Under the pieces are notes generated by a model. That model searched no databases and was not told the DNA's origin. It saw only the letters and a program-made list of their open reading frames with translations. A program made the position numbers and the translations under genes. A DNA stretch of 34,469 nt from Clostridia bacterium (GTDB lineage Bacteria; Bacillota; Clostridia; Christensenellales; CAG-138), in the NCBI GenBank assembly GCA_017440405.1, contig JAFSHG010000061.1, positions 1 to 34,469 of the forward strand, given 5' to 3'. Positions 1-34,469 of this stretch are shown in pieces; within the stretch, counting starts at the first letter, position 1, and every line of letters begins with the position of its first letter.

Positions 1-1
1 A

Positions 2-559
2 CTCGGAACGGGTGAATCGGCAGAGGACGAGAGCTTCTCCGTGTTCGGCGGTCTTTTGGAATATCCGCAATATACACGACCTGCCGATTTGGACGGGCGA
101 CGTGTTCCCGAAGTTTTACTGGGTGGAAATCATGCGGAAATAGAGGCTTGGCGAAGGCGTGAGGCTGTAATCAAAACCGCAAAACAAAGGCCCGACCTCA
201 TAGCACGGGCGAATCTGACTCCCGAGGAGATATGTCTTGCCCACAGATATATGCACAAGTTCAAAAACAGCGTTGTAAAGCGAATATGCGTGAATGAAAA
301 GCGCACACTCTGCATCTATACGGACGATGACTGTCACGACATAAATGCTCATTCGGGGAATGTGCATTTTCACCACACGGGATATCTCTTTGCCACGGGA
401 TGCAGGAAGCATATAGACTCATACAAAGCGGTAGTAATATCCGTGCAGAACGCTTATAAAACGGTGTTGAATATAACTGATGAAACTCAGGTTTGCGGTC
501 TAAAACCGTCTGAGGAGGCAAAAATAAGGGCGTGGGATGCCGCCATGCGTGTATTATGA
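2..559 (+). CDS. trmD: tRNA (guanine-37-N1)-methyltransferase, C-terminal part, with C-terminal extension (partial at window start)
   Basis: The gene begins before the window; the visible frame opens at base 2 and encodes 185 residues. The first ~80 residues carry the conserved TrmD C-terminal half: the ESAEDESFS stretch, [29 protein letters not shown] and the [10 protein letters not shown] helix. TrmD uses S-adenosylmethionine to methylate N1 of G37 next to the anticodon, preventing +1 frameshifting. Most TrmD proteins stop soon after the RPDLI helix, but here about 100 further residues follow. They are rich in Cys and His ([28 protein letters not shown]). I do not recognise this extension as a domain. 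The gene is followed by a strong hairpin terminator at 580-614. The TrmD identity is secure; the role of the tail is unknown. Confidence 0.93.
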
Positions 560-579
560 CATGGTAAAATGAAAAAACA

Positions 580-615
580 AAAAGGCTGTCTGCTCGTGAG
601 GGGGACAGCCTTTTA
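580..615. terminator. Bidirectional intrinsic terminator between trmD and tcdA
   Basis: An 11-base perfect inverted repeat (AAAAGGCTGTC at 580-590, GACAGCCTTTT at 604-614) has A and T tracts on its two sides. It can therefore terminate trmD on the plus strand and tcdA on the minus strand, which converge here. Confidence 0.9.
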
Positions 616-631
616 TAATGCTTTTATGATA

Positions 632-1351
632 TTATTTTCCGCAAAGTACCCTCACCGCATATGAGGCGAGCGCAAGCCCTGCTGCTGCGGGAACAAAGGC
701 ACAGCTCCCCGGTACGGGACGGGCAGAGTGTTCGTTTACAACGGTGATAAGCGGTGCGTGAGGTTCTTCACGGGAGTAAACCACGGGTAGGTGCAATATG
801 TTTTTCTTTTTCAGTTCACGGCGCAATGTTCGTGCAAGCGGACAGCCGCAAACTTCCGATATGTCGCCCAGACGCACCTCGGTGGGGTCTAATCTGTTTC
901 CCATACCCACACAGGATATTATGGGTATGTTATGCTCATTTGCATACTGTATGAGTGCAATCTTTGCGCTCACGGTGTCTATGGCGTCCACTATAAAATC
1001 CGTATCGGGAGGTACTGCCGAGTCAATATTGTTCGGCAACACGAAAATTTCCGCCGTGGTGACGGCAGCATTTGAAACCTCATTCACACGAGCTTTCATG
1101 GATTCGGTTTTGAGGTGTCCTAAAAAAGACTTGGTGGCGGCACACTGACGGTTAAAGTTGCTCTCGCTCACCGTGTCGTTATCCACTATGTGCAGTTTGC
1201 CCACTCCGCTGCGTGCCAACGCTTCTATGCAGTGACCGCCCACGCCGCCTGCTCCGTACACGGCAACCTTTGCATTCAAAAGTCGTGCTTCGGATTCTGC
1301 TCCGAGCAGCATGGCGGTTCTTATAAAACTTTCGCTTGTTTTCATATCCAT
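632..1351 (-). CDS. tcdA: tRNA threonylcarbamoyladenosine dehydratase TcdA (ThiF/MoeB/E1-like)
   Basis: The 239-residue product has the E1-like Rossmann nucleotide site near residues 31-38 (YGAGGVGGH), followed by the DNDTVSESNFNRQ segment that contacts ATP. It also has the SCVGMGNRLDP region and a FVPAAAGLALASYAVR C-terminus typical of the TcdA/CsdL (YgdL) branch rather than of MoeB or ThiF. TcdA uses ATP to cyclise t6A37 of ANN-decoding tRNAs to the hydantoin form ct6A. The start at 1351 (MDMK) fits family alignments, but no clear Shine-Dalgarno sequence precedes it, and ATG 1345 is also possible. The upstream gene's terminator ends only about 8 bases before the start, so transcription may depend on read-through. 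Confidence 0.92.
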   Translation of the reverse strand: MDMKTSESFIRTAMLLGAESEARLLNAKVAVYGAGGVGGHCIEALARSGVGKLHIVDNDTVSESNFNRQCAATKSFLGHLKTESMKARVNEVSNAAVTTAEIFVLPNNIDSAVPPDTDFIVDAIDTVSAKIALIQYANEHNIPIISCVGMGNRLDPTEVRLGDISEVCGCPLARTLRRELKKKNILHLPVVYSREEPHAPLITVVNEHSARPVPGSCAFVPAAAGLALASYAVRVLCGK

Positions 1352-1358
1352 ACCATAT

Positions 1359-1397
1359 AAAAAGGACTGTAATGCACTTTATAAATGCAATACAGCC
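1359..1397 (-). terminator. Intrinsic terminator of the dockerin protein gene
   Basis: On the minus strand a ~13-bp stem (arms 1385-1397 and 1364-1376, one mismatch and one G-U pair) is followed by a TTTTTATA run. It lies directly between the stop of the dockerin gene and the start of tcdA. Confidence 0.85.
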
Positions 1398-1414
1398 CAT
1401 GTTTTGTTAAAAAA

Positions 1415-4339
1415 TCAGAATTGGTCTATGAGTCCCGAAGCATACTTTAATATGTACACTGCATCGCCCGTATTCAAAATTCCGTCACCTGTGACATCAC
1501 CAATGCTTGTTTGACTTTCATCGGGTGTGACCATGCCTGCTGCATACCTTAAAATGTACACTGCATCGGCTGTATTTACGGTATCGTCCAAGTTGATATC
1601 ACCCAGCACGCCGTCCTTGTAAATGGCATACACAATCATGTTTTCCTGTACATTCGTGATATCCTCGCTCCAACATACAAAGTGCATTCCCTCATGCACG
1701 GGTTTTTCGGGCGGGGTACATGCACCGGGAGAATCCATCTCGATGCGTGCGATTTCAATGCCGTTTTGTGAATCACGGAAAGTTACGGTGATTTTATCGG
1801 ATTCGCCGTTTTCATAGAGTGCGGACACTGTAAAATCGTCGGTTATCCCGTACAGGCAGCCGTCCCAACCCATGAATGTTTTTCCGTCTTTTTTGCTGAC
1901 GGATGCACGAACTGCATTTTCGCCCTTTTCCAAGATTTGGGTTGCAATTATCTTGCCTTCGTCCTCAAAACTTACTGTTACAAACTCGTCGCTTTCAAAG
2001 TCGATTGCTCGTGATACATCAAAGCGTGTACCCGATGTAAAGAGGTAGAAGCCCTTATTATTTTTGAATTTGATGTATACGTTTTCGGTTTCCATGGTGG
2101 GGTTTGTAACGTACAATCTTCCCTTTTCCATTGCAAATATGCTCTGTGCGTCTTCCGTGAGACTCAAAACACCGTCTTTATCGCTCATGGAGAGATAGCG
2201 GTTTGAGCCTGCGTTGTAGAGGTAGAAACCGCCCTCGGCTTCACGGAACTGCCACATACATGCAGCGGAGATATTGCCCGAATAGTAGCCCAAAAGCTTG
2301 CTCATTGCTCTGGACTGTATGTAATCGGGGTTGGAATTGCTGACCGTTGCACCTATTGCCTCGCAATTGCTGTCGTAGGTAATGAGCATGAATTCGTGTT
2401 CGTAGTCGTATTCACAGTCTGCTTTATACACTGTGTTGGTGGAAACTTTTACATCCAGATTGACGTACACATCGGGGTTTGCCTTTGCATACACGGTGAC
2501 AACGGCATTTCCGGGACGATGTGATGTGAGTATTCCTTTTGCATCAACACTTACTGTGCCGGGGTTATTCGAGATAAATCCCACACTCTTATCGCCGCAG
2601 TCAAGAGGCATTATCTCGGCACTGATTTCACGGGTCTGACCCACCTTGAACTGTGAGCTTGCGCCGCTGCATTCGGCGGTTATGCTCTCGGGCAGTATTT
2701 CTGAAACCGTGACGGTACAGGAATCTTGGAAAACACCGTCGCCGTAAGTTATTGTGAAGGAAACGGTGGCTGTGCCTGCTTTTTTACACAAAACCATTCG
2801 TGGTCCTACTACTTCCGCAACTTCGGGGTCTGAGCTTTCCCACTCCTGTGTATAGCCGTACACCATGGTATATGGTGAGAGTGAAACGGGTATGTAGCAG
2901 TTTGAACCCACTATGCCGTCCAATTTGTCCGATACCATTTCAGCGTCCGTTACGGGAACATCGGGCTTATATACCACAAAGTCCGTTGCACCGTACATTA
3001 CAAGATGTGCTTTTGCGCCCTCAGAGCCCCAAGGGTCTTCGTCGCCGTTTTCTTCAATGGCGAGTGCGCCTGCTTCTTCCAAATTATATGTACGGGTTTC
3101 ATCCTCTGCACATATGGTAGTGAGGTGCGGATACATTACAAGAAGGTTATAACCCTCATAACCCATGGATACGCTGTTGTCATATCCGTATGCACACACT
3201 GCACCCATTTCAAAGAACGGAGTGCGCATGGTGTCATACGTCATGCCGTAACAGATGCCGAAATACAGGAATGTGTTTTCCATTTTTCTGTTCATCTGCT
3301 CATAATAATACTGGAAATAATCTCCCGATATATACACATGTGTGGGGTCGTTCGTCTTCATAACACGACCTGCCGTAACATCGGCTGCCGTGTATCCGCC
3401 GCCTTCCCAAACATTCATGTAGGAATTGCCGTAACCCGTGAGGCCGTGGCTGTCTACCATGACAAAACCGTTCTGCCAAAAAGTCTCCAAAAGATTGAAG
3501 GGGATGGTTTCTTCATTGTCCAGCACCGTAATATAGCCGCCCGTGTATTTTGTAATCATTTTTGCAGCATCTATGTAGCGGTCATTGTGGAAGCCTTCCT
3601 CACCCGCAACATTTCTGAACGGACGAACGAGCAATACATTGGGGTTAGTCCAAGATTGGAGTGTTTCATTGCCCTTTATATCATCCGTGACGGTATAGCC
3701 GTCTGCTGTGAATATCATGGGTGAGTTTTCAGCTTCACCCGTGCCTTTCACATCGTCGCCGAGCCTTGCATACAGTGAAGAAATGCCTGCCGTGGTGGTG
3801 TATGCACAACTGCCGTTTTCTATCTCCATACGCTCTATGTCGTCACAACTTCTCAGATAATCCGTTACAGCATCAAATATGAAAGCATCATCTGCACCAC
3901 GCTCCTCCAGTGTGGATTCAATCTCGTTTATTCTGTCATATATGCTCTGTGCGATTTTATTATCCTGTTCCGTGAAATCACGGTAATAGTTCACGGTGTA
4001 CTCACGCACGGGTTTGCCGTCAGCGTATGCCGTGTATGTAACCAGACGGCGTGTGTCCGATGAGAGTTTGAGCTTTGCCGTGTACACACCGTCACCCTTT
4101 GTTCCCGTGTCATACATGCGTGCAGCCGTCTTTCCCGTGTTGTCACGCAATTCCACACGCTCTGCGTTTGTGCCCTCTAAGTCCAGCACAAAGAGTGCAT
4201 TTTCGCTTTCGCCCAGCTCTATATCAATGGCCGTTTTTACCACAGCGGATGCAGGTTCGTCAAATGTTGCATTTGATACGCCGAAGCCTGCTGTGAATAT
4301 GAACAGCATTGCAAGCAGTACGGATGTAATTTTTTTCAT
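1415..4339 (-). CDS. Secreted dockerin protein with a clan CD-like (clostripain/caspase-fold) cysteine peptidase region and Ig-like repeats
   Basis: The product has 974 residues. Residues 1-24 form a signal peptide. The central region (~205-460) carries VMVDSHG with His298 and YFGICYG with Cys363. This order and spacing of HG and C-G motifs is that of clan CD cysteine peptidases such as clostripain, gingipain and caspases. Two bacterial Ig-like (BIG2) segments follow (~465-545 and ~550-632), then a beta-rich region with repeated aromatic and Gly residues, and two InlB/Flg_new-type repeats (~765-905). The last ~65 residues form a type I dockerin with two Ca-binding duplicates (GDINLDDTVNTADAVYILR and GDVTGDGILNTGDAVYILK). 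The protein is therefore probably exported and attached to a cohesin scaffold. A good SD (GGAGG, minus strand) precedes ATG 4339. Peptidase activity is inferred from two motifs only. Confidence 0.75.
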   Translation of the reverse strand: MKKITSVLLAMLFIFTAGFGVSNATFDEPASAVVKTAIDIELGESENALFVLDLEGTNAERVELRDNTGKTAARMYDTGTKGDGVYTAKLKLSSDTRRLVTYTAYADGKPVREYTVNYYRDFTEQDNKIAQSIYDRINEIESTLEERGADDAFIFDAVTDYLRSCDDIERMEIENGSCAYTTTAGISSLYARLGDDVKGTGEAENSPMIFTADGYTVTDDIKGNETLQSWTNPNVLLVRPFRNVAGEEGFHNDRYIDAAKMITKYTGGYITVLDNEETIPFNLLETFWQNGFVMVDSHGLTGYGNSYMNVWEGGGYTAADVTAGRVMKTNDPTHVYISGDYFQYYYEQMNRKMENTFLYFGICYGMTYDTMRTPFFEMGAVCAYGYDNSVSMGYEGYNLLVMYPHLTTICAEDETRTYNLEEAGALAIEENGDEDPWGSEGAKAHLVMYGATDFVVYKPDVPVTDAEMVSDKLDGIVGSNCYIPVSLSPYTMVYGYTQEWESSDPEVAEVVGPRMVLCKKAGTATVSFTITYGDGVFQDSCTVTVSEILPESITAECSGASSQFKVGQTREISAEIMPLDCGDKSVGFISNNPGTVSVDAKGILTSHRPGNAVVTVYAKANPDVYVNLDVKVSTNTVYKADCEYDYEHEFMLITYDSNCEAIGATVSNSNPDYIQSRAMSKLLGYYSGNISAACMWQFREAEGGFYLYNAGSNRYLSMSDKDGVLSLTEDAQSIFAMEKGRLYVTNPTMETENVYIKFKNNKGFYLFTSGTRFDVSRAIDFESDEFVTVSFEDEGKIIATQILEKGENAVRASVSKKDGKTFMGWDGCLYGITDDFTVSALYENGESDKITVTFRDSQNGIEIARIEMDSPGACTPPEKPVHEGMHFVCWSEDITNVQENMIVYAIYKDGVLGDINLDDTVNTADAVYILRYAAGMVTPDESQTSIGDVTGDGILNTGDAVYILKYASGLIDQF

Positions 4340-4372
4340 ACAGAATTCCTCCCTGAATCAATTGCTGCTTCC

Positions 4373-4401
4373 ATTATATAATATCTCCGCCGAAATGTAC
4401 A
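4373..4401 (-). promoter_or_regulatory. Candidate promoter of the dockerin protein gene
   Basis: On the minus strand TGTACA (4401-4396), a 17-base spacer and a perfect TATAAT (4378-4373) lie about 35 bases before the start codon. The -10 is good; the -35 matches TTGACA at only four of six positions. Confidence 0.5.
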
Positions 4402-4673
4402 GTGAAAAATAAAATTTCAATGTGATAGCTTTATGTGTGGGTAAAGTGACGGTGGCAATAACATATAGTGTTGATGAGAAAAATAAAAAGAATTGCAAAG
4501 GGCGTGCAGGCGAGAGAATGTGCGCCTTGTATGACTTATACCGTGATTTAAAAGCGATTATTCTTCATTTGCATTTTTTCGCATAATCTTCTCACTTTTC
4601 GATTGTATTTGCTGTGGCATACGGATTTTGCGTAGTTTATAAATATATACAGAAACAAAAGGAGGTCATGGGT
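4402..4673. other. Intergenic region upstream of spoIIAA, no gene recognised
   Basis: Together with the dockerin promoter this makes a ~330-base gap between divergent genes. The spoIIA operon is normally driven by sigma-H, but I could not find a convincing sigma-H site (RNAGGAWWW/RNNGAAT with proper spacing) by eye. A 46-codon GTG-initiated frame (4446-4586) has no SD and no family resemblance, so I do not call it. The spoIIAA SD GGAGG is at 4661-4665. Confidence 0.4.
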
Positions 4674-4994
4674 GTGAAGCATACAGTACAAATGGAGACT
4701 GAACAGGGGCGAAAAGCTCTTGTGATAAGTCTGTGCGGAGAACTGGACCATCACAGTGCAGGCAAATTGCGTGAGGAGATAGATGCCGAACTTGAAAAAC
4801 ACGGTTTCGGTTTTTGCATATTGGATATGAGCGGAGTCAGCTTCATGGACAGCTCGGGGTTGGGCGTAATACTGGGCAGATACAGGCTGGTTACGGAACA
4901 CGGGGGGACGCTTGCTGTAAGAAATCCCAATAAGACCGTGGACAGGATATTGAAAATGTCGGGCATATACTCCATTGTGGAAGTAAAAAAGTAA
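4674..4994 (+). CDS. spoIIAA: Anti-sigma F factor antagonist SpoIIAA
   Basis: This is a 106-residue STAS-domain protein that, when unphosphorylated, binds SpoIIAB and releases sigma-F in the forespore. It shows the family hallmarks GELDHHSA (~22-29) and FMDSSGLGVILGRY (~57-70). Ser60, the first Ser after the Asp, corresponds to phosphorylated Ser58 of the Bacillus subtilis protein. I chose GTG 4674 because the SD GGAGG (4661-4665) lies 8 bases upstream; ATG 4668 would be only 2 bases from it. The resulting length matches the family (~110-117). It is the first gene of a tight operon with spoIIAB (12-base gap) and sigF. It is switched off when SpoIIAB phosphorylates it and reactivated by the phosphatase SpoIIE, which is not in this window. 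Confidence 0.97.
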   Translation: MKHTVQMETEQGRKALVISLCGELDHHSAGKLREEIDAELEKHGFGFCILDMSGVSFMDSSGLGVILGRYRLVTEHGGTLAVRNPNKTVDRILKMSGIYSIVEVKK

Positions 4995-5006
4995 AGGAGC
5001 TTTACC

Positions 5007-5441
5007 ATGAAAACAAACGAAATACACATAAACTTTCCCGCCCTTTCCGAAAATGAAGCACTGGCACGAATGTGTGCGTCATCTTTTGCGGCACAACTGA
5101 ATCCTACCATTGAAGAACTGTCAGATATACGCACTGCTGTAAGTGAGGCGGTAACAAATGCAATAATACATGCATATAACAGCTTTCCTTTGCCTGTATA
5201 TATGGATATGTACATTGAGGATGAAGTTTTGAAGATAGTGATACGTGATACGGGCAAAGGTATAGAGAACGTGGACGAGGCAATGCAACCCTTTTATACC
5301 ACTGTCCCCGGTGAGGAACGCTCGGGAATGGGCTTTTCCGTAATGCAGGCTTTCATGGATACTTTGGAGGTAAATTCCGTGGGCGGCATAGGTACCACCG
5401 TTGTGATGACGAAAAAGATTGAAAGGGTGCTGCCTGAGTGA
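5007..5441 (+). CDS. spoIIAB: Anti-sigma F factor SpoIIAB (serine kinase)
   Basis: This is a 144-residue GHKL ATPase/kinase that holds sigma-F inactive in the predivisional and mother cells and phosphorylates SpoIIAA. The N box is EAVTNAIIHAY (~48-58), the G1 box is DTGKGI (~82-87), and the G2 glycine-rich lid is ERSGMGFSVMQAF (~104-116). Family length is ~146. An AAAGGAG SD precedes ATG 5007. The stop codon overlaps the GTG start of sigF (GTGA), a classic translational coupling that helps keep anti-sigma and sigma factor stoichiometric. Confidence 0.97.
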   Translation: MKTNEIHINFPALSENEALARMCASSFAAQLNPTIEELSDIRTAVSEAVTNAIIHAYNSFPLPVYMDMYIEDEVLKIVIRDTGKGIENVDEAMQPFYTTVPGEERSGMGFSVMQAFMDTLEVNSVGGIGTTVVMTKKIERVLPE

Positions 5442-6196
5442 GCGGTGCGCATGTATTGGAGCATGAGGAAACATTGGACCTCATTGCAAAATCAAATGCA
5501 GGTGATGAGGAAGCAACGGAAAAACTTGTTCGTCACAACATTGCGCTTGTAAAATCCATTGCGTCCAAATACAGGGAGAGGGGAATGGACTATGACGACC
5601 TTTTTCAAACGGGTTGTTTGGGACTTATAAAAGCCGTGAGAAACTACAATGCGGACTTCGGCGTGCGCTTTTCCACATATGCAGTACCCATGATTGCAGG
5701 CGAAATAAAAAGGACATTGCGTGATGACAACATGATACACATAAGCCGTAGCATGAAGGAATTGGGCACGCGTGCCATGGCGGTGCAGGAAAAGTTGCAA
5801 AACTCACTCGGGCGTGATGTTAGACTGGACGAGATTGCAGCCGAACTCGGGTGTGACGTTTTGGACGTGGCACAGTCGCTGGAAGCCATGCGGCCGCACA
5901 TTTCCATTTATGAACCCGTGTACGATGACTCGGACGGAACATCCGTGGCAGACAGAATACCCGCAAACGAGGATACTCAGGAGCAGATAATAAACGATTT
6001 ATTCTTAAAAGAGATGCTTTCATCGCTTTCCCTGCGTGACAGAAGCGTGATAGACATGCGCTATTTCAGAGGACTCACTCAGAGTCAGACGGCGAGGCTT
6101 CTCGGTATATCTCAGGTACAGGTGTCACGGTTGGAAACACGGATAATTAAGGAATTGCGGGAAAGATACGTCAAACAGTCCGGCATTGCAGAATAA
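5438..6196 (+). CDS. sigF: RNA polymerase sporulation-specific sigma-F factor
   Basis: The 252-residue product is the first forespore-specific sigma factor. Region 2 is visible as LVRHNIALVKSIASKYRERG, DYDDLFQTGCLGLIKAV and RFSTYAVPMIAGEIKR (-10 recognition). Region 3 follows (~105-150), and region 4 carries SLRDRSVIDMRYFRGLTQSQTARLLGISQVQVSRLE, whose helix-turn-helix reads the -35 box. GTG 5438 overlaps the spoIIAB stop by four bases, and no other upstream start is available in frame. The gene is followed after 68 bases by a DUF421 gene rather than by spoVA genes. Assignment as sigF rather than sigG rests on its length and on the preceding spoIIAA-spoIIAB pair. Confidence 0.96.
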   Translation: MSGAHVLEHEETLDLIAKSNAGDEEATEKLVRHNIALVKSIASKYRERGMDYDDLFQTGCLGLIKAVRNYNADFGVRFSTYAVPMIAGEIKRTLRDDNMIHISRSMKELGTRAMAVQEKLQNSLGRDVRLDEIAAELGCDVLDVAQSLEAMRPHISIYEPVYDDSDGTSVADRIPANEDTQEQIINDLFLKEMLSSLSLRDRSVIDMRYFRGLTQSQTARLLGISQVQVSRLETRIIKELRERYVKQSGIAE

Positions 6197-6201
6197 AACA
6201 G

Positions 6202-6264
6202 GCTCTTTTTGCAGATACTGATAAGGCAAATGCGAATTTGCAAAGTGCAAGGAGAGCTTTTTTT
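6202..6264 (+). promoter_or_regulatory. Terminator-like hairpin that contains the SD of the DUF421 gene
   Basis: GCTCTTTTTGC (6202-6212) pairs with GCAAGGAGAGC (6247-6257) over 11 bp, including two G-U pairs. An inner 6-bp hairpin (GCAAAT 6226-6231, ATTTGC 6236-6241) is capped by a GCGA tetraloop. Seven Ts (6258-6264) follow and run directly into ATG 6265. The 3' arm contains the AAGGAG SD. The element can act as an intrinsic terminator, as an SD mask, or both, between sigF and the germination genes. Confidence 0.65.
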
Positions 6265-6978
6265 ATGCGTTGTGATTTTATTGAAGTTACTATATGGTCT
6301 GTGGTTTCGCTGGCAGTCCTTTTTTTGATGTCAAAACTCATGGGGAACAAGCAGATTTCCCAGCTCAACGGTTTTGACTACATAGTTGGAATTTCCATAG
6401 GCTCAATCGCGGCAGAACTTGCGTCCGTGCAGGATGTGGACAAGCCACTTAATAATGTGCTTGCAATACTTATATACGGTGTTGTGGCATATGCAATATC
6501 CGTTATCACGGCAAAGAGTATAGCTGTGAGAAAAATCATAACGGGTCGCCCCATTGTTATTATGGATAATGGCGAGATATTCAGAAAAAATCTTGCAAAA
6601 GCCCGAATTGATATGAACGAATTTCTCACGCTTTGCAGAGAGAAGGGCTATTTTGACATAAGCACCATACAGACGGCATTCATAGAACATGACGGCAAAC
6701 TGAGTATATTGCCGAAGTCTGAAAACCGTCCCGTCACACCTTCTGATATGCAACTTTCGACCGAAAACGAAACGGTACAGACCGTGGTAATATCGGACGG
6801 ACACATACTGCGTGAAAATCTGCACATCACGGGACATGACAGTGTATGGCTACTGGGCGAACTGAAAAAGCAAAACCTGGAAGTTCAAAATGTATTCATT
6901 GCGTTTTGCAGCGATAGCGGAAAGGTGTCCGCATACAGGATGAATAAGGGGAATTGTGAGGTGGATAAATTTGAATAA
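6265..6978 (+). CDS. DUF421 (YetF-like) membrane protein
   Basis: The 237-residue protein has an N-terminal membrane region (three hydrophobic segments within residues ~5-85, including the conserved MGNKQISQLNGFDYIVGISIGSIAA loop). The cytoplasmic YetF C-terminal domain follows, with VIMDNGEIFRKNLAKARIDMNEFLTLCREKGYFDI (~107-141). I chose ATG 6265 because the AAGGAG SD is 8 bases upstream; an earlier in-frame TTG at 6238 has none. The biochemical function of DUF421 is not established. The related 2Duf protein of the Bacillus spoVA2mob element also carries a DUF421 region and affects spore heat resistance and membrane properties, so a role in the spore inner membrane is plausible. It overlaps the start of gerAA. 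Confidence 0.88.
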   Translation: MRCDFIEVTIWSVVSLAVLFLMSKLMGNKQISQLNGFDYIVGISIGSIAAELASVQDVDKPLNNVLAILIYGVVAYAISVITAKSIAVRKIITGRPIVIMDNGEIFRKNLAKARIDMNEFLTLCREKGYFDISTIQTAFIEHDGKLSILPKSENRPVTPSDMQLSTENETVQTVVISDGHILRENLHITGHDSVWLLGELKKQNLEVQNVFIAFCSDSGKVSAYRMNKGNCEVDKFE

Positions 6979-8557
6979 GTTTTTCCGCAAAATAGCGTTC
7001 TATTTCAGGTTCGATAATTCCGCAACGAATAATTTTGAGCTGCTTGAAACAGAATTCGGTGAGCCGAGCAAAAGTGCAGATGAAGATTCAGGCAAACAGT
7101 ATAACCCCAAAGACGACACGGCAGATACCCTTTTTTATGAAGCGGATAAAAACATTGACCGCATAAAAACGGCGTTTCGCACCGACATATCAAAAGACTT
7201 GGTGGTGCGTGACTTCATGCTGTGCGGTCGCATACATGCCACACTCGCTTTCATAAACGGAATGGCGGATAATGAAATAGTGAATAACTATATTCTGCGT
7301 GACGGCATGAACGGTGAAATTCCCGAGGGTACGGAGGATTTATGCAAATATGCGGTTGAACACATATTTACCGTGAACGATATGAGCATAGCTTGTGACT
7401 ATGACACCGTGCGCAAGGCTCTGCCCGACGGAAAGACAATAATCTTCATTGACGGCGACCCGCACTGCTGTATAGCCGACACACGCAAGTTTCCGCAACG
7501 AAGTGTTGAAGCGGCAGAAAATGAAAAGGGGGTACTTGGTCCCCGTGAGGCTTTCATCGAGAATATACGTACCAATATTTCACTCATAAGACGGCATGTT
7601 CATACGGATGATTTGGTGTGCGAAATGCGCCCCATGGGTGAGGAAACGTCCACCGCCGTGGGAATTTTATACAGGGACAAGGTGGCAAGTGAATCGCTCG
7701 TAAATGAAGTCAAGCGCAAGCTTGCAACCATAAAGACAGGCTCCGTACTGAGTACGGGTATCATAAATCAAATGGCAGAACCCAAACCGTTTTCGCCCAT
7801 CCCTCAAACACTCCTCACGGAAAAGCCCGACAGATGTGCTTCATATCTTTTGGACGGGCATGTGGTGATACTCTGTGACGGCAGCCCACTTGCGGCAATT
7901 TTGCCCGTGACATTATTTTCGCTCATGTCCACGCCCGAGGATTCTTACTCCCGACAGGTTACGGGAACGGTGTTGAGAATAATAAGATACATCGGTGCAC
8001 TTATATCCATTATACTTCCGGGCATTTTCATAGCCATTGTGATGTATCATCACGGTTTTTTATCTTCTGAAATGTTATCAACACTTATCACTTCCCGCAA
8101 AATGGTATTCATACCCATAGGTATAGAATTGCTCCTGCTGCTTTTCGTATTTCAATTGGTGCGTGAGGCAGGCATGAGAGTACCCGGAACCGTGGGGCAG
8201 GCGATAGGCATAATAGGCGGTCTGGTACTGGGACAGGCAGTGGTGAGTGCAAACCTTGCAAGCTCTGTGGTGCTCATTTTGGTAGCACTCACGGGACTCG
8301 GAACTTTCTGTATCCCCGATTACAGCACACAGATTTCGTCCGTGTACCTGCGTATCATTTTTATGATTGCAGGGTGGATGGGCGGTTTTTTGGGGCTGGG
8401 TTGTGCATGGCTCATATTTACCGCATATATCTGCACGCTCAAATCGTTCGGAGTACCGTTCCTCACACCGTATGCGCCAAAGTCAAAGAGTAAACGTATG
8501 AACGTACTGCGTGGACCCATAAACAACAAAACACACAAGGAGGATTACATGCAATGA
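6971..8557 (+). CDS. gerAA: GerA family spore germination receptor A subunit
   Basis: The product is ~528 residues. It has a soluble N-terminal domain (1-~310) containing TLFYEADKNIDRIKTAF, DLVVRDFMLCGR and the GPREAFIENIRTNISLIRRH signature. The membrane domain has five or six helices, and VREAGMRVPGTVGQAIGIIGGLVLGQAVVSA is diagnostic of GerAA/SpoVAF proteins. In the spore inner membrane A subunits oligomerise into a germinant-gated channel. TTG 6971 is preferred because GAGGTGG (6958-6964) is correctly spaced; GTG 6956 is upstream in frame. The start overlaps the DUF421 stop, indicating coupling. Because gerAB and gerAC follow, this is a receptor subunit rather than SpoVAF. The germinant cannot be predicted. 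Confidence 0.93.
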   Translation: MNKFFRKIAFYFRFDNSATNNFELLETEFGEPSKSADEDSGKQYNPKDDTADTLFYEADKNIDRIKTAFRTDISKDLVVRDFMLCGRIHATLAFINGMADNEIVNNYILRDGMNGEIPEGTEDLCKYAVEHIFTVNDMSIACDYDTVRKALPDGKTIIFIDGDPHCCIADTRKFPQRSVEAAENEKGVLGPREAFIENIRTNISLIRRHVHTDDLVCEMRPMGEETSTAVGILYRDKVASESLVNEVKRKLATIKTGSVLSTGIINQMAEPKPFSPIPQTLLTEKPDRCASYLLDGHVVILCDGSPLAAILPVTLFSLMSTPEDSYSRQVTGTVLRIIRYIGALISIILPGIFIAIVMYHHGFLSSEMLSTLITSRKMVFIPIGIELLLLLFVFQLVREAGMRVPGTVGQAIGIIGGLVLGQAVVSANLASSVVLILVALTGLGTFCIPDYSTQISSVYLRIIFMIAGWMGGFLGLGCAWLIFTAYICTLKSFGVPFLTPYAPKSKSKRMNVLRGPINNKTHKEDYMQ

Positions 8558-8592
8558 GTATGAGAAAAAGAAAGGAGTGTCGGAATGTATGA
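8554..8592 (+). CDS. Candidate 12-codon coupling mini-ORF between gerAA and gerAB
   Basis: ATG 8554 overlaps the gerAA stop as ATGA, and the mini-ORF's own TGA (8590-8592) overlaps the gerAB ATG (8589) as ATGA. A strong AAGGAGG SD (8537-8543) precedes it by 10 bases. The encoded peptide is very basic (MSMRKRKECRNV). It may carry ribosomes from gerAA to gerAB rather than yield a functional peptide. This is inferred from sequence layout only. Confidence 0.3.
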   Translation: MSMRKRKECRNV

Positions 8593-9716
8593 ATTTGCGT
8601 GAGGGCAGGGTGGGAAACGGCGAATGTGTGTTCACCCTGGTGATATCGCTCTGCATGAGCGGACTTTTTGTATTTGAATCCATAGACGCATATACGCACG
8701 GAAACTCCACTTACATATCGTTGCCCATAGCGTGTATACTGGCATTTTCAGTATTTGCCGTGGGGATTTTTGCCATGACTCGAAGCAGGAGCAGTGACCT
8801 TTGCGCCATGTGTTCGTATGCGCTCGGAAAGACGGGGGCTGCCGTGGTATGCGTTTTTATCATCGTCATCATACTTGCGTGCATAAGCACACTCTTAAAT
8901 AAATTTTTAAATGTTATGTACAGCTACTTTTTTCAGGATGCATCATATTATTCCCTGGCGGCATTTTTCCTTGCAGTGCTGGTTGTGTTTTCCTGCATGG
9001 GCTTTGAGACCGTAAACAGGGCTGCAAAGGTGCTCGGGGTAGTGTTTCTTGCAACTCACATACTTTTGCTTGTAAATTCGTTCAGCAGCTATGAAACATA
9101 TAAGATTTATCCCATAGCAGGTGACGGTATGAAGTCCATGCTTCGTTTTGCCTTTGAATCCGGGATACTTTTTTTACCGGGGTTTGTGTCAGCACTCATA
9201 ACGGCAAAGGGAATGCACGGAACGCACAATACATCGAGGATAGCAGTGAAGGCACTCATTTTTACCGTCATAATCTGTACGGTGACACAGCTTTTGCTGG
9301 CATTATCATATCCTTACGACGATATTGCAAAGCTCTATATGCCGCTATACAGAATGAGCATGGTCACGGGTGAGGAAAACTTTTTAGTCCGACTGGATAA
9401 GATAAGTGCGTTCATATGGGTGGCTGCCGCACTTTTAGCTTGCAGTTATTACATATACAGTGCATCGCTTCTGTACTGCCGCTCTTTCCGTCAAGTGGAT
9501 ATACGACCTGCATCGTGCAGCTTGAGCGTCATTGTGATAATGTTGTGTCTGTTGTCGCATTCGGAGAAGAGAGGCGCATTTTCGTGGCTGAACTTTGTGG
9601 GCGACTACGGGACGCTTCTTTTGGCAGTCCCCATAATTGCAGTGTCTGTGATAGCAATTATAAAAAGCTGCATACAGAGATCTTCACTCGGGGAGGTGGG
9701 CCATGCAAATATTTAA
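8589..9716 (+). CDS. gerAB: GerAB/GerKB-type spore germination permease
   Basis: This is a 375-residue polytopic membrane protein (about ten hydrophobic segments) of the APC-superfamily endospore germination permeases. B subunits bind the germinant. The family layout is present: an N-terminal GNGECVFTLVISL segment, ~10 helices, and a LDKISAFIWVAAALLACSYYIYSA segment in the position of the typical R-D-F-IW motif. I chose ATG 8589 because AAAGGAG (8571-8577) lies ~11 bases upstream; GTG 8577 would overlap that SD. The 3' end overlaps gerAC by 14 bases. Sequence divergence from well-studied GerAB proteins is considerable, so the germinant type is unknown. Confidence 0.85.
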   Translation: MNLREGRVGNGECVFTLVISLCMSGLFVFESIDAYTHGNSTYISLPIACILAFSVFAVGIFAMTRSRSSDLCAMCSYALGKTGAAVVCVFIIVIILACISTLLNKFLNVMYSYFFQDASYYSLAAFFLAVLVVFSCMGFETVNRAAKVLGVVFLATHILLLVNSFSSYETYKIYPIAGDGMKSMLRFAFESGILFLPGFVSALITAKGMHGTHNTSRIAVKALIFTVIICTVTQLLLALSYPYDDIAKLYMPLYRMSMVTGEENFLVRLDKISAFIWVAAALLACSYYIYSASLLYCRSFRQVDIRPASCSLSVIVIMLCLLSHSEKRGAFSWLNFVGDYGTLLLAVPIIAVSVIAIIKSCIQRSSLGEVGHANI

Positions 9717-10917
9717 GCGAATAAAAAAGCCCGTATGTTTCTTGCTTATTTTAGTCAACACCCTTTCTTTGTGTTCGTGCCTCGGTGCCGTGAGCCTTGA
9801 AAAATACGGATATGTGCTCACCATAGGTTTGGACACGGGCAAGCGGTATAAGTACAGCATATCATTTCTTATGGAAAATGAAGTTGAGGAGTCCGAACAG
9901 AAGACGGCGTCAAAGATAAACATCATAACGGCAGAGGGCGACAACATATACGATGCCATATACATAGCCGAGTCGGGGTTGCCGTACCGACTGAATTTTT
10001 CACGCACAAACTACATCGTGATTTCATACGAGATAGCGGCAAACGATGAGATAATGGAGCTTTTTTCCACCTCATGGGCGATGCTGAAACTGAGAACGTC
10101 CGCCAACATGATAGTAGCAAATGCAACCGCAAGCGAATTTATAGAGGGATTAAATTACAGTTCTTCTGTTAATGCCACAAAATTAGAGAGCAATCTGATA
10201 GACTTTTACGAAAACGAAGGATTAAGCTCCATGATGAGTATCACGAGCTTTATGTCCGCCATAGAAAGTTCAAGATATGATGCCGTTTTGCCGCTGGGCG
10301 GTACGGATACATCGGTGGATTCGCCTCCCGAGAAAGATTCCGATACCACGGAGGGGTCGGAGAGAAAGGGCGGTATGATATCCTACACTCTGGGAGCTGC
10401 ACTGTTTTCCGATTCCGTATTGTGCGGGGTGTTATCGGGCAGAGAGAACCAGATACTTTTGCTCATTCAGGGAAAGCTCAAAGGTTCTGTGATTCAATTT
10501 ACCAGAGCTGACGGCACCAAATACAGCGTGAGAATAGGAAATGCAGAGTTGCCTCGCATAAAGGTGGATTTATCGGGGGATAAAATAAGGCTGCATTACT
10601 CACTGCTTGTATCTGCGGTGCTTGAACAGGACAATTCTTCAAAAGTGGTGGAAAAAATGCGTAAAGAGGGCAAACTCACAGAAGATATGGACATGCAGAT
10701 ACGTGAGTTTTTGCACTCTGCGTGCAAGACCGTCTTTGAACAGTGCCGTGATGTGGGCTGTGATGCGGCAGGAGTGGGAAAGTCCGTTTGCAAGGAGTTT
10801 AAAACCGTGAAAGAGTGGGAAGAATTCGATTTCAGAAGCAGACTTTCGGATGTGGAATGTGATTTTGATATAAGAATAGAGCTGGCGGATATATATGTAT
10901 CCACCTACCCGGAGTAA
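9703..10917 (+). CDS. gerAC: Ger(x)C family spore germination lipoprotein
   Basis: The 404-residue protein has a type II signal peptide with lipobox LCSC and the modified Cys at position 26. The Ger(x)C fold follows: an N-terminal domain starting LEKYGYVLTIGLDTGKRYKYSISF, and the conserved C-terminal domain with a helix DMDMQIREFLHSACKTVFEQC and ending in VECDFDIRIELADIYVS. A short acidic Ser/Asp/Glu linker (~205-225) separates the domains. C subunits are anchored on the outer face of the spore inner membrane and are needed for receptor function. The SD GGAGGTG ends 6 bases before ATG 9703. The start lies inside gerAB, so the genes are translationally coupled. Confidence 0.9.
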   Translation: MQIFKRIKKPVCFLLILVNTLSLCSCLGAVSLEKYGYVLTIGLDTGKRYKYSISFLMENEVEESEQKTASKINIITAEGDNIYDAIYIAESGLPYRLNFSRTNYIVISYEIAANDEIMELFSTSWAMLKLRTSANMIVANATASEFIEGLNYSSSVNATKLESNLIDFYENEGLSSMMSITSFMSAIESSRYDAVLPLGGTDTSVDSPPEKDSDTTEGSERKGGMISYTLGAALFSDSVLCGVLSGRENQILLLIQGKLKGSVIQFTRADGTKYSVRIGNAELPRIKVDLSGDKIRLHYSLLVSAVLEQDNSSKVVEKMRKEGKLTEDMDMQIREFLHSACKTVFEQCRDVGCDAAGVGKSVCKEFKTVKEWEEFDFRSRLSDVECDFDIRIELADIYVSTYPE

Positions 10918-10920
10918 TGT

Positions 10921-11082
10921 ATGGTTTTGTATTTGATTTTAGCCGCAATTTGCATAACATATGACATACTGTACGCACTGCACAGTATAAAAAAGCATAA
11001 CGGACGTGCAACCGTGGGGGCAATACTGCTTGCGTCATTTACCGCCACGGTGGGAGTCCTGTATTTTATTGCACTTCAATAG
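10921..11082 (+). CDS. Small two-helix membrane protein, candidate germinant receptor D subunit
   Basis: A 53-codon frame begins 3 bases after the gerAC stop, with GGAG at 10911-10914 as SD. The product has two hydrophobic helices (residues ~2-18 and ~32-51) separated by a short basic loop (HSIKKHNGRA). Small two-helix D proteins encoded in or beside ger operons modulate receptor activity in Bacillus species, and this protein fits that description in size, topology and position. There is no diagnostic sequence motif, so the assignment rests on context. It is the last gene of the operon and converges with pnuC, whose stop is only 8 bases away. Confidence 0.6.
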   Translation: MVLYLILAAICITYDILYALHSIKKHNGRATVGAILLASFTATVGVLYFIALQ

Positions 11083-11089
11083 CGGACGA

Positions 11090-11785
11090 TTACATGTCGC
11101 ACGCCTGCTTTTTTTGCATACGCTTCCAATTTATGAAAGTGTAAATATCATTTATGAGGAATGCAAAGAAGCATATGATGACGGAAAGATACGATATGTC
11201 ATTTCGGGCAGCCAAGAACCAGAGGACTATGAGTACAACATCGTTTGCAGTATATGCGAGTGCAAAATAGGGGCTGCGGCGAAATACCAAGGCGGACGCA
11301 AAGAAACTGGTGGAAACAGAGAAGGTACTCGGCAAAAGGCTTGCCGTTCCGAAAACTTTCAGTATGAAATAGAATGCGACAGTAACAATCACCGTGAGGA
11401 TGGCTATGATTATAAATTCTGTGGGCTTTATTCTGTTTACACTGACCTCGGCTTTGTTGCCCTTATACGGATGACGCAACCAGGATACGAGAGAAAATAC
11501 ACACATGGGCAGCGACATACCCATATATGTGAGCATTTCTCCGTAATATCTGCACTCCAACGAAATTAAACTGTATATGGTACAGAAAACAATCATGAGA
11601 ACCTGTCCTGCGGGATTACCCTTTGAACAGAATATGAGTGCCGTCACGCCGATAAGGGACGCAATGAGTGTGTGAAAACCCGTCCTGTCAAAAAGCATGA
11701 AGGATGAAATAATCATGAGTACGGAAACTGTCCATATTATCTTCTCTGCGGTACTGAAATATTTCAGCAGTGATTTTTCTTTCAT
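11090..11785 (-). CDS. pnuC: PnuC-type nicotinamide (riboside) transporter
   Basis: The 231-residue membrane protein has about seven helices. Family features include SKGNPAGQVLMIVFCTIYSLISLECRYYGEM (~53-83), SWLRHPY (~100), and the C-terminal FLINDIYTFINWKRM (~209-223), which matches the PnuC N-D-x-Y-x-x-x-x-W pattern. PnuC proteins take up nicotinamide riboside or related B vitamins by facilitated diffusion, and trapping depends on cytoplasmic phosphorylation. No NadR kinase is adjacent, so the substrate cannot be fixed. The start has a GAGG-type SD just upstream (minus strand). It is encoded opposite to the ger operon and its stop nearly abuts the ger end. Confidence 0.85.
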   Translation of the reverse strand: MKEKSLLKYFSTAEKIIWTVSVLMIISSFMLFDRTGFHTLIASLIGVTALIFCSKGNPAGQVLMIVFCTIYSLISLECRYYGEMLTYMGMSLPMCVFSLVSWLRHPYKGNKAEVSVNRIKPTEFIIIAILTVIVTVAFYFILKVFGTASLLPSTFSVSTSFFASALVFRRSPYFALAYTANDVVLIVLWFLAARNDISYLSVIICFFAFLINDIYTFINWKRMQKKQACDM

Positions 11786-11911
11786 CCTCTACCTCAAAAA
11801 AATAGACATCCGCAAGCACATCTTAAAAAGACATATGATGTGTTGACGAATGTGTTTTCGTTTTTTTGCCCCAACACGGCAAGAACATGATAGCATGGTG
11901 AGACTGAGATT

Positions 11912-12103
11912 TCAAGTCTTATTTCTGCGTTTTTTATACCCGTGGCAGTTTTCATGAGACGGGCATGAGTTGCAATCACAGCCGCATGAGGATTTACCGT
12001 TCTTTTTATTGCGTATGAGATTTACTGCGGTAAGAAGTATGCAAGCACAAAGAATACATATGATTATTATATTTGCCGCATTTTCCGTGAGCCAATTCAA
12101 CAT
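11912..12103 (-). CDS. FeoB-associated Cys-rich membrane protein (orphan)
   Basis: The 63-residue product has one membrane helix (~9-29) followed by a basic linker and a Cys-rich tail (SCGCDCNSCPSHENCH). This is the layout of the FeoB-associated Cys-rich family (PF12669), which usually sits beside the ferrous iron transporter genes feoA and feoB. None is present in the window. ATG 12103 is chosen because a GGAGG SD (12117-12113, minus strand) precedes it; the longer upstream frame lacks one. A role in iron or redox sensing at the membrane is only inferred from the family. Confidence 0.75.
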   Translation of the reverse strand: MLNWLTENAANIIIICILCACILLTAVNLIRNKKNGKSSCGCDCNSCPSHENCHGYKKRRNKT

Positions 12104-12156
12104 ATAAAAATACCTCCATGGGTAGAATTTTAGCACATGCGGAATACGTATTCAAG

Positions 12157-12200
12157 TAAAAGGGGCGACTCCCCCGAAAAAGAGGAGTCGCTCAACCTTT
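12157..12200 (-). terminator. Intrinsic terminator after the SASP genes
   Basis: A GC-rich inverted repeat (GGGCGACTCCC near 12163-12173, GAGGAGTCGCTC near 12182-12193) is followed on the minus strand by CCCCTTTTAC. It closes the transcript of the two SASP genes. Confidence 0.8.
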
Positions 12201-12215
12201 TTGAACGTATAGGCG

Positions 12216-12434
12216 TTACTTCATCATGTTTCCGCCTGACTTATCCATGTTCTGCTGAGCGTAAGCTATCATGCGCTTTACCATCTCGCCGCCTACAGAA
12301 CCTGCTTCTCTGGATGTGATATCTCCGTTGTAACCCTGCTTCAAGTTTACATTCATTGAAGATGCAGCTTCCATTTTGAGATTCTGGAGTCTGGATTTGA
12401 GTTCAGAATTGGACTGTGTGTTTGAACTTGACAT
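12216..12434 (-). CDS. Alpha/beta-type small acid-soluble spore protein
   Basis: This 72-residue SASP has the KMEAASSMNVN segment around the expected germination protease (GPR) cleavage site (~20-30) and the DNA-binding signature LTSREAGSVGGEMVKRMI (with ITSREAG here, ~39-55). These proteins coat forespore DNA, protect it from UV and heat, and are degraded by GPR at germination. A GGGAGGTGA SD precedes ATG 12434. It lies 39 bases downstream of a second SASP gene on the same strand and is followed by a strong terminator. Expression is normally sigma-G dependent; I could not place a convincing sigma-G promoter. Confidence 0.95.
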   Translation of the reverse strand: MSSSNTQSNSELKSRLQNLKMEAASSMNVNLKQGYNGDITSREAGSVGGEMVKRMIAYAQQNMDKSGGNMMK

Positions 12435-12473
12435 TTAGTTCACCTCCCATAGTTATTTTTGTTTACTCAACAC

Positions 12474-12671
12474 TTATTTAAGATTATTTTCGGCATAAGC
12501 TATCATACGCTTTACCATCTCACCGCCTACTGAGCCTGCTTCCCTTGATGTAAGGTCGCCGTTATAGCCCTGCTTCAGATTTACATTCAGTGAGTTTGCA
12601 ACTTCCATCTTGAAGTTGTCCATAGCCTGCTTTGATTCAGGTACGAGAACTCTGTTACGTCTGCTTGACAT
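12474..12671 (-). CDS. Alpha/beta-type small acid-soluble spore protein (second copy)
   Basis: The 65-residue product is closely related to the downstream SASP across NVNLKQGYNGD and TSREAGSVGGEMVKRMIAYA. It differs at the N-terminus, which is basic (MSSRRNRVLVPESKQ). The GPR-site segment is KMEVANSLNVN. ATG 12671 is preferred over ATG 12677 because the AGGAGG SD (12686-12681) leaves a proper 9-base gap rather than 3. The tandem arrangement suggests local duplication followed by divergence of the N-terminal arm. Confidence 0.95.
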   Translation of the reverse strand: MSSRRNRVLVPESKQAMDNFKMEVANSLNVNLKQGYNGDLTSREAGSVGGEMVKRMIAYAENNLK

Positions 12672-12904
12672 TTGCATGTTCCTCCTTTCTTGCTTTCTGG
12701 TTTTAATCTGCCCAAGGCAAAAAAGTTTATACGCATTTTCAACAGGTAATATGTAGATAACATTCCAACCGCATAAATACTTTATTTTTCAAATCAATTT
12801 TTTATTTAATTTTTTATTTGAATGTTCCCGTCACACAGCTTATTTATTCAGAATAGTATAAAGTAACACGAATCAGAGTGAAAAATGAGTTATGGGAGGA
12901 TAAA

Positions 12905-13672
12905 ATGGAACCTTTTGTCAGCTTAAATAACATAAGCCATGTGTATCAGGACTTAAAAAGCGAAACATATGCTCTTTGCGATATCAATCTTTCCATATCA
13001 AAAGGTGAATTCATAGCTATAATAGGCCCGTCAGGTTGCGGTAAAACAACACTTTTATCTATATTGAGCGGAATGATAGAACCCACACAGGGTACAGTCA
13101 CCGTAAACGGTCGTCCTGCGTCTGAATGCGATGTGGGGTATATGTTACAGCACGATCACCTCTTTGAATGGCAAACCATTGAATCAAACGCCCTTTTGGG
13201 GCTGCGTGTACGGCACAAACTGAGCGATGAAAACAGAAAATATGCCCACGAACTTTTGACACGCTACGGACTGGAAGAATTTTGTAAAGCCTATCCCACT
13301 CAACTTTCGGGAGGTATGAGACAGAAGGCGGCACTCATACGCACGCTGGCTTTGCGTCCCGAGATGATGTTGCTGGATGAACCCTTTTCGGCACTCGATT
13401 TCCAGACGAGGCTCACCGTAGCAGATGAGGTGGGGAAAATTATTCGCTCCGAGGGAAAAACTGCCATTTTGGTTACGCACGACATCACCGAGGCAATATC
13501 GCTCGCAGATAAAGTGGTGGTGCTCTCAAAACGTCCTGCACGGATTTTGAAAATACATGATATAGACCTGCCCAGCAAAAATTCGTTGGAGCGCAGAACC
13601 GACCCCGGAGCAGGTGAGTGGTTTGACATATTGTGGCGGGAACTTTATGAAGGGAGTGTTGATGAAAAATGA
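12905..13672 (+). CDS. ABC transporter ATP-binding protein, nitrate/sulfonate/taurine (SsuB/TauB) type
   Basis: The 255-residue ATPase has Walker A GPSGCGKTT (~41-49), Q-loop MLQHDHLFEW, signature LSGGMRQKAALIRTL (~135-149), Walker B MMLLDEPFSALD (~155-166) and the H-loop VTHDITEA. It energises uptake by the adjacent permease. ATG 12905 is chosen because GGGAGG (12894-12899) precedes it; the upstream GTG 12878 lacks an SD. It overlaps the permease gene by four bases (ATGA). No substrate-binding protein gene is present nearby, so the substrate (sulfonate, nitrate, thiamine precursor or other) cannot be assigned. Confidence 0.93.
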   Translation: MEPFVSLNNISHVYQDLKSETYALCDINLSISKGEFIAIIGPSGCGKTTLLSILSGMIEPTQGTVTVNGRPASECDVGYMLQHDHLFEWQTIESNALLGLRVRHKLSDENRKYAHELLTRYGLEEFCKAYPTQLSGGMRQKAALIRTLALRPEMMLLDEPFSALDFQTRLTVADEVGKIIRSEGKTAILVTHDITEAISLADKVVVLSKRPARILKIHDIDLPSKNSLERRTDPGAGEWFDILWRELYEGSVDEK

Positions 13673-14469
13673 AAATATCACAGGCGCACGAAGATTTTTT
13701 GCGCAAACATAAAAGGAAGCAGCTCTTTATACGGTTTACGAGATACATGATTCTTATAGTATTTTTGGCTTTATGGGAAGTGGCCGCTCGCACGGGCATT
13801 ATAGACCCTTTTATAACGAGCAGTCCTTCGGGCATTGTAAGCACTATTGTGAGGCTGTGGCGTGAGGATAACCTGCTCATGCACATAGGCGTTACCATGT
13901 ATGAAACATGTATGGGCTTCATATTGGGCACTGCCATTGGTACTTTTATCGCCGTCTTAATGTGGTGGAGTGATACACTTTGCAAAATACTCGACCCATA
14001 TCTCGTGGTTTTGAATGCTCTGCCGAAGATTGCATTGGGGCCATTGCTTATAGTATGGATAGGCTCGGGGACGGAGTCCATAATTGTAATGGCACTTCTC
14101 ATATCACTTGTGGTTACTATAATGACTGTGCTATCGGGTTTTGTGGAAGAAAATTCACAGAAAAAGCTGCTCATGGACACTTTGGGTGCTACCAAACTTC
14201 AACTTTTCTTCTATGCCGTGCTGCCGTCTGCTGTTCCCACCATTGTGTCGGCACTGAAACTCAGCGTCGGAATGAGCTGGGTGGGAGTCATAGTGGGCGA
14301 GTATCTGGTTTCAAAGGCGGGACTCGGATACCTCATAGTGTACGGCGGTCAAGTGTTTAAGCTTGATCTTGTAATGGCAAGCATCGTTATACTCTGCATT
14401 TTAGCGGCACTTATGTATTACGCCGTGGCTGCCATGGAAGTTGCCCTGCGCAAGTGGAGAACGAAATAA
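13669..14469 (+). CDS. ABC transporter permease, SsuC/TauC type
   Basis: This is a 266-residue inner-membrane permease of the BPD type, with about six helices. It carries the EAA-loop ALPKIALGPLLIVWIGSG (~116-133) that docks on the ATPase, and the SVGMSWVGVIVGEYL segment (~203-217) typical of the nitrate/sulfonate/taurine/bicarbonate group. The N-terminus is basic and cytoplasmic. It is translationally coupled to the ATPase (ATGA overlap). The absence of a neighbouring periplasmic-binding-type lipoprotein is unusual for this family. Confidence 0.93.
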   Translation: MKISQAHEDFLRKHKRKQLFIRFTRYMILIVFLALWEVAARTGIIDPFITSSPSGIVSTIVRLWREDNLLMHIGVTMYETCMGFILGTAIGTFIAVLMWWSDTLCKILDPYLVVLNALPKIALGPLLIVWIGSGTESIIVMALLISLVVTIMTVLSGFVEENSQKKLLMDTLGATKLQLFFYAVLPSAVPTIVSALKLSVGMSWVGVIVGEYLVSKAGLGYLIVYGGQVFKLDLVMASIVILCILAALMYYAVAAMEVALRKWRTK

Positions 14470-14530
14470 AAGTCGAAAAAAAGTTTAAAAAAGGGTGATT
14501 GGTTCATGAACAGTTCATATTTGTATGTTA

Positions 14531-14727
14531 GTATACAAGCGTATTGAGGATGACTCCTCCTTAATGCAGAGATTTGACTCCTTTTTTCATTACTGTTGTC
14601 GATGTGTCCAAATGTCAGAACAGTCGGCGTTGCCGAAGACATGTACAACAGTTAAGTTCGGAGTTTAACACGACTCCGAATGATCATCACTGTTCTTGGT
14701 GATCACATCCTTTCAAAAGTTTTATAC
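14531..14727 (+). ncRNA. Structured non-coding RNA with 6S RNA-like architecture
   Basis: The two ends, 14531-14552 and 14706-14727, can be aligned over 22 bases each: a 5-bp end stem, 2 bp, an internal loop, then a 7-bp stem (GAGGATG with CATCCTT). Inside are a long single-stranded 5' side (~14553-14592) and a terminal stem. The terminal stem is CTGTTGT/ACAACAG plus ATGTGTC/GACATGT, capped by TCGGC-GTT-GCCGA. The 3' side carries an 8-bp hairpin (TTCGGAGT/ACTCCGAA). A closing stem, large central bubble and terminal stem in ~200 nt is the 6S RNA plan. A possible -10 (TATGTT 14524-14529) precedes it and a strong terminator follows. The 6S identity is inferred from shape, not sequence match. Confidence 0.45.
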
Positions 14728-14730
14728 TCC

Positions 14731-14767
14731 GCAAAAAAGGCACCTAACGCCAGGGTGCCTTTTTTGC
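14731..14767. terminator. Strong bidirectional intrinsic terminator
   Basis: A perfect 14-bp inverted repeat (GCAAAAAAGGCACC at 14731-14744, GGTGCCTTTTTTGC at 14754-14767) has a 9-base loop. It can end the non-coding RNA or ABC operon on the plus strand and the ROK kinase gene on the minus strand. Confidence 0.92.
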
Positions 14768-14791
14768 ATCATAAAAAGTTTGATTAAACAG

Positions 14792-15718
14792 TTAAAAAGC
14801 GAATGCAGCTCCGAGTGCTCCTGCCTTGTCGCCCAGTTCTGCCGCACATATATCGCACATGGGCTTGAAAAAGCATTTTTCTTCTGTCATTTCACGCAAG
14901 GGCTTAAAAAGGAAATCGCCTGCAAGACTCACACCGCCGCCGATGACTATTCGCTCGGGGTCGAGCAAGCACATGTATGCGGAAAGTGCGCTTGAGAGCG
15001 CATCAACATATTCAGCAAACGCTTGCATGGCAAGTACATCACCCGACTTTGCTCTTTCCGTGACGTCACGGGCGGTGAGACTTTCATCGCCGCAAATGTG
15101 CCTGCCGAGTTTGGCAAGGGCGGTGGCAGAGCATAAGACTTCAATGCAGCCCCTGTTTCCGCATGTACACATCCTGCCGTGCATGTCCAGTGTCATATGC
15201 CCGAGTTCCGTACCACGCATTTTGCCGCCGCGGTACAGCTTGCCGTCTATTATTATACCTGCACCAACACCCGTTCCCAAAGTTATCATGCAACCCGAAG
15301 TTACACCTTGCAAAGCTCCGAGTTTCAACTCGCCCAGTGTGGCTGCGTCTGCGTCATTTAACAGTTGAAAAGGTATGTGCGAAAATCTGCTTTGCATCAT
15401 TTCCGTAATATGCACATTATGCAGACCTAAATTATACGCATGAATTATGATGCCGTGTTCTGTGTCCAGTGAACCCGGTGTGGCTATTCCCACGCCCTTT
15501 ATCTGTAAGGGGGTGGCTGAAAATTTGCGTGTCAGTTCCGTTATGCATTCTGCAAGCACATCACACAGCACATGAGCATTTTCTCCGTGCGGGTACGGGC
15601 GGTGAACATATGCGGCGCAATCACTGTTATTTGCATTTTCAAAAAAGGCGCAAGCCTCTATGTTTGTGCCGCCCACATCTATTCCTATTTGAAGTTTTTT
15701 ATCGTTTTCCATTTCCAT
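14792..15718 (-). CDS. ROK family sugar kinase (glucokinase-like)
   Basis: The 308-residue protein begins directly with the kinase fold: phosphate-binding GIDVGGTNIEA (~12-22), LNDADAATLGE with the catalytic Asp (~121-131), and GTGVGAGIIIDGKLYRG. The ROK zinc motif CTCGNRGCIE (~184-193) is present, and adenosine-binding IVIGGG lies near 262-267. There is no N-terminal helix-turn-helix, so it is a sugar kinase, probably glucose or N-acetyl sugar, rather than a ROK repressor. No clear SD precedes ATG 15718, so the exact start is uncertain. It stands alone, terminated by the hairpin at 14731-14767. Confidence 0.9.
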   Translation of the reverse strand: MEMENDKKLQIGIDVGGTNIEACAFFENANNSDCAAYVHRPYPHGENAHVLCDVLAECITELTRKFSATPLQIKGVGIATPGSLDTEHGIIIHAYNLGLHNVHITEMMQSRFSHIPFQLLNDADAATLGELKLGALQGVTSGCMITLGTGVGAGIIIDGKLYRGGKMRGTELGHMTLDMHGRMCTCGNRGCIEVLCSATALAKLGRHICGDESLTARDVTERAKSGDVLAMQAFAEYVDALSSALSAYMCLLDPERIVIGGGVSLAGDFLFKPLREMTEEKCFFKPMCDICAAELGDKAGALGAAFAF

Positions 15719-15824
15719 AATTATAAAAAATCAGCAGCATTCATGCGAACACTGCTTCATTTCGTTTGTAGGTTGTCCTTCTCCAAAAGAGTGCGCGGAT
15801 ACTCCTCCGCAAAAAATTCAACAA

Positions 15825-16097
15825 TTAGTTAAGAGCTGCTTTGAGAGCCTGTCCTGCCTTGAATGCAGCAGCCTTGGAAGCGGGGATTTGCATCTCCTCT
15901 TTGGTAGCGGGGTTACGACCAACTCGAGCTGCACGCTCACGCACTTCAAATGTTCCGAAGCCTACGAGCTGAACCTTCTCACCTGCTACGAGTGCTTCTG
16001 TAATGGAATCTGTAACTGCGCCGAGTGCTTTTTCAGCGTCTTTCTTTGTCATACCGCACTTCTCTGCGATCTTTGCAATAAGCTCTGTCTTATTCAT
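15825..16097 (-). CDS. hup: HU family DNA-binding protein
   Basis: This 90-residue histone-like protein bends DNA and compacts the nucleoid as a dimer. It starts [25 protein letters not shown] and has the signature [29 protein letters not shown] (~45-73) that forms the DNA-embracing arm. Length equals the family norm. ATG 16097 has an AGGAGG SD; an upstream in-frame extension is not needed. It lies downstream of mazG on the same strand, an order common in Clostridia, and has its own promoter in the gap. Confidence 0.97.
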
Positions 16098-16152
16098 GAT
16101 TATCCTCCTTAATTTTTGGGGCATATTTTCGCCCTTCTTCTTTCTGAACTAT

Positions 16153-16181
16153 ATTCTAACAGATGATTTTAATTTGAGCAA
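16153..16181 (-). promoter_or_regulatory. Sigma-A promoter of hup
   Basis: On the minus strand TTGCTC (16181-16176), a 17-base spacer and TAGAAT (16158-16153) lie ~55 bases upstream of the HU start. This lets HU be transcribed independently of mazG. Confidence 0.7.
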
Positions 16182-16209
16182 GTGTTTTCTGCCAAAAAAA
16201 GCAATTTTT

Positions 16210-17667
16210 TTATGAATATGACTTTTTCAGTACCTTTTTACACATTTCCCAGTATTCATCCATTTCATCGAGGGACATATCCTTTAAGCTTTTATTATCT
16301 TTTAGTATCAATTCTTCCATTTTGCAAAAACGCTCCATAAATTTATCACATGAGTCTGCAAGTGCAAGCTCCGGATTTATCTTCAAAAGTCTTGCAACAT
16401 TTACTACGGCGAATAATAAATCGCCCACTTCTTCTTTGAGATTTTCATCATTGTCCGATTCCATGGCGGACTCAACCTCTGCCTTCTCCTCGTCAATCTT
16501 GAACATTGCAGACTTTGCGCTGTCCCAGTCAAAACCCACTTCTGCGGCACGTTTTTGGAGTTTTGCGCTGCGCATGAGTGCAGGGAGGCTGCGTGGCACG
16601 GCTTTCAAGGTGTCGCCCTGGGTGGTCTGGTGCTTTTCTTCTTTTTTCAGTTCACTCCAAGCGGCAAGAACGTCGTCTGCCGTTTTTATACCGTCTGCGC
16701 CTGCAAAAACATGCGGATGACGGAAAATGAGTTTTTTCACTATCCCCGTGCATACATCACGCATGGTGAAGCATGATTTTTCGTTTTCAAGCTCTGCATG
16801 AAATACAATCTGCAAAAGCAAGTCCCCCAGTTCCTCACACAGCGCATCCACGTCGTCATTGTCTATGGCGTCCAACACCTCATAACTCTCCTCAATGAGT
16901 GCTGATTTTAACGACTCATGCGTTTGTTTTCTGTCCCAGGGGCAGCCGTTCGGGGCACGCAAAATGCGAACCACATCTTCCAAGCCTTGCAAACCGTATC
17001 TGTCCGTTTCACCGAATGAATACGGTCTTATAAGTACCACCGTGGTGGCAAAATACTCCTTCTGCCTGTCCAGCTCGTAAAGTTTTATACTTCGCACGGT
17101 GTATGCACCCTCAACATCTGTGTATGCAAAGAGAATATCGTCACCTTCGGGATAAAATTCACTTAAAAAGAGCTTTACTTCACCCGCCGTTATGGGATTG
17201 TCTATCTCCTCTATGCAAAGCGGGCAGGCGGTGTCAGCCTCACGGGGCAGGGCATGTGCCGAATGCAGCGCACATCCCGACATGGAAAATCCGCATGAGG
17301 CGGCAGCAGCCTCTGCATATCCCGATGCAGGCAGTATTTCAACATCTGTGCCGTTTACCTCTGCACACTCTAAAATGCATTTCATGAGCGGTTCAGCCAC
17401 GCCTCTGCCGCATACTGCATATATGGCGTTTTCACCGCATATGAGCCGCTGCGCTATGCTTTTATTCAACTCGTCAAAGTCGTACACTTCGTCATAAATA
17501 TCGTCCATGCTCACATGGGTTATATTTTCATCAACAATGAATTTTGCAGACGGATGATGCTCCGTTTGCAGAAAAATGCGTGCATCGGTATTCGATGTGA
17601 TTGTCTTGTATGCCTCATGCGTTATACTCTGCGGCATGGAAAGCGGTACTATTTTTAATGTGGGCAT
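16210..17667 (-). CDS. mazG: MazG-type nucleoside triphosphate pyrophosphohydrolase with degenerate tetrapyrrole-methylase N-terminal domain (YabN-like)
   Basis: The 485-residue protein has two parts. Residues 1-~215 resemble the SAM-dependent tetrapyrrole methylase fold of YabN-type fusions but lack an obvious intact glycine-rich SAM motif. Residues ~225-485 are MazG: LRAPNGCPWDRKQTHESLKSALIEESYEVLDAI followed by EELGDLLLQIVFHAE, giving the EExxE...ExxD Mg-binding signature, and a second copy-like segment (KEEVGDLLFAVVNVAR). MazG hydrolyses non-canonical or excess NTPs to NMP and pyrophosphate. It has a GGGAGG-type SD and is followed on the same strand by hup. Its leader contains a terminator-like hairpin. 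Confidence 0.92.
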   Translation of the reverse strand: MPTLKIVPLSMPQSITHEAYKTITSNTDARIFLQTEHHPSAKFIVDENITHVSMDDIYDEVYDFDELNKSIAQRLICGENAIYAVCGRGVAEPLMKCILECAEVNGTDVEILPASGYAEAAAASCGFSMSGCALHSAHALPREADTACPLCIEEIDNPITAGEVKLFLSEFYPEGDDILFAYTDVEGAYTVRSIKLYELDRQKEYFATTVVLIRPYSFGETDRYGLQGLEDVVRILRAPNGCPWDRKQTHESLKSALIEESYEVLDAIDNDDVDALCEELGDLLLQIVFHAELENEKSCFTMRDVCTGIVKKLIFRHPHVFAGADGIKTADDVLAAWSELKKEEKHQTTQGDTLKAVPRSLPALMRSAKLQKRAAEVGFDWDSAKSAMFKIDEEKAEVESAMESDNDENLKEEVGDLLFAVVNVARLLKINPELALADSCDKFMERFCKMEELILKDNKSLKDMSLDEMDEYWEMCKKVLKKSYS

Positions 17668-17706
17668 ATATTCAGCCTCCCGAATGTATTTATATTGTAA
17701 TGAAGA

Positions 17707-17732
17707 AAAAGCCGTATGAGGTCATGGCTTTT
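17707..17732 (-). promoter_or_regulatory. Terminator-like hairpin in the mazG leader
   Basis: On the minus strand AAAAGCC (17732-17726) pairs with GGCTTTT (17713-17707) around a 12-base loop and is followed by a T-rich TCTTCATT. It lies between the mazG promoter and its start codon, so it may attenuate mazG. Confidence 0.4.
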
Positions 17733-17745
17733 CTCTTTCCTCTAT

Positions 17746-17790
17746 ATTATAACACAAATTCTTGCTTGTGAAGCAAATCGGGTGTATAAT
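17746..17790. promoter_or_regulatory. Divergent promoters of murI and mazG sharing a palindromic -35 region
   Basis: Plus strand: TTGCTT (17762-17767), 17-base spacer, TATAAT (17785-17790) for murI. Minus strand: TTGCTT (17776-17771), 19-base spacer, TATAAT (17751-17746) for mazG. The two -35 boxes form the palindrome TTGCTT-GTG-AAGCAA. Confidence 0.7.
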
Positions 17791-17828
17791 TATATGAAAA
17801 GGTAATCCGTGTAAGGAGGCATAAGCAC

Positions 17829-18602
17829 ATGGACAGACGACCTGTGGGTTTTTTTGACTCGGGGCTTGGAGGACTTTCCGTTCTTCGTGAAGCGGTAAAG
17901 ATTTTGCCGCATGAGAACTTCATATTCTTCGGTGACAACAAAAATGCGCCCTACGGTGATAAGACACGCAATGAAGTGGCAAGCCTCACGGCAGATGCCA
18001 CGGATTTTTTGGTTTCAAAAGGCGTGAAAGCTGTGGTTCTCGCATGTAATACTGCCACGGCTGCTTCTGTTTTTGAACTCAGAAAGAGCCTCACTCTCCC
18101 CATTATAAGCGTGGAACCTGCAATAAAACCCGCATGTGAAGCAGGCGGAGACGGCAGTGTGCTTATGCTCGCAACGCTTGCCACTACGCATCTGGAACGA
18201 TATATAAGGCTCAAAGGCAGGATGCAAAACCCTTCACGCATTATAGATATTCCCTGTCCCGGACTGGTGGAGAGAATAGAAAAGGGTATAATCGGTGTCG
18301 GCGAATTTGATGATATATTGGAAAAGCATCTTTCGCCGTACTACGGTATCAAGGTGGACGCCATTGTACTCGGTTGTACTCACTACGTGTTCATAGGTGA
18401 AGCTGTCCGTGAGTTTGCACTGCGGCATTTTTCGGGCGATTGCAAGCTCTATGACGGTGGTGCGGGTACTGCTCGTCAGCTCGGCCGTAGATTGCGTGAG
18501 CTGGATTTGGAAAACGATTCGGGCTGCGGTGACATAGAGTTCTGCACAAGCGGCGATATGAACACATACAGACCGATTTTTGAAAAACTCATGAAAATAT
18601 AG
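17829..18602 (+). CDS. murI: Glutamate racemase
   Basis: The 257-residue enzyme converts L-glutamate to D-glutamate for peptidoglycan. The two catalytic cysteines are in ACNTAT (Cys73) and LGCTHY (Cys183). FDSGLGGLSVL (~9-19) and GDNKNAPYG (~35-43) form the substrate site. Length fits the family (~255-270). The AAGGAGG SD and ATG 17829 are unambiguous, and a consensus promoter lies 40 bases upstream. It is followed 10 bases later by rmuC, suggesting cotranscription. Its divergent partner mazG shares the regulatory region. Confidence 0.96.
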   Translation: MDRRPVGFFDSGLGGLSVLREAVKILPHENFIFFGDNKNAPYGDKTRNEVASLTADATDFLVSKGVKAVVLACNTATAASVFELRKSLTLPIISVEPAIKPACEAGGDGSVLMLATLATTHLERYIRLKGRMQNPSRIIDIPCPGLVERIEKGIIGVGEFDDILEKHLSPYYGIKVDAIVLGCTHYVFIGEAVREFALRHFSGDCKLYDGGAGTARQLGRRLRELDLENDSGCGDIEFCTSGDMNTYRPIFEKLMKI

Positions 18603-18612
18603 GGGGATACAT

Positions 18613-19929
18613 ATGGATATCATTATACTTGTACTTTTAATCATCACTCTGATTGTATCGACGATTTCGCTCATACGGTGTTGGCAAAACAAAGAAAACC
18701 ACGGCACAGTGCAAACCGAAGATTTGCGTAATGAAATACGCCGTGATATGCAGGAACAAATATCCGCACTGCGCTCCGAACTCTCTCGCACCAATACCGA
18801 CAACATAACGCTGCTTGCAAAACATCTGCGTGAAAATACATCCGAAAGTTTTCGTCTGCAAAATGAAACTTTGCGCACGGCACTCGATGCTGTGCAGAAG
18901 CAGCTTGAACAGTTTGAAAAGCGTTTGAGCAGTTTTGCGGCGGATAACAGCCGGAACCTTGAAAACATAAGAACTTCCGTTTCCGCTTCACTCACTCAGA
19001 TGCGTGATGACAACAATAAAAAATTGGATGAAATGCGCAAAACGGTGGACGAAAAACTCCAAAGTGAACTGCAAAAGCGTATGCGTGAGTCTTTTGCCGA
19101 AGTGTCCGCACTCATGGAAAGGTTGCAAAAGGATATAGGCTCCATGCGTTCATTGGCAGATGATGTGGGCGGATTGAAAAAATCGCTCACAAATGTCAAG
19201 ACACGCGGAATGATGGGTGAGTTCCAGCTCGAAAGCATATTGCGTGAGGTTTTCTCTGCATCACAGTTTGAAAAGAATGCGCACCCCAATCCCGATAAGC
19301 CCACGGCCGTAGTAGAGTTTGCCGTGAAAATCCCTACGGAGGACGACAGTTTTATTTATCTGCCCATTGACTCCAAGTTCCCGCAGGACAAGTATCAGGC
19401 AGTCATATATGCCGCCGAATCGGGAAGCAGAGAACAAGCCGATGCTGCCATGAAACAGTATTTGTCGGAATTGAAGCGTTGTGCCGATGAAATAGGCAAA
19501 TACATCTCACCGCCCTATACCACGGATTATGCCATAATGTTTTTGCCCACGGAGAGTATGTATGCTGACGCCGTGAACCACGGCATGTTGGAAGAATTGT
19601 GGAAGCGTTCAAAGGTGTATATCGCAGGCCCGAGTACCGTGGCGGCACTGCTTGGCAGTATGCAACTGTCTTTCAACAACCTTGCCATAAGAAAACGGGC
19701 AAATGAAGTTTTCGGCGTGCTCACCGAGGTGCGCACGGAGTTCGACCGATTTGCAGAGGCACTTCAAAAAATGCAGAAACACTTAAAGCAGACAGATGAC
19801 GACCTTTCGGCACTCATAGGTACACGCACAAAGCAGATGCAGCGCAAACTCAACAGGATTTCGCAAGTGGCATTGGGTGAAGGCGAAGATGAAACCGCTG
19901 TGCCGCTTTTGAGTGATGATGACGCATAA
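18613..19929 (+). CDS. rmuC: RmuC family protein (putative DNA recombination/nuclease-like)
   Basis: The 438-residue protein has an N-terminal membrane helix (~2-21). A long coiled coil follows (~35-195), rich in heptads with Glu, Gln, Leu and Lys. The RmuC catalytic-like domain comes next: TRGMMGEFQLESILREVF, FIYLPIDSKFPQDKYQ, YAIMFLPTESMYADAV and IAGPSTVAALLGSM. RmuC proteins limit recombination at inverted repeats and are structurally linked to the restriction-endonuclease fold; the exact reaction is not established. An SD of GGGGGAT type precedes ATG 18613, 10 bases after murI. Confidence 0.92.
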   Translation: MDIIILVLLIITLIVSTISLIRCWQNKENHGTVQTEDLRNEIRRDMQEQISALRSELSRTNTDNITLLAKHLRENTSESFRLQNETLRTALDAVQKQLEQFEKRLSSFAADNSRNLENIRTSVSASLTQMRDDNNKKLDEMRKTVDEKLQSELQKRMRESFAEVSALMERLQKDIGSMRSLADDVGGLKKSLTNVKTRGMMGEFQLESILREVFSASQFEKNAHPNPDKPTAVVEFAVKIPTEDDSFIYLPIDSKFPQDKYQAVIYAAESGSREQADAAMKQYLSELKRCADEIGKYISPPYTTDYAIMFLPTESMYADAVNHGMLEELWKRSKVYIAGPSTVAALLGSMQLSFNNLAIRKRANEVFGVLTEVRTEFDRFAEALQKMQKHLKQTDDDLSALIGTRTKQMQRKLNRISQVALGEGEDETAVPLLSDDDA

Positions 19930-19938
19930 ACGGCAGAC

Positions 19939-19967
19939 TTGAAAAAACATATACCGTATGTTATAAT
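19939..19967 (+). promoter_or_regulatory. Sigma-A promoter of the NlpC/P60 gene
   Basis: TTGAAA (19939-19944), a 17-base spacer and a perfect TATAAT (19962-19967) lie just after the rmuC stop and ~40 bases before the start at 20006. Confidence 0.8.
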
Positions 19968-20005
19968 ACGAAAATAGGTACATATACATGAAAGGAGGTC
20001 TGCAT

Positions 20006-21148
20006 GTGAGACGCAGGCGAAGACGCAACCCGCTGAACCCCGAGGCAACATCCGCCGCAAATACCAGATTCAGCGAAAAAACATACTACAATTACACTTA
20101 CTCGAACCATAACGGTCTGAAAATAGCATTGATTACGGGTGCGGTGATACTCACCGTTGCCGTAATATTCATTATCGTGAGTATAAACAACGACGATGAT
20201 AGGCAAGCTTCCGCAGACTCCGGAAATGTGAACATTGCAACCATGCCGCCCGAAACGCATGATGCGGTTTCATCGGACGTTACGCTGAGCGGTGGCACGA
20301 CAGAAAATGACATTACAGGCAGTGACGGCACAACGGATGGGAATAATTCCGGTACAACGCTTGTGATGACGAGCTTTTCCACCATATTTTACAAGTCGGA
20401 AAGTGAAAGAGTGCAGATTCTGCAAGAGCGACTCATGGAGCTGGGTTATTTACACATAGATGAAACCACGGTGTACTACGGCCCTGCAACGCAACGTGCA
20501 GTTATAGCTTTTCAGCGTCAACACTCATTGAAAAAAACGGGTAATGCCAACAAAAAAACTCTTACACTCATGTTCTCTCGGGATGCATACGAGTACACTC
20601 TCAAAGAGGGTGACAAGGGCGATGATGTGAGGGAGATACAGGACATACTGTGTGAACTGGCATACATGGACGAGCATACGGGCTACTACGGTTCTGCAAC
20701 GGCAGATGCCGTGAGAGAGTTTCAGACGAACAACTCGCTTGACGCAACGGGTGTTGCGGACAGAGAGACCATAGACAAGCTGTACGACCCGAATGCTGTT
20801 CCCGGCAGCAATTACAGTAAAAAGGAAAAACGCCGTGCAACCATACTTGAATTTATGGACTATGCGGAAAAACAATTGGGCGACCGTTATTCCACGGGTG
20901 CTACGGGTCCTGATTCATTTGATTGTTCGGGACTTGTGTACTATTGTTTGAGGCAGGCGGGTTCAAGCAGACGCAGACTTTCGGCGGCAGGCTATTCACA
21001 AGTGGGCGAATGGGAGAAGATAACGTCCAGAAGCGATTGGGAAAAGGGCGACCTTCTGTTCTTTTACAGTTCCTCGTCACGTTCGAGAATAGGACATGTG
21101 GGCATATATGTGGGTGGAGGAAAGATGATTGACGCATCCACATCGTAA
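20006..21148 (+). CDS. Membrane-anchored NlpC/P60 endopeptidase with two PG_binding_1 domains, cut short by an in-frame TAA
   Basis: The 380-residue product has an Arg-rich cytoplasmic N-terminus, one membrane helix (~40-62) and a Ser/Thr/Asp linker. Two peptidoglycan-binding (PG_binding_1) domains are marked by RVQILQERLMELGYL...TQRAVIAFQRQHSL and DVREIQDILCELAYM...TADAVREFQTNNSL. An NlpC/P60 domain follows, with catalytic DSFDCSGLVYY and IGHVGIYVGGGKMIDAS. It would cleave peptide stems of peptidoglycan outside the membrane. GTG 20006 is chosen because GGAGG (19994-19998) precedes it; ATG 19988 lies upstream of that SD. TAA 21146-21148 interrupts the domain after STS, and the same frame continues with family-like sequence to TAG 21221-21223. 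The last beta strand is therefore lost unless the stop is read through. Confidence 0.88.
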   Translation: MRRRRRRNPLNPEATSAANTRFSEKTYYNYTYSNHNGLKIALITGAVILTVAVIFIIVSINNDDDRQASADSGNVNIATMPPETHDAVSSDVTLSGGTTENDITGSDGTTDGNNSGTTLVMTSFSTIFYKSESERVQILQERLMELGYLHIDETTVYYGPATQRAVIAFQRQHSLKKTGNANKKTLTLMFSRDAYEYTLKEGDKGDDVREIQDILCELAYMDEHTGYYGSATADAVREFQTNNSLDATGVADRETIDKLYDPNAVPGSNYSKKEKRRATILEFMDYAEKQLGDRYSTGATGPDSFDCSGLVYYCLRQAGSSRRRLSAAGYSQVGEWEKITSRSDWEKGDLLFFYSSSSRSRIGHVGIYVGGGKMIDASTS

Positions 21149-21223
21149 GGCAGAATAGTGAGACGGTATTGCACCACGGACTATTGGATGAGGCTGTATG
21201 CATTTGCACGCCGTCCTTGGTAG
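21149..21223 (+). pseudogene. Detached C-terminal remnant of the NlpC/P60 domain
   Basis: Continuing the reading frame past TAA gives 24 codons beginning GRIVRRYCTTDYW and ending AFARRPW, then TAG. This is what normally follows HVGIY...DAST in NlpC/P60 proteins (basic strand, then a final R-R-aromatic). A CAA-to-TAA change would explain the break, because Gln is common at that position. There is no start codon or SD of its own. Confidence 0.7.
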
Positions 21224-21250
21224 AGAGGATAGTTTTCAGAGGGAATTTTT

Positions 21251-22498
21251 ATGTTCATCAACAATAAATTGCCGGAACTTCTTGCCCCGGCAGGAAATAT
21301 GGAAAGATTAAAGGCTGCGTTCAAATTCGGTGCTGATGCCGTATATTTGGGCGCACCTGCTATGAGCCTCAGAAATTTTGCAGATAACTTCACTTTTGAG
21401 GAACTTAAAGAAGCGTGTGCATATGCTCATGAGCGCGGAAAGAAAGTTTATTTAGCATGCAATTCATTTGCTCATAATAAGGATATGGAGACGTTGCCCG
21501 AGATACTCCAAAACGCAAGGGAATGTGAAGTGGACGCACTCATTGTAAATGACCCGGGCGTTATAGCGATGGCAAGACGGCTTGTGCCCGAGATTGAATT
21601 GCATCTGAGTACACAGGCAAATACTTTGAACTCACAGGCGGCAGCTTTTTGGCATGAAGCGGCAGGAATAAAGCGAATAGTGCTTGCCCGTGAGCTTACC
21701 TTAAAGGAAATAGGCGATATATGCAAAAATGCGCCCGAAGGTTTGGAGTTTGAAGCATTTGTACACGGTGCAATGTGCATATCCTTTTCGGGACGTTGTC
21801 TGTTGAGCAATTATCTGACGGGAAGGGACTCCAATAAGGGCGAATGTGCTCAACCGTGCAGATGGTCCTATGAGATACGGGAAAAGGGCAAAGACGGCGA
21901 GTATTTCCCCATTGTACAGGATGATTTGGGCACGCATATTCTAAATTCAAGGGATATGATGCTCATAGAGCATCTCCCCGAAGTTATAGCAAGCGGCGTG
22001 TGTTCGCTGAAAATTGAGGGTAGGATGAAGTCGGTTTTGTATGTGTCCACCGTGGTGAATGCGTACAGAATGGCACTTGATATATATGCAGAGTCCGTAC
22101 AGACGGGAAAACCGTATGTGTTGCCTCAAAGTATAAGAAATGAACTCAACATGGTAAGCCACAGACCGTACACCACGGGTTTTGCATTTGGTGACCCGGG
22201 GGCGCAAGGGCAGTCCACTCCCACATCCAAGTATGTATCGGACTGTGAGATAAGTGCGGTGGTGTTGGAGTACGATGAAGCGGAGAAAACGGCACTCGTA
22301 AGGCAACGCAACAGATTTTTCGTAGGGGATACGCTCTCCATACTTGCTCCGTATGATGTGGGCAGGTCTTTTGTGGTTACGGACATGGTGAACGATGACG
22401 GTGAGCATCAACAGGTAGCACCGCATCCCAATCAACATTTGCGGATACCTTGTGAGGAGACGCTTAAACCGGGAGATGTTTTAAGAAAGGCGAAATGA
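21251..22498 (+). CDS. U32 family peptidase-like protein, probable tRNA 5-hydroxyuridine modification protein (TrhP-like)
   Basis: The 415-residue protein opens with PELLAPAGNMERLKAAFKFGADAVYLG (~8-34). It carries the U32 signature FEAFVHGAMCISFSGRCLLSNYL (~170-192) and the Cys cluster NKGECAQPCRW, which with Cys173 and Cys183 could ligate an Fe-S cluster. U32 proteins of the TrhP/RlhA group use prephenate to hydroxylate uridine 34 of tRNA or rRNA cytidine. The family has two paralogues in Bacillus (TrhP1 and TrhP2), and I cannot say which this matches. It heads a five-gene operon (U32, lipoprotein, lepA, hemW, gltX) with translation and tRNA themes. The SD is a GAGGG followed by a T-rich spacer. 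Confidence 0.88.
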   Translation: MFINNKLPELLAPAGNMERLKAAFKFGADAVYLGAPAMSLRNFADNFTFEELKEACAYAHERGKKVYLACNSFAHNKDMETLPEILQNARECEVDALIVNDPGVIAMARRLVPEIELHLSTQANTLNSQAAAFWHEAAGIKRIVLARELTLKEIGDICKNAPEGLEFEAFVHGAMCISFSGRCLLSNYLTGRDSNKGECAQPCRWSYEIREKGKDGEYFPIVQDDLGTHILNSRDMMLIEHLPEVIASGVCSLKIEGRMKSVLYVSTVVNAYRMALDIYAESVQTGKPYVLPQSIRNELNMVSHRPYTTGFAFGDPGAQGQSTPTSKYVSDCEISAVVLEYDEAEKTALVRQRNRFFVGDTLSILAPYDVGRSFVVTDMVNDDGEHQQVAPHPNQHLRIPCEETLKPGDVLRKAK

Positions 22499-22499
22499 T

Positions 22500-23273
22500 A
22501 TGAAAAACAGAGCAATACTTGTTTTTATGATTGTGCTCATATTGCTTTCGGGATGCAAGGCACAAAAGAGTTCCGGTGATACTTCCACCCCGGTGCCTCA
22601 GGGTGATGTTACGCCGCAGCCGCATTCGGGGTCTGAAACTGTGCAAGTGTCCGACAAGGCGTACAGCGGCGCACCCGAGATTACGGTTGCAGATTCTGTG
22701 GCATATCTTTTTTGTGAACAAAAGGGAAATGAACTTTACGCCGCATGTGAGTATAAAAACACATCGAACGCTCCGTGTACGGTGACGGGCATAACATATG
22801 TGCTGGATATTTCGGGTAAGGAGATGACCGTAAAGAGTGTACAACCTGCATCTAAGTATTGTATCATATTGCCGGGTGAGTCTTTTTATCACGCCATGTG
22901 GAAAACATACACTTGCATGGAAACAGATACAATACAGGTGAAATCGGTTTCCGTAACATGTGAAAAAACGAAGGATGAGCCTTTTATTATAAGTGCGGAC
23001 GACTTGTACATCGTACAGAACTACCCTGCATTTTCGAGCATTTCAGGCACATTGCACGGTGCGGATGAAAATGTGGCACTCAATCAGATAGGCGTGGGAA
23101 TGTATGATAAATCGGGCAAGCTCATAGGAGTGTGGTTCTTCACAGAGCCTGCTGAGCTTGCGGCAGGTAAGGATAAGCATTTCATAACGCATTTACGCAG
23201 TCTGCCCATAGAGGGTTTGGCGGAAAATACGGTTGAGATGAAGGCAACGGGTTTTGGCTTCAACACAAAATAA
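22500..23273 (+). CDS. Lipoprotein of unknown function
   Basis: The 257-residue protein has a type II signal peptide (hydrophobic core ~5-17) with lipobox LLSGC (Cys at ~19). A Ser/Thr/Pro linker follows, then a ~200-residue domain of predicted beta structure containing a repeated pattern of a short strand, ISG-K and a small-residue turn. I do not recognise the family; the FxxxG-type beta sandwich could be FxLYD-like, but this is weak. ATG 22500 overlaps no gene and starts 1 base after the U32 stop, with the SD inside the U32 3' end. It is therefore part of the housekeeping operon although its function seems unrelated. Confidence 0.7.
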
Positions 23274-23287
23274 TACACGGAGGATGT

Positions 23288-25090
23288 ATGGCATACGATA
23301 AAAGTTTAATACGAAACTTCTGTATAATAGCTCATATAGACCACGGAAAGTCCACTCTGGCAGACAGAATGTTGGAGATGACGGACACCGTGGAACTGAG
23401 GGATATGTCCGACCAGCTTTTGGACACCATGGACATAGAAAAGGAAAGAGGAATAACCATAAAGGCAACGGCAGTTCGCATGTTTTACACGCATAAGGAC
23501 GGCAAACGCTATATGTTTAACCTGATAGATACTCCGGGGCATGTGGACTTCACATATGAAGTGTCACGAAGCTTGGCAGCGTGTGAGGGGGCAATACTCA
23601 TTGTGGATGCCACACAGGGCATTGAGGCGCAGACGCTTGCAAACTGCTATTTGGCGGTGGACAATGATTTGGAGATACTTCCCGTCATAAATAAAATAGA
23701 CTTGCCGAGTGCCTCTCCCGAAAACGCAATACATGAGATAGAAGATGTCATAGGCATTCCTGCCGAAGATGCACCGCAGATAAGTGCAAAGACGGGACAG
23801 AATGTGCAGCAGGTACTCTCTATGATAGTGGAAGGCGTTCCTGCACCCAAGGGCGATGAGAATGCACCTTTTAAGGCACTCATATTTGACTGTGTGTACG
23901 ACAATTATAAGGGAGCACTCAGCTTTGTGCGTGTGGTGGACGGCAGCGTGAAAAAGGGCATGACCATAAAGTCCATGGCGACGGGAAACACATTTGAAGT
24001 TACGGAAGTCGGTATTTTTACCCCGTCACTTTCGCCCACGTCGGATTTGAGTGCAGGTGAGGTGGGATACATATCCGCTTCCATAAAGAGCGTGGCGGAA
24101 ACCAAGGTGGGCGACACGCTCACCGATGCGGATAATCCCACAAAAGAGCCGCTTCCCGGTTATAAACAGGCAATGCCCATGGTTTTTTGCGGCATATACC
24201 CTGCCGACGGTGCGCATTATGACGATTTGCGTGAATCGCTGGAAAAATTGGCACTAAACGATGCATCACTCTCATTTGAACCCGAAACGTCCGTGGCACT
24301 CGGATTTGGCTTCCGTTGCGGTTTTTTGGGACTTTTGCACATGGAAATCATATCGGAGCGATTGGAGAGGGAGTTTGATTTGGACCTCGTGACCACTGTA
24401 CCGAGTGTTGTGTACAAAATAACAAAGTTTGACGGTGAGGAAATAGCTATTGATAACCCCACAAACCTGCCGTCCGTTACGGAGATTGATTACATGTCCG
24501 AGCCCGTGGTTACTGCAAATATAATGACCCCCAAAGACTATGTGGGTACCATTATGGAATTGTGTCAGGAACGCCGTGGCGTATTTATAGACATGACGTA
24601 CATAGAGGAAACCCGTGTAAACTTGCAGTACGAGATACCTTTGAACGAGATAATCTACGACTTCTTTGACCAGTTAAAATCAAGGAGCAGAGGTTATGCA
24701 TCGTTCGATTACGAGTTCAAAGAGTATGTGCGTTCTGATCTGGTGAAACTCGACTTTCTCTTAAACGGCGATATGTGCGATGCCCTTTCCACCATTGTTC
24801 ACAAGACCAAGGCGTATAATAAAGGTCGTGCCGTGGCAGAAAAATTGAAAGATGTAATCCCCCGTCAGCAGTTTGAAATACCCATTCAAGCGGCAATAGG
24901 CGGAAAGATAATAGCCCGTGAAACAGTAAAAGCGGTACGCAAAGATGTGCTTGCAAAGTGCTACGGCGGCGATATTACCAGAAAGAAAAAACTGCTTGAA
25001 AAGCAAAAAGAGGGTAAAAAGCGCATGAGACAAGTGGGTACGGTGGCACTGCCGAGCGACGCTTTCATGAGCGTACTCAGGATAAATTGA
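23288..25090 (+). CDS. lepA: Elongation factor 4 (LepA) GTPase
   Basis: The 600-residue translational GTPase has G1 [14 protein letters not shown] (~15-28), switch [15 protein letters not shown]3 DTPGHVDF (~77-84) and G4 NKIDLP (~130-135). It also carries the LepA-specific CTD near the end ([42 protein letters not shown]). EF4 can back-translocate or remodel stalled ribosomes and influences initiation. Length and start are canonical, with GGAGG 5-6 bases before ATG 23288. The stop overlaps the hemW start by one base (TGATG). Confidence 0.98.
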
Positions 25091-26223
25091 TGACGGGGCT
25101 GTACATACATATTCCGTTTTGCGTACATAAGTGCTCCTACTGTGATTTTGTGTCATATGTGTGTGACCAAACAGTGAGAGAAGAATATGTACAATCCCTC
25201 ATATGCGAGATACGCATGGCAGGTGAGATATACCGTGACAGGGCTATAAACACAGTATTTTTAGGCGGCGGAACTCCATGCATCTTGCTTCCCGCTCAGA
25301 CAAAGCGAATAATGTGTGCGCTGCGTGACAGCTTTAATATTTGTGTTGATGCGGAAATAACCGTGGAGTGTAATCCGGGTGCGGTGGACTCGGAAAAGTT
25401 GAATGCATATTCCGAGTGCGGGATAAACAGGTTGAGTTTCGGACTGCAAAGTGCAAGCGACAGGTTGCTCAAAGCAATATCCAGAATACATACTTTTTCT
25501 GACTTTATACAGAGCATAGAGCACGCAAAACGGGCAGGTTTTTCAAACATAAATGCGGATATCATGTACGGGCTGCCGTCGCAAAGCATAAGTGAACTTG
25601 CAGAAACCATCTCCGCCGTGTGTGAGATGCGTCTTGCACATGTGTCGGCTTATTCGCTCATAGTGGAGGAAAATACACCGCTTTATTCATCGCTCATGTG
25701 TGGCAGCATTGCGTTGCCCGATGAGGATACGGAATACGAGATGCATACGCTTTGCCAAAAGAAGCTTGAAAGTGCAGGATACAGGCGGTACGAGATATCA
25801 AACTATGCAAAACAGGATATGGAATGCAGACATAACCTCATATACTGGAACTCGGACGAATACATAGGCTTGGGTGCAAATGCCCATTCTGCCGTGTGGG
25901 AGAGGGGAGTTTGGACACGATATGAGAACTTTTCATCCATAGGCGATTATGTGAGTGCGGTGCGTGAGGGGCGTTTGCCCATAGTGCGTAGAGAACACTT
26001 ATGGGGATATGACGCACAGGCAGAGTATGTGATGTTGGGATTGAGAAAGACGGACGGATTTTTATTGTCTGATTTTGAGGACAGATTCTCTGAAAAGTTT
26101 GACACTGTTTTTGGAGAAAGGTTGGAGCGTGTGGAAAAGTCCTTGTATGTGAAGAACGAGAGGTTTTATCTCACGGACAGAGGACTGGATTTACAGAATA
26201 TGATTCTTTGTGAATTATTATAA
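25090..26223 (+). CDS. hemW: Radical SAM heme chaperone HemW (coproporphyrinogen III oxidase-like)
   Basis: The 377-residue protein starts [20 protein letters not shown], holding the radical-SAM cluster motif CxxxCxxC followed by the Phe typical of HemW. FLGGGTPCILLP contacts SAM, FGLQSASDRLLKAISRIH is the family strand, and the HNLIYWNSDEYIGLGANAHS motif (HNxxYW) is shared by HemN and HemW. HemW binds heme and delivers it to membrane proteins; in anaerobes it is widespread even without full heme synthesis. ATG 25090 overlaps the lepA TGA by one base, so the two are coupled, as in many Firmicutes. I prefer this start over TTG 25087. Confidence 0.95.
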   Translation: MTGLYIHIPFCVHKCSYCDFVSYVCDQTVREEYVQSLICEIRMAGEIYRDRAINTVFLGGGTPCILLPAQTKRIMCALRDSFNICVDAEITVECNPGAVDSEKLNAYSECGINRLSFGLQSASDRLLKAISRIHTFSDFIQSIEHAKRAGFSNINADIMYGLPSQSISELAETISAVCEMRLAHVSAYSLIVEENTPLYSSLMCGSIALPDEDTEYEMHTLCQKKLESAGYRRYEISNYAKQDMECRHNLIYWNSDEYIGLGANAHSAVWERGVWTRYENFSSIGDYVSAVREGRLPIVRREHLWGYDAQAEYVMLGLRKTDGFLLSDFEDRFSEKFDTVFGERLERVEKSLYVKNERFYLTDRGLDLQNMILCELL

Positions 26224-26236
26224 TTTGGAGGACATA

Positions 26237-27706
26237 ATGGAAAACAACATGAACGGAACAAAAAAAGTCAGGACAAGATTTGCTCCGTCACCCACGGGAT
26301 ATATGCACATAGGAAATTTGCGTTCTGCCTTGTACGCATACCTCTTTGCCCGTGCAAACGACGGCACTTTCATATTGCGAATAGAAGATACCGACCGTGA
26401 AAGATATGTGGAGGGTGCGGTAGACCTCATATACAGAGTTTTGAAAGAAGTGGGCATGAACTGGGATGAAGGCCCCGATGTGGGTGGAGATTTCGGCCCG
26501 TATGTGCAGAGCGAAAGAAAGCCCATGTACTTGCCGTATGCAGAGCAGCTCATAAAGAGCGGACATGCATACCGTTGCTTCTGTACAAAAGAAGAATTGG
26601 ACGAGCGCAGAAGTGCGGCACAGGAGAGGGGCGAAACATTCAAGTATGACAAGCACTGTATGCATCTTAGTGAGACGGAGATACAGGAAAAACTGCGTGC
26701 AGGCATACCGTATGTGATAAGACAAAACGTACCCACTGAGGGCAAAACTTCATTCACGGACGAGATTTTCGGTGAAATCACGGTGGACAATTCGGAGTTG
26801 GATGATAGTGTACTTATAAAAGCGGACGGTATGCCCACATACAATTTTGCAAACGTAATAGATGACCATACCATGGGCATAAGCCATGTAATGCGAGGGA
26901 TGGAATATTTGTCCTCAACACCGAAGTACAATTTACTCTATGAAGCATTTGGTTGGGAGATTCCGAAGTATATACACATGACCCCCGTTATGCGTGATGC
27001 GCAACACAAACTTTCAAAGCGTGACGGCGATGCATCGTATGAGGATTTCACATCAAAGGGATATATGATGGAAGCCATTGTGAATTACATTGCACTTTTG
27101 GGTTGGAACCCGGGTGATGAGAGAGAAAAATTTACGCTGGAGGAGCTTGCAAAGGCATTTTCCGTGAAAGGCATGTCCAAGTCGCCTGCAATATTTGACC
27201 CGATAAAATTGCGCTGGTTAAATTCAGAATACATAAGGGAATTGGATGAGGCTGCATTCACACGCCACGCCATGGAATGGTATGAAAAGAGTGGCATTGC
27301 GCATATGGACACATCGGTTTTGTATAAGATACTGGGACAGCGTGTGGAAGTTTTCTCTGATATTCCCGATATGACAGACTTTTTATCAAAGTTGGATGAG
27401 AGTTACAGCACCGAGCTTTTCACAAACAAGAAGTCAAAAACGAATGAGCAGATAAGTCGTGATATTCTGACGGATGTTATTCCCGTTATAGAGAGTATCC
27501 CCGAGTGGAACGAGAGCAGCATACACGACACGCTCATGAATTATGCGGCAGGGCATGAGATGAAAAACGGCACTCTTCTCTGGCCCGTGAGAATTGCACT
27601 TGCAGGGAAACAGGTTACGCCGGGCGGAGCGATAGAAATAGCGGTACTTCTCGGGCGTGAGGAATCCATGCGCAGGTTGAAGTTGGGATTGGCTAAACTG
27701 AGCTGA
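26237..27706 (+). CDS. gltX: Glutamyl-tRNA synthetase
   Basis: The 489-residue class I synthetase has the HIGH-type motif PSPTGYMHIGNLRSALY (~18-34) and the KMSKS-like HKLSKRDG (~255-262). LRIEDTDRERYVEGA marks the GluRS family. It charges tRNA-Glu and probably also tRNA-Gln, since a gatCAB pathway is usual in Clostridia (not in window). ATG 26237 is chosen because GGAGG (26227-26231) precedes it; the frame is open further upstream to 26210 but overlaps hemW without an SD. It is the last gene of the operon and is followed by a terminator. Confidence 0.97.
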   Translation: MENNMNGTKKVRTRFAPSPTGYMHIGNLRSALYAYLFARANDGTFILRIEDTDRERYVEGAVDLIYRVLKEVGMNWDEGPDVGGDFGPYVQSERKPMYLPYAEQLIKSGHAYRCFCTKEELDERRSAAQERGETFKYDKHCMHLSETEIQEKLRAGIPYVIRQNVPTEGKTSFTDEIFGEITVDNSELDDSVLIKADGMPTYNFANVIDDHTMGISHVMRGMEYLSSTPKYNLLYEAFGWEIPKYIHMTPVMRDAQHKLSKRDGDASYEDFTSKGYMMEAIVNYIALLGWNPGDEREKFTLEELAKAFSVKGMSKSPAIFDPIKLRWLNSEYIRELDEAAFTRHAMEWYEKSGIAHMDTSVLYKILGQRVEVFSDIPDMTDFLSKLDESYSTELFTNKKSKTNEQISRDILTDVIPVIESIPEWNESSIHDTLMNYAAGHEMKNGTLLWPVRIALAGKQVTPGGAIEIAVLLGREESMRRLKLGLAKLS

Positions 27707-27730
27707 AATTATATTTTTTTGTGTGATGCG

Positions 27731-27766
27731 GAGGGTGAGAGTTTTTCGTCTCATCCTCTGTTTTTG
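27731..27766 (+). terminator. Intrinsic terminator of the lepA-hemW-gltX operon
   Basis: GAGGGTGAGA (27731-27740) pairs with TCTCATCCTC (27749-27758) around an 8-base loop. TGTTTTTG follows, 24 bases after the gltX stop. Confidence 0.85.
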
Positions 27767-27850
27767 TTGGGCATGAAGCGATGTAATTTCATGTGGACAG
27801 GGATTTGTAAATGTATAAACAACATATCATAATTTTACAGCGAAAACCCC

Positions 27851-27880
27851 TTTACAAAGTCCCCCTCTTTTTGCTAAAAT
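27851..27880 (+). promoter_or_regulatory. Sigma-A-like promoter of the amidase gene
   Basis: TTTACA (27851-27856), an 18-base spacer and TAAAAT (27875-27880) lie ~45 bases before the start codon. The rest of the 27767-27900 gap shows no gene. Confidence 0.65.
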
Positions 27881-27927
27881 AGAACAGGCGACAGCATTAA
27901 ATGCTTAAATTTAAGAAGGTTTTTATA

Positions 27928-28755
27928 ATGACAAGTATAAAAATAACAGAAGATACCACGGAGATAGCCGCTTTCACAGATATAAATCGTGATGTGGACA
28001 GGAGTTTTATTGCTTTTGCGATAAAACTCGTGGTGGTTGCTGCGCTCATAATATCCATACTGGGTTCTGTCATGTTCTGTACAACACATTTTGCAATGGC
28101 AAAGACCGCAAGCACAGTCCCGAAACAGCCAAATGCACAGGTACAGAATACACAAAAGCCCACGGAAACTCCCACGGAGAAACAACGCATTGTCTTGTTG
28201 GATGCAGGGCATGGCGGATTTGACCCGGGTACTGCGGGAAAGTGGACGGGCATATATGAAAGCGAGATAAACTTACAGATTACGAATGAGTTAAAAGCAC
28301 AGCTCGAAGCAAAGGGGTATGTGGTTTTGATGACACGCACGGACGCGAATGCTCTGGGTGCAGGTAAAAATGACGACATGATGGCACGAGAGGCAATGAT
28401 ACAGTGGAGCGGAGCGGATATTTTCATCTCCATACATCAGAATGCTTTTGAAAACGAATCCACATGCGGAGCTGAGGTTTATTATAATCAGGTGAAGCCC
28501 GAATCGGTAAAACTTGCCGAGTGCATAGAAAGAGCATTGCAGAACATAGAAGGAGCTTCACCCACGAGGGGCGTGAAACAGTTTGGGCATCAACTCACAA
28601 AGTTTATGCGTTATTCCGTACTCATAGAGTGCGGCTTCCTCACAAACCAAAAGGAAGAGGCTCAGCTCACAAACCCCGAATATCAAAAGAAATTAGCCGC
28701 TGCCATAGTACTTGGCGTGGACGAGTTCTATGATACAGCTTTTCAATCTGAATAA
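27928..28755 (+). CDS. N-acetylmuramoyl-L-alanine amidase (Amidase_3), membrane-anchored, CwlD-like
   Basis: The product is ~275 residues: a cytoplasmic N-terminus, one membrane helix (~24-46), a Thr/Pro/Gln linker (~55-80) and a zinc amidase domain. Zn ligands are in LLDAGHGGFDPG, the Glu of YESEINLQI, and SIHQNAF; the catalytic Glu is in VLIECGFLTN. It cleaves the muramoyl-alanine bond; CwlD enzymes of this type make spore cortex muramic delta-lactam, which would fit the nearby spore genes, but a vegetative autolysin is equally possible. ATG 27928 is preferred because AGAAGG precedes it; ATG 27901 lacks an SD. Confidence 0.88.
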   Translation: MTSIKITEDTTEIAAFTDINRDVDRSFIAFAIKLVVVAALIISILGSVMFCTTHFAMAKTASTVPKQPNAQVQNTQKPTETPTEKQRIVLLDAGHGGFDPGTAGKWTGIYESEINLQITNELKAQLEAKGYVVLMTRTDANALGAGKNDDMMAREAMIQWSGADIFISIHQNAFENESTCGAEVYYNQVKPESVKLAECIERALQNIEGASPTRGVKQFGHQLTKFMRYSVLIECGFLTNQKEEAQLTNPEYQKKLAAAIVLGVDEFYDTAFQSE

Positions 28756-28800
28756 GCTTAAATATTAAATGGGAAAGACGCAAAGAGTACAGATTTGAAA

Positions 28801-28840
28801 GAATACGGTATATCTCGAAAGGGGTGCCGCATTCTTTTTT
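28801..28840 (+). terminator. Intrinsic terminator after the amidase gene
   Basis: GAATACGGTA (28801-28810) pairs with TGCCGCATTC (28825-28834) at nine of ten positions including one G-U. Six Ts (28835-28840) follow. Confidence 0.7.
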
Positions 28841-28923
28841 GTGTCCGCAAATGAAGTGCTTGTCAGGAAAAATGATAGATCAAAGAAGCACGTAAAGAAA
28901 GACAGCCGTGTGCCAATGTGCAA

Positions 28924-28961
28924 CAATCCCACCGTCACACTTCGTGTGCCACCTCCCTTTA
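28924..28961. repeat. Copy of a clostridial intergenic repeat (hairpin flanked by conserved arms)
   Basis: CAATCCCACCGTCA, a small variable hairpin (CACAC-TTC-GTGTG, 28936-28948), then GCCACCTCCCTTTA. This layout matches, from memory, interspersed elements common in gut Clostridia, where the flanks are constant and the hairpin varies. The reverse strand here gives a spurious 78-codon frame (28765-29001), which I reject as a gene. Only one copy is in the window, so repetition must be shown with the genome. Confidence 0.45.
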
Positions 28962-28994
28962 CGACCGTCCTTTTTTTAGGCGACTGCCGCAACC

Positions 28995-29023
28995 TTGACA
29001 AAAAAACGGTGCGGTGCTAAAAT
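28995..29023 (+). promoter_or_regulatory. Strong sigma-A promoter of the cyclophilin gene
   Basis: A perfect TTGACA (28995-29000), a 17-base spacer and TAAAAT (29018-29023) give a start about 20 bases before ATG 29054. Confidence 0.85.
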
Positions 29024-29053
29024 GGTAAAAAATAAAATGGAGTGATTTTTTTC

Positions 29054-29680
29054 ATGAAAAAGATTTTAATAGCGGTGTTGTGTATCGCCATGATGCTGTC
29101 ATTTACAGCATGTGACGGTGCAAAAGACGGAGATAATGCTTCTGCAAATGCTGAGATAGTAACGGGCAGTATAGTGTTCAAAGACTTTGGCACGGTAAAG
29201 TTTGAGGTATATCCAAAGAGGGCGCAGCAGAGTACTTTGAACTTCATTTATCTTGCAAAAAAAGGATTTTATGACGGTATCGTGGTGCACAGACTGGTGA
29301 ACGACTTTGTCATACAGGCAGGTGCGTATGAAACGGGGTATGTGGAAAGGACCACGGATTTTGATTACACCATTGTGGGCGAGTTTGCGGCAAACGGTAT
29401 AGAAAACGATGTGAAACATGTAAAAGGTACGCTGTCTTGGGCTCGTCCTACAAGTTTCAACGGTGCTTCCACACAGATTTTTATCTGCACAAACGATGCA
29501 ACAGCAGCTCAGCTTGACGGAAATTATGCGGCTTTCGGTATGGTGACGGACGGCTTTGATGTGTTGGATAAGATAAATGCCATGCAAACCGAAAATGATG
29601 TTCCGTTGCAGGAGATTGTAATAGAGTCGGTTACCATAGATTCGGACGCAGAATTCCCCGAACCCGATTTCATCAGATAA
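29054..29680 (+). CDS. Cyclophilin-type peptidyl-prolyl isomerase, lipoprotein
   Basis: The 208-residue protein has a type II signal peptide with lipobox FTAC (Cys ~20). The cyclophilin domain carries FKDFGTVKFEVYPKRAQQSTLNFIYLAKKGFYDGIVVHRLVNDFVIQAG (with the FYDG and HR substrate-binding core), VKGTLSWAR and QIFICTNDA. The classic FxMxxG/QG and W/F positions are partly altered (SWAR in place of SMAN-like), as in many extracellular bacterial cyclophilins. It probably assists folding of exported proteins at the outer membrane face. The SD GGAG lies 11 bases upstream, with an unusual T7 spacer. It is monocistronic by its promoter and the hairpin at 29705-29758. Confidence 0.9.
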   Translation: MKKILIAVLCIAMMLSFTACDGAKDGDNASANAEIVTGSIVFKDFGTVKFEVYPKRAQQSTLNFIYLAKKGFYDGIVVHRLVNDFVIQAGAYETGYVERTTDFDYTIVGEFAANGIENDVKHVKGTLSWARPTSFNGASTQIFICTNDATAAQLDGNYAAFGMVTDGFDVLDKINAMQTENDVPLQEIVIESVTIDSDAEFPEPDFIR

Positions 29681-29704
29681 AATATCATATTTAACGAACA
29701 TAAC

Positions 29705-29758
29705 CACCCCTTGTCTTACATATTCTACTATGAATATGATTGCAAGGGGTGTGTTTTT
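29705..29758 (+). promoter_or_regulatory. Hairpin that masks the spmA ribosome binding site (terminator-like)
   Basis: CACCCCTTG (29705-29713) and CAAGGGGTG (29743-29751) form a perfect 9-bp stem; inside, CATATTC (29719-29725) and GAATATG (29732-29738) form a 7-bp stem. TGTTTTT then runs into ATG 29759. The AAGGGG SD of spmA is in the 3' arm. The structure may terminate the cyclophilin transcript and hold spmA translation low. Confidence 0.65.
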
Positions 29759-30328
29759 ATGATGAATGCGGTGTGGGCCGTTATGATACTCATGGGACTT
29801 TTATCAGGTATCATAACGGGTCAGGGGGATATGCTCTTGGACTCCATGATAGCAGGTTGCGGCGAGGCGGTGACACTGTGCGTAAGTCTTTTGGGTGCAT
29901 ACATGATGTGGATGGGGATAATGGAAGTAGCCCGTGACATGGGCGTTATAAATGTGCTTGCAAGAAAGATAAGACCCGTCATGGGTAAGCTTTTCCCGAA
30001 TGCGGACGATGAGGCAATAGCACCTATAACGCTTAATATGGCCGCAAATTTCTTTGGCATGGGCAGTGCTGCCACTCCGTTTGGCATTGAAGCTATGAAA
30101 GAAATGCAAAAGACAAATAGTAAAAAGCATATTGCCACAAACAGCATGTGCATGTTTATAGCCGTAAATGCCGCTGCACCCGAACTTTTGCCCACTTCCG
30201 TTTTGGCGTTACGCACGGCTGCAGGGTCGCAAGCACCGTACAGCATAGTGCTTCCTACCGCCATTTGTTCGGTCGTTGTGTTTGTTTGTGCGGTTTTGTC
30301 CTGCAAGTTGCTTGAAAAGGTAATGTGA
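29759..30328 (+). CDS. spmA: Spore maturation protein A
   Basis: The 189-residue membrane protein of the nucleoside-recognition (Gate) fold has MNAVWAVMILMGLLSGIITG, ARKIRPVMGKLFP and the conserved NMAANFFGMGSAATPFGIEAMKEMQ (~97-121), and ends near PTAICSVVVFVCAVLSCK. SpmA and SpmB together are needed for normal dehydration of the spore core. I chose ATG 29759 because AAGGGG lies 9 bases upstream; the longer frame begins inside the hairpin's loop. Four bases of coding sequence overlap spmB (TGATG). Its SD is in a hairpin, see 29705-29758. Confidence 0.95.
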   Translation: MMNAVWAVMILMGLLSGIITGQGDMLLDSMIAGCGEAVTLCVSLLGAYMMWMGIMEVARDMGVINVLARKIRPVMGKLFPNADDEAIAPITLNMAANFFGMGSAATPFGIEAMKEMQKTNSKKHIATNSMCMFIAVNAAAPELLPTSVLALRTAAGSQAPYSIVLPTAICSVVVFVCAVLSCKLLEKVM

Positions 30329-30837
30329 TGCATCTTTTTATACCGATACTATTGCTCTTTCTCATACTTTCCTCACTCTTTATGGGGACGGGTGTGTATG
30401 ATTCATTTATACGGGGTGCAAAGTCCGCTTTGCCGCTAATGCTCCAAATTTTGCCCTACATGGCTGCCATGCTGTGTGCGCTCAATATTTTTCGTGATTC
30501 GGGCGCACTTTTTGTGATTGAGAAGCTGCTCTCGCCCGTTATGAGCTTTTTCGGCATACCCGATGAACTCATGACGCTCATAATGCTCCGACCATTTTCG
30601 GGTAGTGCCGCAATCGCACTTTTGGGAGATGTGTATAAAACAGTCGGTGTTGACTCATATCAAGGCTTTATGGCATCCGTCATGCTCGGTTCCACTGAAA
30701 CCGTATTTTACACCGTGACGCTGTATTTCGGCTCAATCGGCGTGAAGAAAACACGTCACGCCGTACCCGCTGCGCTCATAAGTGCGGTGGCAGGAATAGC
30801 CGCCTCCGTGATTTTGACAAAACTGATGTACTCATAG
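30328..30837 (+). CDS. spmB: Spore maturation protein B
   Basis: The 169-residue integral membrane protein is the partner of SpmA. Family features are LPLMLQILPYMAAMLCALNIFRDSGAL (~35-61), LLSPVMSFFGIPDELMTLIMLRPFSGSAAIALL and TETVFYTVTLYFGSIGVKKTRHAVPAAL. ATG 30328 overlaps the spmA TGA and is coupled to it; AAAGG (30316-30320) serves as SD. The gene converges on vanY with only 13 bases between stop codons and no visible hairpin terminator, so the two transcripts probably overlap. Confidence 0.95.
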   Translation: MHLFIPILLLFLILSSLFMGTGVYDSFIRGAKSALPLMLQILPYMAAMLCALNIFRDSGALFVIEKLLSPVMSFFGIPDELMTLIMLRPFSGSAAIALLGDVYKTVGVDSYQGFMASVMLGSTETVFYTVTLYFGSIGVKKTRHAVPAALISAVAGIAASVILTKLMYS

Positions 30838-30850
30838 GGTATTCCGCCGC

Positions 30851-31672
30851 TCACTGTGCCGTATGCAGTATTTTTATAAACTCCTCCAAACACAGATTGT
30901 TTTCACTCATATATGTTGCCGCTTTCACCCCCACATATCTGAAATGCCACGGCTCGTATTGTACCCCCGTGATGTGTGTCTTATCTTCGGGGTATCGCAA
31001 TATGAAGCCGTACAGGTGACAATTCTGCGCAAGCCAAGTCCCGTCATCAAATGTGCCGAACCAATTATTTGCAAAAGGATGCTCCACCGTTAAAATGTCA
31101 AATGCAAGTCCCGTTTCGTGTTCGCTTTTCCCGGGCGGCATGGCACGCACGGGGGATTCATACGGATTTTTGCCGTAGTCGCTGTCATGTGCCAAACGCT
31201 CGTCCCATATACGCTTTTGTGCTTCGTATGAGCGAAATGCACTGTTTAAGATGAATTTCCCGTGACCCTGCGTACATCCGTCATTCAACATGCGTGAAAG
31301 TGCTTCGCCCGCTTCACGAACAGCAAGCATACTTTCGTCGTATTCGCATATATCACGGCTTATGAGTTGAGAGATGTAGCAGAGTGTGTCGGGCTCATTC
31401 GGGACTTCATTTTCAAAGTTTATCAACACTAAATTTTTCATATCATGCTCGTTCAAATTCAGCTTTTGTGCAAGCGTTTGGGGCAGTGCTTCATGAGAAC
31501 TGACTCGGGTATCGTGGGAAAATGCTGTATCCGAATTTTTATGATTTTCATGAGTAAAGCTTGTGTTTGCAGACTGAAAAGCTATACCGAATGCAACAAG
31601 CACGAGCGCAAATAAAATCACACATGCAAGCAGCAGTCCGTTTCTTCTCAATCTCTTTTTTCGTCTTTTCAT
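30851..31672 (-). CDS. D-alanyl-D-alanine carboxypeptidase, VanY family (peptidase M15)
   Basis: The ~273-residue membrane-anchored zinc peptidase has a basic N-terminus and one membrane helix (~12-34), a linker (~35-75), and an M15B domain. The domain shows LNSAFRSYEAQKRIWDE, SEHETGLAFDI (zinc His and Asp) and the C-terminal EPWHFRYVG (catalytic Glu, zinc His). It trims the terminal D-alanine of peptidoglycan stems; isolated chromosomal copies act in cell wall or spore wall metabolism and do not by themselves imply glycopeptide resistance. ATG 31672 is chosen for its AAAGGTGA SD; GTG 31681 overlaps it. No van regulators are nearby. Confidence 0.9.
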   Translation of the reverse strand: MKRRKKRLRRNGLLLACVILFALVLVAFGIAFQSANTSFTHENHKNSDTAFSHDTRVSSHEALPQTLAQKLNLNEHDMKNLVLINFENEVPNEPDTLCYISQLISRDICEYDESMLAVREAGEALSRMLNDGCTQGHGKFILNSAFRSYEAQKRIWDERLAHDSDYGKNPYESPVRAMPPGKSEHETGLAFDILTVEHPFANNWFGTFDDGTWLAQNCHLYGFILRYPEDKTHITGVQYEPWHFRYVGVKAATYMSENNLCLEEFIKILHTAQ

Positions 31673-31796
31673 AACCGTCACCTTCTTTCTGAGGCAATTC
31701 TAATATGGGGGAGTACAGGGCTGCGTTTTCTGTGCGAAAGAATTGTGTTATGCGTGATGCTATGAAGTAATTTTGTTTTTTGCAGTCAACACCGTA

Positions 31797-31826
31797 TTGC
31801 ATCTTTGATATTCCATGTGTTATAAT
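31797..31826 (+). promoter_or_regulatory. Promoter of the 31925 lipoprotein gene
   Basis: TTGCAT (31797-31802), an 18-base spacer and a perfect TATAAT (31821-31826). About 90 bases of leader follow, holding a CAAGTC (~31850) / GACTTG (~31889) inverted repeat before the GGGAGG SD at ~31910. Confidence 0.65.
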
Positions 31827-31924
31827 TTGTTAAAGTGCGGCTATGTTACAAGTCATGGGGGAACCATAACAAGCCTGCAAAATACAAAGACTTGCAATTT
31901 ATTGACAGAGGGAGGTAGAAAACA

Positions 31925-32779
31925 ATGTATAAAGTAAAAATAATATTTTTACTTGCGTCGGTGCTTATTCTTCTTGCGGCACTTGCATCATGTGCAAAAG
32001 AGACGGATACAAGAAAATCCGACAGTTCGACGGTTTCGGGTATGACAACATCCATAGCATCGGATACCATTGATGTGCAAATCAATAAATCTGAGGAAGC
32101 AGTTTACGGCGAAACTTTCGGTGTTGCAGAATACAGCACGGAAAACTATAAATTCACACTCCGCCATACGAAAGCGGATGATGAAAATGAAAGTATTAAG
32201 GGACACATTGATGTGTACGGGAAAGACAATGACTTTATATCGGGTGTAACATTCAAAGACATTCAGGAGGACATAGACTCACAGTTTTTTGCAATACCGC
32301 TGGATTCCGATGACTATGTTATTATGTACATAAATGAATTGGGACACGGACAGTACAACGGTGTTTATGCTGCGTACTTTAACGGAAGCGAGTTGAAAAA
32401 GGTAGATTTTCCATACTGTGATAATCACGAACATCTTTGCTATGACGGCATGTTTGATATAGAATGGGATACGAACATAGATGATGAATTTACCCTGATT
32501 CCAAACGGATTTGAGCCAAAGAAGTTCAAGGTGGATAAAGAATTATTTGAGGAATTGCAAATGCAGCCTTTTTCCGAATTCGATAAAAACGGAGAAAATG
32601 AGCCGTATTTGGAGGAGTTAATATTTGAAAAGGCGGATGAAAAATCGGGGAAACTTCACATGTATGCGAAACTTACATTTGGTGCATATCATGCAGGTCA
32701 TTTTACCGATGTAATGCTTGAATTTGACTTCAACAAAGAAAAATGCGAGTATACCATTGAAAACATTAAATACTTATAA
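31925..32779 (+). CDS. Lipoprotein of unknown function
   Basis: The 284-residue protein has a type II signal peptide with lipobox ALASC (Cys ~23). A Ser/Thr/Asp-rich linker follows (~24-60), then a soluble acidic domain (~62-284) with many charged and aromatic residues (YGKDNDFISGVTFKDIQED, DEFTLIPNGFEPKKF). No motif is recognised. It has its own promoter and an SD GGGAGG before ATG 31925. The composition (low Arg, high Asp, Glu and Lys, and more A/T-rich codons) is slightly different from neighbouring housekeeping genes. No function is proposed. Confidence 0.7.
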   Translation: MYKVKIIFLLASVLILLAALASCAKETDTRKSDSSTVSGMTTSIASDTIDVQINKSEEAVYGETFGVAEYSTENYKFTLRHTKADDENESIKGHIDVYGKDNDFISGVTFKDIQEDIDSQFFAIPLDSDDYVIMYINELGHGQYNGVYAAYFNGSELKKVDFPYCDNHEHLCYDGMFDIEWDTNIDDEFTLIPNGFEPKKFKVDKELFEELQMQPFSEFDKNGENEPYLEELIFEKADEKSGKLHMYAKLTFGAYHAGHFTDVMLEFDFNKEKCEYTIENIKYL

Positions 32780-32846
32780 TGCTCTTGTCGCATTGCACCG
32801 AAATGTACTCTTTATGCCATGAGGTCGTTTTTGAGCAAAAATGCAG

Positions 32847-32875
32847 TTGACAAAAAAGGACAATGATATTATAAT
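32847..32875 (+). promoter_or_regulatory. Consensus sigma-A promoter of the TPP riboswitch-thiT transcript
   Basis: A perfect TTGACA (32847-32852), a 17-base spacer and a perfect TATAAT (32870-32875). The start is expected near 32882, ~13 bases before the aptamer. Confidence 0.92.
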
Positions 32876-32894
32876 AACACCGTAAATGAATAAC

Positions 32895-32979
32895 AACCGT
32901 TAGGGGTGCTCATGATTTTGAGCTGAGACATAAGACCCTCATAACCTGATTCGGACAATACCGACGTAGGGAAACGGAC
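32895..32979 (+). promoter_or_regulatory. TPP (THI-box) riboswitch aptamer
   Basis: The aptamer carries the conserved GGGGTGCTC at 32903-32911, GAGCTGAGA at 32920-32928, ACCCTCATAACCTGATTCGG at 32935-32954 and ATACCGACGTAGGGA at 32958-32972. P1 is CCGT (32897-32900) with ACGG (32974-32977). It binds thiamine pyrophosphate and represses the gene downstream, here thiT. The 3' P1 strand ACGGAC (32974-32979) can alternatively pair with GTCCGT (33007-33012), acting as the antiterminator. Confidence 0.97.
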
Positions 32980-33006
32980 AAAATACATTGCATTCACATG
33001 CGATTC

Positions 33007-33036
33007 GTCCGTCTTACGAAAAGACGGACTTTTTAT
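33007..33036 (+). terminator. Riboswitch-controlled intrinsic terminator
   Basis: GTCCGTCTT (33007-33015) pairs perfectly with AAGACGGAC (33021-33029) and is followed by TTTTTATTT. It is the expression platform of the TPP riboswitch and forms when thiamine pyrophosphate is bound. Confidence 0.92.
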
Positions 33037-33080
33037 TTGTTTTTCGGTGGTTATTCAAAAAAATATAAAGGAGAGTAATC

Positions 33081-33842
33081 ATGAAAAAAACAACTCTTGC
33101 AGCAACACTCGCTGCTCTCACACTTCCCCTTGCCGCAAGCGCAAAGGCGGAAGGAAATGATGTAGCATTCAGCCTCATTGAAGAAATGGCTTCGCTTGAA
33201 GGCGCAGACCTTATCATCTTCATAGGCGCAGCAGTCATCTTTGCAGCACTTGCCGTTGCCCTCTTTGTGTTGATGAAAAAAGGCAATGCGCCCGACTCCA
33301 CCACAAAAAAGCGTATACCACCTTTGCGTGGCGTGGTGTTTGGCGGCATGTGTCTTGCACTTTCTTTTGCACTCAGCTACATTAAAATTTTCCGTATGCC
33401 CTTTGGCGGTGCGGTCACGCTTTGCAGCATGTTGCCCATTATGATGTACGGAATTTGGGCAGGCCCTTACTACGGTTTCGGTGCGGCATTTGCATACGGA
33501 CTTTTGCAGATGATTCAAGGCGTGGAGTTCTATCACCCCATTCAGTTTGCACTCGACTACATACTGGCATTCACCGCCCTTGGCATTGCATCACTGTTTT
33601 CAGAAAAGAAAACTGCCCCCTTGGGCATACTCATAGCAGGCCTTGCAAGAATGTTGTGTTCAGTGATATCGGGTGCGGTATTCTTTGCACAGTGGGCTCC
33701 CGAGGGCATGAATCCGTGGGCATATTCGCTCATATACAACGCTCTCTCTATTTGCGTGGACACCGTGATTTGCTTTGTGATATACATCATTCCGCCCGTT
33801 AAGAATACGTTCGGTAAATTGGGCGATATCGTGCGCGGTTGA
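33081..33842 (+). CDS. thiT: ThiT-type ECF thiamine transporter substrate-binding subunit, with N-terminal signal peptide and extra helix
   Basis: Residues ~83-253 are the ThiT S-component: FALSYIKIFRMPFGGAVTLCSMLPIMMYG, GAAFAYGLLQMIQGVEFYHPIQFALDY and FFAQWAPEGMNPWAYSLIYNA, the latter with the W, Y and N positions that line the thiamine pocket in Lactococcus ThiT. The TPP riboswitch directly upstream confirms the substrate group. Before this domain is an unusual ~80-residue extension: a signal-like MKKTTLAATLAALTLPLAASA, a short acidic segment, and a membrane helix (~44-66) followed by a basic linker. Typical ThiT has ~180-200 residues. The AAAGGAGAG SD precedes ATG 33081 by ~6 bases, so the extended start looks real. 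No ECF energising module is nearby. Confidence 0.9.
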   Translation: MKKTTLAATLAALTLPLAASAKAEGNDVAFSLIEEMASLEGADLIIFIGAAVIFAALAVALFVLMKKGNAPDSTTKKRIPPLRGVVFGGMCLALSFALSYIKIFRMPFGGAVTLCSMLPIMMYGIWAGPYYGFGAAFAYGLLQMIQGVEFYHPIQFALDYILAFTALGIASLFSEKKTAPLGILIAGLARMLCSVISGAVFFAQWAPEGMNPWAYSLIYNALSICVDTVICFVIYIIPPVKNTFGKLGDIVRG

Positions 33843-33881
33843 TGACGGCAGGGCGTGAAAAATTTATATGCAGTAAACCTT

Positions 33882-33905
33882 AGGGCGGATAATACCGCCC
33901 TTTTT
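33882..33905 (+). terminator. Intrinsic terminator after thiT
   Basis: AGGGCGG (33882-33888) pairs with CCGCCCT (33895-33901) around a 6-base loop and is followed by TTTTGC. Confidence 0.9.
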
Positions 33906-33946
33906 GCTCTCTTGCAGAAGATTATACTGCTTTAATGTGCAGTCAC

Positions 33947-33975
33947 TTGCCGTTTCTTGGTTTGTATAGTAAAAT
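33947..33975 (+). promoter_or_regulatory. Promoter of the membrane protein at the window end
   Basis: TTGCCG (33947-33952), a 17-base spacer and TAAAAT (33970-33975), about 27 bases before TTG 34002. Confidence 0.65.
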
Positions 33976-34001
33976 ATACACCGAAAGGCGGTGAGGAAAT
34001 C

Positions 34002-34469
34002 TTGAAAACAAAAAACAACCTGTCCGATATTAAAAATATAATATGCATGGTTATCATATCTTTGCTCTTGCTTATCCTCATGCACGACTTATGCGGAAGT
34101 TCTATCTTAGGTCAGAGCAATTGGAACAGCTATGAGCTTCAAGCACAGGCATGGCTTCGGGGTGAAGTGTGTCTGGATAAAAATTACTCTCATTTGGAGC
34201 TTGCAATTTTTGAAGATAACTATTATGTATCCTTTCCTCCGTTTCCGTCCGTGGTGATGTTGCCGTTTGTGCTGATTTTCGGCTCTGATGTACCGAATAA
34301 TCTCATAATGGCTCTGGTGTGCATAATCACCGTACTTTTAGTGTATAAGATACTCAGAAAATGCAAAACGTCTGAGCTTGCATCTGCTTTCTTTGCCATG
34401 TTCTTTGTATTTGGAAGCAACATGCTCGCCATGTCATTAAACGGCGGCGTTTGGTTTGTGGCACAGGCA
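34002..34469 (+). CDS. Polytopic membrane protein, putative GT-C type glycosyltransferase (partial at window end)
   Basis: The frame opens at TTG 34002 with GGTGAGG as SD and runs off the end with 156 codons seen. The start LKTKNNLSDIKNIICMVIISLLLLILMHDL gives a cytoplasmic end and helix 1. The loop WNSYELQAQAWLRGEVCLDKNYSHLELAIFEDNYYVSFPPFPSVVMLPFVLIFG is typical of the extracytoplasmic loop 1 of GT-C transferases (GT39/ArnT/PMT type), where an Asp or Glu pair is catalytic. Three further helices follow. This could equally be a related hypothetical membrane protein, and only a third or less of the gene is visible. No lipid or sugar acceptor can be inferred. Confidence 0.65.
   Translation, partial: MKTKNNLSDIKNIICMVIISLLLLILMHDLCGSSILGQSNWNSYELQAQAWLRGEVCLDKNYSHLELAIFEDNYYVSFPPFPSVVMLPFVLIFGSDVPNNLIMALVCIITVLLVYKILRKCKTSELASAFFAMFFVFGSNMLAMSLNGGVWFVAQA

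Follow-up and report, generated by a model that had tools for sequence, protein, structure and literature searches.

The sporulation sigma factor gene sigF and its two regulators are followed closely, on the same strand, by a DUF421 gene and a complete set of germinant receptor genes, and the locus is most likely a lineage-specific variant of a ger operon that is led by a YetF-type gene and not a fusion of the sigma-F and ger operons. We consider it probable that there are two adjacent transcription units, of which the first, spoIIA-sigF, is closed by a hairpin and the second is a forespore DUF421-ger operon with a promoter of its own. The first-pass annotation had suggested that transcription reading through from sigF drives the ger genes; this is not supported, since the gap between sigF and the DUF421 gene contains both a terminator-like hairpin and a separate promoter-like site and since the linkage is absent in relatives.

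Gene content of the locus

The window analyzed here is an entire contig of 34,469 bases from the draft assembly of an uncultured spore-forming bacterium (1.55 Mb in 131 contigs, 89.6% complete). Open reading frames and profile searches uphold the order of eight genes that had been proposed, spoIIAA-spoIIAB-sigF-DUF421-gerA-gerB-gerC-small two-helix gene, all on the + strand. The close spacing was also as described: the successive distances are +12, -4, +68, an overlap of 8 or 23, +19, -14, and +3, and the maximum, 68 bases, separates sigF from the DUF421 gene.

The first three genes are in the order of a spoIIA operon, an order that is the same in 20 relatives. The anti-anti-sigma factor gene, spoIIAA (4674–4994), encodes a STAS domain (4.7e-22) and matches TIGR02886 at 9e-32, its 109 bits falling short of the 114.75 cut-off, and spoIIAB (5007–5441), which encodes the anti-sigma-F factor, matches TIGR01925 with 184.8 bits, above the cut-off of 135. 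For the sporulation sigma factor gene, sigF (5438–6196), the top NCBIfam models are those for the SigF/SigG family and SigF, with scores under the equivalog cut-offs. Despite the sub-cut-off NCBI equivalog scores, the identities of spoIIAA and sigF are little in doubt because of the gene order and the relatives. A gene on the − strand (1415–4339) adjoins the spoIIA operon divergently and encodes a protein of 974 residues with bacterial Ig-like and dockerin domains.

The DUF421 gene (6265–6978) encodes a YetF-family membrane protein of 237 residues that matches PF04239 at 1.9e-38 (131 bits). As had been proposed, it is part of the ger operon, of which it is the first gene, and its stop overlaps the start of the gene for the germinant receptor A subunit, gerA (6971–8557; PF03323, 1.7e-145, 486 bits). 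The start of gerA was placed at TTG 6971, which has a better ribosome-binding site than GTG 6956, the listed start of this open reading frame. The B subunit, a spore permease, is encoded by gerB (8577–9716; PF03845, 8e-21) and the C subunit by gerC (9703–10917; PF25198, 2.5e-23; PF05504, 3e-16; TIGR02887). All three subunits are over the Pfam cut-offs, in agreement with the earlier description of a complete receptor operon. PF03323 has a single match in the whole assembly, and this is the assembly's sole detected germinant receptor operon; there are two DUF421 genes.

The fourth ger gene (10921–11082) was recognized by its position, its size, and the hydrophobic segments of its product, a two-helix protein of 53 residues in which these segments comprise residues 2–20 and 34–52; the protein has no Pfam match. 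A gene for 50–67 residues lies at most 34 nucleotides from the gerC stop in 17 of the 17 relatives checked, and the proteins encoded by these fourth genes have a Y-x3-Y-x2-[H/Y]-C-like pattern. The size, topology, and position of the 53-residue product suggest that it is D-like, and the conservation of the fourth gene would make D-like subunits the rule in this clostridial family. About 1.1 kb past the ger operon, on the − strand at 12216–12677, are two tandem genes for alpha/beta-type SASP (101.7 and 81.6 bits).

Hairpin and promoter-like site in the 68-base gap

Positions 6200–6264 (+ strand) comprise a terminator-like hairpin with a stem of 14 pairs (6200–6213 with 6246–6259), an inner hairpin (6226–6241), and an overlapping run of seven U residues (6258–6264). 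Folding of 6190–6270 gave an energy of −26.8 kcal/mol with a z value of −4.06, which was matched by none of 200 shuffles. Stems of at least 12 pairs with a U-rich tail occur at three places in the window when both strands are counted and were absent from 20 shuffled + strands of the window; one of the three is the gap hairpin, and another lies just 3′ of a glutamyl-tRNA-synthetase-like gene. The loop of the gap hairpin, at 32 nucleotides with an inner stem, is longer than those of textbook terminators. The ribosome-binding site of the DUF421 gene, AAGGAG (6249–6254), is inside its 3′ arm.

A forespore-type promoter-like site occupies 6190–6220 on the + strand and comprises AGAATA (6190–6195), a spacer of 18 nucleotides, and GATACTG (6214–6220), with a predicted start at about 6225–6228. 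Its −35 box shares bases with the stop codon of sigF, and transcription is predicted to start 3′ of the first arm of the hairpin. A generic scan reported neither the hairpin nor the promoter because it is limited to sigma-70 promoters and short loops. The site was scored with a two-box motif fitted to 73 gerA upstream regions from other genomes of the family, the genome of the window being excluded. The fitted motif, nnG(A)ATA with a spacer of 17–18 and (A)ATACT, belongs to the sigma-F/sigma-G class that has been described in Bacillus and C. difficile (PMC3789822).

With this model the gap site, CAGAATA-N18-GATACTGA, scores 13.7 bits; the gerA regions of the relatives, which are the same regions that trained the model, have a median best score of 14.0, and half of them score lower than the gap site. 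Among control upstream regions (20–23 of each) the medians are 6.8 for spoIIAB, 4.8 for sigF, 6.9 for gerB, and 5.7 for gerC, and 1 of the 87 regions reaches 13.7 bits. The chance expectation for such a score is about 0.4% for a stretch of 75 nucleotides and about 1.7 sites per 34-kb strand, and because of the latter the gap promoter is probable, not certain. A further site, with 12.2 bits, is inside the DUF421 gene (6603). An exact 9-mer from the gap, GCAGATACT, recurs in 5 of the 73 gerA regions of relatives and has a single occurrence in the window. In 40 of 47 gerA sites of relatives, and also in the gap site, the ATACT core is preceded at four bases by a G; this G is outside the model and hence an independent sign of a real motif.

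These two signals bear on whether the eight genes are transcribed together. One continuous spoIIA-sigF-DUF421-ger operon, in which the receptor would be co-expressed with sigF, would be in keeping with the shared strand, the gap of just 68 bases, and the presence of a ribosome-binding site in that gap. We nevertheless regard it as distinctly unlikely, given the U-run hairpin, which also hides this ribosome-binding site, the separate promoter-like site, and a linkage that is unseen in relatives; the junction illustrates that close spacing on the same strand is no proof of a single operon. In the preferred arrangement of two units, unit 1 would be an ordinary spoIIAA-spoIIAB-sigF operon that ends at an intrinsic terminator-like hairpin just past sigF, and unit 2 a forespore operon, DUF421-gerA-gerB-gerC-gerD-like, whose own sigma-F/sigma-G-class promoter overlaps the sigF stop and the hairpin. 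Transcripts that derive from sigF can form the hairpin and therefore would end there or at least have the DUF421 ribosome-binding site hidden. Transcripts from the local promoter begin at about 6225, past the first arm, and for this reason the site is freer in the computed structures (the probability that AAGGAG is unpaired is ~0.3 in RNA starting at 6225–6227 as against ~0.0 in read-through RNA) and presumably also in the cell.

The same calculation would suit a different division of labor within two units, in which the hairpin acts mainly as a translational lock, and DUF421-ger mRNA made by read-through from sigF stays untranslated until the local forespore promoter fires. The stem covers the entire AAGGAG, with the difference in pairing given above, and the promoter start lies past the first arm, but termination would suit the seven U residues immediately at the stem and is compatible with locking, and the junction is common to no relative; we judge this variant to be unlikely. 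Also rather unlikely is an extension of the two-unit arrangement in which the DUF421 protein would be a dedicated extra component of the receptor, produced jointly with GerABC and the D-like product, while the RNA of the gap would be a switch: the hairpin would end sigF transcripts and block translation of the receptor unit, and the embedded forespore promoter would bypass it. Such a switch would prevent the cell in which sigF is first made from synthesizing the receptor.

From its sequence, the gap promoter appears to be a sigma-F/sigma-G-class site that would fit either sigma factor. In C. difficile, a G upstream of the −10 indicates sigma-F and an A downstream indicates sigma-G (PMC3789822). 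The gap site has the upstream G and lacks the downstream A, and a sigma-F call made by this rule was given up after calibration within the same family. Promoters of sigG are expected to be sigma-F targets and those of SASP genes sigma-G targets; in the family the former have GGCAAT-CTA and the latter, by direct alignment on the −10, CAAATTA. The gerA sites match neither class cleanly, and the sigma-F assignment was dropped for that reason. The family-wide gerA promoter, G(A/T/C)ATA-N17/18-(A/C)ATACT, is distinct from the family −10 sequences of both SASP genes and sigG. The first SASP gene of the window has a SASP-type −10, CAGATTA.

A search of the assembly gave no sigma-G gene, the best match to the sigma-G of the sister genus being the sigF of the window (40%); in nearly all relatives that bear sigF there is a second match, which is sigG-like and at about 40%. 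The assembly still has sigF, SASP, spoVA, and ger genes. The absence of sigG may reflect loss of the gene or a missing contig, and it may be due to chance because about 10% of the genome is missing. The first-pass annotation had set a strong sigma-G promoter just upstream of the DUF421 gene without read-through from sigF, together with a lack of conserved linkage, against its own reading. At the sequence level, both objections are partly borne out: a forespore-type promoter-like site of the sigma-F/sigma-G class lies ahead of the DUF421 gene, and the linkage is not conserved.

The junction in relatives

The sigF of the window is 61–63% identical to the sigF of two genomes of the sister genus, in both of which a gene on the opposite strand follows sigF almost directly. 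Conservation of the link from sigF to DUF421 and ger is not seen: the DUF421 gene is next to sigF in none of 20 relatives with sigF, and adjacency of DUF421 and gerA was absent from about 159 genomes that have both. The latter comprise 79 other genomes of the family and 80 of the wider order, none of which has DUF421 and GerA within 5 kb on one contig; this is a count from match tables, in which a few cases might be missed at the ends of contigs. The closest spacing among them, about 12 kb, is in one genus. A scan of named genomes for close relatives of the DUF421 protein gave two loci, with gerA near neither. A loose proximity, with gerA about 6–7 kb downstream of sigF, is seen in five genomes of one genus and in a sixth genome from elsewhere, and in several of these a gene of the size expected for a penicillin-binding protein, checked by profile in one, is ahead of gerA.

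In the tree of DUF421 proteins, that of the window groups with proteins of the sister genus and of the MAG DTU053 that are encoded by single DUF421 genes (support 98/91, 43–48% identity), and the second DUF421 of the genome falls apart from it. Because the DUF421 genes of the sister genus are separate from the ger operon and not beside ger genes, we infer that the two came together in this lineage, and the arrangement would have originated by a rearrangement. Most other genera have DUF421 in a stable pair with a downstream gene that encodes about 134 residues and often overlaps it; the DUF421 gene of the window is without this partner. That the junction is instead an assembly error might be considered for a draft genome of uncultured origin in 131 contigs, but it is very improbable since the best relatives of sigF, DUF421, and GerB/GerC are all in one sister genus and since the sequence across the junction is coherent in its stops and starts and in having a plausible promoter.

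Comparison with known systems

The locus resembles the Bacillus spoIIA locus, which adjoins spoVA, in the order spoIIAA-spoIIAB-sigF and differs from it in that the downstream neighbor is a ger unit. The idea that the block of ger and DUF421 genes replaces spoVA was rejected because genes of the spoVAC/spoVAEb type are present elsewhere in the genome, on another contig (G000:C75).

The DUF421 protein has the organization of the YetF family, with the PF04239 domain after N-terminal membrane segments, and matches the YetF structure PDB 3C6F at 1.9e-21; its N-terminal match to YetF_N, 20.8 bits, is under the Pfam cut-off of 26.5. DUF421 (YetF) proteins of B. subtilis are located in the forespore inner membrane and affect germination that depends on germinant receptors (PMC10126465, PMC12548441), and sigma-G dependence is reported for two DUF421 genes, C. 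difficile CD1789 and B. subtilis ydfS (PMC3789822, PMC10126465). The likeness to the spore inner-membrane proteins YetF and YdfS lies in the DUF421 domain, the match to 3C6F, and probably the forespore-type promoter. Those proteins are not described inside ger operons in PMC3789822 and PMC10126465, whereas here DUF421 leads such an operon. In the spoVA2mob element with 2Duf (PMC10126465), as probably here, a forespore promoter precedes germination genes and a gene for a DUF421 protein, but in 2Duf the DUF421 domain is fused to DUF1657, a domain that a Pfam profile search did not find in the DUF421 protein of the window, and the neighbors of 2Duf are spoVAC-D-Eb; receptor genes stand here in place of channel genes. 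If it is produced in parallel with the receptor, a YetF-type protein of the inner membrane might stabilize the membrane or the receptor itself, and a DUF421 gene ahead of the sole detected receptor operon of a genome is well suited for testing whether YetF proteins and receptors are linked physically or functionally.

The other products of unit 2 would be a GerA-type nutrient-gated receptor and a small two-helix, D-like modulator. The promoters of Bacillus ger operons are forespore promoters that depend on sigma-G, and the putative promoter of the present operon, of the sigma-F/sigma-G class, may be their counterpart. In Bacillus, D subunits, which have two helices and are encoded within receptor operons or next to them, tune the response of the receptor (PMC4661057). 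The A, B, and C subunits together with a small two-helix protein are as in the GerA-type operons of Bacillus that have a D subunit, such as gerK and gerU (PMC4661057); the small protein has 53 residues as compared with 76 in GerUD, and it is likened to D subunits in general by its size, topology, and position. Unlike the Bacillus operons, this one abuts sigF and begins with a DUF421 gene that overlaps gerA, and it is this leading DUF421 gene that is the departure from known ger operons.
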